37,565 nt of DNA from NCBI GenBank assembly GCA_015228975.1, contig JADGCN010000011.1, positions 1 to 37,565 of the forward strand, written 5' to 3'. This document shows positions 1 to 37,565 of this stretch, one piece after another. This DNA is from Magnetococcales bacterium (lineage in GTDB: Bacteria > Pseudomonadota > Magnetococcia > Magnetococcales > UBA8363). Position 1 is the stretch's first letter, and every line of letters begins with the position of its first letter. Under the pieces are notes generated by a model. The model was given only the letters and a program-made list of their open reading frames with translations. It made no database searches and had not been told where the DNA came from. The position numbers and the translations under genes were made by a program.

Positions 1-315
1 GGTTTTGACATCCAGTTCCTTGAAGTGGGTTTCGGTTTTGACATCCAGTTCCTTAATGTCTCGCTTCAGGTTGGCTTCCACATTGGCCAAGTCTCGCTTC
101 AGGTTGGCGTCCACATTGGCCAAGTCTCGCTTCAGGTTGGCTTCTATATTGGCCAAATCCCGCTTGAGCGTAACCATGTCCTGTTTGGTTGCCAGACGTT
201 CTTCAACCAGGGCAAGAATAGCTTCAGCCTGGATTTCTGCTTGGCGTTCGTCTACACCAGCATCTCGGAGTTTTTTAACATAGGCGTGCGTGTCAAAGGC
301 GATAGTTGTACTCAT
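1..315 (-). CDS. DUF1640-type coiled-coil protein, N-terminal part (runs off left edge)
   Basis: Reading the minus strand from an ATG at 315 gives 105 codons with no stop before the window edge, so the C-terminus is missing. The start, MSTTIAFDTHAYVKKLRDAG, followed by an acidic helix with AEAILALVEERLATKQD, matches the N-terminal pattern of the DUF1640/CCDC90-like family. Members are small coiled-coil proteins usually ending in one membrane anchor; that end would lie outside the window. Residues from about 53 on are built from 11-residue units of the type LKRDLANVEAN, then two KELDVKT units. The 11-residue period fits a hendecad coiled coil. A GGAAAGAAG stretch lies upstream of the ATG as a possible ribosome site. 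The molecular role is not known and I do not assign one. Confidence 0.7.
   Translation of the reverse strand, partial: MSTTIAFDTHAYVKKLRDAGVDERQAEIQAEAILALVEERLATKQDMVTLKRDLANIEANLKRDLANVDANLKRDLANVEANLKRDIKELDVKTETHFKELDVKT
59..157. repeat. Three tandem 33-bp units encoding hendecad coiled-coil repeats
   Basis: Units at 59-91, 92-124 and 125-157 differ at only a few bases. On the minus strand each encodes LKRDLAN(V/I)(E/D)AN. A second pair of related 33-bp blocks lies at 1-33 and from 34. Multiples of 33 keep the frame, so copy number can change without breaking the gene. Confidence 0.85.
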
Positions 316-619
316 GATGGCTTCTTTCCAGGCTGAATCCAACCCATTTTTACGGTCATATTACCCTACATCGTCCGACACCGTCCAACCTTATTGCGAT
401 CCGGGAACCCTTGCTCTGGCTTTCTGGAAGTCTGCTTGCATACGGGTTCATTGTCACGATTCTGACAGGGATGGGATTTTTTGCGGGTGATGTAGATGAG
501 AGCGTAAGGTAGGAAAAGATCAATAGACATGAAATAACAGGATACTATGCGATCACCGCCAGGATGGTTCGGCTTATGCATTATGGCAGGCATCCCATGT
601 GTGTCTATAGGAGTCAAAA
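316..619. other. Intergenic region between divergent small genes
   Basis: This 304-bp stretch separates the minus-strand DUF1640-type gene from the plus-strand 55-codon ORF. Short open frames exist on both strands, but they have no family signature, no convincing ribosome site and low-complexity or Cys/Arg-rich composition, so I read them as chance. The region must hold promoters for both directions, but I cannot point to a convincing -35/-10 pair. Confidence 0.4.
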
Positions 620-787
620 ATGCCTGTGCTGAAGCTTCACAAGGATCGAGATCGTTTTCTGCTCAAGGATGGCGATACGGTTTTGATGGAGGGGATTAGT
701 CGTCAACAGTTGTTGAAATTGTTGCCACGGCTTAAATCCAGAGGATTTATTATTGATAACGTAGCGTTTTTACTGGGAAAATTATGA
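620..787 (+). CDS. Small hypothetical protein, 55 aa
   Basis: An ATG at 620 is preceded by AGGAG at about the right spacing and opens a 55-codon frame ending in TGA at 785. The product, beginning MPVLKLHKDRDRFLLKDGD and containing LLKLLPRLKSRGFIIDN, is basic and probably helical. It has no signal peptide or membrane segment. I do not recognise a family. The good ribosome site and the position just before the convergent methyltransferase gene make it plausible as a gene, but the short length leaves doubt. Confidence 0.45.
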   Translation: MPVLKLHKDRDRFLLKDGDTVLMEGISRQQLLKLLPRLKSRGFIIDNVAFLLGKL

Positions 788-879
788 TGAACACCGAGGC
801 TATCCTGAACAATGGACAGATGTTGCTGAGCAAAGAACCCAAAGGAGAGATCGGGAAACCATCGCTGTTTTTTCCCAGA

Positions 880-2076
880 TCAATCGACAACGCACAGCAA
901 CCCTTTGAGGTAGCGTCCTTCAGGAAAGGCCAGGGCAACGGGATGATCCGCCGGTGGTCCCAGGTGACGTTGGATCATGGCGTTGCGACCGGCGTCAATG
1001 GCTGCATCGGCAACCACCTTGGCAAACAGGTCTGCCGCTACACGACCGGAGCAGGAAAAGGTCAACAGGCGACCGCCCGGAGCTAGCAGACGAAAGGCCA
1101 GCCAATTCAGATCCTTATAGGCGCGAGCGGCACGCATCAACCCCGCCTGGGAGTCGGCGAGACGCGGTGGATCGAGGATGATGCAGTCGAAGGTTCGGTT
1201 TTGATCGCGCCACTCCCGAAGTTTGTGAAAAGCATTGCCTTTGCAATAGTCGAAACGATCTTCCGGCAAATGGTTCAGACGGGCATTGGCTGCGGCCTGG
1301 GACAGGAGGGTGGTGGAGGAGTCGAGATGGGTTACGTGGCTGGCTCCTGCTGCCATGGCGTTGAGTCCGAAACCACCGGAATAGGCAAAGGTGTTGAGTA
1401 CCCGCATCCCTTGACACCCTTCCCGGGCGATCAGGCGGTTGTCTTTTTGGTCCAGATAAAATCCAGTTTTGTGACCCTGCCAGGGATCGACGGCATAGTC
1501 GAGCCCGTGTTCCCGTAAAGGAATGGTTTCCGGTGGGGGGATGCCCAGGAGAGGGGCGCGAATTTCCGGCAAGCCTTCCTGGGAGCAGGCATCGCCTTCC
1601 GTGCGCTCCAACAATCCTTGGGCGCCGGTCATCTCCATGAGAACGGTCGCCAGATCGTGTTTCCAGGCCTGCGCCCCGGCACTGGTGAACTGTCCTACCA
1701 GCCAGTCGCCATAACGATCCACCACCACGCCGGGTAATCCGTCCGATTCGGCGTTGATAAGACGCAGACCGGTGCATTCATTGCAGTTGTTGCCAAAGAT
1801 TGCGCGGCGTTGCAGGGAAGCTTCGACCCGCTTGCGAAAAAACGATGGGTCGATGGTTTCATCGGCATGGAAACTCCATATGCGGCAGACGATTTGTGAG
1901 CGATCCGCATAGGCGCCATGTGCCAGGATGTTTCCCTTGGCATTGAGAATGGTAATGGTTTCCCCGGGTTTGGGTGTCCCCTCCAGGCGGGCCACAGCTC
2001 CGGAAAAAACCCACGGGTGCCGCCGCAGCAAAGATTTTTCCCGCCCCGTCTTCAAGGTTAACGTTGCTGTACTCAC
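880..2076 (-). CDS. rlmI: RlmI-like 23S rRNA (cytosine-C5) methyltransferase, PUA + SAM domain
   Basis: The 398-residue product has the layout of the RlmI/RlmK/YccW group: an N-terminal PUA RNA-binding domain (about residues 1-80, with LLRRHPWVFSGAV and ILAHGAYADRS) followed by a class I SAM-dependent methyltransferase domain. Visible motifs are VLNTFAYSGGFGLNA (SAM loop), THLDSS, and FDCIILDPPRLA, the catalytic DPP segment. The length is normal for the family (about 395). By family it methylates cytosine in 23S rRNA, but the exact nucleotide cannot be read from sequence, and RlmI-like paralogues differ in target. It is last in the murA-his operon. Its ATG overlaps the stop of the HIT gene by 4 bp, which suggests translational coupling. 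Confidence 0.85.
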   Translation of the reverse strand: MSTATLTLKTGREKSLLRRHPWVFSGAVARLEGTPKPGETITILNAKGNILAHGAYADRSQIVCRIWSFHADETIDPSFFRKRVEASLQRRAIFGNNCNECTGLRLINAESDGLPGVVVDRYGDWLVGQFTSAGAQAWKHDLATVLMEMTGAQGLLERTEGDACSQEGLPEIRAPLLGIPPPETIPLREHGLDYAVDPWQGHKTGFYLDQKDNRLIAREGCQGMRVLNTFAYSGGFGLNAMAAGASHVTHLDSSTTLLSQAAANARLNHLPEDRFDYCKGNAFHKLREWRDQNRTFDCIILDPPRLADSQAGLMRAARAYKDLNWLAFRLLAPGGRLLTFSCSGRVAADLFAKVVADAAIDAGRNAMIQRHLGPPADHPVALAFPEGRYLKGLLCVVD

Positions 2077-2423
2077 GCAGAAACCATACGCCCCAGGGGC
2101 TTGCCAGCTAAAATGTGGACATGGATATGAAACACTTCCTGCCCGGCATGGGCATGGGTGTTGATGATGGTGCGATAGCCCGTATTGGCGACCCCTAATT
2201 CACGGGCACAATGGGCGGTACGTTCCAACAGGTGGCCGAGAATCTCCCGATCTTCCGGTTGGACCGCATCCAAACTTTCCCAATGGTGTTTCGGTATGAC
2301 CAACACATGTACCGGTGCCTGGGGATGGATATCGTGGAAAGCGAGGCAATGGTCGTCCTCGTAGACTTTTTTTGCAGGAATCTGACCGGCGATAATTTTG
2401 CAAAACAGGCAAGATGAGTTCAT
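2073..2423 (-). CDS. HIT family protein (HinT-like nucleotide hydrolase)
   Basis: This 116-residue histidine-triad protein starts MNSSCLFCKIIAGQIPAKKV, the classic HinT opening with CxxC. It carries the active-site triad in QEVFHIHVHILAG (HxHxH). HinT proteins are nucleoside phosphoramidases acting on AMP-linked substrates in the cytoplasm. The family often sits at the end of his operons, as here between hisI and the rRNA methyltransferase gene. The length is typical. The start is ATG at 2423, and the stop overlaps the downstream ATG (ATGA). Confidence 0.92.
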   Translation of the reverse strand: MNSSCLFCKIIAGQIPAKKVYEDDHCLAFHDIHPQAPVHVLVIPKHHWESLDAVQPEDREILGHLLERTAHCARELGVANTGYRTIINTHAHAGQEVFHIHVHILAGKPLGRMVSA

Positions 2424-2445
2424 GGGAACTTATTCCTTGATGATG

Positions 2446-2838
2446 TCAGGAACGGCCATAGATTTCGTCAGGATTTTTCAATGGTTCGGCAATCTCCACC
2501 CAATCGCTGCCCTGGGCTTCAAGATAAAAGCAATTTTTCCGACCGGTGTGACAGGCCACACCCACCTGATCAACCAATAACAGCAAGGTATCCCGATCAC
2601 AATCGGTGCGGATGGCCTTGATTTTTTGAATATGGCCTGATGTCTCCCCTTTTTTCCAGAACTGCCCCCGGCTGCGAGACCAATAACAGGCGACGCCACT
2701 TGAGAGGGTCTCCTGTAACGATGCCCGATTCATCCAAGCCATCATCAGGATTTCGCCGGTATCGTGTTGTTGCGAAATGGCGGGAATCAAACCATCCTTG
2801 TTAAATTTAAGGGTTTCCAGATCGGGTATGGCGTTCAT
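2446..2838 (-). CDS. hisI: Phosphoribosyl-AMP cyclohydrolase HisI
   Basis: The enzyme opens the purine ring of phosphoribosyl-AMP in histidine synthesis. The 130-residue product keeps the family blocks MMAWMNRASLQET, CYWSRSRGQFWKKGETSGH, DCDRDTLLLLVDQ and ACHTGRKNCFY, with the metal-binding Asp and Cys residues. I start it at the ATG at 2838, preceded by GAGG; a longer frame upstream would overlap hisF and adds nothing conserved. It is a stand-alone HisI: the HisE (phosphoribosyl-ATP pyrophosphatase) domain that is fused in enterobacteria is absent, and no separate hisE is in this operon. Confidence 0.95.
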   Translation of the reverse strand: MNAIPDLETLKFNKDGLIPAISQQHDTGEILMMAWMNRASLQETLSSGVACYWSRSRGQFWKKGETSGHIQKIKAIRTDCDRDTLLLLVDQVGVACHTGRKNCFYLEAQGSDWVEIAEPLKNPDEIYGRS

Positions 2839-2846
2839 GGTATCCT

Positions 2847-3623
2847 CTAAAGGCGGACTTCGATACCCCGGTTTTGCAGAAACAGTTTGCATTCCGGGAT
2901 GGTATGTTGGCGAAAATGGAAAATGGAAGCGGCCAGCACGGCATCGGCACCGCCCTGCTGCAAACCTTCTAGCATGTGTTGCAAGGTTCCGACCCCACCC
3001 GAGGCGATGACCGGAATGGTGGTGGCTTGGGCAATGGCACGGGTCAAGGCGAGGTCATAGCCAATTTTGGTGCCATCCCGGTCCATGGAGGTGAGCAAAA
3101 TTTCTCCGGCACCGTAGTTTTCCATGCGCTGCGCCCAATCGACGGCATCCAATCCCGTAGGCTTGCGTCCGCCATGGGTAAAGATTTGCCAGCGGATGGG
3201 TTGGCCATGGGCATCCTTTTCGACGCATTTGGCATCGATGGCGACGACGATGCACTGGGAGCCGAAACGGCTGGAGGCTTCCTGGACGAATTCGGGGCGG
3301 AACACGGCGGCGGTGTTGATACCCACCTTGTCGGCACCGGCGTTCAACAGCCGACGAATATCCTCGTTGGTGCGGATGCCACCGCCGACGGTCAGGGGGA
3401 TGAACACGGCTTCGGCAGTGCGGCGGACCACGTCCAGAATGGTATCCCGATTTTCGTGGGAGGCGGTGATGTCGAGGAACGTCAGTTCGTCAGCCCCTTC
3501 CAGATCGTAGCGGCTGGCAGCTTCGACGGGATCGCCGGCGTCGACAAGGTCTTCAAATTGGACCCCTTTGACGACACGTCCTTCGCGGACATCAAGGCAT
3601 GGGATAATCCTTTTGGCAAGCAT
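2847..3623 (-). CDS. hisF: Imidazole glycerol phosphate synthase, cyclase subunit HisF
   Basis: HisF is the (beta/alpha)8-barrel cyclase that uses ammonia from HisH to make imidazole glycerol phosphate and AICAR. The 258-residue product starts [12 protein letters not shown], with the catalytic Asp in [12 protein letters not shown] and the second catalytic Asp in [11 protein letters not shown]. Phosphate-binding loops are seen as TVGGGIRT and IASGGVG. I chose the ATG at 3623 because the 35 residues upstream are unlike the family. The gene sits 46 bp after hisA and 8 bp before the hisI start. Confidence 0.97.
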
Positions 3624-3669
3624 GATTCCAGGTTTCCTCCCGTTGCGGGTTTCGACCGTTGGCTGAAGG

Positions 3670-4419
3670 TTAGCGGGATTTGTGTTTGGTGATCCGTACG
3701 GCTTCGCGAAAGTCGAGCCGGCCATCATAAATAGCCTTGCCGGTGATGACGCCGGAGATCATGCCGCCATTGGGGAAGGGTCCATGGTTGGCCATGGCAT
3801 TTTGGATATCGGTGATTCCGGCCACTCCCCCCGACAGGATGATGGGTAGCGAGACCGCCTGGGCCATGGCCACGGTTGCCGCCAGGTTGCTTCCGGTGAG
3901 GGCACCATCGCGGGAGATGTCGGTAAAAATGATTTCCGCCACGCCGGCATCTTCAAACATGCGTGCCAGGGAGGTGGCATCCAGGCTGGTGAGTTCCGAC
4001 CATCCTTGTATGGCGACTTTGCCATCGCGGGCGTCGATGCCAACGGAAATACGATTGGGAAATTGGCGACAGGCTTCGTGAACCAGCATGGGATTGCGAC
4101 AGCTAACCGTCCCGAGGATGACACGAAAAATGCCCGAATCCAAAGCGGACGCGATTGTTTTTAAATCGCGGATACCGCCGCCGAGTTGTACGGGAATGCT
4201 TATGGATTCAAGGATGGCACCGACGGCGACATCGTTGACACGTTCCCCGGCGAAGGCCCCATCCAGATCGACCACATGCAGGCGTTCCGCCCCCTCGCTT
4301 TGCCAGCGACGGGCCATGGCCGCCGGGTCATCGGAATAGACGGTATCTTGTTGCATATCCCCCTGAAACAGGCGGACACAGCGACCATCTTTAAGGTCGA
4401 TGGCAGGGATGACAATCAT
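3670..4419 (-). CDS. hisA: ProFAR isomerase HisA
   Basis: HisA is the phosphoribosylformimino-AICAR-phosphate isomerase, an Amadori-type step just before HisHF. The 249-residue barrel starts [17 protein letters not shown] with the catalytic Asp in AIDL. It shows [16 protein letters not shown], the second catalytic Asp in FTDISRDG, and LSGGV near the end. The length is typical. It follows hisH with only a 3-bp gap. Confidence 0.97.
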
Positions 4420-4422
4420 GAT

Positions 4423-5058
4423 CTAGGGGCTCCAGGATAAGAAATTTTCCAAAATTTTCAAGCCGAGGTTTTGGCTTTTTTCGGGATGGAACTGGGTGGC
4501 GAACAGGTTGTCGCGGGCGATGGCGGCGCAAAAAGGGATGCCGTAAACGCTGGTTCCAACGGTGCATTCCGGTTGATCGGGCAGGCCATGATAGGAATGG
4601 ACAAAGTAGAAGAACGATTCCTGAGGAATTCCGGCCCACAGGGGATGCGGACGGTTTTGTCGCACCCGATTCCAACCCATGTGGGGTACCTTGAGCATCA
4701 TGGCGGGGTTGTGGGGATCGGGCATGGTTTTATCGAAGGCGACGACCTTGCCGGAAAAAAGATTCAATCCCGGGTGGATACCAAATTCGTGTCCTTCGCC
4801 GAACAGGAGTTGCATGCCGACGCAAATACCCAAGAATGGTTTGCCCGCCTGGATGTGTTGCAGGACGGGTTCGATCAGTTGGGCTTTTTCCAGGTTGAGA
4901 CGGCAATCGCCAAAGGCACCCACTCCGGGCAAGAGGATGCGGTCGGCCTGACGGATATCTTCCGGGCGTTGGCTGACCAGCACCCGGCCCCCTGATTTTT
5001 CCAGGGCTTTGGCGACCGAACGCAGATTGCCCGATCCATAGTCGATCACGGTGATCAT
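4423..5058 (-). CDS. hisH: Imidazole glycerol phosphate synthase, glutaminase subunit HisH
   Basis: HisH is a class I glutamine amidotransferase that supplies ammonia to HisF. The 211-residue protein has the oxyanion region [11 protein letters not shown], the nucleophile Cys in [13 protein letters not shown], the FVHSYH segment, and the His-Glu pair in ATQFHPEKS. Its ATG overlaps the hisB stop by 4 bp. The pairing with hisF in the same operon supports the HisHF complex. Confidence 0.97.
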
Positions 5059-5651
5059 AGCGACAGAGTCCCTTTGGTGCTGGGTATTTCGGTGGCTCGT
5101 TTGGGATCAAGGGCGCAGCCGTGACGCAGGGCCAACGCCAACGCCTTGAAGCAGGATTCGATGATATGGTGGCTGTTGGCACCGTACAGGTTTTCCACAT
5201 GCAGGGTGATATTGGCGTTGCTGGCAAAGGCGTTAAACCATTCTTTGAAGAGTTCGGTATCGAAATGACCCAATTTTTGCGTTGGGAAGGCGACCCGCCA
5301 GGTTAAGCCGGGTCGATTGGACAAATCCACCACCACCCGTGATAAAGATTCATCGAGGGGGGCATAGGCGACGCCAAAACGGTTGATTCCGCGGCGATCT
5401 CCCAAGGCCTGATGGAACGCCTGTCCCAGGGCGATGCCGACATCTTCCACGGTGTGGTGGTCATCGATATCGGTATCGCCTTGGGCGTGGATTTCCATGT
5501 CAAACTGCCCATGGCGCGCCAGTTGGTCCAGCATATGGTTGAGAAAACCGATACCGGTATTGATGCGTGCCGACCCGGTACCGTCCAGATTCAGGGTCAG
5601 GGCAATGGTGGTTTCGGAGGTTTGGCGTTGGATGGTGGCCAGACGTGTCAT
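5055..5651 (-). CDS. hisB: Imidazoleglycerol-phosphate dehydratase HisB
   Basis: This is the stand-alone dehydratase (198 aa), without the histidinol-phosphatase domain fused in enterobacteria. The metal-binding repeats are visible: [34 protein letters not shown], and toward the C-terminus [18 protein letters not shown]. Start and stop overlap hisD and hisH by 4 bp each (ATGA junctions), so translation is probably coupled. Confidence 0.97.
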
Positions 5652-6964
5652 GAGAGGGATGCCAATCGCAGATCAATACTGAGTTTGTGGGCGGTCAAAC
5701 CTTCGGAGTGGGCCAGTCGGGCCGCTGCGGGGCCGATGGTTTTCAGGGCGTCTTGGGTACAACCGATGAGGCTGGAACGTTTGATGAAATCGGTAACACC
5801 CAGGGGGCCGGAAAAACGGGCGGTACGGGATGTGGGGAGGACATGGTTGGGTCCGGCGATGTAATCCCCGATGGGTTCGGGTGTGAATTTGCCGAGGAAT
5901 ATGGCACCGGCGTTGTCGATCCGGTCCAGGTAGGACTCGGGGTTGGCAACGGCCAGTTCCAGATGTTCTGGAGCCAGTTGTGACGCAAGTTGACAGGCTT
6001 CGTTGAGGGAACGGGTGACGATGATGGCGCCGTGTTGTGCCAGGGCTTGCCGACATATGTCACTGCGTTGCAGGGCGTCTAAATGCTTGTTTAAGGCCTG
6101 GACGACCTGGTTGGCCAGTGGGGGGTGATCGGTCAGGAGAATGGCGCGGGCGGAGGTGTCGTGTTCCGCCTGGGAGAGCAGGTCGGCGGCGAGCCATTCG
6201 GGATCGTTGTCCCGATCGGCGATGATGATGATTTCCGAAGGACCAGCGATCATATCGATGCCCACCTGGCCGAAGACCTGACGTTTGGCGGTGGCGACGT
6301 AGATATTGCCTGGTCCGCAAATTTTATCGACCGGGCGGATGGTTTGGGTACCGAAAGCGAGTGCCGCGATTGCCTGGGCACCGCCAATGCGGTAGATCTC
6401 ATCGACTTCGGCAATTTTGGCGGCGGCCAGGAGCAGGGGGTTGAATACGCCATCGGGAGTGGGGACGGTCATCACCAACTCTTTGACGCCGGCGACTTTG
6501 GCGGGCAGGGCGTTCATGAGTACCGACGAGGGATAACTGGCCAATCCCCCGGGTACGTAGAGTCCAACCCGATGCATGGGGCGCAGGCGTTGCCCCAGGG
6601 TGGTTTTTTGCATGTCCTCGAAGGTATGGGTGCCCATTTGCGGGAGTTGCCAGGTGTGGTAAGCGCGGATGCGTTCGGCGGCAAGCCTCAGGGCGTCGAT
6701 ATCGGCGGTGGCGCATTCCTGGTAGGCGGCATCGATTTCCTCTCTACTGAAGCGCATTGTTGCCGCAGTGAGGGTATTGCGGTCCAATTCGTTGGTTCGT
6801 GCGACGAGGGCGGTATCGCCTTTGGTTTTAATTTCGTGAATGATTTTGGCGACGATGGTTTCGACCTGGGTCGATGTCTCTTCGTCCTGCTGTTTAAGGC
6901 GGGAAAAATCATCGGTGAAATGGGGATCGGTAGTACCCAATATGCGAATGGGTGCGTTGTTCAT
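5648..6964 (-). CDS. hisD: Histidinol dehydrogenase HisD
   Basis: HisD oxidises histidinol to histidine in two NAD-dependent steps with a zinc ion. The product has [26 protein letters not shown], the catalytic Glu-His pair in LAPEHLEL, and [20 protein letters not shown]. From the ATG at 6964 it is 438 residues, close to the family norm. A TTG at 7009 in frame would overlap the murA stop by 4 bp and add 15 residues. Neither start has a strong ribosome site, so the start is uncertain. The murA-hisD junction is conserved in many proteobacteria with hisG between; hisG is not here. Confidence 0.95.
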
Positions 6965-7005
6965 CGTCTGGTTTGCCAATGTCGGGGTGGTCCATGGCGC
7001 TTGGT

Positions 7006-8265
7006 TCAACCACTGATCCGTTGAATATCGGCGTCCAGGGCGCGCAATTTTTCTTCGATTCTCTCATATCCGCGATCAATATGGTAGACCCGGGAGATGA
7101 GTGTTTCACCTTCAGCGGCCAGGCCGGCCAGAACCAGGGAGGCGGAGGCGCGCAGGTCGGTGGCCATGACCGGGGCGCCAACGAGTTTTGGGGAACCCCG
7201 CACAATGGCGGTATTGCCACGAACGCGAATGTTGGCTCCCATGCGTTGCAATTCGGAGACGTGCATGAAGCGGTTTTCAAACACGGTTTCCGTGACGACA
7301 CCGGTTCCTTTGGCCAAGCTGATGAGGACCAGCATCTGCGCTTGCAGATCGGTGGGGAAGCCGGGATAGGGGCTGGTTTCCAGGTCGATGGCCTCGATGG
7401 TACCGTTTCCCTGGATACGGAGGGTTCTGTCGTCGATTTCTTCGATTTGCGCCCCCATGGCGACGAGCTTGTCGATAGGGGCGCGCAGGGTGTCGACATT
7501 GACCTTGGTCAAATGGACATTGCCCTTGGTCAGCACGGCGGCGATCATGAAGGTGGCGGCTTCGATGCGATCCGAGATGATGTCGTGGTGGCACCCGGAG
7601 AGTTCATCGACCCCATCGATGATGAGGGTACTGGTACCGGCCCCATGGATTTTGGCCCCCATGGCGGTCAGGCACTGGGCCAGATCGACGACTTCGGGTT
7701 CACGGGCGGCATTTTCCAGGATGGTTTGCCCTTGGGCCAGGGTGGCGGCCATCAGCAGATTTTCGGTGCCGGTGACGGTTACGGGATCGAAGATGAAACG
7801 GGCACCCCGGAGACGTTTGGCGCGGGCGCGAATGTAGCCGGCGGTCAAGTCGATTTCCGCCCCCATGGCTTTGAGACCGTCGAGGTGCATGTTGACGGGT
7901 CGCGAGCCGATGGCACAGCCGCCGGGGAGTGAGATTTCGGTTTGCCCGTAGCGCGCCAGGAGCGGTCCCATGACGAGGATGGAGGCCCGCATGGTGCTGA
8001 CGAGTTCGTAGGGGGCGGTAAAATTGGTGATTTGGCTATTGTCGATTTCCACACCGAGCTTTTCGTCGATGGTGATTGCCGAGCCGTGTTGGCCCATCAG
8101 CTCCACCATGGTGGTGACGTCTCTCAGGTGTGGAATATTGGACAGGTGCAGACGACCCGTTGTCAGCAGGCTGGCTGCCAGGACGGGGAGGGTGGCGTTT
8201 TTGGCGCCACTGATGGAAATCGACCCGGTTAAGGGTCGGCCACCTCGTACCAATATCTTATCCAT
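7006..8265 (-). CDS. murA: UDP-N-acetylglucosamine 1-carboxyvinyltransferase MurA
   Basis: MurA transfers enolpyruvate from PEP to UDP-GlcNAc, the first committed step of peptidoglycan synthesis. The 419-residue product starts [20 protein letters not shown] and has [16 protein letters not shown]. The loop with the usual catalytic Cys is visible as [16 protein letters not shown], so it should be fosfomycin-sensitive by family rule. I chose the ATG at 8265; an in-frame TTG at 8289 adds eight residues with no support. It is first in the operon, so the promoter should lie in 8266-8671. Confidence 0.97.
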
Positions 8266-8671
8266 GGGGCATTCATTTACAGGAATCAAGACTCAAAGGC
8301 AAGTTTTTGGCGCGTTAAAATTGTAAGGGGTGTTGAGAAATTGCGTGGTGGATGAACCACTCGGGCGCAGGAAGAAGGACGTAAATGATAGTGAAAACAT
8401 GGAAATTTAAATATTTAATTGATGAAAATTGGCAGAAAATAAGATGTTAGAAAAAAAAATGCCGATGTAGGATTTTTCATTTTCTTTTGTGGCCAATTTT
8501 CGTAGGATTCCCTGCGAATCTGCGAAGGGGTGTCATTCCGGGTATTCTTGAAATGCCCTAAACAAAAAAAATGAATGGCTCTGCCGGACCGGAAGCATGA
8601 GCAGGATAAACCGTTATTGTAAACTCGCACAGAGGGGCCGTTTCGGCCTGGCCCAACAAGGATCATAGGAT
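8266..8671. other. Divergent intergenic region, promoters for murA-his and the carboxylase module
   Basis: This 406-bp region separates two divergent operons. It has an A/T-rich core around 8390-8460 and a small GGCCG/CGGCC hairpin around 8636-8648, just upstream of the plus-strand gene. I find no open frame with a credible start, no His-rich leader peptide, and no clear -35/-10 pair. Confidence 0.5.
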
Positions 8672-10225
8672 ATGGCTATACCAAGCAAAGCCCTTGAAAC
8701 GTTGCAAAAGCGCCGCAAGGCGGCCATGGAGTCGGGCGACGAGGCAAAAATTAAAAAACGCCATGAAAAGGGGTTGCTGACGGCCAGGGAACGTCTGGAC
8801 CTCCTGTTTCAGGAGGGGACTTTCCAGGAGTTGGGCATGCACATGCAACATCGTTGCAACTTCTTTGGCATGGAAGGCAAAGAGATCCCGTCTGATGGCG
8901 TTGTTGTCGGCACCGGTTTTGTCGATGGTCGGCAAGTGGCCGCCGCCAGCCAGGATTTTCTCGCCATGGCCGGTACCCTCGGCAAAATGCACGCTACCAA
9001 GATTGTGGCCGGGATGGAAATCGCCAAGAAGACGGGTATTCCCCTGGTGACCTTTAAAGATTCAGGCGGTGCGCGTATCCAAGAAGCGGTGGACGCCCTC
9101 TCCGGCTACGGTGAAGTGTTCTACCAGAACGTCATCCTCTCCGGTGTCGTGCCGCAGATCGCGGTCATTCTCGGACCGTGCGCCGGTGGTGCCTCCTATT
9201 CGCCGGCGTTGATGGACTTTATCATAATGACGCGGCAAAATGCCCAGATGTTTATCACCGGACCGCAGGTGATCAAGGCGGTCAGTGGTCGGGAATGCAC
9301 CATGGATGAGGTGGGTGGTGCCTTGATGCATGCCACGGTCAGCGGTAACGTTCATTTCATCGCTGATGACGACACCCAAGCCATCGAAATTTGCAAAAAA
9401 CTTCTCAGCTATATCCCCAACAACAACACTCAGGATCCGCCGCACCAACCCTATCCCGAGCTGGATATGAGTGAAGACCCTGAAATGGCCGACATTGTTC
9501 CGGAAGAACCCAAGGAAGCCATGGATGTCACCAAGGTGATTGAAAGATTGGTGGACGATGGGGATTATCTCCAGGTTCACGAGCTGTTCGCCCAAAACCT
9601 GATCTGCTGCTTTGCACGGATCCAGGGGATCATTGTCGGGATTCTGGCCAACCAATCCAAGGTCAAGGCGGGATGTCTGGACATTGATGCCTCGGACAAG
9701 GGTGCGCGCTTTATCCGTTTTTGCAACGCTTTCAACATTCCCCTGGTCAACTTGGTGGATGTGCCCGGTTTCCTGCCCGGCATTGAACAAGAGCGGGGTG
9801 GGATCATTCGCCACGGTGCCAAATTGCTGTTTGCCTACTCCTCAGCGACCGTTCCCAAAATCACCATCATCTTGAGAAAAGCCTACGGTGGATCTTACTT
9901 GGCCATGTGCAGCCAGGAACTGGGTGCGGATGTGGTGCTGGCGTGGCCGACGGCTGAAATCGCCGTGATGGGTGCCGAAGGGGCCATCAATATCCTCTAC
10001 CGCAAGGAAATGGACGAGGCGGAAGATAAGAAGGCCAAGGCCAAAGAGTTGGTCGAGGAATATCGCGAAAAATTTGCTTCGCCCTATTTGGCAGCCGGTC
10101 GTGGGTACATCACGGATGTTATCGAGCCGGGTCAGACTCGTGGTCATGTTGCCTTGTCGTTGCGTAAATTGCTTAACAAGCGCGAATTGCGGCCCATGAA
10201 GAAGCACGGTAACATTCCGCTCTAA
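8672..10225 (+). CDS. Acyl-CoA carboxyltransferase (PccB / methylmalonyl-CoA decarboxylase alpha type)
   Basis: The 517-residue protein is a two-lobed carboxyltransferase of the crotonase fold. Family blocks seen are KGLLTARERLDLL, SQDFLAMAGTLG, KDSGGARIQEAVDALSGYG, GPCAGGASYSPALMDF, VDVPGFLPGIEQE, KAYGGSYLAMCS and WPTAEIAVMGAEGA, ending KKHGNIPL as in PccB/MmdA proteins. It moves CO2 between biotin and an acyl-CoA (propionyl- or methylmalonyl-CoA). The downstream OadG-like and biotin-carrier genes favour a Na+-pump decarboxylase such as MmdA over an acyl-CoA carboxylase, which would need a biotin carboxylase. Neither the membrane beta subunit nor a biotin carboxylase is in the window. AGGA lies just upstream of the ATG. 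The TAA stop is the first three bases of a 150-bp repeat element. Confidence 0.9.
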   Translation: MAIPSKALETLQKRRKAAMESGDEAKIKKRHEKGLLTARERLDLLFQEGTFQELGMHMQHRCNFFGMEGKEIPSDGVVVGTGFVDGRQVAAASQDFLAMAGTLGKMHATKIVAGMEIAKKTGIPLVTFKDSGGARIQEAVDALSGYGEVFYQNVILSGVVPQIAVILGPCAGGASYSPALMDFIIMTRQNAQMFITGPQVIKAVSGRECTMDEVGGALMHATVSGNVHFIADDDTQAIEICKKLLSYIPNNNTQDPPHQPYPELDMSEDPEMADIVPEEPKEAMDVTKVIERLVDDGDYLQVHELFAQNLICCFARIQGIIVGILANQSKVKAGCLDIDASDKGARFIRFCNAFNIPLVNLVDVPGFLPGIEQERGGIIRHGAKLLFAYSSATVPKITIILRKAYGGSYLAMCSQELGADVVLAWPTAEIAVMGAEGAINILYRKEMDEAEDKKAKAKELVEEYREKFASPYLAAGRGYITDVIEPGQTRGHVALSLRKLLNKRELRPMKKHGNIPL

Positions 10226-10372
10226 ACCTCAACCAGCGCGGGATACGTAGTTTTCCCGCGTCATTCCCGCGAAAGCGGGAATCCAGAAAGTCAGGGAAGG
10301 TAGGAAGGTCCTCTGGATCCCCGCCTTCGCGGGGATGACAATAACTGCTCATTCCAAGATAGCTGCGGTTTA
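10223..10372 (-). repeat. 150-bp TA-bounded nested-palindrome element, copy A
   Basis: This copy runs TAAACC...GGTTTA and lies reversed relative to the other copies. Inside are two hairpin arms: one at 10261-10289 with CCCGCGAAAGCGGG, one near 10315-10340 with CCCCGCCTTCGCGGGG. It sits between the carboxyltransferase and OadG-like genes. Its first three bases are the TAA stop of the upstream gene. Length is exactly that of copies B and C. Confidence 0.9.
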
Positions 10373-10421
10373 AGACGTTCAAAATAGGTATCGTTGCCGG
10401 TTCGTTGAAAGGAAGGGAATT

Positions 10422-10748
10422 ATGTTGGCAAGTATAACTCCAGGTACCTGGATTTTTATCCTGATCGTTGCGCTGATCGTGATCAAGGTGAACTGGGATT
10501 CTTACCTGCTCAGGAAAAAGGAATCTCTGGCAGCGCTGGCAGGATCTGGAGAACAGCTTGGCCCTGATGTTGAGGAGATGTCGGTGGCTTTTCAGGGGAT
10601 TCCTTTCCACCATCTGATTGCCGTGTTTGCCGCCGCGCAGAGCGTTGTTTCCGGGCGGGTTGTGCGCATCGAAGAAGCATCTATAGACAAGAATTGGACA
10701 GCGATTGGACGTTCGTTGCATCAGACGTCACATGATACGCGTCGCTGA
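10422..10748 (+). CDS. OadG-like small membrane subunit of a Na+-pump decarboxylase (probable)
   Basis: The 108-residue protein has one N-terminal membrane segment (about residues 8-23, TWIFILIVALIVIKVNW), a short charged linker, then FHHLIAVFAAAQSVVSGRVV and a basic tail. This layout matches the OadG/MmdD subunits of sodium-pumping decarboxylases, which tether the soluble and membrane parts of the complex. Similarity is in layout rather than strong motifs, so the call is moderate. It starts at ATG 10422 after GGAAGGGAA. It lies between the carboxyltransferase and biotin-carrier genes, as in mmd and oad operons. Confidence 0.6.
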   Translation: MLASITPGTWIFILIVALIVIKVNWDSYLLRKKESLAALAGSGEQLGPDVEEMSVAFQGIPFHHLIAVFAAAQSVVSGRVVRIEEASIDKNWTAIGRSLHQTSHDTRR

Positions 10749-10791
10749 TCCGTGTGCTGGTTGAAACCACTCAATTGCTGAGGATAACGTT

Positions 10792-11178
10792 GTGAAGCAG
10801 AGAAAATTAAGAGTAATCGTTGAGGGCACTCAATACGAAGTGTTGGTCGAGGATATCACGGAAGGTGGTGTATCCCATGAGCCGGTGCGACCGGTTGCCC
10901 AAGCCCAAGCGCCTGTGGCGGCCCCTCCACCTCCCCCCAGCAGGCCCGCTGCCGGTCCTGTGGGCCAGGAAGGCCGAGTTGCCCCACTCGCCGGGATCGT
11001 GACCACGGTTTACGTCAAGGAAGGATCCACCGTCAAGGCGGGCGACAAGGTGGTTGAAATCGAGGCCATGAAACAAAAGAATGATGTTGTCGCTCATCGG
11101 GCGGGGACGGTGAGGGATATCAAGGTCAAGTCTGGCGATGCCGTGGAGTCGGGCCAGCTCCTTATGAATATCTCCTGA
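10792..11178 (+). CDS. Biotin carboxyl carrier protein with Pro/Ala linker
   Basis: The 128-residue protein starts at GTG 10792 behind GAGGA. It has a short N-terminal segment typical of decarboxylase gamma subunits (KLRVIVEGTQYEVLVED). A Pro/Ala-rich flexible linker follows (about residues 34-58), then a biotinyl domain, residues about 60-128, starting VAPLAGIVTTVYVKEG. The biotinylated Lys lies in EAMKQKNDV. The usual motif is AMKM; here Met after Lys is Gln, a variant seen in some carrier proteins. It would carry carboxybiotin between the carboxyltransferase and a membrane beta subunit or biotin carboxylase encoded elsewhere. Confidence 0.88.
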   Translation: MKQRKLRVIVEGTQYEVLVEDITEGGVSHEPVRPVAQAQAPVAAPPPPPSRPAAGPVGQEGRVAPLAGIVTTVYVKEGSTVKAGDKVVEIEAMKQKNDVVAHRAGTVRDIKVKSGDAVESGQLLMNIS

Positions 11179-11203
11179 CTTAGAATGATTTTCCGCAGGT
11201 GGT

Positions 11204-11231
11204 ACCTGCCGGCAGAGGATGCTCGGCAGGT
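11204..11231 (+). terminator. Possible hairpin after the biotin carrier gene
   Basis: An 8-bp inverted repeat, ACCTGCCG at 11204-11211 and CGGCAGGT at 11224-11231, lies 25 bp after the carrier stop. There is no strong T-run directly after it, so an intrinsic terminator is possible but not convincing. Confidence 0.3.
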
Positions 11232-11313
11232 ATTGCCTTTTGGGCAGCTAAGATAGGCGGACACTTTGGCTGGCGCAGAGTGAAGGGCGTGCCTTCTTCC
11301 GGATATGCCGGGT

Positions 11314-12183
11314 ATGCGTATTGCGTTGACCGGGGCAAAAGGGTGGGTAGGACAGCGTTTGTACGCTGACCTGGAGCGGCAGCACGAGGTTGTCGCTTTG
11401 GTGGGAGATGTACGTAGGGCCGATACCTTTGTTGTTGCTCGTGGTTTTGATGTGTTGCTTCACTTGGCTTCGCCCATGCCATGGGATTTCAAAGAGCGCT
11501 TTTCTGAATCTGTAGAAGTCAGTTTGACGGGCATGCACTTGGCTCTGGAGGCTTGTGTCCGTTATGGCGCATCCCTGGTTTTTGCATCAACCAGCGGGGT
11601 GTACACTCGGGGGCTGCTCGGGGCGGTTGGCGAACATGACGATTTGATTCGTCCCCCGGAGCTTTACGGGCAGAGCAAATGGTTGGCCGAGCAAATTTGT
11701 CGTCTCTATCATCAATCCCGATCCATTCCGGTGCGCATACTGCGCTTGTTTAATCTGTACGGTCCCGGCCAGACGGAAAGGTTGCTGATTGGGTATTTGC
11801 TCCGGCAGGTTTGTCAGAAGGGGGTGATTGAGCTGCATCATCCCCATGATCGGCGTGATTTCATCCATGTCCACGATGTTGTGCGGGCCTTTGCGGCGTC
11901 TGCAACCCGTCCTTTTTCCGGGCTGCAAACCATCAACATTGGCAGTTCTCAGGCATGGTCGGTCCTGGATGTGGTGCGTTTCGCAGAACGAATGGTGGCG
12001 TATCCTCTAGATGTTCGCTTACCTGAACAGGGGGCGATGTCGCACGAATCGGTTTATGCTGACATTACCGCTGCCCGGCACCTTTTAGACTGGCAGCCCG
12101 AAATCACCTTGGTGGCAGGTCTGGCAGACTGCCTGGGGGTGGCCAATCCCGAAGTACTCTCAGAAACGGCAAAGTTGGTGTAA
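11314..12183 (+). CDS. NAD-dependent epimerase/dehydratase (extended SDR)
   Basis: The 289-residue product begins MRIALTGAKGWVGQRL with an intact GxxGxxG cofactor loop. It has LLHLASP and FASTSGVY, the catalytic Tyr-Lys pair in LYGQSKW, and RLFNLYGPGQTE, all typical of sugar-nucleotide epimerases or dehydratases of the extended SDR family. The substrate cannot be told from sequence. I start it at ATG 11314 (GGAT nine bases upstream); an ATG at 11305 adds three residues. It faces the minus-strand sugar cluster and overlaps the next gene tail to tail by 24 bp. Confidence 0.85.
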   Translation: MRIALTGAKGWVGQRLYADLERQHEVVALVGDVRRADTFVVARGFDVLLHLASPMPWDFKERFSESVEVSLTGMHLALEACVRYGASLVFASTSGVYTRGLLGAVGEHDDLIRPPELYGQSKWLAEQICRLYHQSRSIPVRILRLFNLYGPGQTERLLIGYLLRQVCQKGVIELHHPHDRRDFIHVHDVVRAFAASATRPFSGLQTINIGSSQAWSVLDVVRFAERMVAYPLDVRLPEQGAMSHESVYADITAARHLLDWQPEITLVAGLADCLGVANPEVLSETAKLV

Positions 12184-13149
12184 CCCTGAGTGTTTGTCAT
12201 TAAACTGGGTCAAAAATTCTCGATACCAGGCGATGGTGCGGCGTAATCCTTCCAGAAAAGTGACCTGAGGTTGCCAACCTAGAATGTCATTGGCTTTGTG
12301 CCAATCGGCGCACATTCGCCATATTTCCGTGGGTCTGTGGGGCAGGGCACCGATCTCCAAACGTGATTGCGAGCCGGTTTCCTTGTGGATCAAGCGGATC
12401 AGGTCGCCAATGGAAATTTCTTCGCCACAGCCCAGGTTGATGATTTGTCCGATGGCGTTCTCTTTGATTGCGGCCAGCTCAAAACCATCGACCAGGTTGT
12501 CGACATAATTGAATTCACGGGTCTGTCGCCCTTCGGTGGAGCGGACGGTTTTACCGGTAATACAGGTTTCGATCATTTCGGGAATGACTGCCCGACGGGT
12601 TTGGTAGGGACCAAAAGCGTTGAAGGGGCGGATGATGACGATGGGACGTTTCATGATATCCATCTTCATGCGACAGTACAGTTCCCCGGCATATTTACCC
12701 ACGGAATACGGGGAAATGGGCTGTGGGTTCATGGTTTCGGAAAAGATGGGCTGGCTCTGGTAACCATAAATTTCCGATGTCGAGATATAGATAAAACGTT
12801 CAAAATCGTCGTAACATTCCAAAACGTTGGCGCTACCTTTGGCATTGACATCCAGAACTTCGTTGTATTTGGTAAAGCTGGATCCAACATGGTTGTAGGC
12901 TGCGGCGTGATAGATGATGTGTGGTTTAAAATCTTTGATGCCCCGCAAAGCATCCAGATCCCGGATGTCGGCTTCGATGACATGAAGCTGGTTCCAGATA
13001 TCGGCGACCCGTACATTGTCAATGATGCTGTTGTAGCGGGTGACTATGGCGACTTCGGCCCCGGCTTGCACCAAGCGACGGGTTAAGTGGGAAAAGATAA
13101 AGCCAGACCCACCGGTAATCAAGATCCGTTTGCCGCCCAGGATGCTCAT
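12160..13149 (-). CDS. NAD-dependent epimerase/dehydratase with altered glycine loop
   Basis: The 329-residue extended SDR starts MSILGGKRILITGGSGFIF. It has IYHAAAYNHVGSS, YISTSEIYGY, the catalytic YSVGK pair, RPFNAFGPYQTRRAVIP and FNYVDNLVDGF, a pattern of UDP- or GDP-sugar 4,6-dehydratases/epimerases. The third glycine of the GxxGxxG loop is Phe (GFIF instead of GFIG), which I checked in the nucleotides; this is unusual. It overlaps the nucleotidyltransferase gene by 4 bp upstream. Its last 24 bp are shared, antisense, with the plus-strand epimerase gene. Confidence 0.85.
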   Translation of the reverse strand: MSILGGKRILITGGSGFIFSHLTRRLVQAGAEVAIVTRYNSIIDNVRVADIWNQLHVIEADIRDLDALRGIKDFKPHIIYHAAAYNHVGSSFTKYNEVLDVNAKGSANVLECYDDFERFIYISTSEIYGYQSQPIFSETMNPQPISPYSVGKYAGELYCRMKMDIMKRPIVIIRPFNAFGPYQTRRAVIPEMIETCITGKTVRSTEGRQTREFNYVDNLVDGFELAAIKENAIGQIINLGCGEEISIGDLIRLIHKETGSQSRLEIGALPHRPTEIWRMCADWHKANDILGWQPQVTFLEGLRRTIAWYREFLTQFNDKHSGLHQLCRF

Positions 13150-13889
13150 AGTGTCCGCTCCGGATAAGTGAAATATTCACCGAGTTCTTTTTCGGCGCGC
13201 CGCCGTTCGATTTCGGTATTGAAAGTGATTTGCAGACCTGAATGGGGGAAAGCCGATAACGTGCGTTCAGCGATCAATGTGTGGAAAAACGACACCAACC
13301 CTTCGCCATCGGGAAGCGACAACATGGTTTCGTCTATTCGGAGGAAGGCGTCGCGTTCCATGACGAAGCAGCCGATGTAATGGTGAGAAACCGGTTTTTC
13401 GAGAAAAGATTCGACGCGATATTCGGCGTCAAAGCGGATGACGCCGAAGGGATTACGGATAGCGGCGGTGACAATGGTTACCTGGGCACCCGAGCGTTTG
13501 TGGTGGGCGAACAATTGTTCCAGATCCAGGTTGATGAAGGTGTCGCCGTACACGATTAAGACATGTTCCCGGTCGGTTTGTCGTAAGGCCCAGAGACGCT
13601 TGAGCATGCTGGCTGTTTCTCCCATGTCGGAAAAGCGAAAATCACCGCGATGGGGAGATTGTGTAAAGTGGTTGCGGATGCATTCCGCCTTGTAGCCAAC
13701 GCACAAGGTGTAACGATCAAAGCCACGTTCGGCGAAAAAAGCGACGATATGATCCAGCATGGGTCGTCCCTGGATGGAGACCAGGGCTTTGGGTATGTCA
13801 TCGGTCAATGGTTTGAGTCGCACCCCGCGTCCACCACACAAGATGGCCAACTCCACCGATCCCGGGTTGATAGATACGGACTGGATCAT
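13146..13889 (-). CDS. Sugar-phosphate nucleotidyltransferase
   Basis: The 247-residue product has the nucleotide-binding opening AILCGGRGVRLKPLTDDIPKA (GGxGTRL type with Val for Thr). Further motifs are GRPMLDHIV, VLIVYGDTFINLD for the metal site and FLEKPV. It would activate a sugar-1-phosphate with an NTP, feeding the adjacent dehydratase and glycosyltransferases. The nucleotide and sugar used cannot be decided. The gene is 3 bp from the glycosyltransferase ahead of it and overlaps the dehydratase by 4 bp, so the three form an operon. Confidence 0.85.
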   Translation of the reverse strand: MIQSVSINPGSVELAILCGGRGVRLKPLTDDIPKALVSIQGRPMLDHIVAFFAERGFDRYTLCVGYKAECIRNHFTQSPHRGDFRFSDMGETASMLKRLWALRQTDREHVLIVYGDTFINLDLEQLFAHHKRSGAQVTIVTAAIRNPFGVIRFDAEYRVESFLEKPVSHHYIGCFVMERDAFLRIDETMLSLPDGEGLVSFFHTLIAERTLSAFPHSGLQITFNTEIERRRAEKELGEYFTYPERTL

Positions 13890-13892
13890 GTT

Positions 13893-14888
13893 TCATCTCC
13901 GTGGTGGAGCCGGAGGTGGTTCCCGATCTGCGGAACTTTCCCGGACGATGTAGAGTGGACGTTGTTTGACTTCATCGAGGACGCGTCCCACATATTCTCC
14001 TAGCAGGCCGATGCCGATGAGTTGCAGTCCACCCAGAAAAAAAATGCCGGTCACCAGGGTTGGGTAGCCAGCGACAACCGGTGAACCAATCAGGTCGAGA
14101 TAAATAGCCCGAGACAGGGAATATACTACATGGAGCAGGGAAAGAAAGGCCATGACGAGGCCTAAGATGGAAAAAACGCGCAATGGGACAACCGAGAATG
14201 AAAAGATGCCGCTTAATCCAAAGCGGAGCAATTCGCTGAATTGAAATTTGGAGTGGCCAGCAAAGCGTTCATCGACGTCAAAGACGACTCCGATTTGGCG
14301 AAAACCAATCCAGTGGGAAAGGCCGCGTAGAAACTTGCCGTATTCTGGCAGGGAGTTCATGGCATCGAGGGCGCGGCGATCCATCAGGCGAAAATCGGAT
14401 TGTCCTCCGGTCAGGTTAAGACCGGAGAGGTAGGAAATAAATCGGTAAAAAGTTTGGTTGATCCAACGGCGCCTATGGGATTGCGAGGGATCCTCCCTTT
14501 TCAGGGTAAAGACGACTTCATAACCTTCACGCCATTTTTGCATCAACTGGGGAATAAGTTCCGGTGGATGTTGCAAGTCGCCATCCATGGAGATGACAAC
14601 GTCGCCTGAGGCGCGATGCAACCCCGCCATCAAGCCCCCCTGGTGTCCATAATTACGTGAGAGGCTGACGTAATGGACGTGAGGATCATCCCGGCGTAAC
14701 GCCTTTATCAGGGACAAGGTTTGATCGACGCTGCCATTATCGACCAGAACCAGCTCATAATTTTGTTGCATTTCTTGCATGACGTGTCGCAAACGTTGGT
14801 AGAGTTCCCCGACATTATCTTCTTCATTGTACAGGGGGACGACAACCGATAATAAAGGTGATGGGATATCGTTCATAGCGCTATCCAT
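13893..14888 (-). CDS. Family 2 glycosyltransferase, membrane-bound (GtrB/ArnC-like)
   Basis: The 331-residue protein has the GT-A start SVVVPLYNEEDNVGELY, then ELVLVDNGSVDQT, the metal-binding SMDGDLQHPPE, and RLMDRRALDAMN. Two C-terminal membrane segments follow (FSILGLVMAFLSLLHVVY and YPTLVTGIFFLGGLQLIGIG). This layout matches dolichol-phosphate-mannose-synthase-like enzymes such as GtrB and ArnC, which put a sugar on undecaprenyl phosphate at the inner membrane. A Pro-rich tail ends the protein. An in-frame ATG at 14876 is an alternative start. It is 8 bp downstream of the family 4 glycosyltransferase. Confidence 0.9.
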   Translation of the reverse strand: MDSAMNDIPSPLLSVVVPLYNEEDNVGELYQRLRHVMQEMQQNYELVLVDNGSVDQTLSLIKALRRDDPHVHYVSLSRNYGHQGGLMAGLHRASGDVVISMDGDLQHPPELIPQLMQKWREGYEVVFTLKREDPSQSHRRRWINQTFYRFISYLSGLNLTGGQSDFRLMDRRALDAMNSLPEYGKFLRGLSHWIGFRQIGVVFDVDERFAGHSKFQFSELLRFGLSGIFSFSVVPLRVFSILGLVMAFLSLLHVVYSLSRAIYLDLIGSPVVAGYPTLVTGIFFLGGLQLIGIGLLGEYVGRVLDEVKQRPLYIVRESSADREPPPAPPRR

Positions 14889-14896
14889 GTTGGTTT

Positions 14897-16126
14897 TCAG
14901 CTTTGGGGCGTACGTATGCCCTGGCCAGGGGTTGTCGTGTCGCTCAATCTTTCCGTTACCATACCCATCTCTACCATCCCGGACAAGTTACGGTAAATGG
15001 TACGCATGTGTTCCAGGCGCTCCTCCTGGGGCGGCAGGTGTAAAAAAGATCCGTAGCACTGGCCGTTGCGTCGGGTGACCTTCATGAGAGCCTGGGCCAG
15101 GGCGGGTACATCTCTGGGTGGCAGCACGGTTACGTGGGGGGGGGGCGGCGTAAGAATGTTCTGCCACTCCGGTATGGCAGTGGTTATCACGGGACATCCC
15201 ACGCTATCGGCCTCCAACAACAAACTGGGATACAACGTCGTCGTCAAGGCAGCGCGATAGGGCAATACCAGGACATCCAATCGTTCCAGTAGACGTTGCG
15301 TCGGTACCAACCCCAGGATGGCTACCTTGTCGCCGATATGAAAATGCTGGATTGCCTTTCGTATCCGGGTTGCGTTGCCATCGCCAGAGAGGGCCAGGAG
15401 CAGACGCAGATGGTTGGCCTGATTGGCAGCCCTGGCAAATGCGGCCAGCAGATCATCGACCCCTTTCACGGCAAAACAATGTCCGATATAGCCTACCAAC
15501 GTAATGGTTTCGTTGTCAAAGTCAACGGGTAGTTCCAGTTGGGGGGCGTGGTCTTCGGGGGCGAAAAGGGCTAGGTTGGCGGCTGTTGAGACTTTGTCAT
15601 ATCCCAGGGATTTCAAGGCTGTTGCCGCATGGGAACCGATGGCCAGGTGGGAAGCGGTCAGCCATCTTCCGGCCAGTGACCAACAATAATGATTGATGAT
15701 CATGCGTGGGGCCAGCATACCTGGATCATCCCAAAGGGCTTGCCGGTGGGCTTGATCCCAACGGGTAACCGCCCCTTCGTATTGGATGAGGATGCGCTCC
15801 TGAGGGAAGTCAACCAGCCAGACCAGCCAACTGAAGGCGGGTGAGGGGAGAACCAGGTGCAAAACGGTATCGGGTCTTTGCATCTTCAGGCTGATGTTGC
15901 GCAACAAATGCCATGTTTCTTTGAGGCGGACCCAAAATGGCAAGGTGACGTAGGCATCCAAAGCTGTTTTATCGGCTGAGGCAACGCCGTGGGGTAACAG
16001 CAGGGTTGCCTCCACACCCTTCTGCTTGAGCAGGGTGATGAGGGCATTGATAGCCGTGACTTGGCCACCCATGCGCAAGTTAAGGACTATAAAGACAATG
16101 GCTGGGTCGTTGTTTTCACGGGTCAA
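14897..16126 (-). CDS. Glycosyltransferase, GT-B fold (family 4-like)
   Basis: The protein has the GT-B N-terminal strand IVFIVLNLRMGGQVTAINAL, with the Met-Gly-Gly loop, a linker, and a C-terminal lobe with LVGYIGHCFAVKGVDDLLAAF, KVAILGLVPTQRLLERLDVLVLPY and LLEADSVGCPVITTAIPEW, the donor-binding region of family 4 enzymes. The start is uncertain. The first ATG in a conserved place (16072) would cut the first beta strand, so I propose TTG at 16126, giving 409 aa. The open frame runs further to 16300, but that part crosses a terminator hairpin and is unlikely to be coding. A run of 10 G (C in the coding strand) at 15136-15145 encodes part of a Pro stretch. Confidence 0.8.
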   Translation of the reverse strand: MTRENNDPAIVFIVLNLRMGGQVTAINALITLLKQKGVEATLLLPHGVASADKTALDAYVTLPFWVRLKETWHLLRNISLKMQRPDTVLHLVLPSPAFSWLVWLVDFPQERILIQYEGAVTRWDQAHRQALWDDPGMLAPRMIINHYCWSLAGRWLTASHLAIGSHAATALKSLGYDKVSTAANLALFAPEDHAPQLELPVDFDNETITLVGYIGHCFAVKGVDDLLAAFARAANQANHLRLLLALSGDGNATRIRKAIQHFHIGDKVAILGLVPTQRLLERLDVLVLPYRAALTTTLYPSLLLEADSVGCPVITTAIPEWQNILTPPPPHVTVLPPRDVPALAQALMKVTRRNGQCYGSFLHLPPQEERLEHMRTIYRNLSGMVEMGMVTERLSDTTTPGQGIRTPQS

Positions 16127-16129
16127 ATT

Positions 16130-16163
16130 GGATATCTTTCTTGGATATCTTTGGGATATCTTT
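16130..16163. promoter_or_regulatory. Three direct copies of GGATATCTTT ahead of the glycosyltransferase gene
   Basis: GGATATCTTT occurs at 16130-16139, 16143-16152 and 16154-16163, each with the palindrome GATATC, spaced 13 and 11 bp. The block lies between the minus-strand terminator at 16225 and the proposed TTG start at 16126. It could be a regulator site or part of the leader. If the start is further upstream, it is coding. Confidence 0.35.
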
Positions 16164-16224
16164 GCCAGAGCAGAGTTTCGGAGAGTTTCCGAAACATTCC
16201 GAACGCTTTCCAATTTTACCCTGG

Positions 16225-16281
16225 AAAAAAAAAAAGCCAAGGGTCGGTAGAGGGGGGGGGAGAGGGGAACCGACCCTTGGC
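16225..16281 (-). terminator. Strong intrinsic terminator, minus strand
   Basis: A 13-bp perfect stem (GCCAAGGGTCGGT at 16236-16248 against 16269-16281) with a 20-base loop holding a run of nine G/C is followed, in the minus direction, by 11 T (16225-16235). It lies upstream of the glycosyltransferase gene on the same strand. It therefore ends either an independent small RNA or an attenuated leader. Confidence 0.85.
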
Positions 16282-16476
16282 CATAGGTGTGTAAACACAA
16301 CCTATGTCAAAAGCTCACAAGGAGCTTGGACCAGGGACAGATGAAGGGGGGTACGCCTATCCCTGGTAAGGGCAAAAGAGTAAACCTTCCGCCCTTGCAT
16401 TAGCCGAGGAATGGCTCCTTCGGCTAAGTTGATGTCCTGCTTGAACCTGAAGGCCGGTACATGTTTCCTTGGCCTT
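16225..16476 (-). ncRNA. Candidate structured RNA: seven stem-loops ending in an intrinsic terminator
   Basis: Stems, plus-strand coordinates, in transcript order: 16471-16476 with 16450-16455; 16420-16427 with 16400-16407; 16391-16396 with 16368-16373; 16360-16367 with 16330-16337; 16322-16327 with 16311-16316; 16300-16306 with 16282-16288; terminator 16269-16281 with 16236-16248. All are perfect 6-13 bp stems, and the last is followed by 11 T. There is no credible open frame. An A/T-rich TATATATAA stretch just upstream (about 16479-16490) could be a -10 region; the -35 is poor. I could not match it to 6S, SRP, RNase P or tmRNA signatures. GGA occurs in three loops or linkers, as in Csr/Rsm RNAs, but this is weak. 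Confidence 0.55.
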
Positions 16477-16806
16477 GATTTATATATATCAAAGAGTGTA
16501 CCAAGATTGAATAATCAACAATAACAATTAGATGATCTCTTTTCAGCCAGGAGTGGGCATGGGGGTGTTAAAAAATTTTCCACATTCATGAAAAAATTAC
16601 CGGTTCATGGGTTGATAAATGTATGAAAAATTAATATAAATCAATAGATTATAAAAACAACGTAAAAAAAGTTTCCATGAAAGAGGGGGGTGTGCAAAAT
16701 TAGACACATGTCGTGAAGAGTGGGGCGCAATACCTGGAGTGATCTGGGATATTGTTATGATAGCTATTTGTAAAAGTGCAATTTTTTGAGATAATATTGA
16801 CGATAT
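16477..16806. other. Gene-free A/T-rich region
   Basis: No credible open frame is present between the candidate RNA and the TAXI gene. Much of 16565-16680 is A/T-rich. The region should contain the promoter for the minus-strand RNA and possibly the end of the TAXI transcript, but I see no strong terminator. Confidence 0.5.
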
Positions 16807-18066
16807 TTATCGCATCTTGTTTGTTGCTAATGGTCTTTCCGAGGCGACCAGCCAATGGATGGCGCCACCAGCACTGGTGATCGCCGCCTGGGGATGGGAA
16901 AGTACCAAGCCATGAATCGGATCGGTTTGATGAACATATCCGACTTCTATGGATGCCAAGTGCAGGGGGGCGGCGGGGTCAAGTTGCCAGTGGGACGTTG
17001 GTTCACCTTCCAGGACGGGGACGGACTTCAGCAGTTCTTTGGGATCGGGTCGGCCTGCTTTGATTTCGAAGAGGCGCATCTCTTGGAAGTATTTAAAGGC
17101 ACCAATATGCAGGGGGGCGACCAACCCCTCAAACAAGGATCGGGGGTCGGGAATTTTAAAATCGGGATCCAACCGGCTGAAGCGATACAGTTTTTCCACA
17201 ATACCCCGGGTGACCTGATAGATTGCGTCTTCGTTCATGTCCGATGTGGTTACCAGGGTCGCCTGCACGGCGATTGAGGGAATATTGTCGGTAATTTTGG
17301 GGTATAACCCGGCAGGAATGGTGGTTTTGACAAAATAGGGATGGGTCGTGACCAGGCGTTCCTGGCATTCACTGGAGAGGGGCAGGATTCGGGTATCGGC
17401 GGTTGACAGGGCGTTCCAAAGGTTTTCGTTGGGATGCCCGATTACGACAAAATAGGCATCAATGGTTTTGCTGCGCAGGGCGGATACCGCTTTTTCGGGT
17501 GTCAGTTCCTGATTTTCGTCCAATAATTTTGGGTTTAAGTTGCAGGTGGCGAGGATATCGTTGGCCGTTCCCCTGCTGCCGGATCCTTTGGAGCCGATGC
17601 TGATGGTGCGTCCTTGCAACTCGTTGATATTTTTTATGTCAGAACGAACGACGATGGTTACCACTTCGCTATAAAGGGCGATGACGGAGCGTAATTGGTT
17701 CAGATTGGTGGTAAAAGGGGAGGTGCCGTTCCAGGCATTGGCGACGACGTCGGATTGGGCGATACCCAGTTGAATGGTGCCATTTTGCAAGGAATGAATA
17801 TTGTCCACGGAACCTTCTGTGGGTTCCACGGCACAGTGGGGGTTATTGGCAGCGGTGGTATGGACGTGAAGATTGACTTCACGGCAGATGGCACCGGCGG
17901 CAGGAAAATAGAGACCCGAAACGCTACCGGAGCCGATAATCATGGGGTTTGTTTTTGGCGGGGCTGTCTCTTCTGCCTGGGACGAAGGGGGGAAGACAAG
18001 GGGAATGGCCAGGAACAAGGCTTGAATAAGACGAGCGGATAAGCGCGGCAAAAGGTTGATTCCCAT
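16807..18066 (-). CDS. TAXI-family TRAP transporter solute-binding protein
   Basis: The 419-residue protein has a signal peptide (about residues 1-31, basic start, LIQALFLAIPLVFPPSSQA, cleavage before EE). The TAXI family pattern follows: MIIGSGSVSGLYFPAAGAICREVN, TEGSVDNIHSLQNGTIQLGIAQSDV, SIGSKGSGSRGTANDIL and RSKTIDAYFVVIGHPNENL. TAXI proteins bind small organic acids or amino acids in the periplasm and hand them to a fused TRAP permease. No permease gene is adjacent, so the partner is elsewhere or the protein acts as a sensor. The last 80 or so residues go beyond the usual fold and are unassigned. It is 67 bp downstream of the MORN gene. Confidence 0.88.
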   Translation of the reverse strand: MGINLLPRLSARLIQALFLAIPLVFPPSSQAEETAPPKTNPMIIGSGSVSGLYFPAAGAICREVNLHVHTTAANNPHCAVEPTEGSVDNIHSLQNGTIQLGIAQSDVVANAWNGTSPFTTNLNQLRSVIALYSEVVTIVVRSDIKNINELQGRTISIGSKGSGSRGTANDILATCNLNPKLLDENQELTPEKAVSALRSKTIDAYFVVIGHPNENLWNALSTADTRILPLSSECQERLVTTHPYFVKTTIPAGLYPKITDNIPSIAVQATLVTTSDMNEDAIYQVTRGIVEKLYRFSRLDPDFKIPDPRSLFEGLVAPLHIGAFKYFQEMRLFEIKAGRPDPKELLKSVPVLEGEPTSHWQLDPAAPLHLASIEVGYVHQTDPIHGLVLSHPQAAITSAGGAIHWLVASERPLATNKMR

Positions 18067-18133
18067 GAAACTCTCCCCGAAGTTTGCGTCTGTTATCCCG
18101 TCCAGGCAGCGCGCCAGGCCGGTACCTTAAGGT

Positions 18134-19804
18134 TTATTGAATCTGCGTGCCATGGTTCCAGTTGGTACGCACCTGTTTGCCATCGGTAAAAATGACCATG
18201 CCCGAGCCGTGTTTTTGATCGTTCAGCCAGCCGCCGCTGTACTGTTGGCCGCTGGCGAAGGTATAGGTTCCCTGCCCGTGTTTTTGATCGTTCAGCCAGT
18301 CGCCGACATAATGGCCCCCTTTGGCGAACACGTACTTGCCGTGACCATTTTTACTACCGTTTTTCCAGGTACCAGCGTAATAATCGCGATTGGGATAGAG
18401 ATAGGTTCCTTGTCCGTCTTCGCAATTTCCGACAACGCAGCCGGTTGTTCCCTGGCTGAGCATGCCTTGGAGTTTATACTGTTGTTTGGCCAACTCTTGC
18501 TCTTGCGCTTCTTTTTTACGCTGGTTGGCCAATAATTCCTGTTGTTGCGCCAACAATCGCGCTTGGCGTTGGGCCTCCTGAGCTTTGTATTCGGCGAAAG
18601 CCAGATGGCGATGACCCGTACCGATGCGTTTGTCCTCGCTCCATTGGCCGCTCCATTGGTCACCATCGGCTTCAATCAGTGTTCCCTCACCCGAGCGCTG
18701 ACCATTGATCCATTGCCCTTCATAGCGTTCGCCATTTTCGTACGTGTAAACCCCATAGCCGTTTTCGCAATTGCCCCGGCAACGGCTTTGCTTGGCTTCC
18801 AGGGTGGCTTGTTGCCTGCGTTTCTCCTCCTGCAATTCCAGAAGAGTACGTTTCTCTTGTTGTTGCAGCGCCTCTTGCGCCCGTTGTCGTTCCTCTTGAA
18901 CCCGCTGCCGCTCATGCAATGTCCGTTCGATTTCCTGGTCAGCTTGGGCTTGCAATTCCTGGCGTCGTTGTATTTCCTGGATCACTTTTTCCTGGAGGCG
19001 CTTTTTCTCGGCCTGGGACAGGATGAGGCGTCGCCGTTCTTCGGCCTGGATGTAGGCTTCTTCTGCCAATCGCAATATTTCTTCGACGGATTTTATTTTT
19101 TTGCCGTCATTGTGATCCCCTGGGGGGGGGACTGCCTGCTGTTCGCGTAAAGCCTGCATTTCACGTAATAATTGTTCTTGTTTTTGCTTCTGCATGATAA
19201 AACTGCTGATACCGGCTATCACCGCGATCACAGCCAGAGCAAAGAGTAAGCGTCGGTGCTTGCCCGCCCTGGCGGCAATGGGAGAGGTATCTTGAGGCGA
19301 ATGGGTCTCGGGATTTTCTGGATCATCCACCCTTTCCAAGTGTTGCGACAGATCGGTGGCTTTCAGATCTGGGCAGGGATGCCCGGAACGGATCCCTTCC
19401 CGAGACAATATGTCAAAAAAGGTATTCAGGGTCAGGTGAATGGCATCGGCTTCTGCGGTGCCGCCAAGTGTACCAACCTGGGAACAATATTCTTGCAGAA
19501 GGGTGTCCGGGGCCAGGATGAGGGATGTGTTGCGCGTTTTGAGCCAAGACTCCAGGGCTTCGATTTGCTTGAGTTCTTGGCCTATGTTGGGGGTGTGTCC
19601 CTGGCGTTTTTTATCGAGGATGAACAGGGCGTACTCACGTGGATAGCGTTCAAGATACCAGGGATCGGGATGCCACATGGTAAAACTGGAACCGCAATTG
19701 GGACATATCGATGGATGGCCCAATTCGGGGATATTTTTTTCCGCAATTCGGAACTTGGCGTGACACTGTTGACAGCCAACCAGTACCTTGCTCATGGGTT
19801 GCAT
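18134..19804 (-). CDS. Zinc-ribbon, membrane-anchored coiled-coil MORN-repeat protein
   Basis: The 556-residue product has several parts. An N-terminal zinc ribbon (CQQCHAKF ... CPNCGSSF, residues about 11-42) resembles the MJ0042/zinc-ribbon type. A soluble helical region with a Pro/Ser linker follows. One membrane segment lies near residue 190 (LLFALAVIAVIAGISSFIM). A long Gln/Glu/Arg coiled coil follows, then two blocks of MORN repeats: GYGVYTYENGERYEGQWINGQ near residue 355 and four more after about residue 460 with GxGxYxF/YxGxW patterns. A run of nine G/C at 19122-19130 encodes Pro. MORN repeats often act at membranes or as scaffolds; I infer no specific function. An ATG at 19795 is an alternative start. 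Confidence 0.8.
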   Translation of the reverse strand: MQPMSKVLVGCQQCHAKFRIAEKNIPELGHPSICPNCGSSFTMWHPDPWYLERYPREYALFILDKKRQGHTPNIGQELKQIEALESWLKTRNTSLILAPDTLLQEYCSQVGTLGGTAEADAIHLTLNTFFDILSREGIRSGHPCPDLKATDLSQHLERVDDPENPETHSPQDTSPIAARAGKHRRLLFALAVIAVIAGISSFIMQKQKQEQLLREMQALREQQAVPPPGDHNDGKKIKSVEEILRLAEEAYIQAEERRRLILSQAEKKRLQEKVIQEIQRRQELQAQADQEIERTLHERQRVQEERQRAQEALQQQEKRTLLELQEEKRRQQATLEAKQSRCRGNCENGYGVYTYENGERYEGQWINGQRSGEGTLIEADGDQWSGQWSEDKRIGTGHRHLAFAEYKAQEAQRQARLLAQQQELLANQRKKEAQEQELAKQQYKLQGMLSQGTTGCVVGNCEDGQGTYLYPNRDYYAGTWKNGSKNGHGKYVFAKGGHYVGDWLNDQKHGQGTYTFASGQQYSGGWLNDQKHGSGMVIFTDGKQVRTNWNHGTQIQ

Positions 19805-19829
19805 CCGCTTTGGATTGAAAATTTCAGGT

Positions 19830-19979
19830 TAAACCGTAGCTATCTTGGGATGTGTAGTTATTGTCATCCTCGCGAAAGCGGGGATCCAGAGGACTTTCCT
19901 ACCTCCCCTGACTTTCTGGATTCCCGCTTTCGCGGGAATGACACTGGAAAACTACGTTTCCCGTGTTGGTTGCGGTTTA
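19830..19979 (+). repeat. 150-bp TA-bounded nested-palindrome element, copy B
   Basis: TAAACCGTAG...TTGCGGTTTA, same length as copies A and C. The internal arms are CGCGAAAGCGGGGATCCAGAG and its partner CTGGATTCCCGCTTTCGCGGG. It lies between the MORN gene start and the 3' end of the CCA-like gene, ending 9 bp from the latter's stop codon. Confidence 0.92.
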
Positions 19980-19988
19980 GTGTTCCAG

Positions 19989-21377
19989 TTAGAGTCTATC
20001 CTGTTGGGAAATCCACTCCATGACTTTTCTGCGAATGGACTCCCGATTGTTGCGAGTAAAGTCTTCGGAGATCCAGTGAAGCAGAAAGGTTTGCAATTCT
20101 CCCAACCAAGGGCCGGATCGGCGGCGCACGATATCGCGAATATCGCCACCGCTCATGGCCAGATCGTGGGGACTCAAGGTGATGCCGGTCTGACGCAGAA
20201 TGCGGCATCGATCCAACATTCGGACGTAGTCTTTGGCGCCATCAGAGTTTGGATTGGAGGTTTGTTCCGGTAATGGATTTTGCCAATGATAAATGAGGGC
20301 AACCAATCCTTCGATGGGGATGGATTCTTTCAGCAAACGTTTGAGTATCCGGTCGCCAAAGGGAAAATTATGGTTAAGATTGCTGAGGATGTTGAAAATT
20401 TTTTTTTGCCGCCGCCTGGAAAACCCGTAGTGACCGAGGATGACGGTAATTTGGTTCAGGGCTTTTTCCTGACACCCTTTTTCTTCCATTTGTTTCAGGG
20501 AGCGCAAATCACGGGCGTACAGCACCAGCCCGGCCAACAGGACGGCCCAGCGCAGATCCAAGAGTGAGATATCTTCTTCCCGAGGGGATTGGGAGAGGGA
20601 GAGGATGGTCCGAAGTGCGTGTTGCCAGGCGCTGGTTCCCTGAAACGGGCCTGTCATTGGGATATCCCGCAGTTGTTGCAGTTCGGGGAGCATGGCTTTC
20701 CCGAGATGGGAATCAAACAGGTCGTATAGCAATTTGCGACCGGAAGGGGTATCCAGGGGAAAGGAAAAAATCCGGTCCAATTCGACACGAATCCGTTCGG
20801 GGGGGACCTGTTCCAGGGAGACCCGGGTGCAAAGTTGCAAGTCTTCGGGATCGGGTTCGGCCAGGAGTTGCAGAGCGAAACGAAACAGTCGCACTGCGCG
20901 CAGGGGATCACCTTTCAAGGTTTCGTCGCCGTTGATCAGGTGGATGCGTCCCAGAGCCAGGTCTTTGTGACCTTGGAACGGGTCGATCAGAGGGCCATCG
21001 GGCCAGGGGTAGGCCATGGCGTTGACGGTGATATCGCGGTGCAGCAGATCTTCTTCGATGGTTGGTGTTTGGGCGGGGCGATGGCGATATTTGGAAATCT
21101 CGATGGTTTTGGGTTTTTCCCACCCTTTGAGGGGAACGAAAACCGATTTATCGCCGATGCCGCCGCCGACGGCATCATGACCTGCGGCGCGCAATGCATT
21201 CAGGCATTGTTCCAAGGGCTGTTGGGTGAGTATATTCAGGTCGTTACTGAGCGGACAGCCCTGCAGAACGTTGCGTACCGCGCTGCCCACCACATGAATC
21301 GGCCCAATCAGATGATTGAGTTGATCCAGAAGGTTGGCGATGAAGGGGGGAAATCCGTTTCGCAGAATGGGGAGCAT
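19989..21377 (-). CDS. CCA-adding enzyme / poly(A) polymerase homologue with degenerate active sites
   Basis: The 462-residue protein (start ATG 21377) follows the class II tRNA nucleotidyltransferase fold: N-terminal head, DLLHRDITVNAMAY, then GDPLRAVRLFRFALQ, PERIRVELDRIF, and a helical body. The catalytic signature is altered. The usual GGxVRD is GSAVRN, and the metal-binding DxD is DLN (second Asp to Asn, read as AAT). The C-terminal HD motif region reads LRWAVLLAGLVLYA, without His-Asp. So the nucleotidyltransferase and phosphohydrolase sites both look impaired. It may be inactive, or it may bind RNA in a different role; another cca gene is probably elsewhere. It is divergent from mtaB, with 49 bp between the starts. 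Confidence 0.75.
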   Translation of the reverse strand: MLPILRNGFPPFIANLLDQLNHLIGPIHVVGSAVRNVLQGCPLSNDLNILTQQPLEQCLNALRAAGHDAVGGGIGDKSVFVPLKGWEKPKTIEISKYRHRPAQTPTIEEDLLHRDITVNAMAYPWPDGPLIDPFQGHKDLALGRIHLINGDETLKGDPLRAVRLFRFALQLLAEPDPEDLQLCTRVSLEQVPPERIRVELDRIFSFPLDTPSGRKLLYDLFDSHLGKAMLPELQQLRDIPMTGPFQGTSAWQHALRTILSLSQSPREEDISLLDLRWAVLLAGLVLYARDLRSLKQMEEKGCQEKALNQITVILGHYGFSRRRQKKIFNILSNLNHNFPFGDRILKRLLKESIPIEGLVALIYHWQNPLPEQTSNPNSDGAKDYVRMLDRCRILRQTGITLSPHDLAMSGGDIRDIVRRRSGPWLGELQTFLLHWISEDFTRNNRESIRRKVMEWISQQDRL

Positions 21378-21426
21378 GTGCGTTGATCCAGTCACCCCTG
21401 GGAGGGTTCGCTTGGTTGGAAATCCC

Positions 21427-22818
21427 ATGAAAGACAAAAATACCATGCCATCAATGACACTCCTTACCATGGGTTGTCGCGTTAATCAATTTGAAACCGA
21501 TACAATCCTTAAAATGGGAAAGGAATGTGGCTTGCGGGTCGCTTCCACTCTGGAAGAGGCGGATGTGATTGTGGTCAATACCTGCTCGGTCACATTGGAA
21601 AGCGAGCGTCAGGCGCGCAAATTGATCCGCAGGTTGGGGCGGGACTATCCTCTTGCGCGGGTCGTGGTAACGGGTTGTTATGCCGAGAGGTCCCCGGAAT
21701 CTTTTTTGGAATACCCTCAGGTGGACCTGGTTGTTGGCAATGGTGTCAAACACCAGTTATGGGACAGATGGTTGGCCTGTCATCCCGAGACGGGGAATCG
21801 GAGCCATAGGGAGGATCGGGTTGTCCAGGATTCCTCTGATTCCCATAGATCTCCCAGCAAATCTAGCAAATTTTCTAGCAAATCTCGCGCCAGGGCTTCT
21901 TTGCATGTTCAAAACGGTTGTGATCGGAGCTGTACCTATTGTTTGATTCCCCAGGTGCGGGGGCCGAGCGTCAGTCTTTCCGTCGCAGAGGTATTGGATC
22001 AGGCGGAAAGCCTCCTGCAATCGGGTAGTCGGGAGCTGGTATTGCTGGGCATAGACGTGGGGTCCTATGGTCGGGATTTGTCACCGCCGACTTCGCTTGC
22101 GGCACTCATGCGCGAACTGGTGGCTCTGGTACGGGGTAGGGGGCGTCTGCGTCTGTCATCGGTGGATCCCATGGATATCGATGACTCCTTGATACCGTTG
22201 TTTCATCCCGGTTCGCCGTTGTGTCCCCACCTGCATCTTTCGATTCAGAGTGGCGACGACCTGATCCGCAAGCGCATGGGGCGCCAGGGTGGTCGTCGGG
22301 ATCTTCTGGAGCGCATCCAAGATTTGCGCCGGGTTCATCCCCATGTGGTCCTGGGTGCGGATCTGATTGCCGGTTTTCCCACCGAATCGGCGGAGGCTTT
22401 TGCCGCTACGCTCTCCCTGGTGGAACAGGCGGAATTGTCGTTATTGCATGTGTTTCCCTTTTCCCCACGCCCGGGTACGGCAGCGGCCCGGTATCCCGAG
22501 CAGTTTCATCTCCCCGATTCCGTTATCCGCGAGCGTGCCCGTATGTTGCGCGAAGCTGGATGCTGTCAGTTTGCGAGATTGACGCAGGAACGGTTGAAGC
22601 GACCGGCTGATGTCCTGATTGAAAAGTTGGACCATCCCTGGGCGGAAGGGACAACGGAGGATTATCTAACCGTCCGTTTTCCCAATCAGTGGAACGATGC
22701 GCACGGTGCCATTCGCCGTGTGAACCTGGTTGGTTATGATCCCATTGAAAAAATTTTTTCCGGGATTATTCCACAGTTATCCACAGAGTTATCCACAGGA
22801 TCTGTGGATAACTTGTAA
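21427..22818 (+). CDS. mtaB: tRNA t6A37 methylthiotransferase MtaB
   Basis: MtaB converts t6A to ms2t6A at position 37 of tRNAs decoding ANN codons. The 463-residue product has the N-terminal methylthiotransferase domain with cysteines in TMGCRVNQFET, VNTCSVTLESERQARKLIR and VTGCYAER. The radical-SAM cluster CDRSCTYCLIPQVRG (CxxxCxxC) follows. A Ser/Lys/Arg-rich insert (about residues 136-160) separates the two. LSSVDP, LHLSIQSGDD, GADLIAGFPTE and HVFPFSPRPGT follow the MtaB/MiaB pattern. The start ATG 21427 is chosen because upstream codons show no family match. The last 15 or so codons are unusual: they lie on three DnaA boxes, so the C-terminal tail QLSTELSTGSVDNL is probably dictated by that DNA. 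Confidence 0.93.
   Translation: MKDKNTMPSMTLLTMGCRVNQFETDTILKMGKECGLRVASTLEEADVIVVNTCSVTLESERQARKLIRRLGRDYPLARVVVTGCYAERSPESFLEYPQVDLVVGNGVKHQLWDRWLACHPETGNRSHREDRVVQDSSDSHRSPSKSSKFSSKSRARASLHVQNGCDRSCTYCLIPQVRGPSVSLSVAEVLDQAESLLQSGSRELVLLGIDVGSYGRDLSPPTSLAALMRELVALVRGRGRLRLSSVDPMDIDDSLIPLFHPGSPLCPHLHLSIQSGDDLIRKRMGRQGGRRDLLERIQDLRRVHPHVVLGADLIAGFPTESAEAFAATLSLVEQAELSLLHVFPFSPRPGTAAARYPEQFHLPDSVIRERARMLREAGCCQFARLTQERLKRPADVLIEKLDHPWAEGTTEDYLTVRFPNQWNDAHGAIRRVNLVGYDPIEKIFSGIIPQLSTELSTGSVDNL
22777..22811. other. Cluster of three perfect DnaA boxes at the 3' end of mtaB
   Basis: TTATCCACA occurs at 22777-22785 and 22789-22797, 12 bp apart, and its reverse TGTGGATAA at 22803-22811. The last two form a perfect 11-bp inverted repeat (22788-22798 and 22802-22812) with a 3-base loop. 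An A/T-rich stretch follows to 23070. This could be a replication origin or a DnaA-controlled promoter for the MCP gene. No dnaA, dnaN or other origin gene is in the window. Confidence 0.6.
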
Positions 22819-23074
22819 AAGGGCCTGCTTTTAATACGCATTAACGGAAATAATTGAGAGGGGGGGTGTTCAAGTTATGCGAACCAGTTCGTCCAGCTAA
22901 CATTTTTATATCGAAAATTTTGTGTTGATTGCACCTTGATCTGTACATAAAAATTGCAGTAGATTATATCGGTACATGAGGCCTTTGCTGCAATCGGACA
23001 AACGGATGATGGTTACGATAAAGCATGAATATGTGATCGTAGAGTATAAAATATTGATTATAATGGAGTGATTT

Positions 23075-24730
23075 GTGAAAAATTTAAAGCTTAGCGTCAA
23101 GCTTGGACTAGGATTTGGCGCAATGTTGTTACTTTTGGTTTTGGTGTCTTTCATGGCCCTGAATATCATCGAAACCTACAAGGTTAGTGGTCCGGTGTAC
23201 CAGCACATTGTACAGGGTAAGGATTTATTGGCAGACGTACTTCCGCCTCCTCTCTATGTTTTGGAATCCTGGGAAGTAATCCAGGAGATGAACGGGGCGG
23301 ACACCAAGGAAGAGATTGCCGAACAAGTCTCAAAGTTGGCCAAGCTGAAAAAAGAATTTGATGATCGTCAGGGTTATTGGGCGAAAGAGTCATTGGACCC
23401 TCAGGTGTTGTCATTGTTGGCCAAGGCAAACAAGCTGGCTGTGGACCTTTTCGCCGTGGCCCAAGGGGAATACCAAAAGGCGGTACAGGAGGGAAACCGT
23501 GATAGAATAGTATCAATCATTAAAACGATGAAGAAAACTTATGGTGACCACCGACAAGCTGTTGACGAAGTTGTGGCAGTTGTGACGAAAAGTGCGGAGG
23601 CATCGGAAAAGGAGACCCAAGAGAAAATTAGATCGTCCACCGCCATATTCCTTTTTGGCAGTGTCGTGTCTGTTTTCTTGGGAGTACTGGTTTCCATTTT
23701 TCTGCCTCGTGCTGTTGTGAGTGCCCTTGCTCAGGGGGTAACTTTTGCACAACGTATTGCGAGTGGCGACCTGACGGCTACCATCCGTTTAGATCAAAAG
23801 GATGAAGTGGGTCAACTGGCATCGGCTCTTACGGGGATGGTGGAAAAACTGCGGCAGGTTATCGGTGAGATTTCGACTGTGGCCTATCAGGTTGCCTCGG
23901 GGGGCAAAGAAATTTCAGTTTCTGCACAAAATCTTTCCCAGAGTACAACCGAGCAGGGGGCGTCCTTGCAGGTAACCATATCGGCGATGGAGTCCATATC
24001 GGGTAGCTGCCAATTGAACACGGATAGTTCCAACACTACGCAAACCGTTGCCTTGAGGGCGTCCGAGGATGCATTCAGCGGGGGAGAGGCCGTGGATCAA
24101 GCCGTCAAGGCCATGAAGGAAATTGCGTCAAAGATCAACATCATTGAAGAAATTGCCAGACAAACCAACTTGTTGGCCCTGAACGCCGCTATTGAAGCTG
24201 CCCGAGCAGGCGAACATGGTAAAGGCTTTGCTGTGGTCGCAGCCGAGGTTAGAAAACTGGCGGAGCGGAGTCAGGCAGCGGCAGGAGAGATCAGCCATCT
24301 TTCTGCATCCAGTGTTCAAATTTCTGAGAAGGCCGGTGCTATTATTGCCAAACTTGTGCCCGATATCAAAGACACGGCGGAGCGCATCCGGGGCATCGCA
24401 GAATGTAGCAGGCAGCAACGTGATGGGATATCCGAAATTGGCCAGTCGGTCCAACAGCTTGATCAAGTGGTGCAAAGAAATGCCGGTGTTTCCGAGGAAC
24501 TGGCTGCAACATCTGAAGAATTGAGTTCCCAGGCGGATCTGATGATTCAATCCGTGGGCTTCTTTAAACTGGACGATTCGGCAACTGTCAGGAGTCGAAA
24601 AAATCCAGAAACCAATGTATTAGCTCGCCGTGCAATTCCATCCGCTTTGTCGGAAGCTCAGCAATTGGGTGGGGGGAACTTGAAAATTGGATCAAACAAA
24701 CATCGGGACGATGATTTTGAATCTTTCTGA
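23075..24730 (+). CDS. Methyl-accepting chemotaxis protein
   Basis: The 551-residue protein starts at GTG 23075 (GGAG upstream). It has a basic N-terminus and membrane segment 1 (residues about 13-30). A periplasmic helical sensor domain (about 31-187) contains [17 protein letters not shown]; this PPPLY segment is seen in other MCP sensor domains. Membrane segment 2 (about 188-210) and HAMP (about 211-265) follow. The signalling hairpin has the CheW/CheA-contact tip [43 protein letters not shown]. No C-terminal receptor pentapeptide is seen. cheW lies 2 kb downstream. The ligand is unknown. Confidence 0.93.
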
Positions 24731-24790
24731 TTCAGACTGCGTTACTTGAAGTGGACATGTAAAGAAGGTGGAGGGCGATAATAAGAAAAA

Positions 24791-24877
24791 TGGTGCCGGG
24801 AGAGGGAATCGAACCCACACGGGGTTGCCCCCGCCAGATTTTGAGTCTGGTGCGTCTACCAGTTCCGCCATCCCGGC
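24791..24877 (-). tRNA. tRNA-Leu (anticodon CAA)
   Basis: The minus strand from 24877 folds as a class II tRNA: acceptor GCCGGGA pairs with TCCCGGC. The anticodon arm is CCAGA-CTCAAAA-TCTGG with anticodon CAA. There is a long variable arm (CGGGGGCAACCCCG), a T arm with GGTTCGATTCC, and an encoded CCA end at 24791-24793. CAA reads UUG leucine codons. Confidence 0.97.
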
Positions 24878-24967
24878 CCAAGAGTAGAAGATAACAAAAT
24901 TGCTCCCAAGGGTCAACATGTTTTCGCAATCTGTGTTGATGGCCAATCATCAATGGGTTTTTGCACA

Positions 24968-25723
24968 CTATTCTGAATCGATCGTTTCCAGAAAGCCTGC
25001 GGAGCCACTCCCAATGGCGTGGGGTAAACGTTGCAAGACAGCATTGACCCAGGCTTCCTTGGCTTTTTGCATCATGGGGCTGGGATGGGCATACAATCCG
25101 GGATACCCGGGAATTTCAAGGCCCACAATGCGATGGGTCACCAGAGTTGCCAAACATTGGCGGGCCAGGGGTAGCAGTCCGGGATGCCGTCCCCACCCCA
25201 CCAAGAGGGGGATGGATGCATCCCCCCCCATGCGCACCCGGCGCTCCTCGGTCCGCAAGGGGGAAAACAAGGAGTGTGCGGAGCCTTCGGGGTGATGCTC
25301 CAGCGATTGAAAGCGCTGAATAAAAACTGGGCTTTTGGTTTCCCGGAGATCAGACAGATTGAGTACCCGGGCATGTCCCAAGTCCCGAGCCAGCATGATT
25401 CGCATGATTTGGTACTGCGTATTGTCCGGGCGGGTTGGTGTCAGTTGACCCAGTGGGTTGATATCCCGGGCCTTGGCGACAGCCTGCGACCGGTAGTGGC
25501 GGTCCAGGGGGCGGGAAGAACCGGGATTCATCATAATGACCAATAAATCCGGTTGCATGCGTCCGATATGGTCCGGGAATGTGGGAACGAGATCCTTGCG
25601 AATCAATTCCAAAACCGGGCGCAACTCGGTCACTTCTCCCCCCAACGGCAGGGTAATGAACTGACCAAAGACAGAAAAATTTTTTTTTATGGCTTCCGCT
25701 TTGATACGGTTCACATCAGACAT
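24968..25723 (-). CDS. DUF1643 family protein
   Basis: The 251-residue protein has the conserved DUF1643 opening LLVIMMNPGSSRPLD, followed by DNTQYQIMRIMLARDLGHARVLNLSDLRETKS, and IVGLEIPGYPGLYAHPSPM near the end. The family resembles the uracil-DNA-glycosylase fold superfamily in outline, but no activity is established, so I give none. An 11-C run (25787-25797) lies between it and the upstream J-domain gene. The start is ATG 25723. Confidence 0.75.
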   Translation of the reverse strand: MSDVNRIKAEAIKKNFSVFGQFITLPLGGEVTELRPVLELIRKDLVPTFPDHIGRMQPDLLVIMMNPGSSRPLDRHYRSQAVAKARDINPLGQLTPTRPDNTQYQIMRIMLARDLGHARVLNLSDLRETKSPVFIQRFQSLEHHPEGSAHSLFSPLRTEERRVRMGGDASIPLLVGWGRHPGLLPLARQCLATLVTHRIVGLEIPGYPGLYAHPSPMMQKAKEAWVNAVLQRLPHAIGSGSAGFLETIDSE

Positions 25724-25803
25724 CGTTTGGATCTCCCTGTCCAGTCGGCGTCCATGACGTCACCACATGATCCTTTTGTGTGATCTCCCCCCCCCCCTTA
25801 TTA

Positions 25804-26145
25804 CTACGATGCGTCCCCAAAGCGTTTGAGCAACCATTCCCGGGGGGGTAGATGGTCGTCAATATCCTTTTCCAGAAAGGAGAAGCGATAATTTTCGAGA
25901 TAATCATTGATAATATCCCTGGCCAGTATAATCTTTTGCGTCACTTCCTCGCGAACGAGGTCTGGACAGGTGGCATGATCGGGGTGCCATATTTGCAACA
26001 AATACCGCACGCGCCCCTTGAACTCGGCGCGGGTCACGCTGGTACCCAACCCCAAAACTTGCCGTGCCCATTGCAGGCGCACATGTAATCCTTGGGTTTC
26101 GTTGGGGGGATCTCCCGCCTGAACGATGTCTTTTCCATCGAGCAT
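25804..26145 (-). CDS. J-domain-like protein
   Basis: From ATG 26145, which follows GAGGGG, the product is 113 residues. The middle matches a J domain: ARQVLGLGTSVTRAEFKGR for helices I-II, YLLQIWHPDHA with the HPD loop, then a helix to IINDYLENYRF. HPD proteins stimulate DnaK-type chaperones. The protein has no zinc or substrate domain, so it is a minimal J-protein whose client is unknown. It sits between infA and the DUF1643 gene on the minus strand. Confidence 0.75.
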   Translation of the reverse strand: MLDGKDIVQAGDPPNETQGLHVRLQWARQVLGLGTSVTRAEFKGRVRYLLQIWHPDHATCPDLVREEVTQKIILARDIINDYLENYRFSFLEKDIDDHLPPREWLLKRFGDAS

Positions 26146-26298
26146 GATGCCCCTCGATCGCGGCACCTCCCAGATTGACCAAGGCATTTCCATTGTTTCG
26201 TACCCGGTTGTTGCATAGAACTACAGGCCGGCAGGACAACAAGGTGTCGGGAAAAGGTCGGTCCAAGGGTGGTCAGGATGGGATAGTGCGTGCAGCAG

Positions 26299-26517
26299 CT
26301 ATTTATGCCGGTAGGAAATTCTACCTTTGGAAAGGTCGTAGGGGGTCAGTTGGACCGTAACTTTGTCACCTGGGAGGATACGAATATAATGCTTGCGCAT
26401 GCGTCCCGAGATATGACACAAAAGTTTGTGCTGATTTTCAAGCTCCACACGAAACATGGCGTTGGGAAGGTTTTCCAAAACCGTCCCCTCCATTTCGATG
26501 ACATCTTCCTTACTCAA
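26299..26517 (-). CDS. infA: Translation initiation factor IF-1
   Basis: The 72-residue product [20 protein letters not shown], with [21 protein letters not shown] and [20 protein letters not shown], is a full-length OB-fold IF-1 of the exact usual length. It binds the A site of the 30S subunit with IF-2 and IF-3. It has its own region upstream and is 153 bp ahead of the J-protein gene. Confidence 0.98.
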
Positions 26518-26712
26518 GGGCTTCTCCTGAAAAACGGGTGTGGCTGACGGTCTCCGCGACCATGCCCCCCAAGTTAAAAGCAGCAGACTAACTTGTTTTC
26601 ACGCTTGATGCAATGGGTGGCGACGGTACATGGTTAGGGATTCTTTTCAGGCCATTGCGATGGGGGAAGGGGTGGATATGAGTCAAAAACGCGCCGATAT
26701 TGCACCAGGGAT

Positions 26713-26740
26713 TTGATTTAAGAATGGCATCGTGTATAGT
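26713..26740 (+). promoter_or_regulatory. Possible sigma-70 promoter for cheW
   Basis: TTGATT at 26713-26718 and TATAGT at 26735-26740, with a 16-bp spacer, resemble a sigma-70 promoter (4/6 and 5/6 matches). It lies 61 bp ahead of the cheW start. The rest of the 26518-26801 gap shows no gene. Confidence 0.4.
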
Positions 26741-26801
26741 TTGTAAGGGGATGGCGATCCCATGATCGTCGGCACGATTCAATCAACCGAGGGGCAGGAC
26801 A

Positions 26802-27305
26802 ATGAGTGTGGATGGAATTACCGAACCGACCCAATTTTTGACCTTTCATCTGGGCAGTGAGGTCTTCGCCGTGGAAATCGCCCGGGTCCGGGAGGTCTTG
26901 GAGTACACGAAGGTCACCAAAGTTCCGAGAACGCCCGATTTCATGCTAGGCGTCATCAATCTGCGGGGCAGTGTTGTTCCCCTGGTCGATATGCGGGCCA
27001 AGTTTTCCATGCCCCAGACACAGCCTACCGTCAATACGTGCTTCATCATCATGGAAGTGATGACCGAAGATGGTACCCAGACCGTGGTGGGTGCCATGGC
27101 GGATTCGGTGCGGGAAGTCTTTGAGTTGCAACCGGACAATGTGGAAAAGCCACCCAAAATTGGTACGAAATTACGTGCCGACTACCTCCGGGGCATGGGA
27201 AAGCATGAGGGAAAGTTCATCATGATCCTGGATACCGATAAGATTTTTTCTGCCCAGGAGTTGCGTGCAGTTCGGCAAGGGGCTGTTGCCGGAGAGGCGG
27301 GCTGA
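26802..27305 (+). CDS. cheW: Chemotaxis scaffold protein CheW
   Basis: CheW couples MCP receptors to the CheA kinase. The 167-residue product has the CheW fold, with FLTFHLGSEVFAVEIARVREVLEY and VPRTPDFMLGVINLRGSVVPLVDMRAKF near the receptor-binding face, and FIMILDTDKIFS at the end. It is of normal length. The start ATG 26802 follows GAGGGGCAGGA. It stands alone, without cheA or cheY beside it, so it may serve the nearby MCP or be an auxiliary CheW. Confidence 0.95.
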   Translation: MSVDGITEPTQFLTFHLGSEVFAVEIARVREVLEYTKVTKVPRTPDFMLGVINLRGSVVPLVDMRAKFSMPQTQPTVNTCFIIMEVMTEDGTQTVVGAMADSVREVFELQPDNVEKPPKIGTKLRADYLRGMGKHEGKFIMILDTDKIFSAQELRAVRQGAVAGEAG

Positions 27306-27314
27306 TGTGATCAA

Positions 27315-27352
27315 GGGGGACGGACTTCAAAACTTTCATCCGACCGTCCCCC
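27315..27352. terminator. Bidirectional hairpin between cheW and the hydrolase gene
   Basis: GGGGGACGG (27315-27323) pairs perfectly with CCGTCCCCC (27344-27352). It lies between two convergent genes with 56 bp between their ends. An AAAA tract follows on the plus side, which gives a short T-run for minus transcripts ahead of the stem rather than after it, so termination may be weak. The placement still supports a shared terminator. Confidence 0.55.
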
Positions 27353-27361
27353 AAAACAACG

Positions 27362-28192
27362 TCAGGATTTTATCGAAACGGTAGATTTATTGTCCGGGAA
27401 CTGTGTCTGTAGCCAGCCGAGCAGGCTATCTGCCGACTCCTGCCAACGGGGTTCCAGCATCATGGCATGCGGGGTATCTTTCAGAATCACCGCTTCGATA
27501 CCGTAATACAAAGCGGTCCAGCGCACATCGGTTTCGGGGACGAACATATCGGCATCCCCTCCCAGCACCATCACCTTGTAGCGACTTTTTTTCCCTGGCA
27601 TGGGTGCCAATGGCGGCAATCCCATGAGTTCCAAACTGGCCAGAACGGGGGGTTCTCCCACGCGAGCCAGGAAGTCAACGAATTCGTGTCCGGGAAGGGC
27701 ATCGGAAAACACCATTTTACGAATCACATTAGGGTCCATGGTGGCCACGCCCCAGGTCATGATTGCCGCCAGCTTACCCCAGAGTAGCGGATTCATGACC
27801 ATGGTGCGCCAGGAGGCCAACCCCAGGCCATAAGGTGGTACCGAGGCCAACAACACCATCCCTTCCCCCGCTCCCCCGGTCTGGAAATATTTTTGCACCA
27901 CCCCACCACCAAACGAATGGCCGATCAATACTGTTGGTTCTTTGATAGTGGCACAAGCCTGGCGGACATCTTCGACATATTCGCTCAGGGTATTCATGCG
28001 CACCAACTTGGACGATTCGCTTTTACCGTGACCTCGCAAGCTTACCGCATGACAGCGATATCCCTGTTTGGCAAAATAAGGGAGATAATGCCGTTCCCAC
28101 ACCCAGGCACCCACACATATTCCATGAACGAACAATAAATTGACCGGTTTTTTCGGTCCTGTCGGTTCATGCGTGATCAATTCCAAATTCAT
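27362..28192 (-). CDS. Alpha/beta hydrolase
   Basis: The 276-residue protein (ATG 28192, GGGGAG upstream) has the fold's oxyanion region LLFVHGICVGAWVWE, the nucleophile elbow GHSFGGG, GGDADMFVPE for the acid and DTPHAMML for the catalytic His. No signal peptide is seen, so it should be cytoplasmic. The substrate (ester, epoxide or other) is unknown. A GTG at 28216 is an alternative start. Confidence 0.85.
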   Translation of the reverse strand: MNLELITHEPTGPKKPVNLLFVHGICVGAWVWERHYLPYFAKQGYRCHAVSLRGHGKSESSKLVRMNTLSEYVEDVRQACATIKEPTVLIGHSFGGGVVQKYFQTGGAGEGMVLLASVPPYGLGLASWRTMVMNPLLWGKLAAIMTWGVATMDPNVIRKMVFSDALPGHEFVDFLARVGEPPVLASLELMGLPPLAPMPGKKSRYKVMVLGGDADMFVPETDVRWTALYYGIEAVILKDTPHAMMLEPRWQESADSLLGWLQTQFPDNKSTVSIKS

Positions 28193-28310
28193 GGCATCCA
28201 CTCCCCAATCATCCACTGGTCACGACCATCACTCCCAAGGGAGTGGGGCCAAAAAGAAAACAACAAACACCCTTTACGCATACCGAAGTAAACGCCCAAG
28301 CGCACCTTGG

Positions 28311-29210
28311 TTAGTGCGAAGGCAGCAAAAAACGGTAGGACATGATTTTGTAGGCGAGCCGGGCAACCAAAAAATCGCAGGCATGCAGGCCGGGAATGGG
28401 TGCCAATTCGGTAATATCGGCACCCAACACTTCGGAGTGTTGCATGAGCATTTTAAGGATGGGCATGACATCATCCCAGAACAACCCCCCAGGTTCTGGC
28501 GTGCCAGTAGCCGGCATCAGGCTGGCATCAAAGGCGTCTACGTCAAAAGAAAGATAGACCTGCTTGCCCGAGATCAGGTGCTGGAGCGATTCCAAAGACC
28601 AGTTCGGTTTATCATGTGCCCAGAAGATATGCACTCTTTCCCCGGCATTTTCAAGCCAGTTTGCTTCCTGGCGGGACAGGTTACGAATCCCCAGACTGAC
28701 CAGTTCCACCTGGGGATGATCCAAACAACGACGCATTGCCGAAGCATGGGAATAATGCTGTCCCAGATAGCCGTCGCGCAAGTCGGCATGGGCATCAAAA
28801 TGGACCAGGCACAAGTTGGGGTAACGTGCGACAAAGGGTCGGATCGCCCCGGGTGTCAACCCGTGTTCCCCCCCCAATATCAAAGGAAAATACCCTTCTC
28901 CCAAAGCTTGTTCCACCCGGTTTTGCAACAGGGTTAACGCCTCGGTCACATTGTCGGGCACGGGATCGGGAACCAGGGTGCAAATTTTAAAATGATCGCA
29001 CGCTTCGGACCAAAGCTCGCAATCAAAGGTTTCCACTTCTTTGGAGGCGGCCAAGATGGCCCGGGGTCCTTGGGCGGTACCATGGCCGTAGGTTACGCTG
29101 GCTTCCAAACCGAAAGGAATGACCAGGACACGGTTGTTGGTATCGGCTCCTCTCTTCAGGTGTTCCTGGTCCAGTCCGAGAAAGCCTTCCAGGGGTGGTA
29201 AACAATCCAT
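28311..29210 (-). CDS. Agmatinase/ureohydrolase family enzyme (SpeB-like)
   Basis: The 299-residue product carries all manganese-binding motifs of the ureohydrolase family: LGGEHGLTPG, HFDAHADLRDGY and SFDVDAFDASLMPATGTPEPGG. Short spacing and the GTPEPGG end favour agmatinase (agmatine to putrescine plus urea) over arginase. Guanidino-substrate paralogues such as guanidinobutyrase are alternatives. It sits 20 bp downstream of the GGDEF/EAL gene, on the same strand. Confidence 0.85.
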   Translation of the reverse strand: MDCLPPLEGFLGLDQEHLKRGADTNNRVLVIPFGLEASVTYGHGTAQGPRAILAASKEVETFDCELWSEACDHFKICTLVPDPVPDNVTEALTLLQNRVEQALGEGYFPLILGGEHGLTPGAIRPFVARYPNLCLVHFDAHADLRDGYLGQHYSHASAMRRCLDHPQVELVSLGIRNLSRQEANWLENAGERVHIFWAHDKPNWSLESLQHLISGKQVYLSFDVDAFDASLMPATGTPEPGGLFWDDVMPILKMLMQHSEVLGADITELAPIPGLHACDFLVARLAYKIMSYRFLLPSH

Positions 29211-29230
29211 CGTGCAATTCCGTGGCAGTG

Positions 29231-30955
29231 TCAGGTAAAAGAAAAAATCTTTTCAATGATTTCAGCGAAATCCGCAGCAATGAGTGGCCTGGAAAACAGA
29301 TACCCTTGGGCCATGGGACAGCCGCGTTCGATTAAGAAATCGGCCTGACGAGAGCTTTCCACTCCTTCACCGATCACCATTCTTTTGAGGCTCCGCGCCA
29401 ACGACATGATTGCCTCAACCAATACGACCGTCTCCGGATCGGAGTTGTTGTCCGCCACGAAAGCCCGATCGATCTTGATGCCATTGACTGGCAGACGTTT
29501 GAGAACGCTTAAGGATGAAGATCCGGTACCGAAATCATCGAGCCAAATATTGACGCCTATGTCCACCAATCTTTTCAGCATGGCCATGGCACGCGCTTCA
29601 TCTTCGGACAAGATGTTCTCCGTGATTTCCAACACCAGGGCTGTGGGTGGCAAACCGGTCTGCCGGAGGATTTCAGGAATTTTATCGTCTGTGGAGAGTT
29701 CCCGGCAGCGGGTGCAGGACAGATTGACGGTAATGAAGAAATCGGTCAGGCCATAATGATGACGCCATGTCTGGGCCTGGGTACAGGCGGTAAGGATGGC
29801 CCATTCGGTGAATACGGCGATCATGCCGATTTCTTCGGCCAAGGGGACGAACACGGCTGGGGATATGTTACCGCGCCGGGGATGAATCCAGCGTAAGAAG
29901 CTTTCGGCTCCGACAATTCGACCAGTGTTCAGATCGACGATGGGCTGGTAGTGGATTTGCAGTTCTTCCCGATCCAGGGCGCGATGCAAATCTTTTTCGA
30001 GTTCCATTCTTTCGAGAGCTTGGGCATGCATGTCCGGGGTAAAGAAACGGTAGGCATTGCGACCGGATGTTTTGGCGCGATACATGGCGGTATCGGCATT
30101 TTTCAACAGGGTATCCAACTCCTCGGCATCGTCGGGATAGACGCTGATACCTACGGAACCTGATATGAACGTTTCTTGACCTTCGAGGATAAAGGGTTCG
30201 GCCAATTGGCGAATAATTTCTGCGGCCACTCTTTCGGCATGGGGGCCCCGGGCCATATCGGGCAGGATAGCGGTAAATTCGTCTCCGCCCATACGCGCCA
30301 CCGTATCGGATTGACGCAAGGAATCTTTCAAACGTTTGGCCACATCGCGCAACAGCTGATCACCAGCCGCATGTCCCATGGTATCATTGACCCACTTGAA
30401 GCGATCCAGGTCGATGAACATCAGTGCCACGCGGCTTTTGGCGCGCTTGGCCCGTATCAGTTCCCGGTTCAGACGATCCATGAACAGGGTGCGGTTGGGC
30501 AATTTAGTCAGGTTGTCGTAGTTGGCCTGATGACGAATCCGTTCTTCCGACTCTTTTCTCTGGGAAATATCGCGAAACAGGGTACATAAGGCTTTGGTTT
30601 CGCCAAAGGTCATCCCGGTTGTCAATGATTCGATGATGAGCTTCCGGCCATCCAGACGCAGCAGTTCCATTTCCGCGGGCCAACCGGTCATCAGATGTTT
30701 TTCTTCGGTAGTGGCGGCGATGGATTCCTGGATACGCTGCCAGGAGTCAGGGGGGAAAAAGGAGGATAGGGGTTGATCAAGTAACTCCAGACGACCGGCG
30801 GCACCGACCATTTTGGCGGCGACTTCGTTGGCGTAGAATATTTTCCCATCGGCATGGACAAAGATCCCCTCGGGGAAATTGTCCACCAAGGCTTGGCAAA
30901 ATGCCTTCTGGCGGATGAGTTCCTTTGACTTTTCGGGTTCTTGATGACACGGCAT
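29231..30955 (-). CDS. PAS-GGDEF-EAL cyclic-di-GMP protein
   Basis: The 574-residue protein has three domains. A PAS domain (about residues 22-130) has NFPEGIFVHADGKIFYANEVAAKM. A GGDEF domain follows, with intact RMGGDEFTAI. The EAL domain has AESFLRWIHP in place of EAL, VFVPLAEEIGMI, VLEITENIL, WLDDFGTGSSSLSVLKRLPVNGIKIDRAFV and the final glycine-rich segment. Catalytic Glu residues and the DDFGTG loop are kept, so both activities are possible. The ESF replacement of EAL keeps the Glu, so it need not inactivate. No membrane segment is present, so the signal is cytoplasmic. Confidence 0.9.
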   Translation of the reverse strand: MPCHQEPEKSKELIRQKAFCQALVDNFPEGIFVHADGKIFYANEVAAKMVGAAGRLELLDQPLSSFFPPDSWQRIQESIAATTEEKHLMTGWPAEMELLRLDGRKLIIESLTTGMTFGETKALCTLFRDISQRKESEERIRHQANYDNLTKLPNRTLFMDRLNRELIRAKRAKSRVALMFIDLDRFKWVNDTMGHAAGDQLLRDVAKRLKDSLRQSDTVARMGGDEFTAILPDMARGPHAERVAAEIIRQLAEPFILEGQETFISGSVGISVYPDDAEELDTLLKNADTAMYRAKTSGRNAYRFFTPDMHAQALERMELEKDLHRALDREELQIHYQPIVDLNTGRIVGAESFLRWIHPRRGNISPAVFVPLAEEIGMIAVFTEWAILTACTQAQTWRHHYGLTDFFITVNLSCTRCRELSTDDKIPEILRQTGLPPTALVLEITENILSEDEARAMAMLKRLVDIGVNIWLDDFGTGSSSLSVLKRLPVNGIKIDRAFVADNNSDPETVVLVEAIMSLARSLKRMVIGEGVESSRQADFLIERGCPMAQGYLFSRPLIAADFAEIIEKIFSFT

Positions 30956-31141
30956 TCCCCGGTCGTCCTCCTGATATTGGGCTCTTTTAAGTGAATCAAG
31001 TTTTTTATTAAGGCGTTGCCTGGATCAATCATTTTCTATATTAATAGATCCCAGGCTTGCTACACCAGGGCTTGTGCCAGGGTAACAGATTCCGCCGCAA
31101 GCCACAAACACTTGGCAAAGAACTTGGTAAGGACATCGGAC

Positions 31142-31660
31142 ATGATCGCCCTGGCCCTATTGATTCTCATCCTTTCCGTTGCCACGATCTTTATCCCGAT
31201 CCTTGGGGGATATCTGACTATCATACCAGGGATTTTTACCTTATTTCTTCCGGGAGGCTACCACATTGTCGCCCTGTTGATCTCTGGGCTCAACATTGCC
31301 AACATTTTGTTCATGTCCCCCCTGCTGCTTACCAATGCGGCCCTTGGTATGCAGAATCATGATGGTAAATGGGCACTTGTTTATGTTGGCATTGCCATTT
31401 TTCATGGTCTGGTTGCCCTATTCATACACTTCAAATATTTACGGTTGCGCAAGAAAGAGGGGCGCGACACAAAAAACATCGTCACATATAAAAAATCAAG
31501 GGCACATAAATCCACCGCTCCCGATGAGATTTTACCTGGTTTTTCTCTTGATGATCCTGAGAGCGTCCTGGTGACTCCCGTGGACCTGCCACCCGAGCCT
31601 GAGGTTAAGCCGAGACCTAAGGTAAAGCTCAATACTGATAAGCCAGTGAAACAAGTCTAG
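31142..31660 (+). CDS. Small four-helix membrane protein of unknown function
   Basis: The 172-residue product starts at ATG 31142 (AAGGA upstream). It has four hydrophobic stretches: IALALLILILSVATIFIPIL, GYLTIIPGIFTLFL, YHIVALLISGLNIANILF and ALVYVGIAIFHGLVALFI. A charged C-terminal tail follows, rich in Lys, Pro and Glu (PEPEVKPRPKVK). I do not recognise the family. It is divergent from the PAS-GGDEF-EAL gene and has no tight partner. Confidence 0.6.
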   Translation: MIALALLILILSVATIFIPILGGYLTIIPGIFTLFLPGGYHIVALLISGLNIANILFMSPLLLTNAALGMQNHDGKWALVYVGIAIFHGLVALFIHFKYLRLRKKEGRDTKNIVTYKKSRAHKSTAPDEILPGFSLDDPESVLVTPVDLPPEPEVKPRPKVKLNTDKPVKQV

Positions 31661-31764
31661 GCTTGGGTTTGCTGTTCTAATATCCGGCTTTTGGCGGCAA
31701 TGTGTATTATTTATTGAATATATGAGCGTTTCTTATTGCCCTGACGTGTTTTTGCCATCCGTCT

Positions 31765-31786
31765 AAACTAGTTTTCAGACTAGTCT
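31765..31786. promoter_or_regulatory. Paired 10-bp palindromes upstream of the antitoxin gene
   Basis: AAACTAGTTT at 31765-31774 and AGACTAGTCT at 31777-31786 are both perfect palindromes, with centres 12 bp apart. They are flanked by a direct GTCTAAAC repeat. They lie 30 bp upstream of the Phd/YefM-type gene. Such paired palindromes are typical operators for antitoxin autorepression. Confidence 0.6.
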
Positions 31787-31815
31787 AAACGGGTTGGTTG
31801 CGTGGAGGATGAATC

Positions 31816-32055
31816 ATGGAAACTATCGGTGCGTTTGCGGCAAAAACCCACCTTTCAGCACTCCTGGATCGTGTTGTCCAGGGGGGACAGATTACCATAA
31901 CCAAGCATGGCGTACCGGTGGCGGTGATGCTGCCATCCGATTCACAGCCAAAACAAACTTGCCATGAGAGTGTTCAAGCGTTAAAGGAATTCAGGGCCAA
32001 ACATAGTCTTGGGACAGTTTCCCTCCGTTCACTGATTGTGGAAGGAAGGGATTAG
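31816..32055 (+). CDS. Phd/YefM-type antitoxin
   Basis: The 79-residue product has the family start METIGAFAAKTHLSALLDRVV, then GQITITKHGVPVAVMLPSD, the DNA-binding Phd fold, and a C-terminal helix that would clamp a toxin (LKEFRAKHS). It is preceded by GGAGG. No toxin gene follows; the next 80 bp hold only a short frame and then a 150-bp repeat element. It is an orphan, or its partner is broken. Confidence 0.8.
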   Translation: METIGAFAAKTHLSALLDRVVQGGQITITKHGVPVAVMLPSDSQPKQTCHESVQALKEFRAKHSLGTVSLRSLIVEGRD

Positions 32056-32133
32056 AGTGGTTTTAAGATTGGTCTTGATCACTCATATCGCCAATTATGT
32101 AATAATAAATATCATTCTGAAAAATTTCAGCGT

Positions 32134-32283
32134 TAAACCGCAGCTATCTTGGAATGTGCAGTTATTGTCATCCCCGCGAAAGCGGGGATCCAGAGAACCT
32201 TCCTACTTTCCCTAACTTTCTGGATTCCCGCTTTCGCGGGAATGACGCGGGAAAACTACGTATCCCGCGTTGGTTGCGGTTTA
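32134..32283 (+). repeat. 150-bp TA-bounded nested-palindrome element, copy C
   Basis: TAAACCGCAG...TTGCGGTTTA, 150 bp, with perfect TAAACCGCA/TGCGGTTTA ends. It carries the two arms CCCGCGAAAGCGGGGATCC and GGATTCCCGCTTTCGCGGG, plus a third short hairpin GCGGGA...TCCCGC. It lies 78 bp after the antitoxin stop. Confidence 0.95.
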
Positions 32284-32287
32284 ATTC

Positions 32288-32330
32288 AATGACGCTGGAA
32301 AACTACGTTTCCCGTGTTGGTTGCGCTTTA
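32288..32330 (+). repeat. Truncated right end of the 150-bp element
   Basis: These 43 bp repeat the last 43 bp of the element (AATGACGCTGG...TTGCGCTTTA), placed directly after copy C. It matches copy B more closely than C in this part, so it is the remnant of a second copy rather than a tandem slip of C. Confidence 0.8.
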
Positions 32331-32526
32331 AAGCCAGCAACACCTTCCCAAGCGCACTCCCCGCCCAAAAATAAGTCACGTTTCTCTACCATATGGTGCC
32401 ATGGCGTGGAATCCTGCCCAAAAAGTAAGCATCTGCATGCAAGCCGTGCCTCTATATTAAGCATTTATGGGGCCATTAGCTAGAATGTATAAGAAATTAA
32501 TGTTTAAAATTAAATAATTATCTCTA

Positions 32527-32541
32527 TGGCACGCCAGTTGC
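32527..32541 (+). promoter_or_regulatory. Sigma-54 promoter of glnK-amtB
   Basis: TGGCACGCCAGTTGC matches the sigma-54 consensus at -24 and -12 (TGGCAC-N5-TTGC) without mismatch. Transcription should start about 12 bp further on, near 32553, 60 bp ahead of glnK. This fits control by RpoN and NtrC under nitrogen limitation. I see no clear NtrC dyad upstream. Confidence 0.88.
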
Positions 32542-32612
32542 GGACCTTGACCAGTGTAGACTTGGCAACCGCCACACATTGTACAATTTTCAGGCACGCT
32601 CAGGAGAGGGAT

Positions 32613-32951
32613 ATGAAATGGGTAATCGCAATCATCAAACCGTTTAAACAGGATGATGTTCGAGAAGCGCTTATGGCGGTTGGCGTTACGGGGATGACCG
32701 TCTCCGAAGTGCGCGGATTCGGGCGGCAGAAAGGACATACGGAATTGTATCGTGGCGCGGAGTACCAGGTTGATTTCCTGCCGAAAATCAAGGTGGAAGT
32801 GGCTGTCAATGATGATCTTCTTGACCAGGTTATTCAGGCGATTCGCACCTCGGCCGGCACCGGCAAGATTGGTGATGGCAAGGTGTTTGTTTTGAATATT
32901 GACCATGCGGTCCGCCTGAGAACCGGTGAGACCGGCCCAAGCGTCCTTTAA
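32613..32951 (+). CDS. glnK: Nitrogen regulatory protein P-II
   Basis: The 112-residue product MKWVIAIIKPFKQDDVREAL has the T-loop GRQKGHTELYRGAEYQVDFLPKIK, with the Tyr that is uridylylated. The C-terminal signature TSAGTGKIGDGKVFV is also present. P-II senses ATP, 2-oxoglutarate and, by uridylylation, glutamine. Its position directly ahead of amtB makes it the GlnK type, which blocks AmtB on ammonium upshift. The ATG at 32613 has AGGAGAGGG upstream. Confidence 0.95.
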   Translation: MKWVIAIIKPFKQDDVREALMAVGVTGMTVSEVRGFGRQKGHTELYRGAEYQVDFLPKIKVEVAVNDDLLDQVIQAIRTSAGTGKIGDGKVFVLNIDHAVRLRTGETGPSVL

Positions 32952-32971
32952 TCCGGCAAGGAGATACCCAA

Positions 32972-34297
32972 ATGATCAATCTGAGAAAACAACTTTGGAT
33001 GTCACTGGCGGCTATGCCGATCTTAGCTCTGCCTGCCGTTGCCCTTGCCGACGCAGCGCCGACACCACCCCCGACCTTGAATTCGGGGGATACCGCCTGG
33101 ATGATGACCTCGACGGCCCTGGTTTTGTTCATGACCATCCCTGGTTTGTCTTTGTTTTACGGGGGCATGGTGCGTTCCAAAAACGTTCTTTCAGTTCTCA
33201 TGCAATGTTTTGCCATTACCGCCATGGTGTCGGTGTTGTGGACCATATACGGTTATTCCATGGCATTTACCTCAGGTGGTGGTGCCAATGCTTGGATAGG
33301 TGGCTTGGAAAACCTGTTCCTGATGGGTATCGGGGTGAGTACCCTGAAGGGAACCATACCCACCACGGTTTTTGTCATCTTCCAAATGACCTTCGCCATT
33401 ATTACCCCGGCCCTGATCATCGGTGCCTTTGCCGAGAGGATGAAATTTTCTTCTCTACTGACATTTATTGTCCTGTGGTTCAGTTTGGTTTACGTGCCCG
33501 TTTGTCATTGGGTCTGGGGTGATGGCTGGCTGCAAAACAAGGGGGTACTCGACTTTGCCGGTGGCACGGTCGTCCACATCAACGCGGGAATCGCAGGTCT
33601 GATTGCCGCCCTGGTGATGGGTAAACGCAAAGGGTATCCCACCACGCATATGCCGCCGCATAATCTGCCCTTGACAGTTACCGGTGCGGGCATGCTTTGG
33701 GTGGGCTGGTTTGGCTTTAACGCGGGTTCTCAACTCATGGCCGATGGTACTGCCGGGATGGCCATGGCTGTTACCCAAATCGCTACAGCCATGGCGGCGG
33801 TCGCCTGGATGACCATGGAGTGGATGCGGCATGGCAAACCCAGTGCCTTGGGTATTGTCACGGGTGCTGTGGGGGGATTGGTTGCCATTACTCCAGCCTC
33901 CGGATTTGTCGGTCCGGTCGGCGCGTTGGCCATCGGTGCGGCGGCCGGCTCCATCTGCTTCTTCGGTGCGACGACCATGAAACGTTCCTTCGGCTATGAT
34001 GATTCCCTCGATGCTTTCGGCGTCCATGGTATCGGCGGCATCATCGGCGCTATCCTGACCGGTGTCTTCGCCTCGGCAAACCTGGGTGGCGTGGGCTTTG
34101 CCAAAGGGATCGAAACCATGGGTCAACAAGTCATGGTTCAATTGATCGGCATCGGTGCTACCATGGTTTACTGCGCCCTGGTCACTTTCATCCTCCTCAA
34201 GATTATTGGTGCCATCATGGGGCTGCGGGTGGACGAGGAGGAGGAAACCATGGGTCTGGATATCGCTCTGCACGATGAGCGGGGGTACAGTATCTGA
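32972..34297 (+). CDS. amtB: Ammonium transporter AmtB
   Basis: The 441-residue protein has a cleavable-looking N-terminal signal (residues about 1-27, ALPAVALA). The Amt pattern follows, DTAWMMTSTALVLFMTIPGLSLFYGGMVRSKNVLS, then the twin pore histidines in TVVHINAGIAGL and DAFGVHGIGGIIGAI. There are about eleven membrane segments. It conducts ammonium into the cell and forms a regulatory complex with GlnK. The start ATG 32972 follows AAGGAG, 20 bp after the glnK stop. A strong terminator follows. Confidence 0.97.
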   Translation: MINLRKQLWMSLAAMPILALPAVALADAAPTPPPTLNSGDTAWMMTSTALVLFMTIPGLSLFYGGMVRSKNVLSVLMQCFAITAMVSVLWTIYGYSMAFTSGGGANAWIGGLENLFLMGIGVSTLKGTIPTTVFVIFQMTFAIITPALIIGAFAERMKFSSLLTFIVLWFSLVYVPVCHWVWGDGWLQNKGVLDFAGGTVVHINAGIAGLIAALVMGKRKGYPTTHMPPHNLPLTVTGAGMLWVGWFGFNAGSQLMADGTAGMAMAVTQIATAMAAVAWMTMEWMRHGKPSALGIVTGAVGGLVAITPASGFVGPVGALAIGAAAGSICFFGATTMKRSFGYDDSLDAFGVHGIGGIIGAILTGVFASANLGGVGFAKGIETMGQQVMVQLIGIGATMVYCALVTFILLKIIGAIMGLRVDEEEETMGLDIALHDERGYSI

Positions 34298-34323
34298 TCT
34301 TTGGTGTCACTCGCCAGTTTCCA

Positions 34324-34357
34324 AGCCGGGAGATTCCAGTCCTCCCGGCTTTTTTTA
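34324..34357 (+). terminator. Intrinsic terminator after amtB
   Basis: AGCCGGGAG (34324-34332) pairs with CTCCCGGCT (34342-34350), followed by TTTTTT to 34356. It lies 26 bp after the amtB stop and closes the glnK-amtB unit. Confidence 0.95.
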
Positions 34358-34480
34358 TGGCAAAAGCGGGAGGGGTCAGCAGACGAACGTTTCATTTTTT
34401 CTCTGAGTTGGTTTAAGATGGTTTTTTTCGCTATTTTGGCTATTCAAATCTTCCAATGGTATCGAAGACTGGGCTCCCTT

Positions 34481-35734
34481 ATGAACTGGCGTAGAATGAA
34501 CCCCAAAATCAACGAATTCATGGTGGTATTGGCGCTGACTGTGTTCTTCACGACCGGAACCGGCAGAACGGAAGGTGAGACAGCACATCGATACAAGTTT
34601 ACTTTGGTCACCGACCCCGTCAACGCCCAGGTCAAAATACATGAACTGAGTGACCTCTATACGGTACCCCTGACCCTTCCCGAAGGCCGTTACCACGTTT
34701 CCGTCACCGCCCCGGATTACCAGGGTGAGCATGGCACGGTCGATATCAAGGGGAAAGATTGGTCTGGCTTGGTCCGATTGATCCCTATCCACACTGCGGC
34801 TACGCAACCAGAAGTGGCACCTGCTCAGGAACAATGCTCGGAAAAGCTGCTCAAGGAACAGGAAAAACTGAATGAGGATCGATTGCTGCTGGATGAAAGG
34901 GCGAAACGTCTGGACAAGGAAGAAGCAAAACTGGAAGAAGCCCTGAAAAAATTGAACAAAGATTCCAAGTCTCTGGCTGCCAAGTGGAAAAAGGTGCGCA
35001 AACAGCATGCTCCTTGTGAGCAAGTCGCAGCCGTCACCACCAAGCCGGAGAGCGCCGCCAAACCGGAGAGTGCTGCCAAACCGGAGAGCGCCGCCAAATA
35101 TGAGAGTGCTGCCAAGCCGGAGAGCGCCGCCAAATATGAGAGTGCCGCCAAGCCGGAGAGCGCCGCCAAGCCGGAGAGCGCCGCCAAGCCGGAGAGCGCC
35201 GCCAAGCCGGAGGTAACTGTCAAGCCTGAAGAGGTCACCAAACCGGAAGCGAATAAACAGGGGACGACAGCCCCGATCACCGAGGTTCCCAATACCACCT
35301 CGGGATTGACGCCCGCACCGACCGACCTTGCAACCGACGAGGTTCAAACGGGCATCAAACGTTTACAGATGCATCTCCAGGATGCGGTTGCCCAGCAAAA
35401 AATCAATGCTGCGGATATGGCGACCTTACTTGACCGTTTGGTGGCCCTGGCACCCGACAATCCGGATGTCCAAAAGATCAAGCAACTCTTTGACGAGCGT
35501 TACGTCATCTATGTTGGAACGTTTTCCTCGGACGCCAAGGCCAGGGAGATTGAAACCAACCTGCAATCCAAGTCCATTCCCGTATTTCGGCAACACTTCG
35601 TCATTCAGGGCCAGAAGATGTTGCGTGTCTGTGCCGGTTTGTTTGGCAAACGCCAGGAGGCCACGGACGCATTGGCTGTGATTCAGAGTGAAGTCAATGT
35701 CCAGGATGCCATTATTCGTAAATTTACCCGATAA
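34481..35734 (+). CDS. PEGA - coiled coil - KPESAA repeat - SPOR domain protein
   Basis: Starting at ATG 34481 gives 417 residues. The basic N-terminus and hydrophobic stretch (MVVLALTVFFTTG) look like a signal peptide or anchor. A PEGA-like domain follows, with PVNAQVKIHELSDLYTVPLT and LPEGRYHVSVTAPDYQG. Next come a charged coiled coil (Glu/Lys/Leu) and nine tandem KPESAA/KYESAA units. The C-terminus is a SPOR-type domain (YVIYVGTFSSDAKAREIETNL to RVCAGLFG), which binds denuded peptidoglycan at division sites. So it is probably a cell-envelope protein of the septum or pole. Start choices at 34418 and 34496 are open; the frame upstream of 34400 crosses the amtB terminator. Confidence 0.75.
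   Translation: MNWRRMNPKINEFMVVLALTVFFTTGTGRTEGETAHRYKFTLVTDPVNAQVKIHELSDLYTVPLTLPEGRYHVSVTAPDYQGEHGTVDIKGKDWSGLVRLIPIHTAATQPEVAPAQEQCSEKLLKEQEKLNEDRLLLDERAKRLDKEEAKLEEALKKLNKDSKSLAAKWKKVRKQHAPCEQVAAVTTKPESAAKPESAAKPESAAKYESAAKPESAAKYESAAKPESAAKPESAAKPESAAKPEVTVKPEEVTKPEANKQGTTAPITEVPNTTSGLTPAPTDLATDEVQTGIKRLQMHLQDAVAQQKINAADMATLLDRLVALAPDNPDVQKIKQLFDERYVIYVGTFSSDAKAREIETNLQSKSIPVFRQHFVIQGQKMLRVCAGLFGKRQEATDALAVIQSEVNVQDAIIRKFTR
35042..35203. repeat. Nine tandem 18-bp units encoding KPESAA
   Basis: Units of AAGCCGGAGAGCGCCGCC type repeat nine times in frame. Units 4 and 6 encode Tyr for Pro. Codon variation (AAG/AAA, AGC/AGT, GCC/GCT) indicates older duplications and recent ones together. 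Steps of 18 bp keep the frame. Confidence 0.92.
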
Positions 35735-35775
35735 ACAATCGCATACTGCCTATTCTACGACTGCCTGGGTGGTTC

Positions 35776-35973
35776 TAAACCGCAGCTATCTTGGGATGTG
35801 TAGTTATTGTCATCCTCGCCCCCGATTAAAGCATTCGAGGTTCCCGCTTTCGCGGGAATGACGAGGCTTCAGCGGGGATCCAGAGGACTTTCCTACCTCC
35901 CCTGACTTTCTGGATTCCCGCTTTCGCGGGAATGACACTGGAAAACTACGTTTCCCGTGTTGGTTGCGGTTTA
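35776..35973 (+). repeat. TA-bounded nested-palindrome element, copy D, with 48-bp insertion
   Basis: This copy has the same TAAACCGCA and TGCGGTTTA ends but is 198 bp long. Extra sequence between about 35821 and 35868 interrupts the left arm and contains a second GGTTCCCGCTTTCGCGGGAA arm. It lies between two convergent genes. Its last three bases are the stop codon of the caspase-like gene on the minus strand. Confidence 0.88.
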
Positions 35974-37565
35974 TTGGCTCGTAAACAAATAATCTCCACC
36001 CACTTGATGTCCTGCGGAAATCATGGCCCCGTACTGGGGTGTTTGCGGGGCTTCTTTGACCACTTCGCTTCGCACTTCATGGAAAAGGTCAAACCCGGTG
36101 CGTAATCGGTTGCCCTTGGCCAGGCTTGAAAGCAGATGACGGGCAAAGACCGAATGGCCATCCCCACCCCCGTCCATAACGGGTTCTTCCCCACCTGAAG
36201 AGAGTGCCATGACTGCGCGACGTTTGCTCATCTCCTCCGGGCTCAATGTGTCGCCATCGGTGGAGTAGGTGTATTCCCGCGTCAAGGAGCCTGAATAGCA
36301 ACTATCGGAAATCACCATGATATGCGAGGCCGAAATCTTGCTCAAATATTCGGAGATATGTTTGGTGGAAATCCACTTTTCCGAAGAAGTCACATCCACA
36401 TCGGAAGGTATCCAATAGCCAATCCCGGTTTCTTCCCGCAGATAGCCATGACCGGCAAAATAAATGATCACATCCTGACCTGGTTTGACCTTTTTGGCCA
36501 GGTACTGAAACATATCGACAATATCGTCATACTTGGCGTCCTTGAGTTCAATGGCCTGATACCCTGCGGTCGTGAGCTGGTCTCCAATGGCGGAAATGTC
36601 GTTGATCGCGGTCCCCAAACTTGGGACCGGGAACGGATATGTATTGATCCCGATGAGTATTGCTACTTTGGAAGAGGTTAATTCAGGAAATTTGCCCTTG
36701 AAATACGCGACATCTTCCTCCATGGGTTTGACCCGCTCAAATGGATTGCTCTGTTCCTGAGTATCCAATTGCATCAGGGCCTGGGCGAACATTTCGGTTC
36801 TCTGTGCCTTTTGTACCACTTGGAACGCCAACATGTGACTTAACCGTTCCTTGGGGTCCAGATTGTTTTTATCCATCACCTGGAGCCATTCACCTTGGGT
36901 CACTGTTTCGCCTCTGGCCAAACGTTCCAGAACGTCGGCCCCCTGGCGATAGCCAAGATTTCCTGCCGCATTGTATCCGTCCAGAATTGCGGAACTTCCC
37001 AAATGCTGTAGCAGTATTTTCTGCTCCGTGATCGACAATCCCGCTTGGTTCATGGTGGATACCAGGACTCCCATATCCATGACACCCTTGGTGACGTTGT
37101 CGGTTACATGCAACAGTGTTTCCAGAGAAGGCGAGATGTCTTTAACATCCCAGTGGCTTCCCAGTCCCGAACCTGTTTCCGCAGTTCCCCCCTGGGTATT
37201 GAACATGCCCCGACCCCCACCAGATCCGACGCCATTGGTGGCAGGTGCCCAGGGTGATGAAATCTGGTGATTGGCATCTTTGGCAGAGGCTTGCAAGTGT
37301 GCGAGTTCGGTGATCGGATTGATGTCCTTATTCATAACGTGATCACCCCTCTGGGGTATGACAATCGGGCGTGTAGCGGTCGGGGCGGGCACCGAATCCG
37401 TTGCCAACGGGATCGTCGTTACAGCATCTGATGTCGTACTTGTGCTTGGAGTGGTTTGGTTGGCTGCGGTATTGCCTGGAGCTGGCGTTTGTGGAGTCGT
37501 GGAATCGGTCGGCGTTTGTGGAGTCGTGGAATCGGTCGGCGTTTGTGGAGTCGTGGAATCGGTCG
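35971..37565 (-). CDS. Caspase-like (C14 family) protease, N-terminus outside window
   Basis: The open frame runs to the right edge without a stop, so the gene is partial at its 5' end. At its far N-terminal side it encodes a Thr/Pro-rich repeat (TDSTTPQTP) and a linker. A helical central region follows, with no family match. The C-terminal third is the caspase fold: KVAILIGINTYPFPVPSLGTA, the catalytic His in DVIIYFAGHGYL and Cys in MVISDSCYSGSL. The catalytic pair is intact, so it is probably an active metacaspase-type or other C14 peptidase with unknown trigger. An ATG at 37335, with GAGGGG 10 bases upstream, is a possible internal start that would leave the repeats untranslated. The repeat staying in frame favours the longer form. 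Confidence 0.82.
   Translation of the reverse strand, partial: TDSTTPQTPTDSTTPQTPTDSTTPQTPAPGNTAANQTTPSTSTTSDAVTTIPLATDSVPAPTATRPIVIPQRGDHVMNKDINPITELAHLQASAKDANHQISSPWAPATNGVGSGGGRGMFNTQGGTAETGSGLGSHWDVKDISPSLETLLHVTDNVTKGVMDMGVLVSTMNQAGLSITEQKILLQHLGSSAILDGYNAAGNLGYRQGADVLERLARGETVTQGEWLQVMDKNNLDPKERLSHMLAFQVVQKAQRTEMFAQALMQLDTQEQSNPFERVKPMEEDVAYFKGKFPELTSSKVAILIGINTYPFPVPSLGTAINDISAIGDQLTTAGYQAIELKDAKYDDIVDMFQYLAKKVKPGQDVIIYFAGHGYLREETGIGYWIPSDVDVTSSEKWISTKHISEYLSKISASHIMVISDSCYSGSLTREYTYSTDGDTLSPEEMSKRRAVMALSSGGEEPVMDGGGDGHSVFARHLLSSLAKGNRLRTGFDLFHEVRSEVVKEAPQTPQYGAMISAGHQVGGDYLFTSQ
37484..37564. repeat. Three tandem 27-bp units encoding TDSTTPQTP
   Basis: Perfect 27-bp units lie at 37484-37510, 37511-37537 and 37538-37564, possibly continuing past the edge. 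Read on the minus strand in the caspase-like frame they give a 9-residue Thr/Pro-rich repeat. The units are identical, so the expansion is recent. Confidence 0.9.

Follow-up and report, generated by a model that had tools for sequence, protein, structure and literature searches.

The window analysed here, a 37,565-nucleotide stretch of DNA from a Magnetococcales bacterium, carries on its minus strand between positions 16225 and 16476 a dense chain of stem-loops, and the question is what this chain encodes and how it might act. Fold and covariation point to a small RNA of about 253 nt (16225–16477, minus strand, U-run included), its start being predicted from the promoter. The chain is very probably a conserved small regulatory RNA of the Magnetococcales with runs of C in its loops, and it may be switched on by a two-component system. 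As judged from sequence comparison, this reading combines a conserved and covarying RNA, C-loops common to four families, a promoter motif, and linkage to a response regulator outside the window's genus.

Fold and conservation of the RNA

Folding of the minus strand over 16225–16476 gave an energy of -104.9 kcal/mol as against -74.4 ± 4.9 for shuffled sequences (z -6.25, with 0 of 200 shuffles as good), and the plus strand was less extreme (z -4.21). In a scan of 448 windows of 252 nt across the 37.6 kb (446 from a grid covering the two strands and two from the focal stretch itself, one per strand; 20 shuffles apiece), the focal minus strand ranked second (z -6.9), in agreement with the unusual density of structure that the sequence-only reading had remarked upon. 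First in the scan came 32089–32340 (z -8.6 when shuffled 200 times), one of two copies of a long palindromic, MITE-like repeat, GTCATCC...CGCGAAAGCGGGGATCCAGA...TCTGGATTCCCGC...GGGAATGAC, the other lying at 19825–19985.

The minimum-free-energy fold of 16225–16476 contains eight hairpin loops on the minus strand, at 16475–16451, 16446–16434, 16427–16400, 16396–16368, 16367–16330, 16327–16311, 16306–16282 and 16281–16236. The first two stems are weak, and those at 16427–16400 and 16306–16282 each contain a bulge. Seven perfect stems had been proposed earlier; the chain of stem-loops is recovered, whereas the count becomes eight and two of the stems are not perfect. The 5' stems (16400–16475) are common, in the alignment, only to the nearest genome (G005). 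Core stem 1 (16368–16396) varies in sequence while its pairing is kept, with 7 of 12 pairs changed on both sides, and is followed by C-loop hairpin 1 (16330–16367), a C6 loop in which GGCGTACCCCCCTTCATC is invariant in the seven genomes holding the place. Fold and alignment then give a small variable hairpin (16311–16327), and the hairpin CATAGGTTGTG...CACCTATG (16282–16306; the CATAGG hairpin) is nearly invariant within the genus. The chain ends in C-loop hairpin 2 (16225–16281), which holds the second run of C found in a hairpin loop of the window's RNA, a C9, and which by fold, alignment and covariation doubles as an intrinsic terminator, its 13-bp stem (16281–16236) being followed by 11 T down to 16225. 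The strand, the place and this terminator are as described before; the runs of C in two of the loops, the most telling trait of the RNA, do not figure in the sequence-only reading.

No Rfam family reached its gathering score at the locus, the only such match in the window being a tRNA elsewhere, in keeping with the earlier description of the RNA as unassigned. With E up to 10, seven matches were obtained over 16050–16806, all far below their cut-offs and none to the model 6C, which we take to be the Rfam name for RNAs of the B11 type; on 16 related loci there was no gathering match, to 6C or to any other family. The run of C in the terminator loop is 9, 9, 7, 7, 7, 6 and 7 long in seven genomes of the genus, and a run that may be 9, 7 or 6 long breaks any reading frame, which argues against a coding function. 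These length differences, together with the compensatory changes described below, support the proposal of a structured RNA that is non-coding and has a terminator at its end.

When 61 genomes were searched by DNA, matches came from the window's own genome and from 7 of 7 others of its genus, the match in one of them (G002) comprising only 29 bases at a contig end, and the 53 more distant genomes gave none. The core, the 3' part of about 170 nt, is conserved in seven genomes. An 18-base pattern from the first C-loop was found at nine places in a named genome collection of 257 billion bases; five are Magnetococcales MAGs, among them HA3dbin1, DCbin2 and DCbin4, and the four in other groups are about what chance would give in 257 billion bases. 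In the alignment of the seven core sequences, standard pairs make up 94.1% of the pair cells and 13 of 53 pairs are changed on both sides, so that the compensatory base changes looked for in homologous regions are present. This count is conservative, since G006 is slightly misaligned in stem 1, a stem that folds cleanly when taken by itself. The covariation score was reached by 0 of 500 shuffles and the number of further pair types by 91 of 500, and sliding the partner by one to three bases collapsed the covariation measures. Because the shuffle control may be inflated by the relatedness of the sequences, it is the slid control and the pair types that carry weight.

A covariance model of the core (R1), built from one genus and so liable to miss more distant members, had matches with E no higher than 0.05 in 16 of 48 genomes searched within the order, namely seven of the window's genus (family f1), eight of genus g7 in family f7, and one of family f9. 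Across the phylum, 15 of 398 genomes had a match to the model, all of them inside the order.

Promoter motif and linkage to a response regulator

A sigma54-like -24/-12 promoter, TTGGTACACTCTTTGATA (TGG-N8-TTGAT; 16487–16504, minus strand), ends 10 bases before the first minus-strand base of 16225–16476, with identical spacing in 7 of 7 genomes of the genus. The -24 element is kept, and the -12 part reads TTGAT, not the usual TTGC, in all seven. Related promoter forms precede the RNAs of families f7, f9 and f13, the -12 part deviating in G015 (TGTGAAG) and G019 (CTGGAA). Of the nifH leaders of the genus, 6 of 6 have TGGCAC between -80 and -101, followed in most, judged by eye, by GC at the -12 place. 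The sigma54 gene was found in 7 of 8 genomes of the genus; it was not found in the window's own genome, which is 75.9% complete.

The upstream block that is kept in the genus consists of the pattern TGTCNAAWTTTGCAC, boxes of the GTGGAAA-N5-TTTCCAC type, and the TGG-N8-TTGATA promoter. In the window, all on the minus strand, the pattern is matched by the box TGTCTAATTTTGCAC (16692–16706), a palindrome-like box at 16662–16678 precedes the promoter by 174 bases (relatives have such boxes at -171 to -186), and another, GTGGAAA-N5-TTAACAC, lies at 16565–16583, 79 bases upstream, where it is a candidate activator site whose position is repeated in relatives. Singly these palindromes are weak, as 222 matches (at least 11 of 14 positions, any spacing) occur in 400 kb of G006. 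It is their placement that stands out: over 20 promoters from five families, an N5-spaced box 171–186 bases upstream was present in at least 10 (all f1, f7, f9, f13) and a second box at 77–95 in at least 7, six with 5 and one with 6 bases between the halves; both counts are lower bounds that take the best four sites per row. The pattern TGTCNAAWTTTGCAC has 10 matches in eight genomes, seven of them upstream of the RNA, as against 0 for the reversed control, and the surroundings of the other three are unlike one another. Control by NifA, considered for the TGT-N10-ACA look of an upstream box, is not favoured: TGT-N10-ACA occurs in 4 of 6 nifH leaders of the genus and the TGTCNAAWTTTGCAC box in 0 of 6. 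A perfect palindrome, CCCCCCCCTCTC...GAGAGGGGGGGG, was also observed before a gene in G006 (L190, near 1466–1525).

In family f7 two genes stand immediately before the RNA, one for a histidine kinase with the domains PAS, GAF, PAS and ATPase, and one for a response regulator that combines a receiver with sigma54-activation and Fis-type domains. In G027 the RNA is followed by RNase HII, and G043, an f7 genome missed by the model, also has the RNA behind the regulator. Since R1 derives from one genus, the RNAs of f9 and f13 were mostly found by searching the order for the regulator and reading the stretch behind the best matches. The same gene order, with a related promoter and C8–C10 hairpins, was seen in f9 (G032, G028, G015) and f13 (G019). 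Regulator and RNA adjoin in 11 of 13 genomes of the three families, the exceptions being G045, with other open frames between them, and G035, with the two on different contigs.

The regulators of f7, f9 and f13 and seven from the window's genus belong to the 20 rows, out of 36, that a 99/97 split sets apart in a midpoint-rooted tree of 36 of 37 rows chosen from many paralogs, G010 having been dropped as it gave no frame. A regulator of this clade is thus present in 7 of 8 genomes of the window's genus, where it is not beside the RNA: in the six genomes that were read, the regulator, with a kinase before it, lies elsewhere and has no C-loop RNA behind it, and in G003 the regulator locus was not located. 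From this co-occurrence, the pair of RNA and regulator seems to have been split apart in the window's genus.

C-loop hairpins across families and at a second locus

All seven genomes of the genus have a C6 and a C6–C9 loop, and the number of C-loop hairpins per RNA is two in the window and reaches five by a strict count in relatives. At the f7 loci such hairpins, with the form CCA(A/G)GGG...CTCCCCCCCCTC...CCC(T/C)TGG, are arranged in arrays of two to five units by this count, which admits runs of 5 or more C, and of more by eye. Of 21 loci, 3 (two of G015 and that of G028) yielded no unit in the strict count, as the promoter form or distance failed the rule there although C-loop hairpins are listed, and the wrong promoter was used for G035. 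In the 5' part of the G028 RNA (L087), TTAAGCAGTATCGTAGTTGAAG occurs three times without a mismatch between the promoter and the C-loops, at spacings of 83 and 75 bases. A candidate from family f10 (G016), with one C5 loop and a regulator outside the clade, was not counted.

Twenty C-loop hairpins from four families show at least two standard pair types at 8 of 10 stem positions, and the stem base, C3-G and A4-U, never changes. As these hairpins were picked for having stems, the evidence lies in the variety of the pairs and not in the 195 of 200 paired cells. Strong stems around runs of C are rare: they were found at 2 of 276 tracts in the G006 sample and 4 of 1480 random positions, at 1 of 416 C-tracts versus 2 of 1480 random positions in the G027 sample, and in the window at 1 of 34 tracts (the terminator) versus 6 of 1500 random positions, C-loop hairpin 1 falling under the threshold of the strong-hairpin rule.

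A second, intergenic C-loop locus, comprising a small and a long hairpin with a C9–C11 loop, occurs in six genomes of the genus (in the middle of each of L155, L166, L167, L188, L189 and L228). Its loop, GGCCTCCCCCCCCCTCTGAGC, is invariant in five of them and G005 carries a run of C11. The locus lies between two LysR-type genes, assigned by Pfam in G001 and elsewhere by likeness. In 6 of 6 loci the fold of the C-strand is more stable by 6–16 kcal/mol than that of its complement, since positions that mismatch on the complement can pair as G-U on the C-strand; in three loci checked, no sigma54 pattern precedes the hairpin. A similar hairpin is present in G032 of f9 (L214, near 1500). This second locus suggests that the C-loop is a reused part.

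Known systems and possible modes of action

A sigma54-type promoter and control of a small RNA by a response regulator are features of Qrr with LuxO, and the RNA described here would resemble Qrr in both respects; the Rfam Qrr model scored 18.8 bits at the locus versus a cut-off of 50. CrcZ is a decoy RNA with a sigma54 promoter, a place beside a response regulator and repeated motifs (PMC8395346). CrcZ and CrcY with CbrAB in Pseudomonas are like the RNAs of f7, f9 and f13, which in 11 of 13 genomes lie directly behind a response regulator and have a sigma54-like promoter and repeated motifs. The CrcZ motifs are A-rich and bind Hfq, whereas the runs of C here sit in hairpin loops, and in the window's genus the RNA, unlike CrcZ, is encoded apart from the regulator; 8 of 8 genomes of that genus have Hfq. 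NrsZ of Pseudomonas, a sigma54 RNA of about 226 nt from the ntrC intergenic region (PMC8395346), is likewise a sigma54 RNA near a response regulator gene (NtrBC), but the locus here has no Rfam match, and the part of PMC8395346 that deals with NrsZ does not mention C-loops. B11 of the Actinobacteria carries C-strings in two loops, through which it pairs with G-tracts of 5' UTRs (PMC10470900). The RNAs of the window's genus share with 6C/B11 the hairpin loops with at least six C; the differences are the phylum, the f7 arrays of more than two units and the sigma54-type promoter. RepG of Helicobacter pylori has a C/U-rich terminator loop and lies next to an orphan response regulator (PMC8295292). 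It is similar in its C-rich terminator loop and regulator neighbour and differs in that it has a known G-repeat target and in that the RNA here has two or more C-loops.

We tentatively favour, as a reading a little short of probable, a small RNA that acts in trans, is transcribed from a sigma54-type promoter of its own under control of the kinase/regulator pair, and pairs through its C-loops with G-rich stretches of mRNA. The histidine kinase and response regulator would activate this promoter, strong hairpins would hold the runs of C open in loops, the loops would base-pair with G-rich mRNA stretches as those of B11 and RepG do elsewhere, and, with the kinase active, this pairing would alter how several mRNAs are translated or how stable they are. 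Transcription, activation by the regulator, whose genes are unlinked from the RNA in the window's genus, and the base-pairing step are what we infer here. Runs of six or more in 5' non-coding stretches, with home-made gene calls and coding overlap removed, gave 32 G and 22 C over 613 genes of G006 (p 0.22) and 21 G and 20 C over 318 genes of G027, no significant bias being found in either; a smaller tract count at -150 to -31 (281 and 287 genes) gave 16 G6 and 4 C6 in G006 and 19 and 20 in G027. The complement of the terminator loop, allowing one mismatch, had 46 matches in eight genomes versus 41 for the reversed control. Six of the 46 are the RNA itself, and the 24 of the 40 others that were read had no shared mRNA leader: the site common to G000 and G005 lies opposite a frame, that common to G003 and G004 lies inside a frame, and three matches (G003, G004, G006) belong to the second C-loop hairpin. 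The atypical -12 TTGAT, the failure to find sigma54 in the window's own genome and the separation of regulator and RNA in the window's genus also stand against this reading, as does the invariant stem base C3-G and A4-U, which antisense pairing does not need.

The main rival is that the C-loop hairpins are decoys for a protein that binds runs of C, Rho, which favours C-rich RNA, being one candidate. The RNA made by the two-component system would then titrate the protein off mRNAs as CrcZ does with Hfq and Crc, which we regard as possible but rather unlikely. The tandem similar units of f7 (two to five, strictly counted), the conservation of loop and stem base alike, the C-loop of the same kind at the second hairpin locus, and a genetic layout like that of CbrB-CrcZ (PMC8395346) speak for such a sponge; upstream of genes there is no excess of C-runs, and the window's genus has only two units. 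It counts against it as well that we know of no protein of the kind that recognises C-loops. Base-pairing is preferred over the sponge because of precedent and not because of evidence found here. A more doubtful extension would add a third type to the bacterial sponges, next to those with GGA (Csr) and with A-rich motifs (CrcZ), in which two-component, sigma54-driven C-loop arrays titrate a C-loop-binding protein and the other C-loop hairpins of the same genomes belong to its regulon. We consider it improbable that the C-loops of the small RNA are a by-product of terminator-like repeats or repeat expansion, with the function residing in other invariant parts such as the CATAGG hairpin; within the genus that hairpin indeed hardly varies, the terminator is itself C-loop hairpin 2 and, by eye, T-runs follow several f7 units, but the C-loops are common across four families and recur at the second hairpin locus.

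Two further proposals came from the sequence-only reading. An attenuator or leader of the downstream glycosyltransferase genes would fit their position on the same strand and a first likely gene start about 100 bases past the terminator, but the terminator is strong and the RNA is kept while the downstream genes change. The neighbours are transporter and glycan genes in the window and G005; the frame facing the RNA matches the beta subunit of a Na+-pump decarboxylase in G001 and G004, where this was tested, and belongs to that family by likeness only in G003 and G006; S-adenosylhomocysteine hydrolase precedes the RNA in G006, and transcription-repair coupling factor lies beside it in G007. Since the RNA keeps its promoter and sequence through these changes, attenuation is not supported and can hardly be expected, and the RNA looks like an independent small RNA with a unit of its own. 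A CsrA sponge with GGA in its loops is very unlikely: in minimum-free-energy folds of seven RNAs of the genus, six have no fully unpaired GGA and the remaining one has a single copy, and on this count the proposal was rejected for the window's RNA. CsrA is present in 46 of 48 genomes of the order, and the loose CsrA-like pattern ACA(A/C)GGAUGU, or a near form of it, occurs in the f13 RNA and in 8 of 9 from f7, mostly within 40 bases downstream of the promoter (L060–L067, L084, L086), but in 0 of 3 f9 RNAs; CsrA may therefore touch those of f7 and f13.

Many members of the Magnetococcales are magnetotactic, and a literature search on small RNAs in the order or in magnetotactic bacteria returned no regulatory small RNA of the order among the matches listed. 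Precedents exist both for a sigma54 RNA next to a response regulator and for C-rich loops; as far as we have seen, their union, with the arrays, is new. The Magnetococcales would thereby gain a candidate RNA regulator tied to one two-component system, and with the C-loop array one could test cleanly whether loops in several copies work through antisense pairing or through titration of a protein. Two long runs of G were observed in the window. One of 10 identical bases (15136–15145, plus strand) lies inside the glycosyltransferase frame 14897–16117 and is a possible slippage site, and one of 11 G followed by AGA (25787–25797, minus strand) lies in a gap, 64 bases before the start of a 251-aa frame (24968–25723), where it could pair with the terminator loop.
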